Part shown: positions 1 to 64,000 of the stretch, in pieces | Layout: each line of letters opens with the position of its first letter | Numbering within the stretch: position 1 is the stretch's first letter | Assembly (NCBI GenBank): GCA_903870685.1 | Contig: CAIQDX010000008.1 | Span: 62,001-126,000 of the forward strand | Direction: 5' to 3' | Source of the DNA: an uncultured Chitinophagaceae bacterium | GTDB lineage: Bacteria; Bacteroidota; Bacteroidia; Chitinophagales; Chitinophagaceae | DNA: 64,000 bases | Notes under the pieces: model-generated | Database searches by the model: none | Seen by the model: the letters and a program-made list of their open reading frames with translations, nothing else | What the model was told of the DNA's origin: nothing | Translations under genes and position numbers: made by a program

Positions 1-2604
1 GCAAGTATCAGCGAAACAACTGTGTTGCCGCAATATGACCCTTATGATTTGGATATTACTTTGAATACGAAATTGAATGCTGCAAAATCAAAAGCATTAA
101 AAGATTCTATTCGAAATGCCGCAATGGACAGAACAACAATTAAAACATTTAATCTTACCAATGTTCGTATTGCACCAAAAGGAAAGATTCATTTATGGAG
201 CATCAGCAATTTTGATGTTAGTTATTCTTATACAAAATCATCGCAAACCAATTCGCAAATTTTAGTTAACGATGTTACCAAGTGGAAAGCAGGAATGGGT
301 TATACTTTTCAAAAGCCAACAAAATATAATCAGCCATTCAAAAAAATAATTAAAAGCAACAATTCGTGGTTTGCGTTAGTAAAAGATTTTAATTATAATT
401 TAAAACCATCTTTATTAAGTTTTCGTGCTGATATCAATCGTCAGTTTGCGCAATTTGTTCCGCGAATTGTGAATACGGATATTACTTCAGAAAAAGTAGT
501 AAGGGTAGATACAACCTTCGATAAATATTTTACATTTAACCGATTCTATAATATGCGTTGGGATCTTGCAAAATCAGTGAACATCGATTTTTCTGCAACC
601 AATAATGCTTATGTTGATGAACCTTATGGTGCATTAAATACAAAACAAAAAAAGGATACTGTAAAAAATAATTTTTTAAATGGAGGAAGAAATACTCTGT
701 ATCAGCAACACGCCATCATGAGTTATACTTTGCCATTAAATAAATTTCCATTGACTGATTGGATCATGGCACGATATAGTTATGGTACTTCGTATAATTG
801 GATAGGTGCAAGTCGGTTAGCTCTTACTTTAGGAAATACTTTAGAGAACAGTCAGGAAAATACTTTTACAGGTGATATGGATTTTACAAGATTGTATAAT
901 AAATCCAAATGGTTGAGAGCATTAGATAAATCGGCACAAAAAGCACCACAAAATAATAATGCCAATAAAAATAATTTCAATCCACAAAAATCAGGACAAC
1001 AAAATATTTTAGGAACAACTATTCCCACAAGAGATGAAGCCATCACCGATAAGAACGGAAATAAATTAACCGGTAAATTAAAATTGGATGCATTGCATAA
1101 ATGGCGAAAACTAAAACGAGATGTGCGAACTGCACAACATTTGCAAAATCAGTCGCAACAACCGGAGATGAATGAAGTTGAAAAAGTAGGATTGAAATTA
1201 TTGACCATGGTAAAACATGTGTCATTAAATTATTCTGAAAATTACAGAAGCCGTGTGCCGGGATATATGGACAGTACAAGGGCTTTAGGCCAAAACTGGA
1301 AAACTATGCAACCCGGATTGGATTATGTTTTCGGACGCCAACCCGATAGTAGTTGGTTGAACCAAAAAGCATCAAAAGGGTTGATAACAAGAGACAGCAG
1401 TTTCAATAATTTATATCGTCAGAATTTCGAACAGAAGTTTAGATTATCTGCACAGATAGAGCCTGTTCGCGAATTTAGAATTGATATTAGTTTCGAAAAA
1501 AGTTATACAAAAGATTATACAGAATTATTTAAAGACACAACTTATTCCGGCATTGCACAACAACATTTGAATCCATATGTAACAGGAGGTTTCAGTGTTT
1601 CTTATGTTGCCTTTAATACTTTGTTTAGAAAAACAAATCCAAACGAGATATCAGAAACATTTAAAACTTTCCAAAATAATCGTTTGATTATTTCCAATCG
1701 AGTGGCACAACAAAATCCTTATTGGCAACAAAATTCAGCATTTACCGGTGATGGTTATGCAGCAGGTTATGGTCGTTATTCGCAAGATGTTTTAATACCC
1801 GCATTTCTTGCAGCATACACTAAAAAAAGTCCATACTCAATTCCGCTGATCAAAGAAAGCAATGCAAATATTAAATCAAATCCATTTAGCGGTATCATTC
1901 CCAAACCCAATTGGAGACTGAGTTATACAGGATTAAGTAAAATTCCGGCATTGGCAGGAATCTTTTCGTCAGTTAATATAACGCATGCTTATTCTGGAAC
2001 ATTAGCGATGAATAGCTTTACCAGTGCATTATTATATCAGGATGCTTTCAAGTATGGTGCGCCAAGTTTTGTTGATACTGTTAGTGGTAATTATATTCCA
2101 TATTTTTTAGTGCCGAATATTTCTATTCAGGAACAATTTTCGCCGTTGATAGGTATTGATGTAACCACTATTAAACATTTGAATTTAAAATTTGAATACA
2201 AACGTTCAAGACAATTAAGTTTGAGTTTGATTGATTATCAGATAAGCGAAACAAACAGTAAAGAATGGGTTGTTGGTTTTAAATGGATGAAAAAAGGAAT
2301 TAAGTTGCCATTTAGAATTCCGGGAACAGATAGTAAAAAATTGCAAAACGATTTGAGCACTAATTTAACTTTATCCATGCGTGATGATGCAACAAGTAAT
2401 AGTAGGTTGGATCAAACAAATGCGTATGGAACAGGCGGACAAAAAGTAATTACTATTCAGCCTTCTATCGATTATGTTTATAATAAACGAATCAATATTA
2501 AATTCTTTTTCGATCAACGAAGAGTAACTCCATACATTTCCACTTCGGCACCAACAATTGCAACAAGAGCAGGTATTCAGGTAAGAGTTTCGTTAGCACC
2601 ATAA
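1..2604 (+). CDS. sprA: SprA-like type IX secretion outer-membrane translocon, C-terminal part (5' truncated by window edge)
   Basis: The reading frame is open from base 1, so this is the last ~867 residues of a protein that in its family is about 2400 residues long. SprA (Sov) forms the very large outer-membrane beta-barrel pore of the type IX secretion system and is needed for gliding and secretion in Bacteroidota. The piece is rich in alternating aromatic/polar strands, contains the family-like WSISNFDVSYSYT stretch near the start, and ends in the typical terminal strand (RAGIQVRVSLAP). A Gln/Asn/Lys-rich low-complexity insert lies around residues 310-400. Family identity is from recognition of the C-terminal pattern; the N-terminal plug and signal peptide are outside the window. 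Confidence 0.88.
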   Translation, partial: ASISETTVLPQYDPYDLDITLNTKLNAAKSKALKDSIRNAAMDRTTIKTFNLTNVRIAPKGKIHLWSISNFDVSYSYTKSSQTNSQILVNDVTKWKAGMGYTFQKPTKYNQPFKKIIKSNNSWFALVKDFNYNLKPSLLSFRADINRQFAQFVPRIVNTDITSEKVVRVDTTFDKYFTFNRFYNMRWDLAKSVNIDFSATNNAYVDEPYGALNTKQKKDTVKNNFLNGGRNTLYQQHAIMSYTLPLNKFPLTDWIMARYSYGTSYNWIGASRLALTLGNTLENSQENTFTGDMDFTRLYNKSKWLRALDKSAQKAPQNNNANKNNFNPQKSGQQNILGTTIPTRDEAITDKNGNKLTGKLKLDALHKWRKLKRDVRTAQHLQNQSQQPEMNEVEKVGLKLLTMVKHVSLNYSENYRSRVPGYMDSTRALGQNWKTMQPGLDYVFGRQPDSSWLNQKASKGLITRDSSFNNLYRQNFEQKFRLSAQIEPVREFRIDISFEKSYTKDYTELFKDTTYSGIAQQHLNPYVTGGFSVSYVAFNTLFRKTNPNEISETFKTFQNNRLIISNRVAQQNPYWQQNSAFTGDGYAAGYGRYSQDVLIPAFLAAYTKKSPYSIPLIKESNANIKSNPFSGIIPKPNWRLSYTGLSKIPALAGIFSSVNITHAYSGTLAMNSFTSALLYQDAFKYGAPSFVDTVSGNYIPYFLVPNISIQEQFSPLIGIDVTTIKHLNLKFEYKRSRQLSLSLIDYQISETNSKEWVVGFKWMKKGIKLPFRIPGTDSKKLQNDLSTNLTLSMRDDATSNSRLDQTNAYGTGGQKVITIQPSIDYVYNKRINIKFFFDQRRVTPYISTSAPTIATRAGIQVRVSLAP

Positions 2605-2649
2605 TGTTCCATTTTCATGACACAAGGGCTTAATTAATTCAATTCTTCA

Positions 2650-2669
2650 GTACAAGAGTGCGACGCAAC
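2650..2669 (+). repeat. Dispersed intergenic repeat, copy 1 (right-arm orientation)
   Basis: GTACAAGAGTGCGACGCAAC lies between sprA and yidC. It differs by one base from the core GTACAAGTGTGCGACGCAAC seen elsewhere in the window. About 35 bp upstream, at 2611-2622, TTTTCATGACAC resembles the start of the opposite arm (TTTTTCATGGCATC) found at other copies, so this may be a decayed hairpin pair. Confidence 0.75.
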
Positions 2670-2752
2670 CGCCGCCAAATAGATGTTTCAGCCGCTTGTA
2701 TCATAAAATTGCTAAATCTGTAAAGGGCAATCCGCAATCAGTTGCCAACCCT

Positions 2753-2760
2753 TACCTTTG
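2753..2760 (+). promoter_or_regulatory. Candidate -7 promoter element of yidC
   Basis: TACCTTTG matches the Bacteroidota -7 consensus TAnnTTTG and ends 20 bases before the yidC start codon. No good TTG/TTTG -33 box was seen at the expected 19-21 base spacing, so this is only a candidate. Confidence 0.35.
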
Positions 2761-2780
2761 CCGCTCAATAATTTTTAGCT

Positions 2781-4634
2781 ATGAACTTGGATAAAAATAC
2801 AGTCATTGGTTTTGTGCTGTTGGGCATTTTATTTTTTGCTTTTTTCTGGTATTCGAATAAGGAGCAACAGGGATTGATGGAAATTCAAAAACATCAACAA
2901 GATTCCATTGCCAGAGTTAATGCTTTGAGAGCAATACCTAAAGACACTATCGCTGCCAAGAAAGATTCTTTATACAGAGATTCTGCTTCTAAAGTTTCTG
3001 TTGCAGGAAATTTTGCAACAGCTGCTATTGGTACCGAACAATTATCTGTTGTTGAAAATGAAGTGATGAAAGTAACTTTTACCAATAAAGGTGGTAGAGT
3101 GAAATTTGTACAATTAAAAAATTATAGATCGTTCGATAGTACTTTAGTTCAGATAGGTAGCGAAAAAGATGTGTTAAGTTATTCGATAAATACCGGTGCA
3201 AATGTTGCCGCACAAACAGGCGAATTATTTTTTAATGCAGCAGCATTACAAAAAAATACAGATGGCAGTCAGAGCATTTCATTTACGTTACAAAATGCAA
3301 CCGGCGAAACAGTAACACATCAATACACAATTAAGAAAAATGATTATTTAATTGATTGGAATATTAATTTGAATGGAGCTGATAAATTATTAAGTGGCGC
3401 AGCTATCAATTTTTTATGGAAGACACAACCTCAGCGTCATGAAAGTTCGGTGAAGTATGAAAGAATGCAAAGCAATATTTGTTTTTCGGAAGGCAATGAA
3501 TTTGATTATATCTCTTCAAAAACAGAAAAGAAATTTGAAAAATCTGTACAATGGATTTCTATAGTTCAACAATTTTTTAATACTACGTTAATTGCCAAAA
3601 ATAATTTTGCTAACGGTGAAGTTCATTTTGCACGAAGTACAGATTCTTCGGATGTTTTAGCGAATACAGAAACATCTTTACAAATAAAATTACAGAGTGC
3701 AAGTTCAGTAAATGTTCCATTGCAATTATATTATGGGCCTAACGATTATGTTATTTTAAAAAATCAGGCAGCAGGCATGGATAAGATGGTGAATTTGGGA
3801 AGAGATGTTTATTCATTTGTTCGACCCATCAATAAATTCATTATCATGCCTGTGTTCGATTTTTTTGCGGGCTTTGTTAAGAATTTTGGTTGGGTAATTT
3901 TATTACTGACGGTGTTTATTCGTTTGGTAACATCGCCATTAACCTACAGCAGTTATTTAAGTGGTGCTAAGATGAAAGTGTTGAAACCAGAATTAGATAC
4001 ACTAAAGAAAAAGTTTGGAACTGATCAGCAGGGTTATGCTATGGAGCAAATGAAATTATTTAAAGAAGCTGGCGTAAACCCGCTTGGGGGCTGTATTCCG
4101 GCGTTATTGCAAATTCCTATTTTCTTTGCATTGTATAGTTTCTTTAATTCGAATATTGCTTTACGTGGACAATCATTTTTATGGGCAAAAGATCTTTCGT
4201 CGTATGATGTGATCGCGAAATTGCCGTTCAATGTTCCGATGAATTTTGGAGATCATATCAGTTTGTTTACAATCACTGCAGTGTTGACCAGTTTCTTGAT
4301 TTCCATTTATAATATGGCATCAACTCCAACACAGGATAATCCTGCGATGAAGTACATGCCGTATATTTTTCCTTTCATGATGCTATTCTTTTTTAATGGA
4401 TTACCATCAGCATTAACATGGTATTATACTGTATCAAACACTTTGACATTAATTCTTCAATTGATCATTCAGAAAAAAATCATCAATCACGATAAAATTT
4501 TAGCCAAGATTGATGAGAAGAGAAAATCGCCAAAAGTAAAAGCAAAAAGTAAATGGCAGGAAAAGTATGAGCAAATGATGGAAACGCAGAAAAAAGTTCA
4601 GGATCTCAAAAACAAAACGCAAAACAAAAAATAA
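2781..4634 (+). CDS. yidC: Membrane protein insertase YidC
   Basis: 617 residues, the usual length for Gram-negative YidC. It inserts and folds inner-membrane proteins, alone or with SecYEG. The N-terminal anchor is residues ~8-24 (VIGFVLLGILFFAFFWY), followed by a large periplasmic beta-domain (~residues 60-340). The conserved C-terminal insertase core starts at about 360 (FGWVILLLTVFIRLVTSPL), with the family-like GGCIPALLQIPIFFALYSFF segment and further membrane spans to ~575. A Lys-rich cytoplasmic tail ends the protein, as in ribosome-contacting YidC tails. The gene stands alone between sprA and a clear terminator. Confidence 0.97.
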   Translation: MNLDKNTVIGFVLLGILFFAFFWYSNKEQQGLMEIQKHQQDSIARVNALRAIPKDTIAAKKDSLYRDSASKVSVAGNFATAAIGTEQLSVVENEVMKVTFTNKGGRVKFVQLKNYRSFDSTLVQIGSEKDVLSYSINTGANVAAQTGELFFNAAALQKNTDGSQSISFTLQNATGETVTHQYTIKKNDYLIDWNINLNGADKLLSGAAINFLWKTQPQRHESSVKYERMQSNICFSEGNEFDYISSKTEKKFEKSVQWISIVQQFFNTTLIAKNNFANGEVHFARSTDSSDVLANTETSLQIKLQSASSVNVPLQLYYGPNDYVILKNQAAGMDKMVNLGRDVYSFVRPINKFIIMPVFDFFAGFVKNFGWVILLLTVFIRLVTSPLTYSSYLSGAKMKVLKPELDTLKKKFGTDQQGYAMEQMKLFKEAGVNPLGGCIPALLQIPIFFALYSFFNSNIALRGQSFLWAKDLSSYDVIAKLPFNVPMNFGDHISLFTITAVLTSFLISIYNMASTPTQDNPAMKYMPYIFPFMMLFFFNGLPSALTWYYTVSNTLTLILQLIIQKKIINHDKILAKIDEKRKSPKVKAKSKWQEKYEQMMETQKKVQDLKNKTQNKK

Positions 4635-4653
4635 TTTTGTAAAATAATTAATC

Positions 4654-4681
4654 AGCCCTGCAATTTTAGCGGGGCTTTTTA
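4654..4681 (+). terminator. Rho-independent terminator after yidC
   Basis: AGCCCTGC (4654-4661), a 7-base loop and GCGGGGCT (4669-4676) form an 8-bp stem with one G-U pair, followed directly by a T run. It starts 19 bases after the yidC stop codon. Confidence 0.85.
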
Positions 4682-4724
4682 ATTAACATTGATATAGATT
4701 TTCGGTTGTAAGTAAAATTGAATT

Positions 4725-5360
4725 ATGAAAAAAGCAGTTTTATTGTTTGGGTGGATGTTATCTGTCATCTTTCATCTTGGTGCTCAACAAAGAATTGTTG
4801 CAGAATGTACGATCACATATTCAATTGTTGCAGATTCAAGTGTGAATGAAAAAGATTTAACCGAATCTTTAAAAGAAAGTACGAAAATAGTTTACATAAA
4901 AGGGAATAACAGTAGAGTGGATTTAATTAGCCCGGCATTTATTCAATCAACTTTCTTCGATAAAACTGATGGAGAAGCCATTGTGTTGAGAGAATTTGGA
5001 AATAATAAATTCATGTCCAAATTAGATAACGAGACATGGGAAAAGCAAAATAAAAAATTTGAAGGTTTAATTATTAGTAGTTCGAGCGAAACAAAAACTA
5101 TTCTCGGTTATGAATGCAAAAAAGCTACGCTGAAATTAAAAGATGAAACCATTTATAATATATTTTTTGCATCTGCAATCGCGCCTTCGGTAAAAGAATT
5201 TGAATATCAGTTTAAAAATGTGCCTGGTCTTGTTTTAGAATATGATGCACAAGAAGTTGGTGGTAAAAGAATACATTTTTCTGCAACAAAAATAGATCTA
5301 AGTCCGGTATCGGCATCAAAATTCGATATTCAGTTAAGCAAATACAGAATGCTGAATTAA
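4725..5360 (+). CDS. Secreted GLPGLI-like protein of unknown function
   Basis: 211 residues with a signal peptide (KKAVLLFGWMLSVIFHLGAQ, cut near residue 20). The mature part is predicted beta-rich. It contains the motif KTILGYECKKATLKL followed by a VPGLVLEYD stretch, which resembles the Bacteroidota GLPGLI/DUF4412-type periplasmic proteins (name derived from a GLPGLI motif; here the motif is VPGLVL). Function is unknown in these families. It lies after the yidC terminator and is convergent with the small gene at 5365-5742, with only a 4-base gap, so the two may share transcription-end signals. Confidence 0.6.
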   Translation: MKKAVLLFGWMLSVIFHLGAQQRIVAECTITYSIVADSSVNEKDLTESLKESTKIVYIKGNNSRVDLISPAFIQSTFFDKTDGEAIVLREFGNNKFMSKLDNETWEKQNKKFEGLIISSSSETKTILGYECKKATLKLKDETIYNIFFASAIAPSVKEFEYQFKNVPGLVLEYDAQEVGGKRIHFSATKIDLSPVSASKFDIQLSKYRMLN

Positions 5361-5364
5361 TAAA

Positions 5365-5742
5365 TTAGTGAAGAGGAATTCTGATCTTGTCCTTATATAA
5401 TTTAACCTTGAATTTATAAGGAAAAACGAAAGTTGTGTTGCCTCTATCGAACTGAATTAATGAAGTCATTTCCATTCCACCATCATTAGTTTTTTGAGAC
5501 ACTGATTGTGAGCCATTGAAACGCAACTCAGATTTTAGACCCGAAATAGAAATACTTTTGTGAGAGTATAAACTTAAATTCTTGAGGGAATATTTACTGC
5601 CTTTTGCTCTTTCGTCAGTAATACCTGTAAATGAAAATGACGCAATAGCAACCTGAACAGCCATTATAAATAAGGCAGCAAAAGCAATTTTTTGTATGTG
5701 ACGGTACCGTAACATTGATACAAAACTAAGTTTTTCTTCCAT
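5365..5742 (-). CDS. Hypothetical membrane-anchored small protein
   Basis: 125 residues when started at the ATG at 5742; a TTG three codons upstream is possible but less likely. One hydrophobic segment at about residues 17-35 (IAFAALFIMAVQVAIASFSF) may be a signal peptide or anchor. The rest is a Ser/Lys-rich, probably beta-structured domain ending FVFPYKFKVKLYKDKIRI. I do not recognise a family. It has normal codon use and lies convergent to the GLPGLI-like gene and divergent from the TPR gene, so it is likely a real but uncharacterised gene. Confidence 0.5.
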   Translation of the reverse strand: MEEKLSFVSMLRYRHIQKIAFAALFIMAVQVAIASFSFTGITDERAKGSKYSLKNLSLYSHKSISISGLKSELRFNGSQSVSQKTNDGGMEMTSLIQFDRGNTTFVFPYKFKVKLYKDKIRIPLH

Positions 5743-5848
5743 ATTTAACAATTTATATTATAACTATGATACGGTTAAATGGTAAAATAGTTGCCTGAAA
5801 ACAGTAATTCTTTTAAAATTTCCTTATTTTAGATAAACTAATCCAAGA

Positions 5849-7270
5849 ATGAGAGAAAATCCGTACCGCGAAGACCGCGAAGAACTCAAAGAATTACTCC
5901 AGCAGTACCAAAATATTAAACTTGGTCGCAGCCATTCTTTTTTGGAAGAGGATGCTTTTGAGCGCATCGTTGATTATTATGATGAGAAAGACGATTATAA
6001 AGAAGCATTATTAGCTGCAGAAACCGGATTAGAACAATTCCCATATTCTTCTCAATTGATGATAAAAAAAGCCGACATGCTTTTGGCAAACAGAAAATAT
6101 CATCTGGCTTTGGAAGTATTAGAAACTGCCGAATTATATGATAGCACCGATGTTAATTTATTTATTTTAAAAACCGATGCATACCTCGCTCTCGATCAAC
6201 AAGCGAAAGCAGTTGAATTATTGGAAGCAGCTTTAAAAATGTTTGATGGCGAAGAACGATTAGATCTTTTATTTGAACTGGCTGATGTGTACGATGATTA
6301 CGAAGAGTTTGATAAAGTGTTTGATTGTTTGCAATTGATTTTGGAAGATGATCCAAATAACGAAGAAGCATTATATAAAATATGTTTTTGGACAGATTTT
6401 ACAGGCCGCAACGAAGAAAGCATAAAATTGCATCAAAAAATTATTGATGATTTTCCTTACAATGAAATTGCGTGGTTTAATCTGGCTGCGGCTTATCAGG
6501 GATTAAAGTTGTACGAAAAATCTATCGATGCTTACAAATATGCAGTTGCAATTGATGAAAAATTCGATTATGCTTATCGCAATATGGGCGATGCTTATTT
6601 ACGTTTGCGTAAATATAAAGATGCCATTGAAGTATTGGAAAGAGTATTGGAATTATCGCGACCTGAAGATGTAATCTATGAAGCAATCGGTCATTGCTTT
6701 CATCGTTTGGGAAATTATGCACAGGCAAGATTTCATTATAAAAAAGCGGTGCACTTAAATCCCGAAGACAGTAAGTTGTATTATAAAATCGCCACCACTT
6801 ATATGCAGGAAGAGCAATGGCAAAATGCAATTAAACAATTAGAGAATGCCATGCGTATGCAACGCACTGTTCCGGAATATAATTTAGCAATGGGTGAATG
6901 CAAAATGAATTTACAGCAATTTAAAGATGCGATTATTTATTTTGGAAATGTAGTACGAAGCAAACCACGTAATGCTGCTGGTTGGGATGCACTGATTCGT
7001 TGTTTATTAAAAGCTGAATATTATGATGAAGCTGGCGAACAATGTGTTTCTGCAATGAAAGCAACAGATGTAAAACCAATTTTTATTTTTTATTTCAGTG
7101 CTTCTTTATTTCTTTCTGGAAAAACAAAAGAAGGCTTATTGCAATTAGAAACTGCAATGACCAAAGCTCCCAGGCTTTTAAAAAAATTTGTTGAATTGAA
7201 TCCAGCCATTCTTCAAAATAATCAGGTGATTGATATTATTGCACAATATAAAAAGGGTAAAAAAATATAA
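5849..7270 (+). CDS. Tetratricopeptide repeat protein
   Basis: 473 residues made almost wholly of TPR units, recognisable as repeated helix pairs with A/G/Y positions (for example EIAWFNLAAAYQGLKLYEKSIDAY, then DYAYRNMGDAYLRLRKYKDAIEVL). At least ten repeats are visible from about residue 45 to 430. There is no signal peptide or membrane span, so it is probably a cytoplasmic scaffold. Large soluble TPR proteins of this type are common in Bacteroidota, and their partners cannot be read from sequence. It is followed 86 bases later by the ComA-like gene in the same direction. Confidence 0.85.
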   Translation: MRENPYREDREELKELLQQYQNIKLGRSHSFLEEDAFERIVDYYDEKDDYKEALLAAETGLEQFPYSSQLMIKKADMLLANRKYHLALEVLETAELYDSTDVNLFILKTDAYLALDQQAKAVELLEAALKMFDGEERLDLLFELADVYDDYEEFDKVFDCLQLILEDDPNNEEALYKICFWTDFTGRNEESIKLHQKIIDDFPYNEIAWFNLAAAYQGLKLYEKSIDAYKYAVAIDEKFDYAYRNMGDAYLRLRKYKDAIEVLERVLELSRPEDVIYEAIGHCFHRLGNYAQARFHYKKAVHLNPEDSKLYYKIATTYMQEEQWQNAIKQLENAMRMQRTVPEYNLAMGECKMNLQQFKDAIIYFGNVVRSKPRNAAGWDALIRCLLKAEYYDEAGEQCVSAMKATDVKPIFIFYFSASLFLSGKTKEGLLQLETAMTKAPRLLKKFVELNPAILQNNQVIDIIAQYKKGKKI

Positions 7271-7356
7271 TATAAAATTTAGTATTTCATTTTATATGTT
7301 GAATAACTTCATTGTCTTTAATTATACTATTTTTGTTGCTCCTTAAAACACTGCAG

Positions 7357-8118
7357 ATGAATTTTAATCTTACACAAATTCCGGAACGCACACAGAAACC
7401 AAGAGCACACGGACTTACAATGGTTATGGATAAAGGCCTTAGCATAAATGAAGTCCATAATTTTTTGGATATTGCCGGTCCGCACGTAGATATTGTAAAA
7501 CTAGGTTTTGGAACTTCTTATGTTACTCCAAATCTGAAAGAAAAAATTCAAGTCTATCAATCTTATGGAATGCCGATTTATTTTGGAGGAACATTATTTG
7601 AAGCTTTTTTAATTCGAAATCAGTTCAACGATTATATAAATGTTTGCAAAGAATTTGGTGTTACTTACATGGAAGTTAGTGATGGTTCTATAGAAATTCC
7701 GCATGCTGAAAAATGTGGTTATATCGAAAAATTAACTAAGGTTGGAACTGTTTTAAGTGAAGTGGGAAGTAAAGATGCTGCTCATATTATTCCTCCATAT
7801 AAATGGATCGAATTAATGAAAGCTGAATTGGAAGCAGGTTCTACTTATGTTATAGCCGAAGCCCGTGAAGCAGGTAATGTGGGTATTTATCGTGGTACCG
7901 GTGAAGTGCGTGAAGGATTAGTACAGGAAATACTTACACAAATTCCGCAAGAAAAAATTATTTGGGAAGCCCCGCAAAAAGCACAACAATTATATTTTTT
8001 AGAATTGATTGATTGCAATGTTAATCTTGGAAATATTGCACCAAGTGAAGTGCTTCCATTAGAATCTATGCGTGTTGGTTTACGCGGAGATACTTTTCAT
8101 TTATATTTGAATAAATAA
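7357..8118 (+). CDS. comA: Phosphosulfolactate synthase (ComA-like)
   Basis: 253 residues from the ATG at 7357; an upstream TTG at 7312 would add a hydrophobic, non-conserved 15 residues, so I reject it. The ComA family joins sulfite to phosphoenolpyruvate to give phosphosulfolactate, the first step of coenzyme M synthesis in archaea. Visible family features are the N-terminal RAHGLTMVMDKGLS, the strand VDIVKLGFGTSYV, and a (beta/alpha)8-like layout with EVSDGSIEIP and VIAEAREAGNVGIY. Bacteroidota do not make coenzyme M, so the product probably feeds another sulfonate, possibly sulfonolipid-related (inference). The gap to aroE is 9 bases, suggesting an operon. Confidence 0.82.
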   Translation: MNFNLTQIPERTQKPRAHGLTMVMDKGLSINEVHNFLDIAGPHVDIVKLGFGTSYVTPNLKEKIQVYQSYGMPIYFGGTLFEAFLIRNQFNDYINVCKEFGVTYMEVSDGSIEIPHAEKCGYIEKLTKVGTVLSEVGSKDAAHIIPPYKWIELMKAELEAGSTYVIAEAREAGNVGIYRGTGEVREGLVQEILTQIPQEKIIWEAPQKAQQLYFLELIDCNVNLGNIAPSEVLPLESMRVGLRGDTFHLYLNK

Positions 8119-8127
8119 TTTTCGCCG

Positions 8128-8856
8128 ATGAAATTATATGGATTGATTGGTTATCCTCTTTCGCATTCATTCTCCAAAAAATATTTTGATGAGAAGTTTT
8201 TAAAAGATGGAATATCCGATGCGTCTTTTCAAAATTTTTCTATCGAAAATATTTCTTTGTTACATGATGTATTGGCAAACAAAAATCTTTGTGGTCTTGC
8301 AATAACTATTCCTTATAAAAAAGCAGTGATTGATTTTTTATACAATTCTACTGATGCTGTAAAACAAATGGGTGCTTGCAATTGCATTAAAATAAAAGAC
8401 GGAAAATTATTAGGATATAATACCGATGTGATTGGCTTCGAAAAATCTTTCATCAAACAATTAAAACCGCATCATTCCAAAGCTTTGATATTAGGAACAG
8501 GCGGTGCTGCCGCCGCTGTTGAGTTTGTGTTACAAAAATTAAAAATTGGATACGAGTTTGTTTCACGAAGAAAAGCAGGAACTCAATTTGTCTATTCTGA
8601 ATTGAATGAAAATATTTTAAACAACTATTCAATCATCATTAATGCTTCGCCTATTGGCACTTATCCCGATGTTAATGAAGCGCCTGCCATTCCTTATCAG
8701 TTTATTAATTCGCAACATTATTTATTCGATCTGGTGTACAATCCCGCCGAAACAAAATTTCTTCAATTCGCCAAACAAAATAATGCCACCATTCAAAATG
8801 GTTATGAAATGTTAGAGCTGCAAGCCGAAGAAAACTGGAAGATATGGCATGAATGA
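8128..8856 (+). CDS. aroE: Shikimate dehydrogenase
   Basis: 242 residues. It reduces 3-dehydroshikimate to shikimate with NADPH in aromatic amino-acid synthesis. Shikimate-binding GYPLSHSFSKKYF is at residues ~7-19. The catalytic Lys is in AITIPYKKAV (~residue 67). The conserved NTDVIGF segment follows, and the nucleotide-binding loop is LILGTGGAAAAVEFVL (~residues 118-133). It is slightly shorter than the ~270-residue E. coli enzyme but typical of Bacteroidota AroE. It is probably co-transcribed with the ComA-like gene, 9 bases upstream. Confidence 0.93.
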   Translation: MKLYGLIGYPLSHSFSKKYFDEKFLKDGISDASFQNFSIENISLLHDVLANKNLCGLAITIPYKKAVIDFLYNSTDAVKQMGACNCIKIKDGKLLGYNTDVIGFEKSFIKQLKPHHSKALILGTGGAAAAVEFVLQKLKIGYEFVSRRKAGTQFVYSELNENILNNYSIIINASPIGTYPDVNEAPAIPYQFINSQHYLFDLVYNPAETKFLQFAKQNNATIQNGYEMLELQAEENWKIWHE

Positions 8857-8988
8857 TTTAATAAATTTCACAATTTATTAAATCGTATTTTGCACCACTT
8901 TTAACGATTGAGAATTGTTGTATGATGAATCTCATAAAATATATTTTGTACACACTGTACCTTCAATCTCTCAATTAATTTTTTTAAG

Positions 8989-9075
8989 GCTCACTTATAT
9001 TAAGTAGTACAAGTGAGCACTTCTTCCACTGGAAGAAGCGAAAACAACAGAAGCTGAGTAAAGTTTCATCAGCTT
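8989..9075 (+). promoter_or_regulatory. Three consecutive hairpins in the maeB leader
   Basis: Three inverted repeats lie end to end just before maeB. GCTCACTT (8989-8996) pairs with AAGTGAGC (9011-9018). CTTCTTCC (9020-9027) pairs with GGAAGAAG (9031-9038) across a 3-base loop. AAGCTGA (9051-9057) pairs with TCAGCTT (9069-9075). All arms are perfect. No T run follows, so these look like a structured 5' leader rather than a terminator. The first hairpin contains GTACAAGTGAG, which resembles the dispersed repeat of this window. Function is unknown. Confidence 0.55.
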
Positions 9076-9090
9076 GCTAAAAAAATAATT

Positions 9091-11430
9091 ATGGAAAATA
9101 AAGACTTACGAAGACAACAGGCATTGGAATATCATGCCAAAGGTCGTCCCGGAAAAATTGAAGTGGTGCCTACCAAAGAATCAAAAACCCAAAGAGATCT
9201 AACACTTGCCTATAGTCCAGGTGTTGCAATTCCATGTTTGGAAATTGCAGCAAACCCCGAAGATGTTTATAAATATACTGCCAAAGGAAATTTAGTTGCT
9301 GTTATCAGCAATGGCACAGCTGTATTGGGTTTGGGCGATATTGGACCTGAAGCAGGCAAGCCGGTTATGGAAGGTAAAGCAGTGCTGTTTAAAATATTTG
9401 CCGATATAGATGTTTTTGATATTGAGATCAATGAAAAAGATCCTGAAAAATTTGTTCAAATTGTAAAAGCATTAGAACCAACTTTTGGTGGTATTAATTT
9501 AGAAGATATAAAAGCACCCGAATGTTTTTATATAGAAACACATTTGAAAGAACAAATGAAAATTCCGGTGATGCATGATGATCAACATGGAACAGCCATT
9601 ATCAGCGGCGCAGCTTTGTTGAATGCATTAGAACTTCAGGGAAAGAAAATTGAGAACGCAAAATTTGTAGTGAATGGTGCCGGTGCTGCATCTATTTCTT
9701 GTTGCAGATTATATATTGCTTTGGGTGCTAAGAAAGAAAATTTTTTAATGTTCGATAGTAAAGGATTAATTCATACAGGTCGTGCAGGTATTGATGGAAT
9801 GAAAGCAGAATTTGCAACAACGAAACCTGATTGCAGTTTTGAATCGGCATTTAAAGATGCAGATATTTTTATTGGATTAAGTAAAGGTAATGTTGTTTCG
9901 AAAGAGATGATTAAAGCAATGGCAAAAAAACCAATTGTATTTGCGTTAGCTAATCCTGATCCTGAAATTTCTTACGATGATGCAACAAGTGTGAGAAAAG
10001 ATTTGATTATGGCAACAGGAAGAGTTGATTATCCTAATCAGGTAAATAATGTTTTAGGCTTTCCATATATTTTTCGCGGCGCATTAGATGTTCGTGCAAC
10101 AAAAATTAATGAAGCCATGAAACTTGCTGCTGTAAAGGCTCTGGCAGAGTTAACAAGAAAACCGGTGCCCGATATTGTTAGCATGGCATACAATCAATCG
10201 AACTTAACTTTTGGTCCGGATTACATTATTCCAAAACCGGTTGACCCAAGATTATTATCAACAGTTGCACCTGCTGTTGCAAAAGCTGCGATTGAAAGTG
10301 GCGTTGCTCAAAAAATAATTACTAACTGGGATGAGTATGCAATTGAATTAAATAAACGTTTGGGATTAGACAATCAATTAATGCGTGCTATTGGTAACAA
10401 AGCCCGCCATGATCCAAAACGTTTGGTATTTGCAGAAGCTGATAATCAAAAAATATTAAAAGCTGCTAGTATTGCTTATGATGATGGAATTGCTTATCCA
10501 ATTTTATTAGGTGCTGAAGATAAGATTCGAAAAATTGCAGCAGATAATAATATTGATCTGACTGATATTCCAATTCTTGATCCACGCAGTGATGCAATGG
10601 AAGCTAAGCGTGAAGAGTACGGCGAATTATTTTTCAAGAAACGTCAGCGCAAAGGATATAACCAATATGAAAGTATGAAGATCATGAAAGATCGTAATCA
10701 CTTTGGTTGTATGATGGTTGAAACTGGCGATGCAGATGCAATGATATCAGGTCTTACAAGAAATTATGCAGATGCTATTCGTCCGGCATTGCATATTATC
10801 GGTACAGAAGAAGGTGTTTCAAAAATTGCAGGAATGTATTTATTGTTGACTAAGAAAGGCCCTTTGTTCTTAGCAGATACTACTGTAAACTTTAATCCAA
10901 CTGCCGAAGAATTAGCAGATATAACAATGTTAGTTGCAAAAGAAGTACGCAACTTTAATCTTACACCAAAAATTGCAATGTTAAGTTATAGCAATTTTGG
11001 AAGTAGTGATTCTGCTGAAGCAAAATTAGTTTATGACGCAACTAAATTAGTAAAGCAAAGAAATCCATCTTTAATTGTTGATGGTGAAATGCAGGCCAGC
11101 CTTGCGTTTAACAACGAAATATTAAAAGATAATTATCCTTTCAGTGAATTAGTTGATCAACAAGTAAATGTTTTGATCTTTCCAAATTTAACAGCCGGTA
11201 ATGTGGCTTATAATTTATTAAAAGAAATTGGTGGAGCTGATGCAATTGGTCCAATTTTATTAGGATTGAAAAAGCCTGTTCATGTATTACAATTAGGTAG
11301 CAGCGAAAGAAGTATCGTTAACATGGCATTGATCGCCGTGGTCGACGCTCAAATGAAAAATAAAACAAATACACAGGAAGCAGTTCAAAAAACTAATATG
11401 TGGCAAAGGATGAGAAAGAAAAGAAAATAG
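9091..11430 (+). CDS. maeB: NADP-dependent malic enzyme with phosphotransacetylase-like domain
   Basis: 779 residues, the standard MaeB size. It oxidatively decarboxylates malate to pyruvate with NADP. The malic enzyme core is residues ~1-425, with [16 protein letters not shown], the [19 protein letters not shown] motif and the nucleotide-binding [13 protein letters not shown]. Residues ~440-765 form a phosphate acetyltransferase-like domain ([52 protein letters not shown]). In characterised MaeB proteins this part is regulatory, sensing acetyl-CoA, rather than catalytic. It is preceded by the three-hairpin leader. Confidence 0.96.
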
Positions 11431-11478
11431 TTTTCCTTCTTTAGTTTTTTTACTTTTAGTTTTTAAATCTATTAGTAA

Positions 11479-12222
11479 ATGAGTTTTTTCACGCACTTCG
11501 GTACATTTTTGATGATGATTAAAGGAATGTTCACCAAGCCGGAGAATCATAGAATGTATTGGAAAGAACTCATGCATCAATGTGTTGAAATTGGAATTGG
11601 CGCATTGCCTATAGTTGTGATCATCTCTTTATTTCTTGGTGCAGTAACTACTGTGCAAACAGCTTATCAATTGGTAAGTCCATTGGTGCCTTCATCAACT
11701 ATTGCACAAATTGTTAGAGACAGTATGATATTGGAATTATCTCCAACAGTGTTAAGTATTGTTTTAGCTGGCGTGGTAGGAAGTAAGATCGCGAGTGAAT
11801 TAGGTAATATGCGCATCAGCGAACAAATCGATGCGTTGGAAATAATGGGAATCAACAGCAAGAGTTATCTCATCTTGCCTAAAATTTTAGCATCATTAAT
11901 TGTTGTTCCTTGTTTGATTGTAATTTCTGCAGTGTTAGGTATTTGGGGCGGAAGGATGGCTGGAAGTCTTACTGGTATTATCGCTCCAGATATTTTCGAT
12001 ATTGGCTTACGCAAGAATTTGAATGAATACAATATGGTTTTTGCAATGTATAAAGCTTATACATTTGCATTTATTTTGAGCAGTATTCCTGCTTATTTTG
12101 GATATTATGTAAAAGGTGGTGCATTAGAAATTGGAAGAGCGAGTACAACTGCAGTTGTGGTAAGTTGTATTTTAATTTTGTTTGCCGATTATGCATTAGC
12201 TGCATTCTTCTTACCCACTTAA
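11479..12222 (+). CDS. mlaE: MlaE-type ABC transporter permease
   Basis: 247 residues with about five to six membrane spans. It belongs to the MlaE/YrbE permease family that moves phospholipids between the inner membrane and a periplasmic MCE-domain carrier. Visible signatures are IGIGALPIVVIISLFLGAVTTVQTAYQL, LSPTVLSIVLAGVVGSKIASELG and the EQIDALEIMGINS loop. In most Bacteroidota the next gene encodes the MlaF ATPase; here the following gene is a thioredoxin-like protein 34 bases away, and no mlaF or mlaD is in the window. Confidence 0.92.
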   Translation: MSFFTHFGTFLMMIKGMFTKPENHRMYWKELMHQCVEIGIGALPIVVIISLFLGAVTTVQTAYQLVSPLVPSSTIAQIVRDSMILELSPTVLSIVLAGVVGSKIASELGNMRISEQIDALEIMGINSKSYLILPKILASLIVVPCLIVISAVLGIWGGRMAGSLTGIIAPDIFDIGLRKNLNEYNMVFAMYKAYTFAFILSSIPAYFGYYVKGGALEIGRASTTAVVVSCILILFADYALAAFFLPT

Positions 12223-12256
12223 AATCAAAATAAATTTTACACCGAAATTTTAAATA

Positions 12257-12802
12257 ATGAAAAAAAATTTATCCGTTCTATTTATTCTTTCGATTAGTTT
12301 TTTTGCTGTAAGTAAAGCAGTTGCACAAACTAATGTTGCTTTATTAAATACAACAACAACTAATCATACAGATTCAGCCAAACTGTATAATCCTAATGCA
12401 AATGCTAAAGAAGAAATTAAGGCAGCAGTTGCAAAAGCAAAACAACGAGGCAAACATGTTTTAATACAAGCTGGCGGTAATTGGTGTAGCTGGTGTTTAA
12501 AGTTTAATAAATTTACTACCGAAGATTTTCAGATGGATTCTGCAATCAAAGCAAATTATATTGTTTATCATTTGAATTATAGTCCGGAAAATAAAAACAA
12601 AGAAATATTCGAAAAATATGGTTTTGCTCAACGGTTCGGATTTCCTGTTTTTATAATTCTTGATGGAGATGGAAATAAAATTCACACTCAAAATTCGGAG
12701 TATTTAGAAGAAGGAAAAGGGTACAATAAAAAGAAGATTTTAAATTTTTTAAACGATTGGACTCCGGCAGCATTGAATCCTCAAAACTATAAGAATTTCT
12801 AA
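12257..12802 (+). CDS. Secreted thioredoxin-fold protein (WCSWC)
   Basis: 181 residues with a signal peptide ending near residue 24 (FFAVSKAVAQ). The thioredoxin-like domain spans ~50-175, with a redox motif Cys77-Ser-Trp-Cys80 inside GGNWCSWCLKF. It also has the cis-Pro context RFGFPVFIILDGDG. CSWC and the Asn-Trp before it fit the thioredoxin_7/DUF255-like periplasmic class rather than classical WCGPC thioredoxin. It probably handles disulfides in the periplasm. It overlaps the next start codon (TAATG), which implies translational coupling with the DUF4442 gene. Confidence 0.82.
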   Translation: MKKNLSVLFILSISFFAVSKAVAQTNVALLNTTTTNHTDSAKLYNPNANAKEEIKAAVAKAKQRGKHVLIQAGGNWCSWCLKFNKFTTEDFQMDSAIKANYIVYHLNYSPENKNKEIFEKYGFAQRFGFPVFIILDGDGNKIHTQNSEYLEEGKGYNKKKILNFLNDWTPAALNPQNYKNF

Positions 12803-13293
12803 TGAACATACATTTCCCATCTTTCAAAAAATTTATAACACACCCTATAAAATATAAGGTGTTCTTGTTTACAAAATTACCGATGGGCTTTATCAGCGGA
12901 TTAAAAATTTTAGAATTAGATGAATCGAAAGCCTCAGTGGGTGTGCGTTTCAAATGGTTGAATCAAAATCCATTTCGCTCTATTTATTTTGCTGTTTTAA
13001 GTATGGCTGCAGAATTAAGTACAGGCATCATGGCAGTTGGTCAAGTATATAAACGTAATCCTACAGTCAGCATGTTGGTAATAAAAGTTGAAGGAGAGTT
13101 TTATAAAAAGGCTGTTGGAAAAATAATTTTTACTAGTGTTGATGGAAATAAAATTGCTGAAGCTGTTGAACAAACTGTTGCAACAGGTGAAGGTGTTACA
13201 GTGCTATGTTCTTCCGTTGGTTTGAATGAAGCGAATGAAGAAGTGGCAAAATTTATTTTTACATGGAGTTTTAAAGCGAAGAGTTCTAATTGA
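12802..13293 (+). CDS. DUF4442/hotdog-fold thioesterase-like protein
   Basis: 163 residues. It has a hotdog-like pattern with an Asn-rich segment (RFKWLNQNPFRSIYFAVLSMAAELSTGIMAVGQ) that matches the DUF4442 family, which is related to PaaI-type acyl thioesterases. There is no signal peptide. The catalytic Asp/His seen in true PaaI thioesterases is not obvious, so the substrate and even the catalytic activity are uncertain. The start overlaps the stop of the thioredoxin-like gene by one base. Confidence 0.7.
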   Translation: MNIHFPSFKKFITHPIKYKVFLFTKLPMGFISGLKILELDESKASVGVRFKWLNQNPFRSIYFAVLSMAAELSTGIMAVGQVYKRNPTVSMLVIKVEGEFYKKAVGKIIFTSVDGNKIAEAVEQTVATGEGVTVLCSSVGLNEANEEVAKFIFTWSFKAKSSN

Positions 13294-13335
13294 TGAATTG
13301 TAGGTTATAAGTATCTGTTGAATAAAGAACAAAGC

Positions 13336-13355
13336 GTACAAGTGTGCGACGCAAC
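13336..13355 (+). repeat. Dispersed intergenic repeat, copy 2
   Basis: GTACAAGTGTGCGACGCAAC, the core form, lies between the DUF4442 and MBL genes. It is followed by GAAGTTGATAGATG. Copy 1 is likewise followed by ATAGATG 7 to 10 bases later, so part of the right flank is shared. No opposite arm is visible nearby. Confidence 0.8.
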
Positions 13356-13399
13356 GAAGTTGATAGATGTACGATTGATGGTTACATAAAAAATATTTT

Positions 13400-14803
13400 A
13401 TGAAGATTGCTTTTCATGGTGCTGCAAGAACGGTTACAGGTTCTAAACATTTATTGACTTTAAAAACTGGAACAAAAATTTTATTGGATTGTGGTTTATT
13501 TCAGGGATTAGGAAAAGATACCGATGTGTTAAATGCAAATTTTGGTTTTGATGCGGCATCGGTTGATTATATGATCTTATCTCATGCGCATATCGATCAT
13601 TCCGGGTTGCTTCCAAAGTTGGTGAAAGAGGGATTTAAAGGAAAAATATTTTGTACTCCTGCAACAAAAGATTTGACTGAAATTTTATTGGAAGATTCTG
13701 CGCAAATTCAAAGAGACGATACAAAATTTATTAATAAGCGAAGAGCAAAACAAGGCTTGCCTCTTTACGAACCTTTGTATGATTTAGATGATGCTGAAAA
13801 AGTATTTCCACTAATTCAAACTGCCACTTATAATCAATGGACAACTGTTTGCAGCGAAGCTGAAGTTATGTTTACAGATGCAGGTCATATCATTGGTAGT
13901 GCCGCAGTACATCTGCGTTTGAAAGAAAATGATAAAATAATTCAGCTGACTTTTAGTGGTGATGTTGGTAGATATGGTGATGTTATTTTATGTTCGCCTC
14001 ATACATTTCCTCAAGCAGATTATATTGTGATTGAAAGTACGTATGGTGATAAAATTCATGACCTATTTTCTGATTCTCTAGAAGTGTTTCATAATTGGAT
14101 CATTAAAACATGTGTAGATAAAAAAGGAAAATTAATTATTCCATCGTTTAGTGTAGGTAGAACTCAAGAGTTATTGTATTTCCTGAATGAAATGTTTAAC
14201 ACAAAACAATTACCGCATATTCCGGTATTTGTTGATAGCCCATTAAGCATGGAAGCAACACAAGTTGTAAAAAGTCATCCTGAAAATTTTAATAATAAGA
14301 TTCAAAAATTATTACAAACTGATAGTGATCCTTTTGATTTTCCAGGATTAAAATTTATAAAAACTGTTGATGAAAGCAAAGCATTGAATGATCTGCAACA
14401 ACCATGCATTATCATTTCAGCAAGTGGTATGGCAGATGCAGGTAGAATAAAACATCATATTGCCAATAACATTGATGATAAGAAAAATACTATTTTATTA
14501 GTCGGCTATTGCGAACCGCATTCACTCGGAGGTAAATTAATGAATGGCGTAAAAGAAGTAAAGATCTATGGCGAATATTTTAAAGTAATTGCAGAAATTG
14601 GAACGATGAGAAGTATGAGCGCACACGGCGATTATAATGATCTATGCCAATTTTTATCTTGCCAAAACCCGGCATTGGTAAAAACATTATTTGTTGTTCA
14701 TGGAGAAGAAGAGGTTCAATTAGAATTTCAAAAAAGATTAGAGAAGAAAAATTTTAAAGATGTACGTGTTCCTTTATTGCACGAAGAGTTTAATTTAGAT
14801 TAA
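13400..14803 (+). CDS. Metallo-beta-lactamase/beta-CASP RNA-processing family protein
   Basis: 467 residues. An N-terminal metallo-beta-lactamase fold carries the zinc motif H62-x-H64-x-D66-H67 (LSHAHIDHSG). Next come further ligands in TDAGHIIGSA and a beta-CASP insert around residues 230-370 (IPSFSVGRTQELLYFLNE, IISASGMADAGRIKHH). A C-terminal RMMBL-like segment follows (GTMRSMSAHGDYNDL). This CPSF73/YsH1-like architecture suggests RNA endo- or exonuclease activity. Bacterial members are poorly characterised. The stop codon overlaps the mgtC start (TAATG). Confidence 0.88.
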   Translation: MKIAFHGAARTVTGSKHLLTLKTGTKILLDCGLFQGLGKDTDVLNANFGFDAASVDYMILSHAHIDHSGLLPKLVKEGFKGKIFCTPATKDLTEILLEDSAQIQRDDTKFINKRRAKQGLPLYEPLYDLDDAEKVFPLIQTATYNQWTTVCSEAEVMFTDAGHIIGSAAVHLRLKENDKIIQLTFSGDVGRYGDVILCSPHTFPQADYIVIESTYGDKIHDLFSDSLEVFHNWIIKTCVDKKGKLIIPSFSVGRTQELLYFLNEMFNTKQLPHIPVFVDSPLSMEATQVVKSHPENFNNKIQKLLQTDSDPFDFPGLKFIKTVDESKALNDLQQPCIIISASGMADAGRIKHHIANNIDDKKNTILLVGYCEPHSLGGKLMNGVKEVKIYGEYFKVIAEIGTMRSMSAHGDYNDLCQFLSCQNPALVKTLFVVHGEEEVQLEFQKRLEKKNFKDVRVPLLHEEFNLD

Positions 14804-15432
14804 TGTTTATACAAACCGATCACATTATTCAGATCATTGCAGCATTCGTTGCCGGTGGGCTATTAGGTTTAGAACGCGAATACCACAGTAAACCTGCAGG
14901 TTTCAGAACCATGATATTAATTTGTGTGGGTTCATGTTTATTTACCATTCTTTCAACATCCTTTGCTACAAACCCCGACCGTATTGCTTCTAATATCCTT
15001 ACTGGTATTGGTTTTATTGGCGCCGGTGTAGTGTTTAAAGAGGGTATTAATATCAGCGGAATTACATCAGCAGCAACTATTTGGGTCGCTGCATCTTTGG
15101 GAATGTGTATCGGGTTAAAACTATACGGACTTGCATTATTCGTAGCTGTATTGGTGCTAATTGTATTAATCGTTCTTTCGCGTCTTGAAGAATCATTCGA
15201 TAATCTTCATCAAGTAAAACAATACAAGATTCGTTTTAAAGCTTACGAATATTCAGTTGAAGAATTAGAAAAAGAATTAAATAAAATTGATGTTTATTTT
15301 GTTCGATATAAAATTGGTAAACAACACGACGATGTAATTGTTGAATATAAAATTGAAGCCATTCAATCCAAACGCGAAAAAGTAAATCATTATCTTATCA
15401 ATAATAAAAGCATCGTGGGATTTGAAGTTTAA
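14803..15432 (+). CDS. MgtC/SapB family membrane protein
   Basis: 209 residues. Four membrane spans fill residues ~5-130, with the family signature GGLLGLEREYHSKPAGFRTMILICVGSCLF and TGIGFIGAGVVFKEG. A soluble C-terminal domain (~145-209, ACT-like in other members) follows. MgtC proteins are linked to magnesium limitation and regulation of membrane potential or ATP synthase in pathogens; the role in this organism is unknown. It is translationally coupled to the MBL gene by a one-base overlap. Confidence 0.88.
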   Translation: MFIQTDHIIQIIAAFVAGGLLGLEREYHSKPAGFRTMILICVGSCLFTILSTSFATNPDRIASNILTGIGFIGAGVVFKEGINISGITSAATIWVAASLGMCIGLKLYGLALFVAVLVLIVLIVLSRLEESFDNLHQVKQYKIRFKAYEYSVEELEKELNKIDVYFVRYKIGKQHDDVIVEYKIEAIQSKREKVNHYLINNKSIVGFEV

Positions 15433-15452
15433 TTTTTTGTAGCTAGCTTTTG

Positions 15453-15489
15453 TTTTTCATGGCATCATCGTTGCGTCGCACACTTGTAC
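15453..15489 (-). repeat. Dispersed intergenic repeat, copy 3 (long left-arm form)
   Basis: TTTTTCATGGCATC is followed by ATC and GTTGCGTCGCACACTTGTAC (15470-15489), which is the exact reverse complement of copy 2. It lies at the convergent junction of mgtC and hemN. The TTTTTCATGGCATC extension is shared with copy 4. Confidence 0.85.
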
Positions 15490-15513
15490 TGCAAAAGCTT
15501 TTTCATCAATAAA

Positions 15514-16881
15514 TTAAATCGCTTTGCTGAATTGCGGTTTTTCATTCTTAGATTCATTGCGAAGTAAATGCAAATCAAAAGCTTTACAAATATTGCGGAT
15601 GAAATTCAATCCTAATTTAGTTACAGTTAATCCTTCATCATTAAAATCAACGAAAACATCGTCCGATAGTTTTTGTAACTCAGGAAAACTAAATTGATGA
15701 ATCAAATCTAAATGTTCAGGTAAAAATTTTGTCTTACCCTGACAACTGATATTCAAAATATATTTTCTGAAAGCAACATCTTCATCATTTAAAAAATATC
15801 CTTTTGTAATAGATAATTCACCTTTATTAATAGCTTCATAATAATCGTGGATGGTTTTATTGTTCTGTGCAAATGCAATTCCCGCATCACTTATACTCGA
15901 TACGCCCAATCCTAATAATATACCCGTATGCTGTGTGGTATAACCCATAAAATTTCTATGTAACCAGCCTTCTTCTCTGGCTTTAAATAAATCATCATGC
16001 TTTAATGCAAAATGATCCATGCCAATATCGCTGTAATTATTCTCGGTAAATAATGTTTTACCAAGTTGATATAATTTCATTTTTGTTTCGGTGCTTGGTA
16101 AATCGTTTTCATCAAACAAGCGTTGACCTCTGCTTGTCCATGGCACATGCGCATAACTATAAAATGCAACACGATCGGGTTGCAAACTGATGGATTGCAT
16201 AATTGTTTTTTCCATCGTTTCTAAAGTTTGTTTTGGTAAACCATAGATCAAATCAAAATTTACTGATTGATATCCAATAGCTCTTGCATCGGTAACAGCT
16301 CTTTGTGTATTTTCGAATGGTTGAATGCGATTGATGATGCGTTGTACTTCTGCATCATTATCCTGTACACCATAACTAACTCTTCTAAAACCTAAGTTGT
16401 ATAAAGTTTGTAAATGTTCTTTCGTCGTGTTGTTGGGATGACCTTCGAAACTAAATTCATGTTTAGGATGAATGATGGCAGTATTGAAAATAGTAGTCAA
16501 TAATTTTACTAAATTATCAGGAGAAAAAAAAGTAGGAGTGCCACCACCAATATGCAATTCACGTAACACTGGTTTTGAATCCATCAATTGCAAATACAAA
16601 TTCCATTCTTTTAAAATCACTTGCATGTATTCTCCTTCAACTTCGTGATTAGTTGTGATTTTTTTATTACAGCCGCAATAGGTACAAAGCGATTCGCAAA
16701 AAGGCAAATGCAAATACAAACTTATTCCGTCAGCTTCATTACATTTTGTAAACTGTTTACTGAAAACATTTTTCCATTTTTGTACATCAATGCTTTCTTT
16801 CCAAACAGGAACAGTTGGATAACTAGTATAACGAGGAACAGGAACGTTGTATTTATTCAACAAATTAAAAGGTACTTGCAC
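15514..16881 (-). CDS. hemN: Oxygen-independent coproporphyrinogen III oxidase
   Basis: 455 residues, typical HemN length. It is a radical SAM enzyme that converts coproporphyrinogen III to protoporphyrinogen IX in heme synthesis without oxygen. The cluster motif CESLCTYCGC gives C62, C66, C69 and the extra C71 typical of true HemN. The N-terminal PRYTSYPTVP and the HIGGGTPTFFSP motif are also present, and the C-terminal HemN domain is complete. The start is GTG at 16881; no ATG lies in a better place. The gene is divergent from the receiver-domain gene, and tetrapyrrole genes for siroheme lie 2 kb away. Confidence 0.96.
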   Translation of the reverse strand: MQVPFNLLNKYNVPVPRYTSYPTVPVWKESIDVQKWKNVFSKQFTKCNEADGISLYLHLPFCESLCTYCGCNKKITTNHEVEGEYMQVILKEWNLYLQLMDSKPVLRELHIGGGTPTFFSPDNLVKLLTTIFNTAIIHPKHEFSFEGHPNNTTKEHLQTLYNLGFRRVSYGVQDNDAEVQRIINRIQPFENTQRAVTDARAIGYQSVNFDLIYGLPKQTLETMEKTIMQSISLQPDRVAFYSYAHVPWTSRGQRLFDENDLPSTETKMKLYQLGKTLFTENNYSDIGMDHFALKHDDLFKAREEGWLHRNFMGYTTQHTGILLGLGVSSISDAGIAFAQNNKTIHDYYEAINKGELSITKGYFLNDEDVAFRKYILNISCQGKTKFLPEHLDLIHQFSFPELQKLSDDVFVDFNDEGLTVTKLGLNFIRNICKAFDLHLLRNESKNEKPQFSKAI

Positions 16882-16988
16882 GGTTTTGTATTTTGATTGG
16901 CAAAACTATTTCTTACTATGTTGAAAATTATGCCAGAAATCAGTTTTTTTATTTTTGATTGTAAGCTTACGGTCATTTTTTTAAATAA

Positions 16989-17008
16989 TTGTAGTATTCT
17001 AACTACAA
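16989..17008. promoter_or_regulatory. Palindrome in the hemN/receiver divergent promoter region
   Basis: TTGTAGT (16989-16995), six bases, then ACTACAA (17002-17008) form a perfect 7-bp inverted repeat between the divergent genes. Another perfect palindrome, GTAAGCTTAC, is at 16961-16970. Either could be an operator. The 240-bp gap (16882-17121) otherwise holds no convincing gene. Confidence 0.35.
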
Positions 17009-17121
17009 TATATCGAACAAGCGATTACCGAATATAAAGAATGAACCACTACTTATATTTCACAATATCTGTTATTTCAAATGTTTGTTTTATGTGAGTG
17101 CTTTGTGTTAAATAAACGATC

Positions 17122-17508
17122 ATGAAAACGAATGATTTTAGAATATTGTTAGTTGATTATTCAATATTCACAGCATGTAGGTTACAAGAATTATTAGGTA
17201 CAACCGGGACACATAATACATTTAAAATTTCTACTGATGTAGATAATGCATTATCGATTATTGATTCTTTCGATCCCGATTTTGTAATCCTTGAAATTGG
17301 TATGCCTGATAAAAGCGGAATTGAATTATTGAAATATATTAAAGGAAACCGCTTGCACTCTAAAGTAATTATTCTTACAAATTTCACTATTAGTGCTTTC
17401 AGAAATGAATGCGATAAATATGGCGCTGATTATTTTTTAGATAAAGCTGATGAAATGGAAACTGTGGTTTCAATCATTAGAAATAGTGCCGGTCAAAAAG
17501 CAGCATAA
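17122..17508 (+). CDS. Stand-alone receiver domain with Glu at the phospho-acceptor position
   Basis: 128 residues, a single CheY-like receiver fold with no output domain. The strand that normally reads LDxxMP reads VILEIGMPDKSG, so the phosphorylated Asp is Glu58. The acidic pair after strand 1 is reduced to Asp12-Tyr13 (LLVDYS). Thr86 (IILTN) and Lys108 (YFLDKAD) are kept. In other receivers an Asp-to-Glu change can mimic phosphorylation, so this may be a constitutive or phosphorylation-independent regulator (inference). No histidine kinase is adjacent. It stands alone between hemN and the siroheme/permease gene. Confidence 0.85.
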   Translation: MKTNDFRILLVDYSIFTACRLQELLGTTGTHNTFKISTDVDNALSIIDSFDPDFVILEIGMPDKSGIELLKYIKGNRLHSKVIILTNFTISAFRNECDKYGADYFLDKADEMETVVSIIRNSAGQKAA

Positions 17509-17529
17509 TTTTTTTGGTGCGAACTTTTA

Positions 17530-17567
17530 TTTTTCATGGCATCGTTCCTTGCGTCGCACACTTGTAC
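17530..17567 (-). repeat. Dispersed intergenic repeat, copy 4 (long left-arm form)
   Basis: TTTTTCATGGCATC, then GTTC, then TTGCGTCGCACACTTGTAC ending at 17567. The core matches the reverse complement of copy 2 except at its first base. It sits 21 bases after the receiver gene's stop, just before the terminator at 17590. Confidence 0.85.
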
Positions 17568-17589
17568 AGCATATCATTATTCAACAATA

Positions 17590-17628
17590 AAAAAGATCCG
17601 AAGGTTATAAAAACCTTCGGATCTTTTT
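17590..17628. terminator. Strong bidirectional terminator
   Basis: A 17-bp perfect stem, AAAAAGATCCGAAGGTT (17590-17606) with AACCTTCGGATCTTTTT (17612-17628), has a 5-base loop and A/T tracts on both sides. It serves the convergent receiver gene (+) and siroheme/permease gene (-). Confidence 0.92.
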
Positions 17629-17650
17629 GTTTAATGCTTATTAAAAAGAA

Positions 17651-19102
17651 TTAGATCAAATGGAATGATTTTAAAATAATTCTTACACTAATTCCAATAA
17701 CTAAAATACCAACGGCAATAAACATTCCTTTAGTTGGTAATTTCCCTGTAAGCCTTGCTGCAAGCGGCGCTGCCATCACACTACCAAAAATTAATCCAAT
17801 AATAATTGGCCACTGACTAATGCCAATAATCGAAAAAAATGTAAATGCACTTGCAACTGTTATACAAAATTTTGCAGCCACCGATGTGCCAACTGCATAT
17901 CTTGGAGGTCTACCTTTTGAAATGATGGTACTTGTTACTAATGGCCCCCAACCACCTCCACCAACTGAATCTATAAAACCTCCAAATGCGCCAAGCCATC
18001 CAACGTATTTTAATTTTCCGGCGTTTACTTTTTTTGAAGCAAATGCTTTTGTGAAAATATTCACGCCAAGAAATAAAGTATAAAACGCAATGGCCGGTTT
18101 AAAATATCGTGCATATTCGTCTCCGAATTTTATTAAAAACAAAGCACCAATTACTGCGGTTACAACACCCGGTATAGCTAATGTTCTGAATAATTTTTTA
18201 TTGATATTCCCGAAACGAAAATGGCTGATAGTTGAAGCTGCAGAACCAAACATTTCGGAAGTATGTACGCTACTCGAAATAACAGGTAAACTTAATCCCA
18301 TTGATAATAAAACCGAAGTACAAATTACGCCGTAACCCATGCCCATACTGCCTGCTATCATTTCTACACCAAAGCCAACTAATATCATCCAGTAAAAACG
18401 ATTGTCTAAATGCTGTAAAAAATTTCTGGAATGATTGAATACAATTTCAACGGGAATAACAAGCGATAATATAAAACCAGCGAGAACAGAAAGGATAGCA
18501 ATTACAAATAAAATGCTGATTCTTTTATTGCGTTTTTTGTTATCCTTCTTTTTGACCGATTCATCCACAGATAAAATTTTAGTGATCTGGTTTAGTCTAT
18601 TTACCTTATCGACAAAGTTGCCGCTTAATTTGTTACGAATCAAATGAAGATTTTTCAATACTTCGTTTAGTTCGTTGGGTAAGATTTCTGAAAAAATTTC
18701 TTTTAATCTTTTGGCAAGGGTAGGAGATTTGCCGTTTGTAGAAATCGCAATTTTTAAATTTCCTTTTTGGACGATCGAACTTAAATAAAAATCACAGAGC
18801 TCAGGTTTGTCTGCAACATTCACCAAAATATTTTTAGCAGATGCTTTTTCTTTTATTGTTGTTGCGAGTGCAATATCATTAACTGCGATAATTAAGATAT
18901 TGGTTTCTTTCAAATCAGTTTCATCATAAACCTTTTGATGAACAGAAATATTTGAATAAGCATTTGCTAACTGCCAGATCTCATCTTTAATATCAATCGC
19001 AATCAGTTTGATTGTCGTTTCTGGCGAATTTGCAAGTACTGCATTTAATTTTTCCAAAGCAATATTTCCGCCACCGATAATGGTTAAACGAAGCTCTTCC
19101 AA
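17651..19102 (-). CDS. Siroheme synthase (precorrin-2 dehydrogenase/ferrochelatase) fused to a TauE/SafE (TSUP) permease
   Basis: 483 residues from the TTG at 19102. Residues 1-~190 match the Met8/CysG N-terminal module: Rossmann loop LTIIGGGNIALEKL, LIIAVNDIAL, and KIAISTNGKSPTLAKRLKEIF. It turns precorrin-2 into sirohydrochlorin and may insert iron. A Lys-rich linker (KKKDNKKRNKR) leads to a TauE/SafE permease with seven to eight spans (~200-483), with GSMGMGYGVICTSVLL and FGGFIDSVGGGGWGPL. TSUP proteins carry sulfite, sulfate or related anions. The frame is open upstream to 19195 and encodes a conserved-looking LFPIFLKLEEL, so the true start may lie upstream at a non-standard codon. It supplies cofactor for the sulfite reductase at 22582. 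Confidence 0.88.
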   Translation of the reverse strand: MEELRLTIIGGGNIALEKLNAVLANSPETTIKLIAIDIKDEIWQLANAYSNISVHQKVYDETDLKETNILIIAVNDIALATTIKEKASAKNILVNVADKPELCDFYLSSIVQKGNLKIAISTNGKSPTLAKRLKEIFSEILPNELNEVLKNLHLIRNKLSGNFVDKVNRLNQITKILSVDESVKKKDNKKRNKRISILFVIAILSVLAGFILSLVIPVEIVFNHSRNFLQHLDNRFYWMILVGFGVEMIAGSMGMGYGVICTSVLLSMGLSLPVISSSVHTSEMFGSAASTISHFRFGNINKKLFRTLAIPGVVTAVIGALFLIKFGDEYARYFKPAIAFYTLFLGVNIFTKAFASKKVNAGKLKYVGWLGAFGGFIDSVGGGGWGPLVTSTIISKGRPPRYAVGTSVAAKFCITVASAFTFFSIIGISQWPIIIGLIFGSVMAAPLAARLTGKLPTKGMFIAVGILVIGISVRIILKSFHLI

Positions 19103-19249
19103 TTTTAAAAAAATTGGAAAGAGTTTATTTGAATCAGTATTGTTAGACTGATTTGTTTTTGTGTCCAGTATAGTTTCTAATGTTAAAATAATATTTTATT
19201 TATGCAAAGGAATAAAAAGCCTATCAAATTTGTAGGATTATTTTTTGTG

Positions 19250-19320
19250 ACGCCCCGGACGGATTCGAACCGTCGTAAAAGGTTTTGCAGACCACTACCT
19301 AACCGCTCGGCCACAGGGCT
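19250..19320 (-). tRNA. tRNA-Cys (GCA)
   Basis: Read on the minus strand, the sequence folds as a cloverleaf. The anticodon loop is CTGCAAA with anticodon GCA, the T arm is GACGG-TTCGAAT-CCGTC, and the discriminator base is U73, which is the cysteine identity base. The 3' CCA is not encoded. Two pairs look wrong: A1-G72 in the acceptor stem and U28-U42 in the anticodon stem. It lies 45 bases after the TonB receptor stop and 54 bases before the open frame of the siroheme/permease gene, all on the same strand. Confidence 0.88.
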
Positions 19321-19365
19321 ATCAATTAAAGTATGATAATATTTGCCATCTTTTAATTCTGTCTT

Positions 19366-22194
19366 TTATTTTTTAAAGTTTGTATCAAAGATGATGGTTG
19401 CATAATAGAAACCACCTATTGATGGTCCGCCAATATATTGTGTGTGATAAGTATTTAAAAGATTGGTTCCCCCAATCTTTATGGTTGTACCTAATTCCGG
19501 TAAACGTCTTGATACCTGTGCATCAATCGTACTGTAAGCATTCACAATTCCATTGGCTAAAGGGCTGTTCCAATAAAATGCATCCTGCCAATGCCACACA
19601 ATATTGAAACCGGTATTTTTAATAATTTCTCTGTTGCCAAATGAAATATTTGATATCCATTTTGGTGTGTTGAATGCAGGGGTAAATGCATCCGAATTAT
19701 TAACCTGCACCAAAGCAGCATAACTAATGTTCGCTCCAAAATTGAATTTTTTATAGAAATTATAATTCAATCCGATATCAAAACCCTGATTACTTATTTT
19801 GCTTTTTGAGTTGGTCCACATTTTATATTTTTTTACAGAAGTGCCACCTGTATAAGTAAAATATGCAGAACTGTCGTTGCTTCCACCGGTTTGTCCAATT
19901 GTTCCTCTAATAGGTTGTGTAACATCTAACTGACCAATAAAATTATCGTACACATTAAAATAATAATCTGCATCAATAAATAATTTGTTGTTCAAAACAA
20001 TTCCTTTGTAGCCAACTTCAAAAGAATTTAAGTGTTCGGGTTGAAGATAACTGTAAGTGCTTTGAACCAAAATCCCTTTCTCATTGGTAATAGCAGTATT
20101 CTTATTTATGCCATTGCTGATATCTGCATTCACTGCATTTTTGAAAGCTGTTACAGATGAATTGAGATAAGAATTTTCAAACACATTCAACGGACCGGCT
20201 ATGATTCTTAATCCGCCTAAACGTCTTACGCCACCATTATTCACAAAAGCAAATCCTTCAAATAAAGTTGGAAAGCGATAACCGTTTTGATAAGACATCC
20301 GAAAGTTATTCAAATCACTTGGAGAATAAACTGCAGCAATACGAGGATTGAGTTTCGCATCAAAATATTCTGTTTTGTCAACACGTAAAGAAGCAGTTAG
20401 TTTTAGTTTGTCGTCGAATATTTTTTTTGTTGCCTGAACAAATCCGCCATAATTATAATAAAAGAAATTGTCAGTAGCTTTTGAAGCATCAATTAAAACA
20501 TCCGGATTGATATATTCATTGCCATCAGGTGTAACAATATATTTTCTGTAATGCCCGCCAGCTAAGAGTTGTATGCCTTTGGTTAATTTACTAAAATCAT
20601 ATTGCCCTTCTAAATGATAGAATGAAGATTTTAATAAAAGTTGTGCCCCAACTGTATCCCAATTATTAGTATGAATTACTTTGTTACGAACACTATCGAA
20701 TGCAGCTGTGCCAGGTAAATATCTTCCATTATCTGCTGAAGCTCTTGCCGATGCATGCGATGCCGCAATATCTCCGCCATTAGCAGTAAATGCAGTATTA
20801 AAAGCGTTTGTATAATCTGCCCACCATTGTGGTGATTTTTTAAATGACATATCAATGTTTTCGGCTAAGGGTCTGAAGTTAAAAGAATTGTTTCCGGTGT
20901 TTTCTTGTGTGTAATAAGCTTTAAAGAAAAATTCATTATTTTTTAATTCAAAAGCATGTTGCTGAATTTGTTCACCATCAAGCCTGATACGATTTCCTCT
21001 TTGATAATTATTAGATACTGTTCCAATTCTGTAAGTATAAGATGCTTCCAGCGAGTGCGAAAATTTATAATACAATGAAACATCAACTTTAGAATTTTTC
21101 ACTGTGTAATCGGTTAAATCTTTTTCAACATAACCGGTACGACTAACGTCATATGTTTTTCCATGTAAGGTTAATGTTTTTAGATCGCTGTTATATTCAT
21201 CACCATAGCGATTAATTAGATCAGCACCCGGATTATTTGATGCGCCAATTCCCAAAGAAGTATTTGTTTTATTGCCGGCAGTATAATATTGATCGGTTGT
21301 GTCATTTGAGACCCAATCTTTTCCTAACAGGTATGATGCATTTATTTTGAAAGCAAAATTTTTGGTGATTGCTTTTGCAAACCGAATTGCATATTCACTG
21401 TATAATGATGGTGCTATATCTTTTCCATCAACATGATTAACACCTTGTTTTAAATAAAGACTTAATCCCTGATAACGAAAAGGATTTTTAGTTTTAAGAT
21501 TTGAAATTCCATTGATGGCATTTAAACCATAAACGGCAGAAGCTGCACCAGGAATGAGTTCTACGCTTTCGATATCTAATTCAGTAGGACCAACTGCATT
21601 GGCAACAGGTGCACCGATACCGGGAGAAATATTATCTACACCATCAACCATTTGTAAAAAACGTGAATTAGTTGTACCTGCAAAACCTCTTGTGTTTGGT
21701 ACTTTGTAACCGATACTTAATGTTGTTATTTGAACACCTTTTAAATTTTCGAGTGCATCAAAAAAAGTTGGCGCTGGGCTTTCTTTAATTGCTCTTAGAT
21801 CTAACTTTTCAATTGTTACTGGTGATTGTAAAATACTTTCCGAAACTCTTGAAGCTGTTACAACAACTTGACTCGCATATTGATTTTGTGAATAAAGTGA
21901 GATAGAAAGTTTTCCGGTATTGTTATCTGAGATAAGAAATTCTTGTGACTTATATCCCAAGGAAGAAACTACTATTGTAATAGGAAGTTTCTGAAATATT
22001 TTTAATTCAAAAGAGCCATCCTCTCTTGCAAGAGTTCCGGAATTTGCACCTTTTATTTTGATGATTGCACCGGCTAAAGGTTGTGTATTAATTGTGTCTT
22101 GTATTTTGCCTGAGATTATAAAAGCACCTTGTGCTTTTGATTGAGTTGTCAACGATAAAATTCCGAGTAGAAATAAAAAAATAGTTTTTTTCAT
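19366..22194 (-). CDS. TonB-dependent receptor
   Basis: 942 residues. The signal peptide covers residues 1-21 (ILSLTTQSKAQ). A CarboxypepD_reg-like domain follows at ~25-105 (ISGKIQDTINTQPLAGAIIKIKG), then a plug (~115-235, with SVELIPGAASAVYGLNAINGI) and a 22-strand-type barrel ending in an aromatic residue-rich strand. It imports a ligand across the outer membrane using TonB energy. The ligand cannot be read directly. Its place inside the sulfur assimilation cluster, beside a TSUP permease and tRNA-Cys, suggests a sulfur compound such as a sulfonate or sulfate ester (inference). No SusD partner is present. A 190-base structured leader precedes it. Confidence 0.92.
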   Translation of the reverse strand: MKKTIFLFLLGILSLTTQSKAQGAFIISGKIQDTINTQPLAGAIIKIKGANSGTLAREDGSFELKIFQKLPITIVVSSLGYKSQEFLISDNNTGKLSISLYSQNQYASQVVVTASRVSESILQSPVTIEKLDLRAIKESPAPTFFDALENLKGVQITTLSIGYKVPNTRGFAGTTNSRFLQMVDGVDNISPGIGAPVANAVGPTELDIESVELIPGAASAVYGLNAINGISNLKTKNPFRYQGLSLYLKQGVNHVDGKDIAPSLYSEYAIRFAKAITKNFAFKINASYLLGKDWVSNDTTDQYYTAGNKTNTSLGIGASNNPGADLINRYGDEYNSDLKTLTLHGKTYDVSRTGYVEKDLTDYTVKNSKVDVSLYYKFSHSLEASYTYRIGTVSNNYQRGNRIRLDGEQIQQHAFELKNNEFFFKAYYTQENTGNNSFNFRPLAENIDMSFKKSPQWWADYTNAFNTAFTANGGDIAASHASARASADNGRYLPGTAAFDSVRNKVIHTNNWDTVGAQLLLKSSFYHLEGQYDFSKLTKGIQLLAGGHYRKYIVTPDGNEYINPDVLIDASKATDNFFYYNYGGFVQATKKIFDDKLKLTASLRVDKTEYFDAKLNPRIAAVYSPSDLNNFRMSYQNGYRFPTLFEGFAFVNNGGVRRLGGLRIIAGPLNVFENSYLNSSVTAFKNAVNADISNGINKNTAITNEKGILVQSTYSYLQPEHLNSFEVGYKGIVLNNKLFIDADYYFNVYDNFIGQLDVTQPIRGTIGQTGGSNDSSAYFTYTGGTSVKKYKMWTNSKSKISNQGFDIGLNYNFYKKFNFGANISYAALVQVNNSDAFTPAFNTPKWISNISFGNREIIKNTGFNIVWHWQDAFYWNSPLANGIVNAYSTIDAQVSRRLPELGTTIKIGGTNLLNTYHTQYIGGPSIGGFYYATIIFDTNFKK

Positions 22195-22396
22195 TAGTCT
22201 ATTATTTTGGCAGGGTTAAGTAAGATGAAATGTTTGAACGCTTAGTTTGAGAAAAAAATTATGCCCCCAAAGGGCAGCAAGTGCAAGCTGTTATCATAAA
22301 ATGAATGCAACTTAAGTTCTTCAAAGAAATGTTAGAACTGAGACTAAAAATTTGTTGAGAATTGAATTGATATTTCATAATTGAGGGGCAAATATA
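22195..22396 (-). promoter_or_regulatory. Structured leader and promoter of the TonB receptor gene
   Basis: On the minus strand a TATATTTG -7 box (22389-22396) would start a transcript about 190 bases before the ATG. The leader contains AGTTCT/AGAACT arms (22315-22320 with 22334-22339). It also has a hairpin TGCCC-TTTGG-GGGCA (22262-22276) followed within three bases by a run of seven T, which looks like an intrinsic terminator. A competing CAGC/GCTG pairing (22275-22290) overlaps the terminator stem by two bases. This resembles an attenuator, but I cannot match it to a known riboswitch. No gene is visible in the 387-base gap 22195-22581. Confidence 0.5.
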
Positions 22397-22479
22397 CAAA
22401 CCCTACTGAAATAGTAGACTTTAATTTGTCTTCTATTTGTCATTATTTCTATTTTCGTAAATTGGTATAGTCCATAAAC

Positions 22480-22510
22480 TTTGTCAACTATTACTCAAGC
22501 CATACATTTG
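22480..22510 (+). promoter_or_regulatory. Promoter of the sulfite reductase gene
   Basis: TTTG (22480-22483), exactly 19 bases, then TACATTTG (22503-22510) is a full match to the Bacteroidota sigma-ABfr consensus TTTG-N19-TAnnTTTG. It predicts a leader of about 65 bases before the start codon at 22582. Confidence 0.75.
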
Positions 22511-22581
22511 CATAGTTCACTTAAATTATAGGATATTAAAATGTTGTCATTTTAAAGAATCATCATCAATACCAAAAAGCA

Positions 22582-24687
22582 ATGCAAAGTTTTCAAACAG
22601 AATTAGAAAATCCTTTAGTAGAAAAAGATATTATTGAACTGGAACAAAAGATCCGTGCTTTTAAAGAAGGCAGTATTTCTGAAGAAAAATTTCGCAGTCT
22701 TCGTTTGGCAAGAGGCGTGTACGGCCAACGCCAGCAGGGGGTTCAGATGGTTCGCATTAAATTGCCTTATGGTAAAATGAGCTTTGCACAATGGAAAAAA
22801 TTGGCAGATGTTACAGATGAATATTCCACAGGAAACTTGCATTTAACAACTCGGCAAGATATTCAATTGCATTTTGTAAGTCTTGATCGAACTCCGGAAA
22901 TGTGGACCGCTTTGGATAAGGATGATCTTACGATTCGTGAAGCTTGCGGTAACACTGTTAGAAATGTTACAGGTTCGGACATGGCCGGAATTGATAGTGA
23001 AGAACCTTTCGATATTACACCTTATGCTCATGCTATCTTCGAATATTTTTTACGCAAACCTGTTGGTCAGGAGATGGGTCGTAAATTTAAAATTGCCGTT
23101 TCGAGTAGTGAAAAAGATAGCGCATTAGTTTTTATGCATGATCTTGGAATCATTCCACGCATCAAAAAAATTAATGGTAAACAAGTTCGAGGTTTTAAAG
23201 TTGTTATCGGTGGCGGATTAGGTGCACAGCCATTTTTAGCAAAAACAACACACGAATTTTTAGAAGAAGAGTTATTGCTTCCATATATTGAAACCGTGTT
23301 GCGTGTATTCGATCGTCATGGCGAACGCAATAGTCGTCATAAAGCAAGAATTAAATTTTTGATTCATCAAATTGGTATCGATGCTTTTAATGAATTGGTT
23401 GCAGTCGAACATAAAGCGATAACAGATAAAAAAGTTGCAATCGATACAAACCGTTTCGAAAATATTTCTTTACCAACAGGAATTTTACCTGATGAAAAAA
23501 TTCAAATCAACAACCCTTTGAATTTTGAAATCTGGAAAAGGACCAATGTAAAAAAACAAAAGCAAGAAGAATATTTTGCAGTGTATGTAAGGGTTCCAAA
23601 TGGTAATATCAGTTCACATGTTAGCAGAAGATTAATTGAAAAATTAAAACCGGTTATCGCTGATGATGTTCGTGTTACCATCACACAAAATTTGCAATTC
23701 CGTTTTATTAAAGCCGAACATCTCGAATATGTTTATAGTGTGCTTGAAGCCGAAAGCCTTGCTGCGCCTGGTTTTGGAAGTGCTGCCGATATTGTTTCCT
23801 GTCCCGGTACCGATACCTGTAATCTTGGTATTTCGAGCAGCACAGGATTAAGTATTGTTCTCTCTCAATTAATTGAAGATGAGTTTCCCGAATTTTTAGT
23901 TGATGAAAATATTGCTATTCGCATCAGCGGTTGTATGAATTCTTGCGGACAACATGGTATTGCCGGAATTGGTTTTCACGGAAGTTCGATGAAAGTAAAA
24001 GACAAAGTAATTCCTGCTGTGCAGGTTTTAATTGGCGGCGGAAATTTAGGTGGCGGCGAAGCCCGTGTTGCTAACAAAGTAATTAAGTTGGCAAGTAAAC
24101 GTGCGCCGGATGCTGTGCGTGTTTTATTAAACGATTTCAAAAACAATCAGCAACAAAACGAAACCTATCTCGATTATACTTTTAATAAAGGCGAAAAATA
24201 TTTTTACGATTTGTTGAAACCTTTGGCAAATGCAGAAACATTATTGGCTGAAGATTTTATTGATTGGGGGCAAGCAGAAAAATTTGCAACTGCAATTGGT
24301 GTTGGCGAATGTGCCGGTGTGATGATCGATCTGGTTTCTACACTAATTTTTGAAGCCGATGAAAAAATTAGCCTGGCCGATGAAAGCCTTGCCAACAAAG
24401 CGTTTGCCGATAGTATCTATCAAACCTATGCGGCATTTATTAATGCGGCAAAAGCATTGTTGTTAAATCATAGTGTGCAGTGCAATACGCAGATCGGAAT
24501 TTTAAATGACTTCGATAAAAACTTTACCGATAAAGGATTGTACACCAATCACGGCAATTTTAAAGAATTGGTTTTACAAATAAATAAAAATGAACCAACC
24601 GAAGAATTTGCAAAAAAATATTTGCAAGAAGCAAAAGATTTTATCGTCTTTGCTTCAGAATTTAAAGAAAAAACTATTTTAAATTAA
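22582..24687 (+). CDS. Siroheme sulfite (nitrite/sulfite) reductase with C-terminal HEPN-like domain
   Basis: 701 residues. The first ~535 residues are a ferredoxin-type nitrite/sulfite reductase: a ferrodoxin-like half (GVYGQRQQGVQMVRIKLPYG), TGNLHLTTRQDIQLH and the siroheme/4Fe-4S ligands C407, C413 (CPGTDTC) and C451, C455 (CMNSC). It reduces sulfite to sulfide with six electrons. No CysJ flavoprotein is adjacent, so the donor is probably ferredoxin. Residues ~550-701 are extra and helical. Their YAAFINAAKALLLNHSV and EEFAKKYLQEAKDFIVFASEF segments resemble HEPN domains. Genomic context among cys genes favours sulfite over nitrite. Confidence 0.9.
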   Translation: MQSFQTELENPLVEKDIIELEQKIRAFKEGSISEEKFRSLRLARGVYGQRQQGVQMVRIKLPYGKMSFAQWKKLADVTDEYSTGNLHLTTRQDIQLHFVSLDRTPEMWTALDKDDLTIREACGNTVRNVTGSDMAGIDSEEPFDITPYAHAIFEYFLRKPVGQEMGRKFKIAVSSSEKDSALVFMHDLGIIPRIKKINGKQVRGFKVVIGGGLGAQPFLAKTTHEFLEEELLLPYIETVLRVFDRHGERNSRHKARIKFLIHQIGIDAFNELVAVEHKAITDKKVAIDTNRFENISLPTGILPDEKIQINNPLNFEIWKRTNVKKQKQEEYFAVYVRVPNGNISSHVSRRLIEKLKPVIADDVRVTITQNLQFRFIKAEHLEYVYSVLEAESLAAPGFGSAADIVSCPGTDTCNLGISSSTGLSIVLSQLIEDEFPEFLVDENIAIRISGCMNSCGQHGIAGIGFHGSSMKVKDKVIPAVQVLIGGGNLGGGEARVANKVIKLASKRAPDAVRVLLNDFKNNQQQNETYLDYTFNKGEKYFYDLLKPLANAETLLAEDFIDWGQAEKFATAIGVGECAGVMIDLVSTLIFEADEKISLADESLANKAFADSIYQTYAAFINAAKALLLNHSVQCNTQIGILNDFDKNFTDKGLYTNHGNFKELVLQINKNEPTEEFAKKYLQEAKDFIVFASEFKEKTILN

Positions 24688-24702
24688 TTGTACCGGCAAT
24701 AG

Positions 24703-24790
24703 TTTTTCATTGCTTCTTCTTTGTGTCACTCACTTGTACTTTCTTTATTTTGTTGAGCAAAGGTTCCGTTGTATAAGTGTGCGACGCAAC
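24703..24790. repeat. Dispersed intergenic repeat, copies 5 and 6 as an inverted pair
   Basis: The left arm TTTTTCATTGCTTCTTC runs into TTTGTGTCACTCACTTGTAC (24720-24739). After 31 bases comes the right arm GTATAAGTGTGCGACGCAAC (24771-24790). The arms could pair over about 20 bp with several mismatches. It lies at the convergent junction of the sulfite reductase and cysM, where a large hairpin could end or protect both mRNAs. Confidence 0.85.
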
Positions 24791-24829
24791 CAAAGTTTAA
24801 TAGTATTACAACAGTTGGTGACAAAAAAA

Positions 24830-25711
24830 TTAATCAAATAAATCGGAAGATAAATATCTGTCACCGCGATCGCAGATGATACAAACAATAACACCTTCTT
24901 TTAATTCGTTCGATACCTCAACAGCTGCGTGAACTGCGCCACCACTGCTCATGCCGGCAAAAATGCCTTCTTCTTTTGCCAAACGTTTGGCCATGATGTG
25001 TGCATCATTATCACTTAATTCAATATTTCTGTCAATTCTTGTTGCATCAAATATTTTTGGAAGATAAGCTGTTGGCCATTTGCGAATGCCGGGAATTTTA
25101 GAACCATCGGTTGGCTGACAACCTACGATTTGAATATTTTTATTTTGTTCTTTTAAATATTTAGAAATACCCATGATAGTGCCGGTGGTACCCATTGCCG
25201 AAACAAAATGTGTAATTTTTTTATTTGTGTCTTTCCAAATTTCAGGACCCGTTGTTTGATAATGAATGAGTGGATTATTTGGATTTGCAAATTGATTGAG
25301 CATGTGGTAACCACCTTTAGCAACTTGCTCGTTGGTATAATCGATAGCACCTTCCATGGCTCTTTCTCTTGGCGTTAAAATTACTTTTGCACCAAAAGCC
25401 TTCATGGCTAAAACCCTTTCTCTGGTTGCATCTTCGGGCATTACTAATTCTATTTCAACACCAAACATACTTGCAATTAATGCCAGTGCAATGCCGGTAT
25501 TACCGCTTGTTGCTTCAATTAATTTTATGCCGGGTTTTATATCGCCGTTGTCAATTGCATGTCTAATCATGCCATATGCTGCACGATCTTTTACACTTCC
25601 GCCGGGATTGTTGCCTTCTAATTTTGCATAGATGGTAACATTTTTATTTGTTGGAATATTTTTAAGCTCAACGAGTGGTGTATTGCCTATTAAATCTAAA
25701 ATGGTTGACAT
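24830..25711 (-). CDS. cysM: Cysteine synthase B (O-acetylserine sulfhydrylase)
   Basis: 293 residues, a fold-type II PLP enzyme. The PLP lysine is K41 in NNPGGSVKDRAAYG, the phosphate-side substrate loop is EATSGNTGIALAL, and the PLP phosphate loop is AMGTTGTIMG. The start (STILDLIGNTPLVEL), the short length and the GCQPTDGSKIPGIRKWP stretch are typical of CysM rather than CysK. It makes cysteine from O-acetylserine and sulfide; in other bacteria CysM also accepts thiosulfate. It is last in the minus-strand cys group, 29 bases after cobA. Confidence 0.92.
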   Translation of the reverse strand: MSTILDLIGNTPLVELKNIPTNKNVTIYAKLEGNNPGGSVKDRAAYGMIRHAIDNGDIKPGIKLIEATSGNTGIALALIASMFGVEIELVMPEDATRERVLAMKAFGAKVILTPRERAMEGAIDYTNEQVAKGGYHMLNQFANPNNPLIHYQTTGPEIWKDTNKKITHFVSAMGTTGTIMGISKYLKEQNKNIQIVGCQPTDGSKIPGIRKWPTAYLPKIFDATRIDRNIELSDNDAHIMAKRLAKEEGIFAGMSSGGAVHAAVEVSNELKEGVIVCIICDRGDRYLSSDLFD

Positions 25712-25740
25712 TGAATGCTTAATTTAAAATTTCACTTTAA

Positions 25741-26589
25741 TTAAACCAGAACAGTAATTCCTTCTTTTTGTTCGTGCTGAATAAGTGATGATTTTGTTAA
25801 TGGTTTAAAATAATGTTCATGATCATTGTTGCTTTTAAACCATGCAAATTTTTCATGCAATGAAACAACTTTGCCGATAATTACTAATGAAGGCGATAAA
25901 AATATTTTGCCTTTTAAAGTATTTTGATAGTCATACAAATCAGAAATATATACTTGTTGAAAAGGAGTGGTTGCCTGTTCAACAACGGCTAATAATTTAT
26001 TAGAAGCAATTTTATTTTGCAAAAGCTTTTCTACCACATCATCCAATGTTTCCGAACTCATGTAAAACACCAATGTATCATCGGTGTTTGCTAATTCTTT
26101 CCAGTAATCGTCACTTACAACCCTTGATTTGTAAAACGTTAAAAGCCTTACTGCTGTTGAATGATCGCGGGCTGTTAATGGAATGCCGGCATAAGCAGCA
26201 GCACCTAATGAAGCGGTAACACCGGGAATAATTTCGAATTGAATATTATGTTCCTGCAGTGTTTGTAACTCATCTAAAATATTGGAGAAAATAGAAACAT
26301 CACCACCTTTTAATCGTACTACTAATTTTCCCTGCAATGCATGTTTAATAATTAATTCGTTGATTGTTTTTTGAGAAGTAGAAATTCCTCTGCGGCATTG
26401 TTTACCCACACGAATAATTTCTGCAGAAGTATTTACATAGCGAGTTAATATTTCTTCACTTACTAACCTGTCGGTTAACACTACATCCGCCTGCTGCAAA
26501 TAATTGACGGTTTTAATTGTTATCAGATCAGGATCACCGGGACCGGCACCAGCTAAAATAACTTTGCCAATATTTTTTATTTCACTCAT
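25741..26589 (-). CDS. cobA: Uroporphyrinogen-III C-methyltransferase
   Basis: 282 residues. It methylates uroporphyrinogen III twice to precorrin-2, the branch point to siroheme. Visible SUMT motifs are KVILAGAGPGDPDLITIKTVNYL, VVLTDRLVS, GKQCRRG, LVVRLKGGDVSIF and the GVTASLGAAAYAGIPLTARD stretch. It is a SUMT domain only, with no CysG-type dehydrogenase. The next two steps are provided by the fused protein at 17651-19102, so siroheme synthesis is split between two genes. It is flanked by cysM and cysK in the same orientation. Confidence 0.94.
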   Translation of the reverse strand: MSEIKNIGKVILAGAGPGDPDLITIKTVNYLQQADVVLTDRLVSEEILTRYVNTSAEIIRVGKQCRRGISTSQKTINELIIKHALQGKLVVRLKGGDVSIFSNILDELQTLQEHNIQFEIIPGVTASLGAAAYAGIPLTARDHSTAVRLLTFYKSRVVSDDYWKELANTDDTLVFYMSSETLDDVVEKLLQNKIASNKLLAVVEQATTPFQQVYISDLYDYQNTLKGKIFLSPSLVIIGKVVSLHEKFAWFKSNNDHEHYFKPLTKSSLIQHEQKEGITVLV

Positions 26590-26612
26590 TAATAATCTAC
26601 TTTAATTTTTTG

Positions 26613-26682
26613 TTGCCACGAATCGCACGGATGAACACGAATAAAAAAAATGATTCGTGAAAATTTGTGTTATTCGTGGCAA
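26613..26682. repeat. Long inverted repeat with TTGCCACGAAT arms
   Basis: TTGCCACGAAT (26613-26623) and ATTCGTGGCAA (26672-26682) are perfect 11-bp arms. Inside them ACACGAAT (26635-26642) pairs with ATTCGTG (26653-26659), so several nested or alternative hairpins are possible. It fills the cobA-cysK gap. A CACGAATAAG fragment at 27624-27633 looks like a remnant of the same family. Similar CCACGAAT repeats are, to my knowledge, widespread in Bacteroidota and other AT-rich genomes. Confidence 0.8.
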
Positions 26683-26695
26683 GAGTTTTTTATTT

Positions 26696-27607
26696 TTAAA
26701 ACAAACCTTCAATCGATAAATATCTTTCGCCGGTATCGTAATTAAATGTCAATACTTTCGATCCTTTAGGAATATCAATTAATTTTTTTGCAACTGCAGC
26801 CAATGATGCACCGGTAGAAATTCCTGCAAGAATTCCTTCTTGTTTTGCTAATTTTTGTGCAAAAGAAAATGCTTCGTCTTTACTAACTTGTATAATACCA
26901 TCTAATATTTCTGTATTCAAAATTGATGGAACAAATCCAGCACCAATGCCTTGTAATGGATGCGGACCGGGCGTCCCGCCACTTAACACCGGAGATAATT
27001 CAGGCTCAACAGCAAACACTTTTAAGTTTGAAAATTTTGCTTTTAATATTTCTGCAACACCAGTAATATGTCCGCCGGTTCCAACACCGGTTATAATAAA
27101 ATCTAATCCATCGGGAAAGTCATTTAAAATTTCTTGTGCTGTTGTTTTTCTATGGATCTCCGAATTCGCAGCATTATCAAATTGTTGCGGCAACCATGCA
27201 TTGGGTGTTTCAGCAACTAATTCTTTAGCTTTTTCAATGGCACCTTTCATTCCTTTTTCTCTTGGCGTCAAAACAAATTCAGCGCCATAAATTTCCATTA
27301 ATTTTCTTCTTTCCACACTCATACTTTCGGGCATCACTAAAATTATTTTATAACCTTTCACTGCTGCTACTAATGCTAAACCAATTCCTGTGTTGCCGCT
27401 TGTTGGTTCAATAATAATACTGTCTTTATTTATTAACCCCCTTTTTTCTGCATCTTCTATCATCGCTAATGCAATACGATCTTTAATACTTCCGCCGGGA
27501 TTATTTTTTTCTAATTTGATCCACACTTCTTGGTCATTGCCATAAAGATGGTTGATTCTAACATGTGGTGTGTTGCCAATAGTTTCTAAAATGTTGTTTG
27601 CTTTCAT
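26696..27607 (-). CDS. cysK: Cysteine synthase A (O-acetylserine sulfhydrylase)
   Basis: 303 residues, the usual CysK length. It replaces the acetyl group of O-acetylserine with sulfide to give cysteine. The PLP lysine is K42 in [14 protein letters not shown], followed by [15 protein letters not shown] and the PLP phosphate loop [12 protein letters not shown]. The [11 protein letters not shown] segment that contacts substrate and CysE's tail is intact. The CysE-binding partner is encoded 197 bases upstream. A second, CysM-type synthase is 1 kb downstream. Confidence 0.95.
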
Positions 27608-27669
27608 TTTTTTATTTTTTATTACACGAATAAGATGCTAAGATTTATTTTTTTGTTTTCCAACATTTG

Positions 27670-27769
27670 TTTTTCACGTCATCTTCGTTGTGTCACTCAC
27701 TTGTACGTTCTTTTAAAAGTTCACCTTTTTTGTAGAGTATTGATATACAGTACAAGAGTGCGACGCCAC
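27670..27769. repeat. Dispersed intergenic repeat, copies 7 and 8 as an inverted pair
   Basis: The left arm TTTTTCACGTCATC continues into GTTGTGTCACTCACTTGTAC (27687-27706). After 43 bases comes the right arm GTACAAGAGTGCGACGCCAC (27750-27769). It lies between cysE and cysK, genes in the same direction, so here the hairpin would be inside or between transcripts of the cys group. Confidence 0.85.
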
Positions 27770-27804
27770 CGAAGCTCAATTTTTATTCAAATGTTTGGTA
27801 AATA

Positions 27805-28638
27805 TTAGATCACAAAATTCAAAGCCTCGGTTGCCGGAAATTTATCTTTTATTGCTACTTCGCTTTTATGATAAATTATTGAATTAGGGAATACACTGTA
27901 GGTCAACCATACATTTCCGCCAATTACACTATCGTGACCAACAACCGTATCGCCGCCCAAAATAGTTGCACCCGAATAAATAATTACGTTGTCTTCAATG
28001 GTTGGATGACGTTTTGTTTTTGCTTTTTCTTTCGACACATTCAATGCACCTAATGTTACACCTTGATATATTTTTACATTATTTCCTATCACAGTTGTTT
28101 CGCCAATAACAATTCCTGTTCCGTGATCAATAAAAAAACTGTTGCCAATTTTAGCACCGGGATGAATATCAATTCCCGTTTTGCTGTGCGCATATTCGGT
28201 AAATAATCTTGGTAATAATTTTACACCTTGCTGATACAATTGATGCGATAAACGATAAATTGTTGTTGCATAAAAACCGGGATAAGCTACCAATACTTCT
28301 TCTAAAGATTTTGCTGCAGGATCGAATTGTAAAATAGTTTCTGCATCATGAATCAACTTGTAATAAATCTCTGGTATAGCTTCGAAAAATTTTTCTATGA
28401 CAACTTCTGTTTGATTACTGTCGTGTAAAATATCAAATACTAAACTGGCGAAATGACTTTTTAGTAATTCAAATTCTTTTTCCAAATCTTTCGGTTGTTT
28501 ATGCCTAACCGTTTTGGGAAGGAATAAAAAATTAAACAACTGATCAATAAATTCTTCGGCCATTTCTTTATCAGGAAAAGCAGAATAGGCTTTTGTATTT
28601 TGAGTAAATAATCTTTCAATAAATGCTTGCTGGCTCAT
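27805..28638 (-). CDS. cysE: Serine O-acetyltransferase
   Basis: 277 residues from the ATG at 28638; an upstream ATG at 28671 would overlap cysN and is not favoured. It acetylates serine with acetyl-CoA to O-acetylserine. An N-terminal helical domain is followed by left-handed beta-helix hexapeptide repeats (~165-255), with GIDIHPGAKIGNSFFIDHGTGIVIGETTVIG and the acetyl-CoA loop region GVTLGALNVSKEKAKTKRHPTI. The C-terminus ends NFVI, and a terminal Ile is what CysE uses to dock into CysK. The gap from cysN is 10 bases, so it is in the cysHDNE operon. Confidence 0.94.
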   Translation of the reverse strand: MSQQAFIERLFTQNTKAYSAFPDKEMAEEFIDQLFNFLFLPKTVRHKQPKDLEKEFELLKSHFASLVFDILHDSNQTEVVIEKFFEAIPEIYYKLIHDAETILQFDPAAKSLEEVLVAYPGFYATTIYRLSHQLYQQGVKLLPRLFTEYAHSKTGIDIHPGAKIGNSFFIDHGTGIVIGETTVIGNNVKIYQGVTLGALNVSKEKAKTKRHPTIEDNVIIYSGATILGGDTVVGHDSVIGGNVWLTYSVFPNSIIYHKSEVAIKDKFPATEALNFVI

Positions 28639-28648
28639 AAAAAATATT

Positions 28649-29890
28649 TTATTGAAGCATGCAAGCTCCAACGGTTACTAAACTTGTTTCATCAATTAAA
28701 ATGGCACCGCCATTATTCGGCAGATCTTTATATGAGTCGAAAGGCAATGCCGACGCGGTTTTGATGGTTGCTTTCACAATATCATTCAATCCCACTTTAT
28801 CGAACTCATAAATTTTTTCCAAACTGTTCACGTCTAATTTGTATTCTATTTCTTTTATAACAGTTCGCACCACGCGACTGTTTAATTGCAATAAATATTT
28901 GTTTCCTTTGATGAAAGGTTTGCTGTCCATCCAGCACATCAACACTTCAATTTCATTTTCAATTTTCGGTTGATTATTTTTTTGAACAATAATGTCGCCG
29001 CGGCTGATATCAATATCATCGGCTAAATGCAGCACAACACTTTGCGGTGCAAATGCTTCTTCAACTTCCTTACCTGCAATTTCAATTTTGTAAATGATTG
29101 ATTCTATTCCAGCGGGTTGAACAATTACTTCATCTCCTTTTTTATAAATGCCACTTGTTATTTTTCCGGCATAACCACGATAGTCGTGGAGCTCTTCAGT
29201 TTGCGGACGAATAACATATTGCACTGGAAAACGTGCATCAGTTAAATTAATGTCGTTATGAATTTCAATAGTTTCTAAATAATGCAATAATGAATCGCCT
29301 TTGTACCAAGGATATTTATCGGATCTGTCAACAATATTATCTCCGTTCAATGCACTGATGGGAATATATTTTATATCTTTTAATCCCAATGTTTTTGCAA
29401 CCTGTGTATAATCAATCACAATATTATTATACACATCCTGCGAATAATTTACCAAATCCATTTTATTAATAGCAACAACAACATGTTTAATTCCAAGTAG
29501 CGATGTGATGATGGAATGACGACGTGTTTGTTCGGCAACACCATTTCTTGCATCTACTAAAATAATGGCAAGATTTGCATTCGATGCACCCGTAACCATG
29601 TTGCGTGTGTATTGAATATGACCCGGTGCATCAGCGATAATAAATTTTCTTTTCGGCGTTGAAAAATATTTATAAGCTACATCAATGGTAATACCTTGTT
29701 CTCTTTCGGCACGCAAGCCATCGGTTAATAAAGCCAAATCAATTTCACCATCTTCACGGTTCTTTGTTTGCTTTTCAATTGCTTCTAATTGATCTATCAA
29801 AATACTTTTGCTATCATACAGCAAACGCCCTATCAGCGTGCTTTTGCCGTCATCTACACTTCCTGCTGTTATAAATCGTAAAATGTCCAT
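28649..29890 (-). CDS. cysN: Sulfate adenylyltransferase subunit 1 (GTPase)
   Basis: 413 residues. CysN hydrolyses GTP to drive CysD-catalysed formation of adenylyl sulfate (APS). The EF-Tu-like G domain has the P-loop GSVDDGKS (residues 10-17), DAPGH and NKMD motifs, followed by two beta-barrel domains. It lacks the fused APS kinase (CysC) seen in CysNC proteins and is shorter than the ~475-residue E. coli CysN. It lies 26 bases after cysD. Confidence 0.95.
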   Translation of the reverse strand: MDILRFITAGSVDDGKSTLIGRLLYDSKSILIDQLEAIEKQTKNREDGEIDLALLTDGLRAEREQGITIDVAYKYFSTPKRKFIIADAPGHIQYTRNMVTGASNANLAIILVDARNGVAEQTRRHSIITSLLGIKHVVVAINKMDLVNYSQDVYNNIVIDYTQVAKTLGLKDIKYIPISALNGDNIVDRSDKYPWYKGDSLLHYLETIEIHNDINLTDARFPVQYVIRPQTEELHDYRGYAGKITSGIYKKGDEVIVQPAGIESIIYKIEIAGKEVEEAFAPQSVVLHLADDIDISRGDIIVQKNNQPKIENEIEVLMCWMDSKPFIKGNKYLLQLNSRVVRTVIKEIEYKLDVNSLEKIYEFDKVGLNDIVKATIKTASALPFDSYKDLPNNGGAILIDETSLVTVGACMLQ

Positions 29891-29916
29891 TGTTAAGTTA
29901 TAACTTATTACTTTGT

Positions 29917-30825
29917 TTAAAAATATCCGCTTTTTTTTCTGTCTTCCATTGCAGCTTCACTTACTTTATCATCGATTCTTGTTTCGCCACGTTCGCTTGT
30001 TTTTGTAATAATAATTTCATTGATCACTTCATCTAAAGTTTGCGCATTCGATTCAACTGCTGCAGTGCAAGTCATATCACCAACGGTACGATAGCGAACT
30101 TTTTTTACAGAAACTTTATCAGAAGAATCTAACTGAATAAATTTTGAAGTAGCAACTAATTGCCCTTCCCATTCCAACACTTCACGATCATGCGCAAAAT
30201 AAATAGAAGGCAAATCAATTTTTTCTCGGCGTATATAATTCCAAACATCTAATTCAGTCCAGTTACTTATGGGAAACACTCTTACATTTTCTCCTTTATG
30301 AATTTTACCGTTGTAAGTATTCCATAATTCAGGTCGTTGCAATTTTGGATTCCATTGACCAAACTCATCTCTCACCGAAAAAATTCTTTCTTTGGCTCTA
30401 GCTTTTTCTTCATCGCGACGAGCACCACCAATGCAACAATCAAATTCAAATTCTTCAATAGCATCCAACAGAGTATAAGTTTGTAAAGCATTACGGCTTG
30501 CAAATTTTCCTTTTAATTCAGTTAACTGTTTTGATTTGATGGTGTCTTCAACTTTGCGAACAATTAATTTTTCATCGATCTTTTCTGCCAATGCATCTCT
30601 GAAATCCAAAGCTTCCTGAAAATTATGTCCGGTATCAATATGCATTAAAGGAAAGGGAAATTTTCCGGGACGAAAAGCTTTCAATGCTAAATGCACTAAA
30701 ACGATAGAATCCTTGCCACCACTGAATAATAGGGCAGGACGTTCAAACTGCCCGGCTACTTCACGAAAGATGTGAATGGCTTCCGATTCTAATTGTTGTA
30801 AATAATCAAGTTGATATTTTTCCAT
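29917..30825 (-). CDS. cysD: Sulfate adenylyltransferase subunit 2
   Basis: 302 residues, the normal size. It transfers AMP from ATP to sulfate, giving APS. The PP-loop SGGKDS is at residues 35-40, and the family motifs HIDTGHNFQEALDFRD, CCIGGARRDEEKARAKER and VFPISNWTELDVWNYIRRE are intact. The C-terminus has RYRTVGDMTCTAAVES and a KKSGYF end typical of CysD. It sits 22 bases after cysH and 26 before cysN. Confidence 0.97.
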   Translation of the reverse strand: MEKYQLDYLQQLESEAIHIFREVAGQFERPALLFSGGKDSIVLVHLALKAFRPGKFPFPLMHIDTGHNFQEALDFRDALAEKIDEKLIVRKVEDTIKSKQLTELKGKFASRNALQTYTLLDAIEEFEFDCCIGGARRDEEKARAKERIFSVRDEFGQWNPKLQRPELWNTYNGKIHKGENVRVFPISNWTELDVWNYIRREKIDLPSIYFAHDREVLEWEGQLVATSKFIQLDSSDKVSVKKVRYRTVGDMTCTAAVESNAQTLDEVINEIIITKTSERGETRIDDKVSEAAMEDRKKSGYF

Positions 30826-30847
30826 TTAAAAATCTTAATTCTAAAAA

Positions 30848-31561
30848 TTATTTTCCGTGTAACCCACATTCTTTTTTACTCGCATCTTCCCACCACCAAC
30901 GACCTGCTCTGAAATCTTCACCTGCTTTAATTGCTCTGGTACATGGTGCGCAACCAATGCTTACAAAACCTTTATCGTGTAAAGAATTGTAAGGAATATT
31001 ATATTGATGAATATGTTCGTTTATTTGTTCAGTACTCCAAAGCAATAAAGGATTGTATTTAATAATTTGATTGGATTCATCCCATTCAACTATTTGCAGA
31101 TCTTTTCTTGCAGCAGAATGTTCAGCTCTTAAACCCGTTACCCACACTGCGTTTGAGGCCAATGCTCTTTTTAATGGTTCTACTTTTCTAATATGACAAC
31201 ATTCTTTTCTGTTATCGATTGATTCGTAAAAAGAGTTTGGACCTTTAGAAGCAATAAATTTTTCTATTGAAATATTCTGAGGATAATACGCATCAATTTT
31301 TGTTTGATATCTTTCGTTGGTGCTGTTCCAAACAGAATAAGTTTCAGCAAATAATCTTCCGGTGTCTAAAGTAAAAATGCTAATGTTTAAATGATTGCTT
31401 AATATTTCATGAGCGATCACCTGATCTTCAAAACTAAAACTGGTAGAAAACGTTACCTGCGATGGAAATTGTTTTGCCAATAAAGCTAATCCTTCAGCAA
31501 TATTTTTTGTGTTGAGTTGTTGTGATAAATCAGAAATATTTTTTAAAAGTGTATCTGCCAT
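30848..31561 (-). CDS. cysH: Adenylyl-sulfate (APS) reductase, 4Fe-4S type
   Basis: 237 residues. It reduces activated sulfate to sulfite using thioredoxin. Cys121-Cys122 (KECCHIRK) and Cys204-x-x-Cys207 (GCAPC) are the cluster ligands that distinguish APS reductases from PAPS-specific E. coli CysH. The catalytic Cys232 is in the C-terminal KKECGLH. The N-terminal nucleotide site STSFSFEDQVI and the LDTGRLFAET motif are present. APS specificity agrees with the absence of cysC in the cluster. It is the first gene of the minus-strand cys operon. Confidence 0.94.
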   Translation of the reverse strand: MADTLLKNISDLSQQLNTKNIAEGLALLAKQFPSQVTFSTSFSFEDQVIAHEILSNHLNISIFTLDTGRLFAETYSVWNSTNERYQTKIDAYYPQNISIEKFIASKGPNSFYESIDNRKECCHIRKVEPLKRALASNAVWVTGLRAEHSAARKDLQIVEWDESNQIIKYNPLLLWSTEQINEHIHQYNIPYNSLHDKGFVSIGCAPCTRAIKAGEDFRAGRWWWEDASKKECGLHGK

Positions 31562-31707
31562 GTAAACTAAGATTATGAGACCGAAAATTAGATAGTGAGC
31601 AAAAGTAAATCCATTTGCTGAATTGAACTAGCAGCAACAACATGGTTGCATACACTTTATAAAAGAATTAGAAAACATGATCTGCACTTGTCTATAAATT
31701 TGGTGCA

Positions 31708-31737
31708 CAAATATAGTCTATAAAAATTATCGACAAA
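31708..31737 (-). promoter_or_regulatory. Candidate promoter of the cysHDNE operon
   Basis: Read on the minus strand, TTTG (31734-31737), 18 bases, then TATATTTG (31708-31715) fits the Bacteroidota TTTG-N19-TAnnTTTG pattern with one base less spacing. It would give a ~140-base leader before cysH. A second -7-like TACTTTTG lies nearer the gene (31602-31609) but has no -33 partner. Confidence 0.45.
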
Positions 31738-31821
31738 ATTTTTGGTTTTCGAGAACAGGAAGAATTGATATGCTGTAATATTTAAAAGTGTAATTGGTTT
31801 ACAGTAAGCTTTTATTAAAAA

Positions 31822-32943
31822 TTACCCAGATCTCTTTCTGTAATTTAAAATTGCCCAGCTATTAAAAAATACGGCAAAGCCAATCATTGCAAGAATATGG
31901 TATCTGATATCAGCTAACCCGCTGCCTTTTAAAACAACCATTCGCATCACTTCAATAAAATATGAAACAGGATTAAACTTAGTGATCATTTGCGCCCATA
32001 CCGGCATACTTTCAATTGGTGTAAACAACCCACTCAGTAAATTAAAAATCATCGTTATAAAAAACGAAACAAGCATAGATTGCTGTTGCGTTTGTGCATA
32101 GGTTGATAATAATAATCCTAATCCTAAAATTGCAAGTAAATAAATTGCAGCGAAAATATAAATAGTGATATAATGTCCAAGTGGAACAATGCCATATACC
32201 AATCTTGCAATTGTTAAACCAAATGTAAGTACTGTAAGTGCCAACATCCAGAATGGAATTAATTTTCCTAAAATGAATTGCCATTTTTTTATCGGGCTCA
32301 CATTAATTTGTTCGATAGTTCCCATTTCCTTTTCACGAACAATATTGTTTGATGCAAATGAAGAACCGATAATAGTAACAAGTAACACTAATATTCCAGG
32401 AACCATGAATACATGATAGTTCATGTTAGGATTAAACCAATCAGAAAAAGTAACTTCAATGGTTGGTCGCGGATCAAATCGTGGAAATTGTATCCATTGC
32501 ATTCGAACATCCTGATTATATCCTTGAATGATGCCTTGAATGTAAGCACCGCCCAGCCCAGCTTTCACGCCATTGATTGCATTGACAGCAACAAATAATG
32601 TGGCTTCATTTTCTTTAACAAGATCTCTTTCAAAATGCGAAGGAATTTCAAGAATAAGATCTGTCTTATCTTTTTCAATCGCGTGTATTCCTTGTTGAAA
32701 GGAAGGGCTGTAATCCCTCAATCTGAAATATCCTGAAGAAATAATTTTATTACTGAGATTACGAGAATACTCAGAATGATCGTGATCAACTATACCGAGA
32801 TTAATATTTTTAATTTCATAATCTGCCGCAAGCGGAAGTATGAGTAATTGAACCATCGGCATAATAAATAATACTCTTATGGTTGCTTTATCGCGAAATA
32901 TTTGACGAAGTTCTTTTTGCAATAAAAATTTTAATACTCTCAT
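31822..32943 (-). CDS. ABC-2 type transporter permease (YbhR-like)
   Basis: 373 residues. One N-terminal membrane span (~residues 24-41) is followed by a large extracytoplasmic domain (~45-165) and five spans (~175-365). The conserved VREKEMGTIEQINVSPIKKWQFILGKLIPFW loop is typical of YbhS/YbhR/YhhJ permeases. Together with the adjacent permease and the two ATPases it forms the inner-membrane part of a tripartite efflux system. It is the last gene of the operon and overlaps the preceding permease gene by four bases (ATGA). Confidence 0.9.
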   Translation of the reverse strand: MRVLKFLLQKELRQIFRDKATIRVLFIMPMVQLLILPLAADYEIKNINLGIVDHDHSEYSRNLSNKIISSGYFRLRDYSPSFQQGIHAIEKDKTDLILEIPSHFERDLVKENEATLFVAVNAINGVKAGLGGAYIQGIIQGYNQDVRMQWIQFPRFDPRPTIEVTFSDWFNPNMNYHVFMVPGILVLLVTIIGSSFASNNIVREKEMGTIEQINVSPIKKWQFILGKLIPFWMLALTVLTFGLTIARLVYGIVPLGHYITIYIFAAIYLLAILGLGLLLSTYAQTQQQSMLVSFFITMIFNLLSGLFTPIESMPVWAQMITKFNPVSYFIEVMRMVVLKGSGLADIRYHILAMIGFAVFFNSWAILNYRKRSG

Positions 32944-34046
32944 GACAATCTGATTTTAAAATTTTTAATGCTGATACTTAGTAATATAACGGTCATTCCT
33001 ACCAATATCAACGTTTCCTTCCAAATGGCAGTAAAACCAAGTCCTTTTATCATGATCGATTTGATAATAATGTAATACCATTTTGCCGGCACTATATTCG
33101 AAATAACCTGTAATGGAATGGGCATATTTTCGATGGGAAAAAGAAATCCGCTGAATAATAAAGTTGGCAGAAATAAACTCATCAAAGAAGTAAACTGAGC
33201 TGTTTGCTGCGTTTTTGCAGTGTTTGAAATTAATATTCCAACAGACAAAGATGTAACTGTAAATAAAATACTTTCTGCAATTAATAATCCTAAACTTCCT
33301 ACGATGGGCACATCCAAAACAAACACACTCAATAATAAAATGCTTGCAATATTCAGCATAGAAACCAAGAGATAAGGAATTGTTTTAGCAATAATAATTC
33401 TGAATGGTTTTAATGGAGAAACTAAAATCACTTCCATTGTACCAATTTCTTTTTCACGAACAATGGAAATGGAAGTCATCATTGCACAAACTAACATTAA
33501 CACCAATGCCATTACTCCTGGAACAAAACTGTATGCACCTTTTAATTCGGGATTATACAACATGCGAACTTGTGTTTTTATAGTGTATGGCAATTTTTCG
33601 TTTTGAGTAATTGATTGCTGATAATTATTGATGATGGCAGTCGCATAATTAGTAAGCATATTTGCTGTGTTAGGATCGGTGGCATCAGCTATTAGTTGAA
33701 TTTGTGCATGATTGGTATGTAACAAATCATTTCTGAATCCCAGTGGGAAAACCACTGCCAGTCTTATTTTTCCTTCACGAAAAGTTGCTTCGATATCTTT
33801 ATAGGAATGAACATTTTTTATCAAATTAAAATAACGGCTTGCTGATATTTCATTTGTAATTGCTGTTGTTGCTTCATCTTTAGATTGATCGAAGATGGCA
33901 ATCTTTGCATTCTTTACTTCATTGGTTAATGCAAAGCCATACAATAATATTTGTACAACAGGCATCCATATCAGGATAAATAATGTGCGTCTATCTCTCC
34001 AAATATGCAGCCATTCTTTTTTTACAAAAATTAAAAATTGATTCAT
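32940..34046 (-). CDS. ABC-2 type transporter permease (YbhS-like)
   Basis: 368 residues with the same layout as its downstream neighbour: an N-terminal span (LFILIWMPVVQILLYGFALT), an extracytoplasmic domain, then five spans with SIVREKEIGTMEVILVSPLKPFRIIIAKTIPY. The pair probably forms a heterodimeric permease. There is a four-base overlap with the next gene and a 32-base gap from the ATPase, which supports one operon. The substrate is unknown; homologues export cationic drugs or act in envelope stress. Confidence 0.9.
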   Translation of the reverse strand: MNQFLIFVKKEWLHIWRDRRTLFILIWMPVVQILLYGFALTNEVKNAKIAIFDQSKDEATTAITNEISASRYFNLIKNVHSYKDIEATFREGKIRLAVVFPLGFRNDLLHTNHAQIQLIADATDPNTANMLTNYATAIINNYQQSITQNEKLPYTIKTQVRMLYNPELKGAYSFVPGVMALVLMLVCAMMTSISIVREKEIGTMEVILVSPLKPFRIIIAKTIPYLLVSMLNIASILLLSVFVLDVPIVGSLGLLIAESILFTVTSLSVGILISNTAKTQQTAQFTSLMSLFLPTLLFSGFLFPIENMPIPLQVISNIVPAKWYYIIIKSIMIKGLGFTAIWKETLILVGMTVILLSISIKNFKIRLS

Positions 34047-34078
34047 TGTCTGGCTTAGCTATTTATTTTTTAAAACAT

Positions 34079-34822
34079 TTATTCTTTTCTCACTGCCTTT
34101 CTTGCTAACTGTAAAAAAACATCATCCATAGATTTTGCTGAATGATTTTTCATCAAGTTGGCAGGAGAATCAAGCGCATCAATTCTTCCATCAACCATGA
34201 TAGAAACACGATTACAATATTCTGCTTCATCCATATAATGTGTTGTTACAAAAACAGTGATACCTTTTGCAGATGCTTCATAAATCAATGTCCAAAATTC
34301 TCTTCTCGTTATTGGATCAACACCACCTGTTGGTTCATCTAAAAAGACGATTGCAGGATCGTGAACAATTGCAATCGAAAATGCAAGCTTCTGTTTCCAT
34401 CCAAGTGGTAATGCACGCACCAAAGTTTTTTCTTCGCCTTCCATGTGCAAATCTTTCAAAAGCATCGTCGTTTTTTCTTTGATTCGTTCATCAGTCAAAC
34501 CATAAATGCCTGCATATAATTTAATGTTTTCACGAATGGTCAGATCTTCATACAATGAAAATTTCTGACTCATATACCCAATATTTTTTTTTATCAATTC
34601 ATTTTGTTCATACACGTCGAAACCCGCAACAGTAGCGGCTCCTGATGTTGGCAACGACAATCCACATAACATTCGCATCGCTGTAGTTTTGCCTGCACCA
34701 TTGGCGCCGAGAAATCCAAAAATTTCTCCTTTCTTAACATCAAAAGAAATTTTGTCAACGGCTGTAAAACTTCCAAATCGTTTAGTTAATTCTTTTGCCG
34801 TAATAACTTTTTCGTTTTGCAT
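34079..34822 (-). CDS. ABC transporter ATP-binding protein
   Basis: 247 residues, one nucleotide-binding domain. Walker A is GANGAGKTT (~residues 39-47) and Walker B IVFLDEPTGGVD. The signature motif is the variant LPLGWKQKL rather than LSGGQ, which is usual in one half of YbhF-like ATPases. It ends with a short coupling tail. Together with the ATPase at 34826 it probably forms a heterodimer equivalent to the two halves of E. coli YbhF, which are fused in that species. Confidence 0.92.
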   Translation of the reverse strand: MQNEKVITAKELTKRFGSFTAVDKISFDVKKGEIFGFLGANGAGKTTAMRMLCGLSLPTSGAATVAGFDVYEQNELIKKNIGYMSQKFSLYEDLTIRENIKLYAGIYGLTDERIKEKTTMLLKDLHMEGEEKTLVRALPLGWKQKLAFSIAIVHDPAIVFLDEPTGGVDPITRREFWTLIYEASAKGITVFVTTHYMDEAEYCNRVSIMVDGRIDALDSPANLMKNHSAKSMDDVFLQLARKAVRKE

Positions 34823-34825
34823 AAT

Positions 34826-35746
34826 TTATTCTTTCATCAATGCCATGAAACAATCTTCAATATTTGGTTCAATTAACTGAACTTCAAAATCAGTGAAATT
34901 TCCTTTTCTTGCAATCTCTTCTAATTTTTCTTTTACATTTTCTTGTGATATAAAAACTACGTGATGATATTGCCCGAAAGGATAACAACTTTCAACTTCA
35001 GTATTCTCTTTTATTGCATTCATCAATCGAAACATTTCGTTTGCTTTGACCGACCACAATGGTTTTTTAAAATCTTTTGTAATTCCTTTTGGTGTATTGA
35101 TTGATAAAATTTCTCCTTTCTGAATTAATGCAACACGATCGCACAAACTTGCTTCATCCATATATGGCGTTGAAACAAGTATGGTAATTCCCTGTAATTT
35201 TAATCGGTGCAGCATTTCCCAAAATTCTTTTCGCGAAACTGCATCAACACCTGTTGTTGGTTCATCTAAAAATAAAACTGATGGTTTATGTATCAGTGCA
35301 CAACACAATGCCAGCTTCTGTTTCATGCCACCAGATAATTGTCCGGCTTTACGTGTTTTAAAAGGTTCTATCTGCTGATAAATATCTTTTACCAGATCGT
35401 AATTCTCTTCGATTGATGTATTAAATATCGTTGCAAAAAATTCTAAATTTTCCTGAACAGACAGATCCTGATACAACGAAAATTTTCCCGGCATATATCC
35501 AACACGATTACGAATTTGTTTATAATCTTTTATCACATCAAATCCATCAATCGATGCATTGCCACTGTCTGCAAGTAATAATGTTGTAAGAATTCTGAAC
35601 AAAGAAGTTTTACCAGCACCATCAGGACCTATGATGCCAAATATTTCACCTTTCTCAACAGTAAATGAAATTTCTTTCAGCGCTTCAACAACTGTTTTTT
35701 TTACGCAATAAGTTTTTACAATATTTTCTACAACGATCGACTGCAT
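34826..35746 (-). CDS. ABC transporter ATP-binding protein
   Basis: 306 residues. Walker A is GPDGAGKTS (~residues 40-48), the signature is LSGGMKQKLALCC and Walker B is VLFLDEPTTGVD. A C-terminal ~80-residue extension follows. The Asp in place of Asn in Walker A is typical of the N-terminal half of YbhF. It is separated by three bases from the second ATPase and five from the HlyD gene. Confidence 0.92.
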   Translation of the reverse strand: MQSIVVENIVKTYCVKKTVVEALKEISFTVEKGEIFGIIGPDGAGKTSLFRILTTLLLADSGNASIDGFDVIKDYKQIRNRVGYMPGKFSLYQDLSVQENLEFFATIFNTSIEENYDLVKDIYQQIEPFKTRKAGQLSGGMKQKLALCCALIHKPSVLFLDEPTTGVDAVSRKEFWEMLHRLKLQGITILVSTPYMDEASLCDRVALIQKGEILSINTPKGITKDFKKPLWSVKANEMFRLMNAIKENTEVESCYPFGQYHHVVFISQENVKEKLEEIARKGNFTDFEVQLIEPNIEDCFMALMKE

Positions 35747-35751
35747 ATTCT

Positions 35752-36693
35752 TTATTTGAACTTTACTTCACCATACATTCCAATCTTTAATAATCCATCA
35801 TTCTTCACGTGAATCTTGATCGCATAAACAAGATTCGCTCTTTCATCTTTTGTTTGAATTGTTTTGGGAGTGAATTCTGCTTTATCAGAGATCCATGTTA
35901 TTGTGCCAACATATTCCTTGTATTTGTTTGTTCCACTATCAACCAAAACTTTTATCTGTTGATCTAATTTTATTTGCGATAACTGTGTTCCGGTAATGTA
36001 TGCCCTTAAAGTAATGACCGATAAGTCAGCAATTTTATACAATGCTTTTCCTGCTGAAGTAACTTCTCCGGCCATTGCATATTTAGTAAGTACAGTTCCA
36101 TTAATTGGATTGGTGATATTCGTTCTTCTTAATTGATCCTGGATTTGTGCAACAGAACTGCGAAGCGGTTTATCTTCACTCAATATCGAATTGTTTTGTG
36201 TGCCTGTTGTATTTTCCTGCACTTTTATTTGTTGTTCATTAACAGAAATTTGTTTTTGCAACACATCAATTTGCGAATTCAGATCATCTAATTGTTTTGT
36301 TGTTGCGGCATCTGCCTTTATTAATTTTTCTGTCCTTGTTTTTTCAAACAATACATTCTTCAATTGCGTTTTTTGAACAAGAATTTGATCTTGTAATAAT
36401 TTTATTTGCGGTTTTACATCCATTGTTTTTTGATGTAAAGCACCAATAGTAGCTTCTATTTGAGCCTTCTGTAATTGAAAGGGTACAGAGTCGATAATGC
36501 CTACCACACTATCTTTCGGAAGAATGGATCCTTCTTCAATATTTAATGAAATTAATTTCCCCGACACTTCTGATGATACAATAACTTCATCTGCTTCAAA
36601 TGTTCCTGATGCATCAGAAACTTGATTGTTTAAATTACATCCTGCAATGATTGCAGATAAAAAACTGACGTAGAATAATATCCGAATTTTCAT
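35752..36693 (-). CDS. HlyD-family membrane fusion lipoprotein
   Basis: 313 residues. A lipobox ends at Cys19 (SAIIAGCN), so it is a periplasmic lipoprotein anchored to a membrane. A lipoyl-like half (SGKLISLNIEEGSILPKDSVVGIID), a long coiled coil (~80-165) and the second half (TNITNPINGTVLTKYAMAGEVTSAG) show the HlyD/YbhG membrane fusion plan. It links the permeases to the TolC-like protein encoded just upstream. Confidence 0.92.
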   Translation of the reverse strand: MKIRILFYVSFLSAIIAGCNLNNQVSDASGTFEADEVIVSSEVSGKLISLNIEEGSILPKDSVVGIIDSVPFQLQKAQIEATIGALHQKTMDVKPQIKLLQDQILVQKTQLKNVLFEKTRTEKLIKADAATTKQLDDLNSQIDVLQKQISVNEQQIKVQENTTGTQNNSILSEDKPLRSSVAQIQDQLRRTNITNPINGTVLTKYAMAGEVTSAGKALYKIADLSVITLRAYITGTQLSQIKLDQQIKVLVDSGTNKYKEYVGTITWISDKAEFTPKTIQTKDERANLVYAIKIHVKNDGLLKIGMYGEVKFK

Positions 36694-36721
36694 GTGTATT
36701 ATTTTAAAGCTTTATTAATTA

Positions 36722-38026
36722 TTATTTTTTGATGTTTCCGGTTGTGTTCTGATAATTATATTGTGCTTGTAACAATTGAATAGTATGAAGAATAAAATTT
36801 TGTCGCACCTGATCTTCAGCAATCACTTGTGTGATGTAATCATGTGCACTAAGCACACCATTTTCTAATTGAGCAGCCGCAGCATTTTTAACGGATTCTC
36901 GCAAAGCGATTATGCTTTCATCTTTCTTTAAAAGTTCAAGATATTTTGCGAGTTCTGAGTTCTGTTGTTTTTGAGTGATACTTGTGTTAAACAGAAATGT
37001 TTCTTTTTGAACATCAATTGTTTTTCTATTAATGTCGATTAATTGTTTTTGATTTTTTAATGTATATAAACTGCCAAGATTCCAATTTAATTTTAGTCCG
37101 CCAATACTGTATAAAGAAAAATCGTTGCTTAACATATTCAATCCTGGCCTGCCATATCCACCCTGCACAAACAAATTAAATTTCGGACGGATTTGTGTTT
37201 TCAATAAATCATCTTGCAAGTCGTATGTTTTTTTCTGATAATCGTAAAACAATATTTCTGGTCTGTTGATATTGTCTGAAAGTATTGCTGCAACAGGTTT
37301 TTCGAGAATTGTATTTTCATCGAGTTGGTTATTGACAAACAAACTCAGCATGTCTAAAAATGCTTTTTTGGCAGATTTTAATTCAACTCTTGATTGTTCG
37401 GTTTGTAATAATTGTGCAGATAATTCATCAACACTGCTTCTGTATGCAGTACCATTTGCAAGCAATGCTTTTGCTTTGTCGATTCCGTTTTGAATATTTT
37501 TATTTAATAATTCATTTTGTTTTAACTGTTCATTTATCAGTAAAGCTCCAAAGAATAATTGGTTAACACGATCATACAAAGCATATAATGCAACTTCTAG
37601 ATTTTGTTGTTGAATGATTTCATTAGATTCTGCAACTTGCTTTTGATTTTTTATTACTCCACCATCATAAATAATTTGATTTAGTTCGGCATAAATTTTA
37701 TACTGGTCCTTGTTATAGCTTGGCATACTAAAACCCGGTATCGGGATACTGAAAGGAAAATTTGTTACTGCAGATTGATAAGTCGCCTGACCATTAATTG
37801 AGAAAACAGGCAAATAACCTTTAGATGCATTATCAACAGAATATTCTTTTGTTTTGCTGATAAGATCTCTTTGTTTTATCAGTGGGTAATTCTGTTTTGC
37901 TAATTGATAGGCTTCATTAATTGTGATATGTGTTTGTTGCGCAGAAATTTTTGCAATTGGTAACAAACAAAAAAGCATAAAAACCTGCAGCGAAATGTTC
38001 CTTAACCAAACAGTTAATTTTTGCAT
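36722..38026 (-). CDS. TolC-family outer-membrane efflux protein
   Basis: 434 residues from the ATG at 38026; a TTG two codons earlier is possible. A signal peptide (FMLFCLLPIAKISAQ, ending near residue 30) is followed by two OEP repeats with long helices (~35-225 and ~240-430), as in TolC trimers. It gives the outer-membrane channel for the HlyD/ABC-2 pump. The first codons of the gene contain a near-copy of the TetR operator palindrome. Confidence 0.92.
   Translation of the reverse strand: MQKLTVWLRNISLQVFMLFCLLPIAKISAQQTHITINEAYQLAKQNYPLIKQRDLISKTKEYSVDNASKGYLPVFSINGQATYQSAVTNFPFSIPIPGFSMPSYNKDQYKIYAELNQIIYDGGVIKNQKQVAESNEIIQQQNLEVALYALYDRVNQLFFGALLINEQLKQNELLNKNIQNGIDKAKALLANGTAYRSSVDELSAQLLQTEQSRVELKSAKKAFLDMLSLFVNNQLDENTILEKPVAAILSDNINRPEILFYDYQKKTYDLQDDLLKTQIRPKFNLFVQGGYGRPGLNMLSNDFSLYSIGGLKLNWNLGSLYTLKNQKQLIDINRKTIDVQKETFLFNTSITQKQQNSELAKYLELLKKDESIIALRESVKNAAAAQLENGVLSAHDYITQVIAEDQVRQNFILHTIQLLQAQYNYQNTTGNIKK
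38002..38017. promoter_or_regulatory. Second TetR operator-like palindrome, inside the tolC-like start
   Basis: TTAACCAAACAGTTAA differs at two positions from the palindrome TTAACCAAATGGTTAA at 38651-38666. It encodes residues 3-8 of the TolC-like protein and lies within 25 bases of its start codon. Confidence 0.45.
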
Positions 38027-38033
38027 AAACAAT

Positions 38034-38645
38034 TTATTTTTTTATAGACGCAATAATAAAATCGGCAATCATTGTTTTTCGTTGTTCCATCATATTTCTG
38101 AATTGTATTTCATCAATATTCATCACTAATTGGATCATCGGTTTTCCAACGAATGGGAAAACACACATCGACAACATGTTGATGATAAGATGTGCCGGGC
38201 TGATCGGTTTGATCAATCCCTTTTTAATTTCTTTCTCTATCTGCGCAGATAATTTGTGAACCGGCGGTTGATCATTTCCAAATAATTTCTGACTGAATGC
38301 ATGTGGTTGTTTATTGATCTCATTCAATACAAACAAAGGCAGGTAAGGGTTTTCTATTACAATCTCTACATAGTCATGTGTAAATTGACGTATTTTATCA
38401 AACAATGGAATATCCGAACTGAAAATGGTATTTATTTTGGGAAATAATTTCGCAGTGGCTTCCTTAAATATGACTTCGAACAATTTCTCTTTACTTTTGA
38501 AGTAATAATGCAGCAATGCCTTATTGATCTCGGCCTTATCTGCAATGTCCTGCATTCTGGCACCTGATAATCCATTTTCCACAAAAACCTTTTTTGCAGC
38601 GACAAGAATTTTTTCTTCAGTACTTAGGTCTTTTTTCTTAACCAT
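38034..38645 (-). CDS. TetR/AcrR-family regulator of the efflux operon
   Basis: 203 residues from the ATG at 38645; the upstream TTG (38669) would read through the operator and is rejected. The N-terminal helix-turn-helix is clear (ARMQDIADKAEINKALLHYYFKSKEKLFEVIF, ~residues 25-56). The C-terminal ligand-binding domain is helical. It is the first gene of the operon, seven bases before the TolC-like gene, and probably represses its own operon through the palindrome just upstream, as CecR does for ybhGFSR (analogy). Confidence 0.92.
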   Translation of the reverse strand: MVKKKDLSTEEKILVAAKKVFVENGLSGARMQDIADKAEINKALLHYYFKSKEKLFEVIFKEATAKLFPKINTIFSSDIPLFDKIRQFTHDYVEIVIENPYLPLFVLNEINKQPHAFSQKLFGNDQPPVHKLSAQIEKEIKKGLIKPISPAHLIINMLSMCVFPFVGKPMIQLVMNIDEIQFRNMMEQRKTMIADFIIASIKK

Positions 38646-38650
38646 ATAAT

Positions 38651-38666
38651 TTAACCAAATGGTTAA
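38651..38666. promoter_or_regulatory. TetR operator palindrome
   Basis: TTAACC-AAAT-GGTTAA is a perfect 6-bp inverted repeat placed five bases before the TetR gene's start codon, as expected for autoregulation. Confidence 0.65.
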
Positions 38667-38718
38667 CAAAAGTATAAATTATTTTCCCCCTACCAAATTT
38701 ATTTTGATATCAAAAAAT

Positions 38719-38750
38719 AAAAGGCAATAATAAAATATATTACTGCCTTT
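38719..38750 (-). terminator. Terminator after the DoxX-like gene
   Basis: AAAAGGCAATAATA (38719-38732) pairs with TATTACTGCCTTT ending at 38750, with one mismatch. On the minus strand it is followed by TTTATTTTTTG. It lies between the DoxX-like gene and the TetR operon. Confidence 0.75.
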
Positions 38751-38775
38751 CAAAGCTCTTTTGAATAAGGAAGAT

Positions 38776-39189
38776 TTAATCGCTCTCTTCCAAATGTAAA
38801 TGTTGGTGATGTGCTCCTGCAGCAATATGCAAAGCGAAGCATGCAATAGCTGCATCTTTAATAAAACTTATAAAAGCTAGCATCCTCATTTCCTTGTCGC
38901 CTGCATTAAGCGCATTTGGGAGATGTATGGCAAATACAAAGAAAGTAAGCAATGCTGCTAAAAGGTAACCGGCAAATTTTACCAATCTGTTAGTGATAAA
39001 TGAAATACCTACTGCAATAAATGCAGCACCTAAAAGATATGTCCAGATAATTCCTCCGGGAACTGATAATGGAATATATACTACCAGATCTTGTGGTTTA
39101 AGAAAATGGAATATCCCAAAAACGATCAGGATTACTGCCAAAGAATAAATAGCAATTCTGGATACAATGTGATATTGTTTCATAAGCAT
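38776..39189 (-). CDS. DoxX-like small membrane protein
   Basis: 137 residues (135 from the second ATG at 39183). Four membrane spans are visible: ~11-30, ~43-61, ~68-88 and ~105-125. FGIFHFLKPQDLVVYIPLSVPGG and LGAAFIAVGISFIT fit the DoxX/DoxD-like superfamily. A His-rich tail (AGAHHQHLHLEESD) could bind metal. The role is unknown. It is a single-gene unit with its own terminator. Confidence 0.7.
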   Translation of the reverse strand: MLMKQYHIVSRIAIYSLAVILIVFGIFHFLKPQDLVVYIPLSVPGGIIWTYLLGAAFIAVGISFITNRLVKFAGYLLAALLTFFVFAIHLPNALNAGDKEMRMLAFISFIKDAAIACFALHIAAGAHHQHLHLEESD

Positions 39190-39290
39190 GTTTTTAGCTA
39201 TGTAAGTTTACAAAATAGATAGCATAAAACAATGCGATTTATCAGATAGTATTTCACAATATCTGCAGGAAGTGATTTGACAGCGAAAAC

Positions 39291-41027
39291 TTATCCTGTA
39301 ATATGTCGTAACGCAGCTCTTAAGGTGAATCGAATTTTTTCGCTCAATGGAAATCTACTCAAATTTGTTTTTACAACTCCTTTAGTCATTAATGTTTTTT
39401 TACTATAATCGATTTTTACATCAATGATTACTGGAAGGTTATCTTTCAATAGATCAAAAGCCGATTTCATTTTTTCATCAATTTCAAGGTCATTATTCAT
39501 TGAAACAAAATTGGCGCCTATCGATTTTGCAAAGTCTTCAAAATTAATATCGCCGATAACGGATGCCGTTTTTCGGTTCATTGGTATTTGTTGAAACTGT
39601 GCAATTTGCCCCAATTCTCCGTCATGAAAAATAAAGATCAACATTGCTAGTTTTTGAGTAACTGCTGTCACTAATTCCATTCCTGTCATTAAAAATGCAC
39701 CATCGCCAACAATGCCAATTACATTCTTTTCTTTATTCATGAACTTAGAACCGATGGCTGCAGGCACACAAAATCCCATACAATTAAAATCGGTTGGTGT
39801 TACAAAATGTCTTCCTTTTTCAATCGGCATTAATTCGGTAGTTAAATAAGTATGTGCGCCATCATCCACAAAAATATAAGCATCATCATCAGAAAATTTT
39901 ATCAGGCTTTCGAAAAAATATCCGGGCGAAACAATATCATTTCTTTTTTCTTTTTTCCATTCGTTGTTATAATTATTTTTTTCTGTTGCGATTAAATTTT
40001 TTAATGACTCAGCATTTCGATTTGATAAAAAATTTATTTTTTTAAGTTCTTCATCAATCAATTTTAAAACTTCTGTTGCATCGCCTTCAATACAAATTGT
40101 TGCAGGATAATTTTTATTGAAAACTTCAGGGTTGATATCGATATGAATTAATTTTTCTGGAACTTTTGCTCCAAAACTTCCGGTTCCTAATTCTGAAAAT
40201 CGAACCCCAACAGCCAGCATCGCATCAATATCTTTAAACGCTGCTTGGCTTGCCGGTACTGCGTTTGCGCCGAAACCAAATCCGCTATGAAAAGGGTGCG
40301 ATGCAGGAAAAGAACTTTTGCCCTGTAATGTTGTACAAACAGGAGCGATTAATTTTTCTGAAATATTTTTTGTGAATTCAACTGCATCAACAGCGCCCCA
40401 ACCAACATAAATTCCGGGAGCTTTTGCATTGCTTAAAAGCTCGGCAGCTTGTTTTATTTTAATTAGATCAATTTTATTTTCTGTAATTAATTTTTTATAA
40501 ACCGGCATATTATTTACTTCACCTCGAAACATTTGTATTTCAACAGGCACTTCAATAAAAACAGGTCCGGGTTCACCGGAAGTTGCAATATTATAAGCTT
40601 CATAAATAGTTGAAATAATTTGTGAGTGGTGTTCGATCAAAAAATATTTTTTAGTAATTGCCGCAACCAATTTTTCCTGATTTAATTGATGCAGTTGATA
40701 AGATTTATTTGTATCTCGACGAGTTCCTCCGGAAATAATTAACAGCGGAATACCATCTAAAAATGCTTCGCCAATTCCACTCATTGCATTGGTAACACCA
40801 GCTGCTGGAACAATCACACAAGTACCAATACTTTTACTGGTACAGGAAACACCAAGTCCCATGAAAGCAGCACCGCATTCATGTGTAACCAAAATGGGTT
40901 CGATTTTTTTACTGCTGTTTAAGGAATCATAAATTTCAGTATTGTGCACACCTGGAACTCCAAAAGTATATTCAACACCAATTTGCTCAAGCGCAAATAC
41001 AACGAGTTCAGCACCTGTTTTATTCAT
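39291..41027 (-). CDS. Thiamine pyrophosphate enzyme, acetolactate synthase large-subunit-like
   Basis: 578 residues with the three-domain TPP fold. Catalytic Glu50 is in VTHECGAAFMG, the central domain covers ~190-330, and the TPP domain has GDGAFLMTGMELVTAV. The metal-ligand position that usually reads ND after GDG is FHDGELGQI here, so Asn is replaced by His; I believe related uncharacterised TPP enzymes show similar changes. No regulatory small subunit (ilvN) is adjacent, so it is probably not the biosynthetic acetolactate synthase. The FAD enzyme gene is 29 bases upstream in the same direction. Confidence 0.85.
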   Translation of the reverse strand: MNKTGAELVVFALEQIGVEYTFGVPGVHNTEIYDSLNSSKKIEPILVTHECGAAFMGLGVSCTSKSIGTCVIVPAAGVTNAMSGIGEAFLDGIPLLIISGGTRRDTNKSYQLHQLNQEKLVAAITKKYFLIEHHSQIISTIYEAYNIATSGEPGPVFIEVPVEIQMFRGEVNNMPVYKKLITENKIDLIKIKQAAELLSNAKAPGIYVGWGAVDAVEFTKNISEKLIAPVCTTLQGKSSFPASHPFHSGFGFGANAVPASQAAFKDIDAMLAVGVRFSELGTGSFGAKVPEKLIHIDINPEVFNKNYPATICIEGDATEVLKLIDEELKKINFLSNRNAESLKNLIATEKNNYNNEWKKEKRNDIVSPGYFFESLIKFSDDDAYIFVDDGAHTYLTTELMPIEKGRHFVTPTDFNCMGFCVPAAIGSKFMNKEKNVIGIVGDGAFLMTGMELVTAVTQKLAMLIFIFHDGELGQIAQFQQIPMNRKTASVIGDINFEDFAKSIGANFVSMNNDLEIDEKMKSAFDLLKDNLPVIIDVKIDYSKKTLMTKGVVKTNLSRFPLSEKIRFTLRAALRHITG

Positions 41028-41056
41028 GATTATTTTATTAAAAATGTTTGATCAAA

Positions 41057-42685
41057 TTATTTTTTGTCAATGATATGTTGCACTGCTTTTTGTGCAGTAA
41101 AAATACAAGTTGCTAAAAAAGTTCCTTCCAATGCACGTTTGCCATGTGAACCTCCACCTCCAAAACCTGCTGCTTCACCAATCGCATACAATCCTTTAAT
41201 GGTAAGGCTTTCATCGTTATTATTATTTTGTTTCAAGACTTGCGAATGTAGATTGGTTTGTATGCCGCCCAAACTTTTTCTTGATAAAATAAATTCACGA
41301 ATAGCAACAAGCGGATATGCTTTTTTATCATCAATCATTTGAAAATTACAAGTGCGAACTTTATCGCCGCGATATTGCCTAACATGTGTAATTCTTCTCA
41401 ACTGCTCATCATTATACAACTTTTTTCCTCTTCGAATATTGTTATCATAATCTCCGATGCTGTTTTTTAAATTTTCAATATTTATTTTTTTACCACCGAT
41501 TAATGCATTCATTTTTTCAGCTAATTCTTCAACACTATTTGCGATGATATAATCCGATGAATGTTCTTCCAGAGCTTTGATAAATTTTTTATTTCCAAAA
41601 AGTACGGTTAATAAAAATTGAAATAAATTTTTATTCTTTATTGCATCATTAAATTCAGAACCTGATACCGCTAATTCTTTCAAAGCAATTTTATGATTAA
41701 GCACTTGCCACGAATATTGATCATCAGAATTGCAAATTGTTGAAACTAAAAATCTCGTATCGTAAGCAGTCATTAATGGCATTGGTCCAAAACGTTTTCC
41801 TGTAGAATCTAACCACAGTGCAGATTTTGGGGGAACTAAACTTAATCCGTGATTTTCTCTTCGTGGAAATGGATGCGTAATTCCGGCAGCATAATTCCAC
41901 ATGTTTTGCAAATTAGAAATTACTGCGCCATGTTTTTCTGCTTCATCATGAATTAATCCATCAGAGAAATGATGCGAGCCGTTTAAAATATTTTGCGGTG
42001 GTTTATTCCAATCGGGATGCCAGTGTTTTCGAACTTTTTGCATGTTGCCATTAATACCACCGGTTGCAATAATTGTTGCATTTGCAAATGCTTCGAAACT
42101 GAAATTATTTTTTTCATCAATTCCCGAAACGCCAATGATCGAATTATTTTTTTCAATTAAATTTTCAACTTTATGTTCAAAAAATAATTGAAGATTTTTA
42201 TTGTTGTGATGATTTTTTAAAAGATTGATTAATGATTCCATCAAACCATGACCGGTTCCCCAAACCATGTGAAATCGCGGAACAGAATTGCCGGGTTGAA
42301 ATAATCCGCGTTCAACCCAATGCACAACAGGAAAATATTTAACGGCTTTTGAAGTAACCCATTGATAAACTTTTTCGGTTGATTCTAAATAAAGATCAGC
42401 CCATTTTCTTCCCCAATATTCATCTGGTGAAAACTCTGCAAACGAATACCAGTCTGATTTTGCCAATGCAACACTATCTTTTATGCCCGATCTTTTTTGT
42501 TGAGGAGAATTAATATAAAACATACCACCAAAGGATTCTTTTGCAAGTCCGCCAAAATTTTCTTCTTTATCTCTGTCAAAAATAATCACAGTTTTATTTG
42601 CATCCAATAGATCAATCGCAGCAGCAATACCGGCAATACCACCACCAATAATTATTACATCAGTTTTTAAAATTGTTTTCGGCAT
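41057..42685 (-). CDS. FAD-dependent dehydrogenase (FAD-binding dehydrogenase, KstD/fumarate reductase-like)
   Basis: 542 residues. The N-terminal dinucleotide fold is DVIIIGGGIAGIAAAIDLL with GGGIAG at residues 14-19. The FAD-binding C-terminus is LYAIGEAAGFGGGGSHGKRALEGTFLA, and the substrate domain spans ~250-480. It belongs to the 3-ketosteroid dehydrogenase/fumarate reductase flavoprotein superfamily; the actual substrate is unknown. It probably forms a two-gene unit with the TPP enzyme gene 29 bases downstream and is divergent from the ferric-reductase-like gene, which could supply or accept electrons. Confidence 0.85.
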   Translation of the reverse strand: MPKTILKTDVIIIGGGIAGIAAAIDLLDANKTVIIFDRDKEENFGGLAKESFGGMFYINSPQQKRSGIKDSVALAKSDWYSFAEFSPDEYWGRKWADLYLESTEKVYQWVTSKAVKYFPVVHWVERGLFQPGNSVPRFHMVWGTGHGLMESLINLLKNHHNNKNLQLFFEHKVENLIEKNNSIIGVSGIDEKNNFSFEAFANATIIATGGINGNMQKVRKHWHPDWNKPPQNILNGSHHFSDGLIHDEAEKHGAVISNLQNMWNYAAGITHPFPRRENHGLSLVPPKSALWLDSTGKRFGPMPLMTAYDTRFLVSTICNSDDQYSWQVLNHKIALKELAVSGSEFNDAIKNKNLFQFLLTVLFGNKKFIKALEEHSSDYIIANSVEELAEKMNALIGGKKINIENLKNSIGDYDNNIRRGKKLYNDEQLRRITHVRQYRGDKVRTCNFQMIDDKKAYPLVAIREFILSRKSLGGIQTNLHSQVLKQNNNNDESLTIKGLYAIGEAAGFGGGGSHGKRALEGTFLATCIFTAQKAVQHIIDKK

Positions 42686-42798
42686 GGCGATTGTTTCAGA
42701 AAAATGTAGTTCATAAATATATGAATTTGCAGAAACTTATTTTTAAAATCAGAAAGACTGATCTTAATTTGTGCGTATCAATTTTAATTTGATCAATT

Positions 42799-43380
42799 AT
42801 GGAAACCATCGAACTGTCGGGAACTTTAGGATTAATCGCAACAGTAATTCTAACATTAAATATTTTATTGGGAATGATGTTGAGCACAGCCTATAAAAAT
42901 AAAAGCTGGTGGCAAAGATTTCCAGAGAAAATAAGATCGATCAACATCAATGACCTGCATAATTATACTGCTTATGTTGCATTGCTATTTGTTCTAACTC
43001 ATATTTTTTTAATTCCTTTTGATCCTTCATCGAAATTTAAATTAATTGATATTATCTGGCCATTGTATGCACCACATCAACCAAATATTGTTTTGCTGGG
43101 AACCTTTTCTTTATTGGCTTTGATTATTGTGGTCATCACCACACAGAAATTTATTAAAAGGAAAATGAGTTTCAGAATTTGGAAAAATATTCATCTCATT
43201 TCTTATGCCACTTGTATTCTTTTTATTGTTCATGGATTATTGATGGATCCTGAATTAAAAGACCGGCCAACAGATTGGATAGATGCAGAAAAATTATTAT
43301 CAGAAATTTGTGGCATTGTTTTGATCACTGCTTTTGCAATACGTTATAAGTATCATTTATCCATCTCAAAAAATAAATAA
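42799..43380 (+). CDS. Ferric-reductase-like transmembrane heme protein
   Basis: 193 residues with five membrane spans. Histidines in LHNYTAY, VLTHIFLI, WKNIHLISY and FIVHGLL are placed in pairs across the membrane, as expected for bis-heme b ligands of the ferric reductase-like/YedZ superfamily. It lacks the FAD/NAD(P)H domains, so it needs a partner to donate electrons. It is divergent from the FAD enzyme gene, with 113 bases between starts. Confidence 0.75.
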   Translation: METIELSGTLGLIATVILTLNILLGMMLSTAYKNKSWWQRFPEKIRSININDLHNYTAYVALLFVLTHIFLIPFDPSSKFKLIDIIWPLYAPHQPNIVLLGTFSLLALIIVVITTQKFIKRKMSFRIWKNIHLISYATCILFIVHGLLMDPELKDRPTDWIDAEKLLSEICGIVLITAFAIRYKYHLSISKNK

Positions 43381-43455
43381 TCATAAAATTGTCATCTAAA
43401 TAAAATGCTTCTCATTTTTTTAAATTATCCATATATTGTTGGATAATAAAACGCC

Positions 43456-46400
43456 ATGAGAAAAAATTTATCACTGAAATTAATTTTTGTTTTCTCTTTT
43501 TTTCAAACAATTGTTTTTGCTCAGATCGATCCCGGTTATTTTAACGCTATCAAATGGAGAATGATCGGTCCGCATCGTGGCGGCAGAACCGTTGGGGCTG
43601 TTGGTGTTCCCCAACAACCCAATGTTTTTTATATAGGCGTTAATAATGGTGGTGTTTGGAAAACCACTGATTATGGAAGAACTTGGTTTCCCATTTTTGA
43701 TGATCAATCTACCGGTTCGATTGGTGATGTTGCAGTGGCGCCATCTAATCCAAATACAGTTTATGTTGCCAGTGGTGAAGGAATTCAACGACCGGATTTA
43801 TCTGTTGGAAATGGAATGTATAAATCAACCGATGCAGGTAAAACATGGACTCATTTAGGATTGGATGATGGACAACAAATTGGCGGAATTGCCATCGATC
43901 CAAATGATGAAAACAAAGTTTTTGTTGCCGTGTTAGGTCATCCTTACGGACCGAATACAACACGTGGGGTTTATCGCACAACTAATGGCGGAAAGTCTTG
44001 GGAGAAAGTTTTATACAAAGATGAAAACACTGGCGCAGTGCAGGTTTCCATCGATCCAAAGAATCCAAAAATTATTTATGCCGATATGTGGGCCGGTCGC
44101 CAAGGGCCATGGGAAAACGGTGCATGGGATGGACCCGAAAGTGGTTTATATAAATCTGTTGATGGAGGAAATACATGGAAAAAATTAATCAATGGTTTAC
44201 CAACAGTAAAACAAGGGTTGGGGCGAATTGGTTTTTGTATTGCACCAAGCAATCCGAACAGATTGTATGCAACTGTTGATGCAGGAAATTTTGGCGGCAT
44301 GTATAGAAGTGATGATGGTGGCGAAAATTGGAAAAGTATCAGTAACGATGGAAGATATTGGGGAAGAGGAAGTGATTTTGCAGAAGTAAAAGTTGATCCA
44401 AAAAATGAAGATATTGTTTATACTGCCAATGTTGTTGTGTGGAAATCGAAAGATGGTGGTAATACTTGGAAAGATTTTCGTGGTGCTCCGGGTGGTGATG
44501 ATTATCATCGCATCTGGATCAATCCTGATAACACCAATATTATTTTAATTGCTGCAGATCAGGGAGCAATCATAACTGTGAATGGCGGTGAAACTTTTTC
44601 ATCCTGGTATAATCAACCCACTGCACAATTTTATCATGTAAGTACCGATAATGCTTTTCCATATAATGTTTATGGTGGTCAACAGGAAAGTGGTTCGGTT
44701 GGAATTGCATCACGTGGTAATGACGGACAAATTACTTTTCGTGAATGGCATCCTGTGGGTGTAATAGAATATGGTTATGTTGCTGCCGATCCGCTTAATC
44801 CTAATATTATTTATGGCGGAGGTAGAGGTGAGATTATCCGTTACGATAAACGAACAGGTCAAATTCAAAACATTGCGCCTGAAGCTGTTCATACTGAAAA
44901 ATTTCGTTTTGTAAGAACCTCTCCTGTTTTGTTTTCCCCTATAGATCCTACTACTTTATTTTATGGTAGCAATGTTCTTTTCAAAACAAATAATGGCGGA
45001 CATTCATGGCAAATTATTAGTCCAGATTTAACAAGAGAATCTTGGGATATACCTGCAAGTGTTGGCATTTACACAACTGATGAATTAAAAAAAATGCCTC
45101 GTAGTGGTGTAATCTATACAGTTGCACCATCACCAAAAGACATCAATATAATTTGGTGTGGAACTGATGACGGTTATATTCAATTAACAAAAGATGGCGG
45201 CAAGAATTGGAAAAATGTAACACCAAATTCAATTACATCATGGAGTAAGATCTCCATTATTGAAGCAGGTCATTTTGATGCAAATATTGCTTATGCAGCA
45301 GTGAACAGAATTCGTTGTGATGATATGCATCCTCATATTTATAAAACAAAAGATGGTGGAAATTCCTGGAAAGAAATTGTAAATGGATTACCTGATGATC
45401 CTATCAATTCTGTGAAAGAAGATCCATTAACAAAAGGTTTATTATTTGCAGGATCTGAAAGAGCTGTGTATGTTTCTTTTGATGATGGAGATCACTGGCA
45501 AACATTGCAATTAAATATGCCATGCACTTCCATTCGTGATCTGGTAATTAAGGATGATGATTTAGTTGTTGGCACACATGGTCGTTCGTTTTGGATTTTA
45601 GATAATATCACTTCATTGCGTCAACTCACAAAAACACTTGCAAAGAGTGATGCGATTTTATTTAAACCGCAAAATGCAATTCGTATAAGATGGAATACAA
45701 ATCCCGATACACCTTTACCACAAGAAGAACCGGGCGGACAAAATCCTCCTGATGGTGCCATCATCGATTATTATTTAAAAGAAAATGCAAAAGATATTAT
45801 TGTATTAGAAATAAAAGACAGCAAGAATAAAACGATCAGAATATTCAGAAGCGATGATCAGCCTTATGAAATTCCTCCGGTAAATATTCCTTTGTACTGG
45901 ATCAGGCCGCAACAAATATTATCAGGAGAAGCCGGCTCACACAGGTTTTTATGGGATATGCATTATACGCCAATTAAAACTTCACCATCTTATCCCATCG
46001 CTGCAGTATTTGGAAATACAGCACCTGATTTTACTTCACCATGGGTAATGCCCGGAAATTATTTCGCTGTGTTAACAGTTAATGGAAAATCATATTCGCA
46101 ATCATTCACTGTTAAAAAAGATCCTCGTGTAAAAACTTCAATGAAAGATTTACAAGATCAACACGATTATTCTTTTGCCTGTTATAAAAACAGAATTAAA
46201 GCAGCAGAGTACATCGATAAAATAAATACGTATCGCAAAAAAAATGCTGATGCGAAAGACATCGATCAGCAATTGGCAGTATTTGCAGGAAACATTTCTC
46301 GAAGAAGAAATGCTTCAAATAAAGATGCAAGTTTTGGTTCGTTGATTTCGGGATGTGATAAATTAATTCATGATTTACAGGAAGCCGATTTGCCACCAAC

Positions 46401-46500
46401 CGAACAAGTAACCAATGCCGTGAAGAAATTAAATCTTGATTTTCCTGCGATAGAAAAAAAATGGTTGGAGTTTGAATCAAAAAATCTTATCAAAAAATAA
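43456..46500 (+). CDS. Secreted BNR/Asp-box (sortilin-like) beta-propeller protein, copy A
   Basis: 1014 residues with a signal peptide (LSLKLIFVFSFFQTIVFAQ). About nine Asp-box motifs of type S/T-x-D-x-G-x-T-W are visible, for example KSTDAGKTW, KSVDGGNTW, RSDDGGENW, KTKDGGNSW and LTKDGGKNW, across residues ~50-700. This gives one or two beta-propellers like VPS10/BNR proteins. The C-terminal ~300 residues add a beta-sandwich (HRFLWDMHYTP) and a helical tail. Family members are often called glycosyl hydrolases, but I see no proven catalytic residues. The next gene is a diverged paralogue 26 bases later. Confidence 0.88.
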   Translation: MRKNLSLKLIFVFSFFQTIVFAQIDPGYFNAIKWRMIGPHRGGRTVGAVGVPQQPNVFYIGVNNGGVWKTTDYGRTWFPIFDDQSTGSIGDVAVAPSNPNTVYVASGEGIQRPDLSVGNGMYKSTDAGKTWTHLGLDDGQQIGGIAIDPNDENKVFVAVLGHPYGPNTTRGVYRTTNGGKSWEKVLYKDENTGAVQVSIDPKNPKIIYADMWAGRQGPWENGAWDGPESGLYKSVDGGNTWKKLINGLPTVKQGLGRIGFCIAPSNPNRLYATVDAGNFGGMYRSDDGGENWKSISNDGRYWGRGSDFAEVKVDPKNEDIVYTANVVVWKSKDGGNTWKDFRGAPGGDDYHRIWINPDNTNIILIAADQGAIITVNGGETFSSWYNQPTAQFYHVSTDNAFPYNVYGGQQESGSVGIASRGNDGQITFREWHPVGVIEYGYVAADPLNPNIIYGGGRGEIIRYDKRTGQIQNIAPEAVHTEKFRFVRTSPVLFSPIDPTTLFYGSNVLFKTNNGGHSWQIISPDLTRESWDIPASVGIYTTDELKKMPRSGVIYTVAPSPKDINIIWCGTDDGYIQLTKDGGKNWKNVTPNSITSWSKISIIEAGHFDANIAYAAVNRIRCDDMHPHIYKTKDGGNSWKEIVNGLPDDPINSVKEDPLTKGLLFAGSERAVYVSFDDGDHWQTLQLNMPCTSIRDLVIKDDDLVVGTHGRSFWILDNITSLRQLTKTLAKSDAILFKPQNAIRIRWNTNPDTPLPQEEPGGQNPPDGAIIDYYLKENAKDIIVLEIKDSKNKTIRIFRSDDQPYEIPPVNIPLYWIRPQQILSGEAGSHRFLWDMHYTPIKTSPSYPIAAVFGNTAPDFTSPWVMPGNYFAVLTVNGKSYSQSFTVKKDPRVKTSMKDLQDQHDYSFACYKNRIKAAEYIDKINTYRKKNADAKDIDQQLAVFAGNISRRRNASNKDASFGSLISGCDKLIHDLQEADLPPTEQVTNAVKKLNLDFPAIEKKWLEFESKNLIKK

Positions 46501-46526
46501 TCATCAAAATTTTAATCGATCAATTT

Positions 46527-49500
46527 ATGAAACATAAAATTATTTTATTGCCATTGCTTTTGTTTGTGATGATTTCATTTGCACAGAAAAAGAATTCAAA
46601 AAACATTCAGCCAACAAAAGAAATTAATTACGATTCTATTCTTTTTTCAAAAGTAAGTTATCGTGAAGTTGGTCCGTTTCGTGGTGGAAGAAGTGCTGCT
46701 GTTGCCGGCAGTTATAAAAATAAAAACACTTTTTATTTTGGTGCTGCAGATGGTGGTGTTTGGAAAACAAATGATGGTGGAAATAACTGGAAAAATATTT
46801 CGGATAAATATTTTGGCGGTAGCATTGGTGCAGTTGCAGTGGCACCAAACGATGAATCTGTTTTATATGTTGGCGAAGGTGAAGAAACCATGAGAGGCAA
46901 CGTGAGTGAGGGTTTGGGCGGTATGTGGCGCAGTGATGATGGTGGCAGAACCTGGAAAAATATTGGATTAAAAAATACCAGACATATTGTAAAAATTATT
47001 GTGCATCCAACAAATTCAAATATTGTTTGGGTAGCTGCGATGGGACATTTATTTGGTCCGAATGAAGAACGTGGGATTTATAAAACTATTGATGGTGGTA
47101 AAACATGGAACAAAGTTTTATATGTGAATGAACAAACAGGTTGCTCAGATTTGATGATGGAACCAAACAATCCATCTGTTTTATATGCAGGTACCTGGCA
47201 TGTTATTAGAACACCTTACAGCATGGAAAGCGGTGGTGATGGAAGTGGTTTATGGAAAAGCGTTGATGGCGGCGAAACATGGACAAATATTTCTTCTAAA
47301 AAAGGTTTGCCAAAAGGTGTTTGGGGAATTGTTACTGTTACTGTTGCTGCAAGTAATACCGATAAAGTTTATGCAATGATCGAAAATGCAAAAGGTGGTT
47401 TGTTTGTAAGTAATGATGCAGGAGAAACATGGGAACTGCAATCAAGTGATAATAATATTCGTCAGCGTGCATGGTATTATTCGAGAGTGTATGTTGATCC
47501 TAAAAATGAAAATATCGTTTATTGTCCGAATGTAAATTTCATGCGAAGTAAAGATGGCGGAAAAACTTTTCAATCAGTAAATACAACACCACATGGCGAT
47601 CATCATGATGTTTGGATCGATCCTGAAGATGGCAACAGGATGATCGTTGCAGATGATGGTGGTGCGCAGGTAAGTTTTGATGCAGCCGCAAACTTTAGTA
47701 ATTATTATAATCAACCAACGGCGCAATTTTATCGTGTAACAACAGATAATTCTTTTCCTTATCGGATACTTGGTGCACAACAGGATAATTCAACAGTAAG
47801 AATTAAAAGTCGTTCTTACGGAATGGCCATCACACAAGATGATTGGCAACCAACTGCGGGTGCCGAAAGCGGTTATGTTTTAGCGAGTCCTTTAAATCCT
47901 GATATTGTTTATGGTGGAAATTATGGTGGATTTTTATCACGTCTCGATCATAAAACCGGGGAGAACAGAGCCATCAATGTTTGGCCCGATAATCCAATGG
48001 GAGCAGGGGCTGACGTGCAAAAATTTCGCTTTCAATGGAACTTCCCAATATTTATGTCACCACATAATCCTAAACGTTTGTATGCTTGCGGCAATCATTT
48101 ATTCGTAACAGAAAACGAAGGACAATCATGGGAGATGATCAGTCCTGATTTAACAACAAACGATAAAACAAAACAAGCACCGAGTGGTGGTCCGATAACA
48201 AAAGACAACACTTCTGTTGAATATTATTGCACCATTTTTACTGCAACAGAATCATCTTTAGAAAAAGATTTATTGTGGACAGGAAGTGATGATGGTTTAG
48301 TGAATGTTAGTAAAGATGGCGGTAAGAATTGGGAAAATGTTACGCCAAAAGATTGTCCGAAATGGATGATGTGGAATACCATTGAAACAGATCCTTTCAA
48401 AAAAGGTAAAGCATATATTGTTGGAACAAGATATAAATTGGATGATTATACGCCGTATATTTTTATGACGGAAGATTATGGAAAATCATGGACATTAATT
48501 ACAAACGGCATTGATAAAAATCATTTTACAAGAGTTGTTAGAGCTGATAAAAAAAGACAAGGTTTGTTGTATGCAGGAACCGAATACGGCATGTACATCA
48601 GTTATGATGATGGTGCAAACTGGAAAAAATTTCAATTAAATCTTCCAATTGTTCAAATCGCTGATCTCACAATTAAAGAGAATGATTTGATCGTTGCAAC
48701 ACATGGCAGAGCATTTTGGATGATCGATGATCTGACTCCTGTTCAACAATTCGATAAAAATATCATTGACAAAAAATTATTTGCATTTGGTGTGAATGAT
48801 AGTTACCGCATGGAGGGTGGTGGCGGAAGAAGAAGACGTCGCGCCATGCCGCAAAATGCCGGAGCAAATCCACCAAATGGTGTTGTGATTAATTATTGGT
48901 TGAAAGATGCAAACGATTCTTCAAAAGTTTCCATCAGTGTGTTTGATAAAAGTAATTCGCTTATAAAAACTTTTACAAAAGATGCCAAAGAAGAAAATAA
49001 TAAATTAGAATTTACTGCGGGCATGAATCAATTTGTTTGGGATATGATGTATCCGCCGGCAGAAAAATTAGACGGATTAATCTTATGGAATGGAAATATT
49101 GATGGCCCGAAAGTGGCGCCCGGTAAGTATTCTGCGAGAATTAGATTTGATAAAGATTCTGTTGATGTTTCATTTACAATTAAAGGCGATCCGAATTATG
49201 CAATGACAGAAATAGATTACGACGATCAGGTTGGAATGTTATTGCAGATCAGAGATAAATTCAGTGAAGTACAAAAAGCTATAAAAAATATCAGAGCCAT
49301 CAGAACACAGATCAATGATTTCACTGCAAGAATTGATCTGAAAAATAATAAAGAAATAAAACAAGCAGCTGATACAATCAATAAACAAATCACAACTATT
49401 GAAGAGGCTTTGTATCAAACAAAATCAAAAAGCGGACAAGATGTTTTAAATTTCCCGATTCGCTTAAATGATAAGATCAGCGGTTTGTACGATGTTGCTG

Positions 49501-49685
49501 CAAGTGGTTATAATCCGCCATCCAAGCAGGTTATAGAAGCATTCGCAGATTTATCAGGACAGGCAGATGAACAATTAAATAAGTTGAAAAAAATCATAAG
49601 TGATGATTTGAATTCATTCAATAAATTAATTCATGAAAAACAATTGCCGGTGATTGGTTTGAATAAAACTAAATCGGATAATTAA
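46527..49685 (+). CDS. Secreted BNR/Asp-box (sortilin-like) beta-propeller protein, copy B
   Basis: 1052 residues, a paralogue of the preceding gene with the same plan. The signal peptide ends near residue 19 (LLLFVMISFAQ). The start of the mature domain (YREVGPFRGGRSAAVAG) parallels copy A's WRMIGPHRGGRTVGAVG. Ten Asp-boxes are visible (KTNDGGNNW, RSDDGGRTW, KSVDGGETW, VSNDAGETW, VSKDGGKNW and others). Around residue ~770 there is a Gly/Arg run (GGGGRRRRRAMPQN) absent from copy A. The tail again has FVWDMMYPP and a helical end. The 26-base spacing implies co-transcription. Confidence 0.88.
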   Translation: MKHKIILLPLLLFVMISFAQKKNSKNIQPTKEINYDSILFSKVSYREVGPFRGGRSAAVAGSYKNKNTFYFGAADGGVWKTNDGGNNWKNISDKYFGGSIGAVAVAPNDESVLYVGEGEETMRGNVSEGLGGMWRSDDGGRTWKNIGLKNTRHIVKIIVHPTNSNIVWVAAMGHLFGPNEERGIYKTIDGGKTWNKVLYVNEQTGCSDLMMEPNNPSVLYAGTWHVIRTPYSMESGGDGSGLWKSVDGGETWTNISSKKGLPKGVWGIVTVTVAASNTDKVYAMIENAKGGLFVSNDAGETWELQSSDNNIRQRAWYYSRVYVDPKNENIVYCPNVNFMRSKDGGKTFQSVNTTPHGDHHDVWIDPEDGNRMIVADDGGAQVSFDAAANFSNYYNQPTAQFYRVTTDNSFPYRILGAQQDNSTVRIKSRSYGMAITQDDWQPTAGAESGYVLASPLNPDIVYGGNYGGFLSRLDHKTGENRAINVWPDNPMGAGADVQKFRFQWNFPIFMSPHNPKRLYACGNHLFVTENEGQSWEMISPDLTTNDKTKQAPSGGPITKDNTSVEYYCTIFTATESSLEKDLLWTGSDDGLVNVSKDGGKNWENVTPKDCPKWMMWNTIETDPFKKGKAYIVGTRYKLDDYTPYIFMTEDYGKSWTLITNGIDKNHFTRVVRADKKRQGLLYAGTEYGMYISYDDGANWKKFQLNLPIVQIADLTIKENDLIVATHGRAFWMIDDLTPVQQFDKNIIDKKLFAFGVNDSYRMEGGGGRRRRRAMPQNAGANPPNGVVINYWLKDANDSSKVSISVFDKSNSLIKTFTKDAKEENNKLEFTAGMNQFVWDMMYPPAEKLDGLILWNGNIDGPKVAPGKYSARIRFDKDSVDVSFTIKGDPNYAMTEIDYDDQVGMLLQIRDKFSEVQKAIKNIRAIRTQINDFTARIDLKNNKEIKQAADTINKQITTIEEALYQTKSKSGQDVLNFPIRLNDKISGLYDVAASGYNPPSKQVIEAFADLSGQADEQLNKLKKIISDDLNSFNKLIHEKQLPVIGLNKTKSDN

Positions 49686-49705
49686 ATCAAACAATAAATT
49701 TTAAG

Positions 49706-49740
49706 AGAGTAAGATGAAAATAATATTTCGTCTTACTCTT
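49706..49740. terminator. Bidirectional terminator between BNR copy B and the TonB receptor
   Basis: AGAGTAAGATGAAA (49706-49719) pairs with TTTCGTCTTACTCT (49726-49739) over 14 bp with one G-U. It overlaps the stop codon of the convergent TonB receptor gene (49733) and follows the BNR gene by 20 bases. Confidence 0.85.
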
Positions 49741-52177
49741 TTATATTTATAGGGATGATTAATTTAAAACTGAAATTCCTTCCCATATTATAAACACCAA
49801 TTCTTCCGGTAACATTATTTGTATCAGAATATTTTAAGCGGCTCATGTTACTTTGGTAAGCAATATCGGTAAGATTGTTGCAGGATAAATAAACTGAACA
49901 AACATTTTTATGTTTCGAATAAATATCAGTGCTTAAACCGGCATTCAATAAAGTATAACCGGGTGTTACCGTTTCATCGCCGAACTTGTAATAAATTTTA
50001 TCTTGTTTAAAATAATTCTCAACACCAATTCTTAAAAAAGTATTTTGAAGAACTGAATTATTTTTAGCAAGATTGATAACAAATGTTGATAGTAATTTTT
50101 GTGGCGGGGTATAAGGTAAATATTTTGTTGAATCGGTTTGATTTAATTGAATTGCATTGATCAATGAAAAACTATTTTCGAATTGCAACCATTTCATTGT
50201 TTGCGGATGAATATTGAAAATAATCTCGCCGCCTGAAAGAATTGCATTTCCGGCAATGTATTTAAATGTTGGCCCGGCTGGCAAACCTGACGCAAAGTCT
50301 AGTCGCATTGAATCTCCGCCAAAAACATTTTCTAATTTTGAAGGGAAAATATAATTATTTATTTTATTGATGAATGGTGTGATTTCGGTTGTAATATCCT
50401 CTATGTTTATTCCAAAAGTTGCATCAATTTGTAAACTGTTTTCTGCTTTTAAATGAGGATCGCCGATCTCATAAAAAGGAGTGCCATCGTGAATTCCATC
50501 CGAACCACTTTCTGCAATATTCGGTGCACGAAAACCACGAGAGAAATTTATTTTTCCATAAATATTATTTGTAAAATCATAGGAAGCGCCTATGCTTCCT
50601 GAAACTCCTGAAAAGTTGGAATTGAATGCAGAAAATCTTGTGATGGAATTTGCATCTGGAGATTTTAATCTCGTTGTACTTGAATCGATGTACAAATTTT
50701 TTGTTTGAAGATTTCTGGAATCAAATCTTAAACCACCACTGATGGTAAGTTTCCCAATTGTTTTTTTTGCAGTAGAAAAAATCCCAAAATCAAATGAATT
50801 AAATTCTGGCACTAAAAAAACAATACCACGATCTTCGGATGATTGACTCATTCCATTTACGCCAAATGATATTGCCAATTTATTTTTTTCGTGAACTAAA
50901 TATTGTGCTTCATAATTAATGGTTCGTAGGTAGAAATAATTATTATAAATATCACCTTTGGTAATATCGTTTGCTTCCTGCCGATAGTTTTGTTGTAATC
51001 CAAGTTTAAATAAGAGTCTGTCTTTTCCAATAAAAAAATTATTATCCCAAACAGCTTTATAATGTTTTACATGTTGATGAATGATGGGATAATTATTATA
51101 TTTTTTATAATCGGTTGTTGATGCAATTCCTAAACTGTCCTGATCATTTGCTGTTAAATAATGTGTGGTGAAAACTCCGGTTGCACTATCTCTCGAACCT
51201 TCAGTGATCCCTAATTTTAAATCGAAAATACTTGCAGTAAGATGTGAGTAACCCCATTTTTTATTTAGTCCAATAATTGCTTTAAAATTATTTTCTCCAA
51301 ATGCTGAATTCCAAACATATCCATCGTATTTATTTTTATAATTGTGCGCCATTTTATTTGTAAATCGCACATCCCAGATAAAACCTTTTTCATTTCCGGC
51401 AAAATTAAATGAACCTGCATATAAACCATTATTGGTTTGATAATTAGTAATAATATTTCCTTTTATTTTCCCTTCCGCAATTGTTGGTGCCGATAAAAAA
51501 TTAATAACACCTGCCATGGCATCTGAGCCGTAACTCAGACTGGCCGGGCCTTTCAGCACTTCAACTTTATAAACTGAATATTCATCCAATTCAATTCCAA
51601 ACTCATCACCCCATTGTTGTCCTTCTTGTCTAACGCCATCGTTAATAACCACGACACGATTATAACCTAAACCACGAATGACAGGTTTTGAAATAGCAAG
51701 CCCATCTGTAATTTGAGAAATGCCGGGCAAAGATTGCAAAGCATCAATAACATTTGTGGATGTTTGTTCATGTAAATTTTTGAGTTGAAGAACATTACTT
51801 GAAATAGAACTTTTGCGTCTTTCAACGGCAGACGAAACACCGGTTACGATTATTTCATTTAATTCCGTGCTTGATGCAATAAGCGAATAATTTTTTTCAA
51901 TCTTTCCTTTGATGAAAATATTTTTTATTTGTTTGGCAAAACCAAGACTACTGGTTTCTATTAAAAAATTTCCAGTAGGAATATTTTTTAAAGAATAAAA
52001 ACCATTTTCATCTGAAACAGCACCTGATTTAAGATCAGGAATATAAATAATAACGCCACTCAAATTTTTTCCGGTATTGGCATCTATTATTTTTCCGGTA
52101 AGTTCATTTTGTGCTTGTAAAACAATCGGGAATGATATCAATACATAAACAATAACAGCGATAATTTTTTTTCTCAT
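49733..52177 (-). CDS. TonB-dependent receptor
   Basis: 814 residues. The signal peptide is followed by a CarboxypepD_reg-like domain (~residues 23-105, ELTGKIIDANTGKNLSGVIIYI), a TonB plug (SIGEIIVTGVSSAVERRKS-type region near 108-125, GLGYNRVVVINDGVRQEGQQWG, YKVEVLKGPASLSYGSDAMAG) and a beta-barrel. The plug resembles receptors for metal complexes more than SusC, and no SusD gene is present. The ligand cannot be assigned. It is convergent with BNR copy B and divergent from the glycosidase-like/FGE-fold gene. Confidence 0.92.
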   Translation of the reverse strand: MRKKIIAVIVYVLISFPIVLQAQNELTGKIIDANTGKNLSGVIIYIPDLKSGAVSDENGFYSLKNIPTGNFLIETSSLGFAKQIKNIFIKGKIEKNYSLIASSTELNEIIVTGVSSAVERRKSSISSNVLQLKNLHEQTSTNVIDALQSLPGISQITDGLAISKPVIRGLGYNRVVVINDGVRQEGQQWGDEFGIELDEYSVYKVEVLKGPASLSYGSDAMAGVINFLSAPTIAEGKIKGNIITNYQTNNGLYAGSFNFAGNEKGFIWDVRFTNKMAHNYKNKYDGYVWNSAFGENNFKAIIGLNKKWGYSHLTASIFDLKLGITEGSRDSATGVFTTHYLTANDQDSLGIASTTDYKKYNNYPIIHQHVKHYKAVWDNNFFIGKDRLLFKLGLQQNYRQEANDITKGDIYNNYFYLRTINYEAQYLVHEKNKLAISFGVNGMSQSSEDRGIVFLVPEFNSFDFGIFSTAKKTIGKLTISGGLRFDSRNLQTKNLYIDSSTTRLKSPDANSITRFSAFNSNFSGVSGSIGASYDFTNNIYGKINFSRGFRAPNIAESGSDGIHDGTPFYEIGDPHLKAENSLQIDATFGINIEDITTEITPFINKINNYIFPSKLENVFGGDSMRLDFASGLPAGPTFKYIAGNAILSGGEIIFNIHPQTMKWLQFENSFSLINAIQLNQTDSTKYLPYTPPQKLLSTFVINLAKNNSVLQNTFLRIGVENYFKQDKIYYKFGDETVTPGYTLLNAGLSTDIYSKHKNVCSVYLSCNNLTDIAYQSNMSRLKYSDTNNVTGRIGVYNMGRNFSFKLIIPINIKE

Positions 52178-52344
52178 TCAGTTAAATTTCAATTCTAAAT
52201 TAAAGTAATTATAGAAAAAGCAAAAAGTATTTGATTAATGGCTATTCGTCGACAAAAATATTATTAACCGATATTATAAAGAACTACAGGGAATTAATTT
52301 AAAGCCCGCAATATTTAGTAATTTGACTCTCACAAACTTTCACC

Positions 52345-55212
52345 ATGTTACAGCCTGCAAAAATTTCTATCAGATTGATCGTATTTGGAATTCTGTTTTT
52401 TTGTTTTGGATTTGCATATTCTCAAGAAAATAAAATAGAGGAGATCAATATTTCAAAGGATAGTAATAACATCACTGCATTTTTAATTAATAATAGATCC
52501 AATTTAGTTTCAAATATTCTTCCGGTTGTTTCTTTAGAATTACTAGTCACAAAAAAAGATATTAAGGGGAATACTCAAAATATTTATTTAAAAAAAAGAA
52601 TTAATTCCATCAACAAAATAAAAAATGGAATTAAAATTAGTGTCGTATTTGAAAATAGTAGCACGGATACAATTAATTTAAAAAACATAATTCCGTTCTC
52701 TGTAAATCCTAAAAATGTTTATATAACCGGTAATGGCGAACATGCATTATCAAGAACACATTTATTCGTTCCAAATAAACAACCGGTCAATGTAATTGTG
52801 CCTGATAATGCATGGGAGATGGGGTTTAACACCATTCATTTAAAAGATAGCATTGATGTATTTGGTTTTTCACGACGTAATCGAGAAAGTCTTAAAAAGG
52901 GCAGAGTCAAAAGGTTTGAGACAATGTTATATCCCGGCGGCTCTATTCAGTACACTATTTGGATGGAGACTTTTATGGGCGATTGGCAAAACGGATTATT
53001 AAAAATTTTTCGCGATAGAAAATTATACGATGTAGAAAATTTTGAAGATAGTTTATATCATCGACCGGATTTGCAGTGGATACGAAACGCTTATACCATG
53101 CATTTAATGATGTGTTGGGATAAATTTTTTTATGATCCGATTAAGAATAAATATTTGATTGATGATTTTGTAGCAAGAGGAAATAAATTATATGGCGGCG
53201 ATGATATTATTTCAATATGGCCTACATGGCCAACATTGGGATTAGATCAAAGAAATCAATTTGATCTGTTTAATGATTTACCCGGCGGATTGGATTCTAT
53301 AAAATCAATCAGTGATTATTTGTCTCGACAAAAAAAACATTTATTTGTTTCTTATAATCCATGGGATGTGGATACAAGAACTATAGATCATTATAAAGGA
53401 TTATCATGGTTAATTGATAATACGAAGTCTGACGGTGTTGTGTTGGATACGCAAGGCAGTTCGAGTGTTGCATTACAAAATGCTGCCGATAGTGTTAGAA
53501 AAGGTGTGATCATGTACAGCGAAGGAATGGCGGTGCCAAAGGATATGCAAGGAATTATTGCCGGAAGAGTTCACAATGCATTGTATTATCCACCGATGCT
53601 TAATTTGAATAAATATATACAACCAGGATTTGCAATTTTTAGAGTTGCTGAATTATATAAAGAACCGATCAACAGAGAATTTTGTACAAGTTTTTTTAAT
53701 GGTTATGGAACCGAATTAAATATTATGGCGCCGGGGCAACCGGCTTGGGTTGAACAACAATATGAATTGTTATTTAAAACATCAACATTATTAAAACAGC
53801 TTTCTGATCATTTTAATTCATCAACATCAAAACCATTGATCGAAACAATTCATGATAGTATTTGGGTAAATGAATGGCCAACAAATCAATCAACAGTTTA
53901 TACAATTTATTCTATGATACCCGAAGGTTTTCAAGACCTTTTATTTGAAGTTAAGGCAAAAGAAAATTGGCATTTTGTGGATCTGTATCATCATAAATTA
54001 TTATCTCCTGTTTTAAAAAATAGTAAATATTTTATTGAGGTGGAGACTGACGCTTTTCATAAAAAATATTTAGGCACTAATAATGAAGGTGCTGTGGATT
54101 GTATTTTACATGCCCCGAAATTGATCAACTTAATAAGAAATAATAATCTGCTTACGATTAAAGTGGATTCAAATTTTAAAGCTCAAAATAAAAATTGTAA
54201 GATCAATATTTATAAATCAAATCCAAGCCCTGCAAACAAACCATTTGTTTTTAATTATGCTGATCAGATCATTAATATTGAAAATTATTTTAACAGATTT
54301 GAAGGTTCTTTAATTGTACAAGTCGTTCAGAATTCGGATGACAGAGAAATTCTTTTAGATGAAGATATTGTTGAACTTCCTGCAGGCGAACCAAGACTTA
54401 ATGCTGCAATGATTGAATTTAAAAATGATAAATTAATGATCACTAAAGGAATGGTATCAATTCCTTCAGGTAGTTTTATATTTAAACAAACACATGGTGA
54501 TGATTTTATTCCGTATCCGACTTTCACAGATTCAAGTATCATCCTTTTGAATCATTATTGGATGGATAAATATCCTGTCACCAACAAACAATTTTTTGAG
54601 TTTATAAATGCAAGTAATTATTCTCCAACAGATAAACACAATTATCTTAAACATTGGGTGAATAATAAACCATTGAAAGAAGATCAAAATAAACCGGTGG
54701 TAAATATTAGTTATGAAGATGCAAGTGCATTTGCGAAATTTTATAATAAATCTTTGCCAACTGAAATTGAATGGCAATACGCAGCACAGACTTCTGCATT
54801 AAATGAATGGCCATGGAAACAAGATAAGCCTGTAACCCGAACTTGTGAAGAGATCACTAGCACTTTAAGTGTGGCACATATTAATGGAATCGATAGTGGT
54901 TTATGTAATTTAGGAAACGGCATCTTAGAAAATGTTGGCGCACATCCAAGAGGAATAAATCCTTTTGGTCTTGAAGATCTCGTTGGTTCTGTTTGGCAAT
55001 ACACACAGGATATTTATACTTCAGGAAGTTATCAATATATTATTTTAAAAGGTGGCAGTTATTACAAACCTTCGGGTAGTTGGTGGTATGTGCAAAGTGG
55101 TCCTAGAGAATTAACCTATGCACAGTATTTATTAAGAGTTAGTCAGGGTTTTGAAAGAAATAATACTGTTGGATTTAGATGTGTGATTCGTGACTTATCA
55201 AAAAATAAATAG
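52345..55212 (+). CDS. Glycosidase-like protein fused to a C-terminal FGE/SUMF1-fold domain
   Basis: 955 residues with a signal peptide (IVFGILFFCFGFAYS). Residues ~70-250 are beta-rich. Residues ~230-560 look like a TIM barrel, with SDGVVLDTQGSSS and VIMYSEGM as possible Asp and Glu active-site positions, but I cannot name a GH family. A second beta region follows. Residues ~700-950 match the FGE-sulfatase (SUMF1) fold: IPSGSFIFKQT, MDKYPVTNKQFFEFI, LPTEIEWQYAAQ, GGSYYKPSGSWWYV and TVGFRCVI. The two catalytic cysteines of real formylglycine-generating enzymes are absent (Trp-Trp in that region), so it is unlikely to make formylglycine. It is convergent with the alpha-galactosidase gene. Confidence 0.8.
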   Translation: MLQPAKISIRLIVFGILFFCFGFAYSQENKIEEINISKDSNNITAFLINNRSNLVSNILPVVSLELLVTKKDIKGNTQNIYLKKRINSINKIKNGIKISVVFENSSTDTINLKNIIPFSVNPKNVYITGNGEHALSRTHLFVPNKQPVNVIVPDNAWEMGFNTIHLKDSIDVFGFSRRNRESLKKGRVKRFETMLYPGGSIQYTIWMETFMGDWQNGLLKIFRDRKLYDVENFEDSLYHRPDLQWIRNAYTMHLMMCWDKFFYDPIKNKYLIDDFVARGNKLYGGDDIISIWPTWPTLGLDQRNQFDLFNDLPGGLDSIKSISDYLSRQKKHLFVSYNPWDVDTRTIDHYKGLSWLIDNTKSDGVVLDTQGSSSVALQNAADSVRKGVIMYSEGMAVPKDMQGIIAGRVHNALYYPPMLNLNKYIQPGFAIFRVAELYKEPINREFCTSFFNGYGTELNIMAPGQPAWVEQQYELLFKTSTLLKQLSDHFNSSTSKPLIETIHDSIWVNEWPTNQSTVYTIYSMIPEGFQDLLFEVKAKENWHFVDLYHHKLLSPVLKNSKYFIEVETDAFHKKYLGTNNEGAVDCILHAPKLINLIRNNNLLTIKVDSNFKAQNKNCKINIYKSNPSPANKPFVFNYADQIINIENYFNRFEGSLIVQVVQNSDDREILLDEDIVELPAGEPRLNAAMIEFKNDKLMITKGMVSIPSGSFIFKQTHGDDFIPYPTFTDSSIILLNHYWMDKYPVTNKQFFEFINASNYSPTDKHNYLKHWVNNKPLKEDQNKPVVNISYEDASAFAKFYNKSLPTEIEWQYAAQTSALNEWPWKQDKPVTRTCEEITSTLSVAHINGIDSGLCNLGNGILENVGAHPRGINPFGLEDLVGSVWQYTQDIYTSGSYQYIILKGGSYYKPSGSWWYVQSGPRELTYAQYLLRVSQGFERNNTVGFRCVIRDLSKNK

Positions 55213-55239
55213 TAACTGCAAAATAAAATTCATCAATTT

Positions 55240-57312
55240 TTATTGATGTTTTTCTTGATAATTTATTTTCCAGTTGATAAGTCCGCTTATATTTCCGGAT
55301 TCAAAAATTATTTTTCGAACATTGGCTTCTTTGCTTGTTTTAAATTTAATTTCTTTATCGGTATCGATCGAATTCATTACAAAGTTTTCCGGTTCATACA
55401 AATAAATAATGTATTCATCTCCTGCAACAACTTCGCTACTGCCAATTAATGAATTATTTTTCCATTGTACATCTTTCAATTCGTAACCGCCACAACTAAT
55501 ATGACGATTGGTTGAAAGCAATTGTGGATGATTCTGTTTTTCGCGAAAACAAAATACCTGGCATTTATAATTTGTATCAATTGCTTCCGGCTCAAATTGT
55601 TTTTTAAAACTGCCGATGAATTTCTTTGTCCAGAATTCAAAAATCAGGTACTGTTTGTTTTCATCCAAACCAAGATCTTTAAACGGAATTATTTTATCTC
55701 TTTCATCTAATCTGCCCAAAACAATCCAATCTTCAAATGGTTTATTTATTTCTAAAGAAAATAAACCGGTAGTTGTAGAAACGCTTGCATCAAAAGGTCT
55801 TGCACCGCTGCCACTCATTTCAACATCAGCTAAATTTATTAATGACGATTTAGAAGGATCAACATCATAAACTTGTCCGGGTTGTGTAAATAAAACAGGA
55901 ATACTTCTTTTTGCAGCTTCAATTAAAAATGAGTTATTATATTTTTCGGGTTTATCTGTCAACATAAAAATAGAACCGGTTAAAGATGTTGCCGTACAAC
56001 TTCTGAAAGCTTCTTTATCACTCAATTCAATATGATCAGGATCATTTCTCCAAATAATATTGTTGTATGAATTAAATTGTGCAAGACCTGCATAACTGTA
56101 ACCGTCATTACCTATGCGGCAGCCATCAACAACTCCAACCAATTCTGGACGAATGCCCCAACAAGCCAATAAAAAATTATCAGCACCAATTTCTTTGCGA
56201 ACTGCTTTTACAATATTTCTGTAAGCTTCGTTTCTGTTATATTTTTTCGTTTTAAAATAATCAGCATAATAATTATAACCTTCGTATTTTAAATGACGCA
56301 AAGCATCGAGTTTAAAATATTGCCAACCATCCTCTTTCAATCCTTTATAAACCGGACTTATTAATTCTTTAATTGTTTGAGGGTTTGAACCATCCATTAC
56401 ATAACCAACCCAATTTCCAAAAGCAGGAGCATTATTATTTTGTACAAATAAATTTTTGTTTTTAAAAGCATTTGCAGAATCAGCAAAGGAAACATTGGTC
56501 CAAATAGCAGGAATTAATCTTCTTGATTTGATATAATTGGCTACACTTTTTAATCCCGAAGGAAACTTTTCATTTGCCTTTAACCAGGTAGCAGGTAATC
56601 CAATGGGTGATTGCTGATAGCCATCATCGATCTGCAAATAGTTCAACCCAAATGGTTGCAACTTTTCACTGATAACATCGGCTGTTTTTTTTATGTCTGT
56701 TTCTGTGATCTTATCAAAATAAGCAAACCAACTGCACCAACCTGCTACAGATTTTTTCCAAACACTATATTGCGAAGGATTAAAATATTCGAGTGATCTA
56801 TGCTTTTGATAATAATGTGGCAAAAAGCGAATAATGATTTCGCGACCTTTTATTTCAACATCGTATTGCTGTTTTTCTCTGGGAGTTATTTTAGTCTTGG
56901 CAATAGCAACATCAAAGGATAACAGCCAATCTTCTCTTCGATTATACACTGCATTATTCACCAAATTATTACTTTGTCCAACAACATGACGAACTACTTG
57001 AAGTCCTTTATCAGGTGCAACACTTTCACATGCAATACTTTCATCAGTTCCATTTATGATACCGTTTAATTCCAATAAATTTCCATTATCAGCATTTATA
57101 GAAATTGTTTGATACGAAGCCTGATTAATTACTTGTTGATTTTGTTGAAAACGATAATGTAAAGATTTTGAAGAAAGCCTTCCAGAATAAATAAGTTTCC
57201 CTTGATAACTTATTGTCAAAATGTTTTTCTTAAAAACAATAACAGCTTTATCTTGAGCATCAAGTGATGTTCTGAAAAGAATTAAAATGCAGAGAAAAAA
57301 TATTTTTTTCAT
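55240..57312 (-). CDS. Alpha-galactosidase-like glycoside hydrolase (GH36 type)
   Basis: 690 residues with a signal peptide ending near residue 19. The N-terminal beta-sandwich is followed by a (beta/alpha)8 barrel from ~190 (GWCSWFAYFDKITETDI, then NYLQIDDGYQ). The likely nucleophile is Asp336 in YFKLDALRHL, and the acid/base is Asp403 in GCRIGNDGYS, both in the positions used by clan GH-D enzymes. A C-terminal beta domain completes it. It probably releases terminal alpha-galactose from oligosaccharides or glycans; raffinose-synthase-like members are the main alternative. It is divergent from the SDR gene. Confidence 0.85.
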   Translation of the reverse strand: MKKIFFLCILILFRTSLDAQDKAVIVFKKNILTISYQGKLIYSGRLSSKSLHYRFQQNQQVINQASYQTISINADNGNLLELNGIINGTDESIACESVAPDKGLQVVRHVVGQSNNLVNNAVYNRREDWLLSFDVAIAKTKITPREKQQYDVEIKGREIIIRFLPHYYQKHRSLEYFNPSQYSVWKKSVAGWCSWFAYFDKITETDIKKTADVISEKLQPFGLNYLQIDDGYQQSPIGLPATWLKANEKFPSGLKSVANYIKSRRLIPAIWTNVSFADSANAFKNKNLFVQNNNAPAFGNWVGYVMDGSNPQTIKELISPVYKGLKEDGWQYFKLDALRHLKYEGYNYYADYFKTKKYNRNEAYRNIVKAVRKEIGADNFLLACWGIRPELVGVVDGCRIGNDGYSYAGLAQFNSYNNIIWRNDPDHIELSDKEAFRSCTATSLTGSIFMLTDKPEKYNNSFLIEAAKRSIPVLFTQPGQVYDVDPSKSSLINLADVEMSGSGARPFDASVSTTTGLFSLEINKPFEDWIVLGRLDERDKIIPFKDLGLDENKQYLIFEFWTKKFIGSFKKQFEPEAIDTNYKCQVFCFREKQNHPQLLSTNRHISCGGYELKDVQWKNNSLIGSSEVVAGDEYIIYLYEPENFVMNSIDTDKEIKFKTSKEANVRKIIFESGNISGLINWKINYQEKHQ

Positions 57313-57543
57313 GGTTACAATCGGTGTTTTGGCGATTTCAAAATTAATGTACTAATCTTGAATGAGTTTTAATTTCTTGTTGATGATTTTTAAATTAAAA
57401 GGTCAAATTATTAGTTATATATTCGAAATTCTTTCAAATCTGAAAACCATTTCATCGAATAATGCAATCAATTTAAATAGTATTGATAATTTAGACTTAA
57501 TTTAATCAATCAATGATAAACTAAATCTCAAAAAATACTGAAC

Positions 57544-58368
57544 ATGAAAAATGAAACATCAAAACTTTTTTCAGTTAAAAACAAAGTTGTTATAATAACA
57601 GGCGGCACCGGTATTTTGGGTGGGGGAATTGCAAAATATTTAGCAAGTGAGTCTGCTAAAGTTGTGATATTAGGTAGGAATATTGAACAAGGTGAACAGT
57701 TATTAAAAGAAATAAAACAAAATGGAGGGGAAGCGATTTTTTTAACTACAGATGTTTTATCAAAAGAAAAACTGGAAGAAAATAAAAAAACTATCCTTAA
57801 AACTTATGGCAGAATTGATGTTTTGTTAAATGCAGCCGGTGGTAATATTCCAGGGGCAACTATTGCACCCGATAAAACTTTTTTTGATCTTGAAATTGAT
57901 GCTTTTAAGAAAGTTGTGGACTTGAATTTGTTTGGTACAATAATACCCACAATGGTTTTTGCCGAAGTAATGAGTAAACAAAAAGAAGGAGTGATCGTTA
58001 ACTTTACTTCTGAAGCTGCACTTCGTCCATTGACCAGAGTAATAGGATACGCTGCAACAAAATCTGCTATCTCCAATTTTACAAAATCACTTGCTACAGA
58101 ATTGGCGGTAAAATTTAGCTCCAAAATTAGAGTGAATGCCCTAGCGCCAGGCTTCTTTTTAACGGAACAAAACAGAACTTTATTAACTAATCCTGATGGT
58201 TCTTATACCGACAGAGCCAAGGCTATTATTGCACATACTCCTTTTGGAAGATTTGGTGAACCTGACGAATTGTTTGGAACGATTCAATATTTAATAAGTG
58301 ATGCATCAAAATTTGTTACAGGAACAGTAGCAATTGTTGATGGAGGCTTTGATGCATTTTCTATTTAA
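57544..58368 (+). CDS. SDR-family oxidoreductase (D-mannonate oxidoreductase-like)
   Basis: 274 residues. The Rossmann motif TGGTGILGGG is at residues 19-28 and NAAGG at 96-100. The catalytic triad is Ser156, Tyr169 and Lys173 (YAATK), and the dinucleotide-binding APGFF loop is present. The N-terminus (LFSVKNKVVIITGGTGILGGGIA) and the long NIPGATIAPDKTFFDL loop resemble the SDR-type fructuronate/mannonate reductases of Bacteroidota, so uronate catabolism is possible. Substrate is uncertain. Confidence 0.85.
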   Translation: MKNETSKLFSVKNKVVIITGGTGILGGGIAKYLASESAKVVILGRNIEQGEQLLKEIKQNGGEAIFLTTDVLSKEKLEENKKTILKTYGRIDVLLNAAGGNIPGATIAPDKTFFDLEIDAFKKVVDLNLFGTIIPTMVFAEVMSKQKEGVIVNFTSEAALRPLTRVIGYAATKSAISNFTKSLATELAVKFSSKIRVNALAPGFFLTEQNRTLLTNPDGSYTDRAKAIIAHTPFGRFGEPDELFGTIQYLISDASKFVTGTVAIVDGGFDAFSI

Positions 58369-58519
58369 AAAAATCTTTGAAAAGTAAAAGAATAAGTAGT
58401 AATGAATAAAACAAAAGTCATAAAAATGTATTGTTATTTATCTTAGTTGATTTATTAAGATATTTTCATTTTTATATTCGTAAAAGGATAATTGTAAAAA
58501 ACTTTATAAAAAATTGTTT

Positions 58520-59923
58520 ATGAAATTGTATAGCAAAATTTGTGTCATTCTTTTAGTGTTTGTAAACATTTCTTTGGCTCAAAATCAAATTCCCAAATGG
58601 GAAAATCTTTTTAATGGGAAAGATCTGAAAGGTTGGAAATTATTAAATGGTAAAGCAAGTTATACAGTTGAGAATGGTGAAATAGTGGGTAGAACTGTTC
58701 CCAACCAGCCCAATACTTTTTTGGCCACAGAAAAAGTATATGGGGATTTTATTTTTGAAGTTGATTTTAAAGTTGATGTGCACATGAATTCGGGCGTGCA
58801 ATTCAGAAGTGAAATAAAAGATGAAAAAGATAAATGTTTAGTAACAGATAAAAGAACTCCAGAAAGAGTTCATGGTTATCAAATGGAAATTGATCCATCA
58901 CCGAGAGCATGGAGTGGTGGAATTTATGATGAAGCAAGAAGAGGTTGGTTATATCCGATGGAATATAACCCTGAAGCAAAATCTGCGTTTAAAAATAATC
59001 AATGGAATCATTATCGTATTGAATGTATCGGCAATAGTATCAGAACTTGGGTCAATGGAACTCCATGTGCGCACTTGATTGATGATATGACACCTAAAGG
59101 TTTTATAGCTTTACAAGTGCATCAAATATCTGATGCTAAAGATGCGGGTGAAGAAGTTCGTTGGAAAAATGTTCGTATTCAAACAAAAAATTTAAAAGCT
59201 TCAGCAGCTGATAATTTATTTGTCGTAAATACTATTCCAAATAATATTTCTGATGAAGAAAAAAAACAAGGTGTAAAATTATTATGGGATGGAAAAACTT
59301 CAACCGGTTGGAGAAGTGCTTATAAAACTACTTTTCCTGATTCAACCTGGTATATAAAAGATGGAACATTAAATGTGAAAGGTGGTAAAGGTGCTGAGTC
59401 AACAAACGGTGGCGACATTGTTACTATTCAGGAATTTCATGCATTTGATCTGCAATTCGAATTTCAAATAACTGATACTGCAAATAGTGGCGTAAAATAT
59501 TTTGTAACTGAAAAAGAAAATAATGCTGGCTCTGCCATTGGTTTAGAATATCAAATATTAGATGATGATAAACATCCTGATGCAAAATTGGGAAGTATCG
59601 GCAATCGGATGATGGCATCTCTGTATGATTTAATTCCTGCCCAAAAAATTTATGGTAGTAATAATGAACGAAGAGAAAAAATTCCTGTTGGGGAATGGAA
59701 TAGAGGAAGAATTATGGTATATCCTGATGGAAAAGTTGAACATTGGATCAATGGCTGGAAAGTTTTAGAATATCAAAGGGGAACACAATATTTTTATGCA
59801 TTAGTTGCCAAAAGTAAGTTTGTAAAATGGCCAAACTTTGGCATGGCAGAGAAAGGTCATATTCTTTTACAGGAACATGGGACTCATGTTGCATTTCGGA
59901 GTATAAAAATTAAAGAACTATAA
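58520..59923 (+). CDS. Secreted protein with two DUF1080 (3-keto-glycoside hydrolase-like) domains
   Basis: 468 residues including the ATG at 58520; a TTG two codons earlier is possible. The signal peptide ends near residue 20 (VFVNISLAQ). Two jelly-roll DUF1080 domains follow, at ~25-225 (WENLFNGKDLKGWKLLNGKASYTVENGEIVG) and ~250-467 (KLLWDGKTSTGWRS), each with the family-typical NSGVQFRSE or NSGVKYFVTE segment. DUF1080 proteins include 3-keto-disaccharide hydrolases that act after 3-oxidation of sugars. It lies between the SDR and hydrolase genes in the same direction. Confidence 0.88.
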   Translation: MKLYSKICVILLVFVNISLAQNQIPKWENLFNGKDLKGWKLLNGKASYTVENGEIVGRTVPNQPNTFLATEKVYGDFIFEVDFKVDVHMNSGVQFRSEIKDEKDKCLVTDKRTPERVHGYQMEIDPSPRAWSGGIYDEARRGWLYPMEYNPEAKSAFKNNQWNHYRIECIGNSIRTWVNGTPCAHLIDDMTPKGFIALQVHQISDAKDAGEEVRWKNVRIQTKNLKASAADNLFVVNTIPNNISDEEKKQGVKLLWDGKTSTGWRSAYKTTFPDSTWYIKDGTLNVKGGKGAESTNGGDIVTIQEFHAFDLQFEFQITDTANSGVKYFVTEKENNAGSAIGLEYQILDDDKHPDAKLGSIGNRMMASLYDLIPAQKIYGSNNERREKIPVGEWNRGRIMVYPDGKVEHWINGWKVLEYQRGTQYFYALVAKSKFVKWPNFGMAEKGHILLQEHGTHVAFRSIKIKEL

Positions 59924-60059
59924 TTTTAAAATACTTATCAATTTAGCATTACAGACGGATTCATTTAATACACTATTAATAAAGTAGTCTTGCTTCTTTT
60001 AATTAAATTGTATGATAATTTAATTTTGAAATAAATTTTAATCTTTTAATTATCTCATC

Positions 60060-61154
60060 ATGCTATTAAAGTATAAGAAAATAATTTGTGTCATTTTTTC
60101 ATTGATGTTATTACTTCTGTTTTCGAAGACTATTTTTTCTCAAAAAGTTGTTCCATATCAGGAAGATTCATTTGTATTAAAAGATTTTAAATTCAGTGAT
60201 GGCTCTATGCTTGATTCATTGCGATTGCATTATTATTATGTTGGGAAGCCACATGTAAATAAGCAGGGACAGATTGATAATGCAGTTCTTATCATGCATG
60301 GAACAGGAGGAAGCGGTCAGAATTTTTTGACAGAAAATTTCGCTGGCCAATTATTTAAAACCGGGCAAATATTAGATGCCGATAAGTATTTTATTATTTT
60401 ACCTGACGGGATTGGTCATGGAAAATCAAGTAAACCAAGCGAAGGATTAAGAATGAAATTTCCTGCTTATACTTATGATGATATGGTTGATGCTGATTAT
60501 TTATTATTGACAAAACATTTGAATGTTCAGCATGCAAGATTAATAATGGGAACATCGATGGGAGGAATGCATACTTGGGTATGGGCTTATAGATATCCTA
60601 ATTTTATGGACGCATTGATGCCTTTAGCAAGTTTGCCAATTGAAATTGCAGGAAGAAACAGGATACTTAGAAAAATGATAATTGATGCAATAAAAGAAGA
60701 TCCATCATGGAATAATGGTAACTATGTTCAACAACCTGCAACAGGATTAAAACATGCTTTAGATATTTTGATGATCATGTCGAGTGTTCCCTTGCAATGG
60801 CAAAAAGATGCACCTACTAAAAATGCTGCCGAACAGTTTCTGGATAAATATCTAATTAATGCTGCAAAGGGAAAAGATGCCAATGATATGATCTATCAGT
60901 TCGATGCTTCTCGGGAATATAACCCTGCACCTTATCTTCAAAAAATAAAAGCACCATTGCTTGCCATAAATTCTGCTGATGATCAAATAAATCCTCCCGA
61001 ATTAAAAGTATTAGATACTGCGATATTAAAAGTATCGAAAGGTAGATATGTTTTATTGCCTATCACTTCAGAAACAAGAGGACATGGAACTCATTCTCTC
61101 CCTAAAATATGGGGTAATTATCTAAAGGAATTACTGAAAGAAACAGAACGTTAA
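60060..61154 (+). CDS. Secreted alpha/beta hydrolase (homoserine acetyltransferase-like fold)
   Basis: 364 residues with a signal peptide or anchor (VIFSLMLLLLFSKTIFSQ). The oxyanion region is MHGTGGSG (~79-86), the nucleophile is Ser166 in MGTSMGGMHTW, and the Asp and His come from NSADDQINPPE and RGHGTHSLP near the C-terminus. The GTSMGG elbow and overall spacing fit the MetX-like branch, but export and context argue for an esterase rather than homoserine acetylation. Confidence 0.82.
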   Translation: MLLKYKKIICVIFSLMLLLLFSKTIFSQKVVPYQEDSFVLKDFKFSDGSMLDSLRLHYYYVGKPHVNKQGQIDNAVLIMHGTGGSGQNFLTENFAGQLFKTGQILDADKYFIILPDGIGHGKSSKPSEGLRMKFPAYTYDDMVDADYLLLTKHLNVQHARLIMGTSMGGMHTWVWAYRYPNFMDALMPLASLPIEIAGRNRILRKMIIDAIKEDPSWNNGNYVQQPATGLKHALDILMIMSSVPLQWQKDAPTKNAAEQFLDKYLINAAKGKDANDMIYQFDASREYNPAPYLQKIKAPLLAINSADDQINPPELKVLDTAILKVSKGRYVLLPITSETRGHGTHSLPKIWGNYLKELLKETER

Positions 61155-61241
61155 TAATAAGTTTAAGAACGAACTGAAAATATTATTTCTGCTTGATGAA
61201 GATTAATATTGTGCGAATCAAAAAATTGTTAAAACTTATTT

Positions 61242-62084
61242 ATGAGTAACATTAATACACTCGGCAGCTTTAAAAATTTCACAGATAATTTAGATCATCA
61301 AGATTTTCTGATGCCTGTATTATTTATCGGGCATGGTTCTCCCATGAATGGAATTGAAGACACGGAATTCAGCAGGAGATGGGCTTCCATGGCAAAAGAG
61401 ATTCCCGTTCCGGCAGCAGTGTTGGTGGTTTCTGCTCATTGGTTTACCAAAGGCACGCATATTACTGCAATGGATTTTCCAAAAACAATTCATGACTTTG
61501 GTGGCTTTCCAAAAGAATTATTTGAAGTACAATATCCTGCTCCGGGTAATACTGCTTTGGCAAAAGAAACAGCATCAATGATTCATTCAACCAATGTTGG
61601 ACTATCGCACGATTGGGGTTTGGATCATGGCACCTGGACTGTTGTTCGGCACATGTATCCCCAAGCAAATATTCCTGTTTTGCAATTAAGTATTGATTAT
61701 ACAAAAGACACAAAATATCATTACGATTTGGCGAAAGAAATTTATGGATTACGAAAGAAGGGAGTTTTGATAATTGGTAGCGGTAATATGGTTCATAATT
61801 TAAGAATGGTTGCTTGGGATAAATTAAATGAGCCTGAATATGGTTATGATTGGGCAAAACAAATGAATCAAACATTTAAAGAATTAATTACAAATGGCAG
61901 CGACGATAAATTAATTCAATATCAAAATTTAGGTAAAGAAGCTTTATTGTCTATCCCAACACCCGAACATTATTTACCCTTGATATATACTTTAGGATTA
62001 AAAGGAAAAACTGAAACCGTTTCTTTCTTTAATGATAAAGCTGTTGGAGGTTCTTTAACAATGACATCGGTTAAGTTTGGTTAA
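61242..62084 (+). CDS. 4,5-DOPA dioxygenase extradiol-like (LigB family)
   Basis: 280 residues. The metal site of class III extradiol dioxygenases is formed by His31 (FIGHGSPMN), His66 (VSAHWFT) and a third His near 124-129 (LSHDWGLDHGTW). YgiD homologues open L-DOPA rings. No signal peptide is present. It is the last gene of the plus-strand run before the terminator at 62167, and its link to neighbouring carbohydrate genes is unclear. Confidence 0.88.
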   Translation: MSNINTLGSFKNFTDNLDHQDFLMPVLFIGHGSPMNGIEDTEFSRRWASMAKEIPVPAAVLVVSAHWFTKGTHITAMDFPKTIHDFGGFPKELFEVQYPAPGNTALAKETASMIHSTNVGLSHDWGLDHGTWTVVRHMYPQANIPVLQLSIDYTKDTKYHYDLAKEIYGLRKKGVLIIGSGNMVHNLRMVAWDKLNEPEYGYDWAKQMNQTFKELITNGSDDKLIQYQNLGKEALLSIPTPEHYLPLIYTLGLKGKTETVSFFNDKAVGGSLTMTSVKFG

Positions 62085-62166
62085 TTAAATTATTTCATGA
62101 ATTAGTTATAGATTTTTTTAAATCGAATCAACATCTCAAAGACTGAATATTATTGAATAACAAAAC

Positions 62167-62195
62167 AAAAGCCTCAAGTTAATCTTGAGGCTTTT
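62167..62195. terminator. Strong terminator after the LigB-type gene
   Basis: AAAAGCCTCAAG (62167-62178), loop TTAAT, CTTGAGGCTTTT (62184-62195) gives a 12-bp perfect stem that extends with further A/T pairs on both sides. It can act in both directions. Confidence 0.92.
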
Positions 62196-62250
62196 GTTTG
62201 TATTTTCTAGGGGTATTGCAATTTTCTTTTAAAGAAAGGTATACTAAGAT

Positions 62251-62421
62251 TTAAACAATTTGTTTTTTGTCAAATGTTTTGTGTAAAATGTGCGTCTCTG
62301 TTTTTTTGGATTTTAAATGATAATCCTTTCCGTATGTTTGAGTCATATATATTTTGTATTTATGCTCATTTAAAAAGTACCAACCAATGTAATAATCAAA
62401 ATACCAAATTAGTGTTTTCAT
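62251..62421 (-). CDS. Candidate small protein of 56 residues (unknown function)
   Basis: An ATG at 62421 opens a 57-codon frame to the TAA at 62251. The product starts MKTLIWYFDYYIGWYFLNEH, is rich in aromatic residues, and ends in a Lys/His-rich half (GKDYHLKSKKTETHILHK). The composition is protein-like rather than random AT translation. It sits alone in the 479-base gap between the LigB-type gene and the kinase, whose terminator is just upstream of it. I recognise no family, and it may be spurious. Confidence 0.4.
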   Translation of the reverse strand: MKTLIWYFDYYIGWYFLNEHKYKIYMTQTYGKDYHLKSKKTETHILHKTFDKKQIV

Positions 62422-62533
62422 AAAAACGATTTTATCAATTGCAAGTTCATTCTAATTGATAAAAAATCCTTGCTTTATTTAAACAAAAAACATCAAAAAA
62501 TCGTCATTCCGTAAAATTGGGTTTATTCACTAC

Positions 62534-62559
62534 AAAAAAAATTGTAGTATTCACTACAA
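62534..62559 (-). terminator. Terminator after the histidine kinase gene
   Basis: On the minus strand TTGTAGT (62553-62559), loop GAAT, ACTACAA (62542-62548) and then eight T (62534-62541) make a short AT-rich hairpin five bases after the kinase stop codon. The stem is weak but the T run is long. Confidence 0.6.
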
Positions 62560-62563
62560 AAAA

Positions 62564-64000
62564 TTATTTTTTAGGTATTGTAAATTTAAAAGTACTGCCT
62601 TTACCTAATTCAGACTCAACCCAAATTTTACCCTGATATCTTTCTACAATTTTTCTGCAGATCGATAAACCAATACCGGTTCCACTATATTCTTCTTTAT
62701 TATGTAAACGTTGAAAAACTATAAATATTTTTTCGGCATATTCTTTTTCAATACCAATTCCATTATCAGCAACAGCAAATATCCACTCGGCATCAGTTTC
62801 TTCAACTGAAACATTTATCATTACATATTCTTTATTACGATATTTAATTGCATTGCCAACTAAGTTCTGCATCAATTGCATCATTGCCGATTTGCCAGCT
62901 TTGATAATTGGTAAATTGTTAATGATGATCTCGCCATTATTGTTTTCAAAATCATTTTTATATAATTGGGTAACATCCTTCATTACTGCATTCATATCAA
63001 CATCCTCTATTTCCAAAGTACTGGAACCTACTCTCGAATATTGTAAAAGATCTTTTATCAATGCCTGCATTCTATTAGCACCGTCTACTGCAAAATGTAT
63101 ATATTGTTTTCCTTGCTCATCCACAATATCCTTGTATCGATTTTCAAATAATTGTAAAAAGTTTCTTACCATTCTAAGCGGTTCTTGTAAATCATGCGAA
63201 GCAACATAAGAAAACCTTTCCAGCTCAATATTGGTATTGGTTAATTCTTGCGTTTTAATTTTCAGATCGTTATTGACTTTTAATAGTTTTTGTTTGGAGA
63301 GTACTCTATCGTTAATAGACTTGAATAAAACTGTACAGCCATTTTCGTATGGATAAAAATGTTGCTCGAACCAATTTTTTGATACTGTATTATGAAATTC
63401 AAATTGTTGGGGAGTATTGGTTTCAATTGCTCTCATTAAATTTTCTTCGAATGCTGTATTTTTTAGTTCAGGTAAAAGATCGAAAATGTGTTTACCAATA
63501 AAATCTTTTTCTTCTATTTTATAAAAATCTTTTACAGCGTTATTACAATAAACAAACTTGAGATTTTTGTCTAAAGCATAGAAGTAATCGCTTATGCTCT
63601 CAAAAATTATTTCTCGTTGTCGTACTAAATTTTCGAAGTCGGTCATATCCTGAATAGCGGCAATAAGTTGAGTTGCTTCTCCTTTTTCGTTGTAAACAAA
63701 TTTTCCAAAAGTGTGAACCCAACGGTCTTCTTTAGTATCGTATTTTATTATTTTATATTTTGCATTGTAATCAATTTTTTGCAACAAGCTTTTTTGAAAC
63801 GCATTCTTCGTTATATCTAATGAATCTGGTGCAACAATTTGATTTCGGTAATTAGACATGGTTTTATTAAATGAAGAATCAATACCGGCAATCGTATCAT
63901 AGATATGATTGCTTTCAAAAGTTCCTGATTTTATATCAAGAATAAAAGTACCCAAATTGGCTACAGTCTGTGTAGTTGAAAGAAGTTGCAGGTTTTTTTG
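62564..64000 (-). CDS. PAS-domain sensor histidine kinase (N-terminus beyond the window)
   Basis: The frame stays open through base 64000, so about 478 residues of a longer protein are present. Counted from base 63955, a PAS domain with a PAC end lies at ~1-108 (YDTKEDRWVHTFGKFVYNEKGE), followed by a second PAS at ~115-215 and a coiled coil. The HisKA box SHDLQEPLRMV has the phospho-His at ~254. The HATPase domain has NLVGNAIKYRN, DNGIGIEKEYAEKIF and GTGIGLSICRKIVERYQG. SHDLQEPL is the phytochrome-like HisKA subtype, which usually responds through stand-alone receivers. No response regulator is adjacent. Confidence 0.93.
   Translation of the reverse strand, partial: QKNLQLLSTTQTVANLGTFILDIKSGTFESNHIYDTIAGIDSSFNKTMSNYRNQIVAPDSLDITKNAFQKSLLQKIDYNAKYKIIKYDTKEDRWVHTFGKFVYNEKGEATQLIAAIQDMTDFENLVRQREIIFESISDYFYALDKNLKFVYCNNAVKDFYKIEEKDFIGKHIFDLLPELKNTAFEENLMRAIETNTPQQFEFHNTVSKNWFEQHFYPYENGCTVLFKSINDRVLSKQKLLKVNNDLKIKTQELTNTNIELERFSYVASHDLQEPLRMVRNFLQLFENRYKDIVDEQGKQYIHFAVDGANRMQALIKDLLQYSRVGSSTLEIEDVDMNAVMKDVTQLYKNDFENNNGEIIINNLPIIKAGKSAMMQLMQNLVGNAIKYRNKEYVMINVSVEETDAEWIFAVADNGIGIEKEYAEKIFIVFQRLHNKEEYSGTGIGLSICRKIVERYQGKIWVESELGKGSTFKFTIPKK

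Follow-up and report, generated by a model that had tools for sequence, protein, structure and literature searches.

A siroheme synthase joined to a TSUP permease in the sulfate-assimilation loci of Bacteroidota

A single gene of an uncultured Chitinophagaceae bacterium joins a siroheme synthase of the Met8/CysG type to a permease of the TSUP family. The gene lies close to a row of sulfate-assimilation genes in the window, which is the whole stretch of 64,000 nucleotides analysed here. Its product is probably a two-function membrane protein of a sulfate-assimilation operon, in which a siroheme synthase and a probable sulfate importer are joined mainly for co-expression. The proposed mechanism has six elements. 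(i) The N-terminal half, cytosolic and probably a homodimer like Met8/CysG, would oxidise precorrin-2 with NAD+. (ii) Precorrin-2 would be supplied by the uroporphyrinogen-III C-methyltransferase (SUMT) encoded nearby. (iii) The N-terminal half would then insert Fe2+, yielding siroheme for the sulfite reductase encoded alongside. (iv) The C-terminal half would carry sulfate, or less likely sulfite or thiosulfate, over the inner membrane. (v) Imported sulfate would feed CysDN, CysH and the sulfite reductase. (vi) The join would be kept mainly for making both products together, at a fixed ratio, when sulfate assimilation is needed. We infer the catalytic activity, sulfate as the substrate, the direction of import, the dimer and the reason for the join. 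Each domain belongs to a known kind, and CysG is an established example of a fusion in the siroheme pathway; the window copy is an ordinary member of a widespread architecture. That architecture is a common component of the sulfate-assimilation operon in Bacteroidota and apparently unreported: a literature search limited to open-licence papers found no description of it.

The fusion gene and its two halves

The gene and its parts are as follows.
17651..19192, minus strand: fusion gene, Met8/CysG-type siroheme synthase and TSUP permease, about 513 amino acids (open reading frame, Pfam, relatives, dN/dS)
18776..19114, minus strand: NAD_binding_7 (PF13241) Rossmann domain, precorrin-2 dehydrogenase part (Pfam; AlphaFold model)
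18809..18811, minus strand: codon of the Asp equivalent to CysG D104 (alignment with CysG)
18722..18724, minus strand: codon of the Pro equivalent to CysG P133, tetrapyrrole platform (alignment with CysG)
18698..18763, minus strand: Sirohm_synth_M (PF14824), bifunctional active-site region (Pfam)
18521..18577, minus strand: basic linker ILSVDESVKKKDNKKRNKR (alignment of 48 homologues)
18464..18523, minus strand: extra leading membrane helix preceding the TSUP core (sequence and model)
17681..18385, minus strand: TauE/SafE (PF01925) TSUP permease core (Pfam)

The frame is open from stop to stop, running from 19195 down to 17651 on the minus strand through 514 uninterrupted codons. Its 513-residue translation contains NAD_binding_7, Sirohm_synth_M and TauE in that order, all above the curated Pfam cut-offs. 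The initial annotation had described one polypeptide carrying a siroheme synthase and a TSUP permease; the single frame and the three domains agree with this, and the domain search that it proposed has matched enzyme and permease profiles above their cut-offs within that frame. The span it gave, 17651-19195, is indeed open, but 19195 is the edge of the frame and holds no start codon. Its 483-residue reading, beginning at TTG 19102, is truncated: that codon falls within the conserved first strand of the enzyme half, LFPIFLKLEEL, which is thereby lost. Upstream of TTG 19102 the frame contains no ATG, GTG or TTG, either in the window species or in a species 89% identical to it (G037). In another relative (L007), an ATG stands within one or two codons of the window's ATT ATT site. 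Because no canonical in-frame start exists upstream and L007 has its ATG at the corresponding place, translation likely begins at a non-canonical AUU (ATT at 19192 or 19189), a start that is not proven. At 19187-19192, ATT is conserved in the window species and G037 near the position of L007's ATG.

The missing canonical start upstream of the core is the one feature that might suggest a frameshift, a missed stop or an assembly chimera joining two separate genes. Such an artefact can be dismissed with near certainty. The same uninterrupted frame is present in G037, in L055, L056 and L007, and in more than 60 genomes of the family. Compared with G037, both halves give a dN/dS of about 0.07 and the linker a smaller value, all below 0.1; enzyme half, permease half and linker are under purifying selection. 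A missed frameshift or stop near the linker, which the initial annotation had held out as a possible flaw, is contradicted by this intact frame in relatives and by selection on the linker.

Both profiles of the enzyme half match well: NAD_binding_7 at residues 27-139 (E 1.4e-20; 74.3 bits against a cut-off of 22.1) and Sirohm_synth_M at residues 144-165 (E 9.8e-10; 38.2 bits against 25). The NCBIfam model cysG_Nterm (TIGR01470) scores 109.4 bits against a cut-off of 62.3. Equivalents of CysG K27, N101, D104, P106 and P133 are all present and invariant in an alignment of 48 fusion proteins. The loop at the catalytic Asp reads DKP and retains the DxP pattern. In CysG, D104 is required for both activities and D104A abolishes both; the dehydrogenase-only SirC has Ser at this position, with SSFS replacing the DAPK loop (PMC7018833). 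The AlphaFold model of the enzyme half aligns with CysG chains at a Z score of about 17 over 115-118 residues (1.6-1.8 A), and its 166-residue module does so at Z 17 and 3.0-3.5 A; the helical/chelatase region of the model is of low confidence (pLDDT 37-60). The earlier description of a complete Met8/CysG-type enzyme is upheld by the domains above cut-offs and the conserved catalytic residues.

The likeness to yeast Met8p and CysG_B extends over domain order, fold, catalytic Asp, DxP loop, P133, K27 and N101; the fusion differs in having Thr for S128 and Lys for R137 and R140, substitutions that, like the low confidence of the helical region, weigh against our preferred explanation. Met8p stands alone and CysG carries a C-terminal SUMT, whereas the partner here is a permease. 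CysG is likewise a gene fusion within the siroheme/sulfate-assimilation pathway, but there the enzyme is joined to a methyltransferase from that pathway rather than to a transporter. SirC of Bacillus shares the Rossmann domain, with about 24-27% identity in structure alignments. However, SirC has neither the catalytic Asp nor a DAPK-type loop and depends on a separate SirB, of which none was found here. The fusion is the sole strong PF13241 match in the genome, that is, its only clear precorrin-2 dehydrogenase. A search of the window genome for a separate class II chelatase found none, neither CbiX (PF01903) nor CbiK (PF06180) having a match. The Asp and DKP loop, together with the lack of a CbiX match, speak against a monofunctional dehydrogenase of the SirC type. 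Since the key residues are kept and no other dehydrogenase or chelatase was found in the genome, the fusion protein most likely performs both last steps if the organism makes siroheme.

The permease half matches TauE at residues 270-504 (E 3.5e-33; 115.7 bits against a cut-off of 32.6), covering profile positions 2-236 of 237. This near-full-length match confirms the complete TSUP permease of the earlier reading and contradicts the reservation, voiced with it, that the half might lack the TSUP profile. The extra leading helix before the Pfam core is also found in stand-alone relatives. The window linker contains eight Lys or Arg and three Asp or Glu. Across the 48 homologues linker charge runs from net basic to net acidic, and usually only the short stretch leading into the first membrane helix is basic; the phrase 'highly basic linker' is true of the window's clade but not general among these homologues. 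A basic flank on the N-terminal side of the leading helix would fit a cytosolic enzyme half. In a model of 17654-19138, the predicted TSUP core (residues 245-492) resembles the undecaprenyl-pyrophosphate phosphatase BacA (5oon; Z 15.0, 234 residues, 3.8 A, 10% identity).

The sulfate-assimilation locus and its distribution

Beyond the fusion, the window holds the following genes.
19249..19320, minus strand: tRNA-Cys (GCA), just upstream of the fusion gene; also adjoins the fusion in four relatives
19366..22194, minus strand: TonB-dependent receptor-like protein (named from sequence); adjoins the fusion in about half of relatives
22582..24687, plus strand: siroheme-dependent sulfite/nitrite reductase-type protein, ferredoxin-type, NirA-like (NCBIfam scores all below cut-off)
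24830..25711, minus strand: cysteine synthase CysM (NCBIfam)
25741..26589, minus strand: SUMT (NCBIfam)
26696..31561, minus strand: CysK, CysE, CysN, CysD and CysH, cysteine synthesis and sulfate activation/reduction (named from sequence)

The product of SUMT, precorrin-2, is the substrate of the enzyme half of the fusion. The sulfite reductase reported nearby is indeed there, at 3.4 kb from the fusion rather than 3.5 kb. It is a 701-residue NirA-like protein, and no neighbouring flavoprotein is seen in the window; in most relatives SUMT and the reductase stand about 1.7 kb apart, a space that may hold cysJ. In four relatives the tRNA-Cys gene lies between the TonB receptor gene and the fusion (L006 3098-3169, L055 664-735, L056 3120-3191 and L059 8845-8916).

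The fusion is found as one frame in 63 of 147 sampled genomes of the window's family. CysD accompanies it in all 63, as against 29 of the 84 genomes that lack the fusion (p 4e-19, indicative only because the genomes are related), and is present in 77 of 77 genomes with a TSUP of this subfamily in any form. CysD serves as the proxy for sulfate assimilation because the window's 701-residue type of sulfite reductase is limited to 30 of the 147 genomes. At phylum level, 395 genomes yield 23 one-piece fusions, spread over five family-level groups, and 78 of 80 named public-genome loci carry the fusion in one piece. Most are flanked by homologues of the window's sulfite reductase, SUMT, CysN, TonB receptor, CysE, CysK, CysD and CysH, mostly on the same strand; the fusion stands close to the end of the series. 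An operon of cysH, D, N, (E, K), SUMT, sulfite reductase, (TonB) and fusion occurs in dozens of named Bacteroidota. Fusion-bearing names include Segetibacter, Sediminibacterium, Cnuella, Taibaiella, Rufibacter, Ferruginibacter, Chryseobacterium, Soonwooa, Elizabethkingia, Lacibacter, Niastella, Niabella, Terrimonas and Saprospiraceae. This survey of frequency and context, proposed in the initial annotation, finds a common fusion adjoining sulfate-assimilation genes. The tie to sulfate assimilation proves stronger than first noted, given the operon context in dozens of genomes and the constant presence of CysD; the rarity then implied is contradicted by the family count and by the presence of the fusion in several Bacteroidota families. 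One fusion (L130) lies on a 7-kb contig labelled Thermoanaerobaculia, outside Bacteroidota, through mis-binning or transfer. No relative of the fusion was found on viral contigs; on plasmids the best matches span the permease half only and none reaches 80% of the query.

Substrate of the permease half

The substrate of a TSUP protein cannot be read from sequence. TK06_RS10770 of Pseudomonas fluorescens rescued E. coli cysA by sulfate import, and Ac3H11_578 of Acidovorax tracks sulfate assimilation (PMC11535334). Corynebacterium glutamicum CysZ is a TSUP sulfate importer, as reviewed in PMC5840216. The permease half is like these three in its TauE/SafE family and its sulfate-assimilation role or neighbourhood, a likeness of family and role rather than of direct sequence comparison; all three are reported as separate proteins. 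A CysT/W-type ABC sulfate permease has no homologue in the window genome, and no other sulfate-type transporter is seen in the window's cys locus. Elsewhere in the genome are two SulP permeases and one PiT permease, which could import sulfate instead and so count against our preferred explanation. As a test for such an alternative importer, the presence of SulP is uninformative, 129 of 147 genomes having one; PiT was found in 14 of 14 genomes tested.

Sulfite export is also known within the TSUP family. Detoxifying export of sulfite in place of sulfate import would accord with the TauE/SafE family name, with the characterised exporters and with a neighbouring sulfite reductase whose substrate is toxic, but we regard it as unlikely: the permease co-occurs strictly with the sulfate-activating CysD, the locus contains no other sulfate transporter, and the characterised TSUPs of sulfate-assimilation operons import sulfate. 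If the permease half is a sulfate importer, the entry step of sulfate assimilation would be assigned in a large group of Bacteroidota, for which the literature searched holds no prior assignment of that step.

Re-pairing of the halves and the reason for the join

In the TSUP tree the permease halves form distinct subtypes. The window permease belongs to a small clade that is sister to type A, a type marked VAGSMGMGYGVICTT; many fusions carry a type B permease, marked VDGALGMGYGVTSTT. Niabella, G119 and G022 each have two genes of this kind, one joining an intact siroheme synthase to a type A permease, the other a degraded N-terminal stub to a type B permease; in Niabella the two genes are about 1.4 kb apart within the same cys locus. 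Degraded-stub TSUPs are scattered over several parts of the permease tree. Of the six stubs scanned, five have a Rossmann match and none has Sirohm_synth_M. TSUP genes with a degraded siroheme-synthase N-terminal stub (the Rossmann part or less) are located as follows.
L106 12927-14315
L123 13006-14394
L035 4693-6033
L037 5118-6479
L151 3564-4865
L155 4511-5839
L043 5187-6437

Elsewhere the two halves are separate. In G118, G126, G059 and L111 the enzyme and permease genes are adjacent and split, and in G100 (L049) 206 codons, a stop and 332 codons share one frame, so that a single stop codon parts the two genes. The separate siroheme synthases of G118, G059 and G100 group with type-B-fused enzymes, yet each adjoins a type A permease. 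In constraint tests, proteins that group together as a single siroheme clade do not hold as a TSUP clade (rejected, p-AU 0.0008); the type A fused and split proteins, a TSUP clade with support 100, are rejected as a siroheme clade (p-AU 0.012). Both values are optimistic, the groups having been chosen post hoc. A single ancestral fusion inherited intact is rejected by this conflict between trees. The conflict, the stubs and the splits therefore indicate that the pairing was made or exchanged more than once: siroheme synthase has been on different TSUP subtypes over time.

The initial annotation had suggested that the fusion could link cofactor supply with anion flux at the membrane. The analysis gave this idea no support, whether as allosteric or as metabolic coupling. 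Joint expression of two products of one operon is enough to account for the data, since one stop codon parts fused and split forms and split or partner-swapped versions are common. Flux-proportional coupling would also bring no obvious advantage, because each reductase molecule needs its siroheme cofactor just once. By analogy with the RCK/KTN Rossmann domains that gate the ion transporters to which they are attached, the enzyme half might gate the permease, or the reverse, with NAD+, precorrin-2 or siroheme sensing controlling sulfate uptake. We consider this improbable. In several branches TSUPs do retain Rossmann-only stubs devoid of chelatase region and catalytic Asp, and purifying selection still acts on the Niabella stub (dN/dS about 0.2), but that value is about four times that of the intact domain in the same genomes, and the glycine motif is lost in several stubs (L037, L043), as in decay. 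The many Rossmann folds that resemble the Rossmann part of the enzyme half include KefC and KtrA domains (Z about 11), a similarity that is generic, and genomes with split genes manage without the join. With the glycine motif gone from some stubs and the stub evolving faster than the intact domain, the stubs look more like decay than conserved sensors. There is little likelihood that Bacteroidota have repeatedly joined, split and re-paired these genes because the enzyme or its stub regulates uptake, as in a cofactor-state-gated sulfate importer.

The join may instead be neutral, a stop having been lost between adjacent co-transcribed genes and the joined product merely tolerated. This explanation shares both activities with a two-function protein kept for co-expression, and differs only in why the join persists. 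It is conceivable, if doubtful. The single stop of G100, the adjacent split genes and the interchange of fused and split states on the trees speak in its favour. Re-paired enzymes and stub-bearing permeases together form a natural set for asking whether a fusion of cofactor enzyme and transporter is functional or operon housekeeping. Neutrality is opposed by the maintenance of the fused state in 63 of 147 family genomes and in several other families, and by fusions with several TSUP subtypes, which are more than one chance accident needs.
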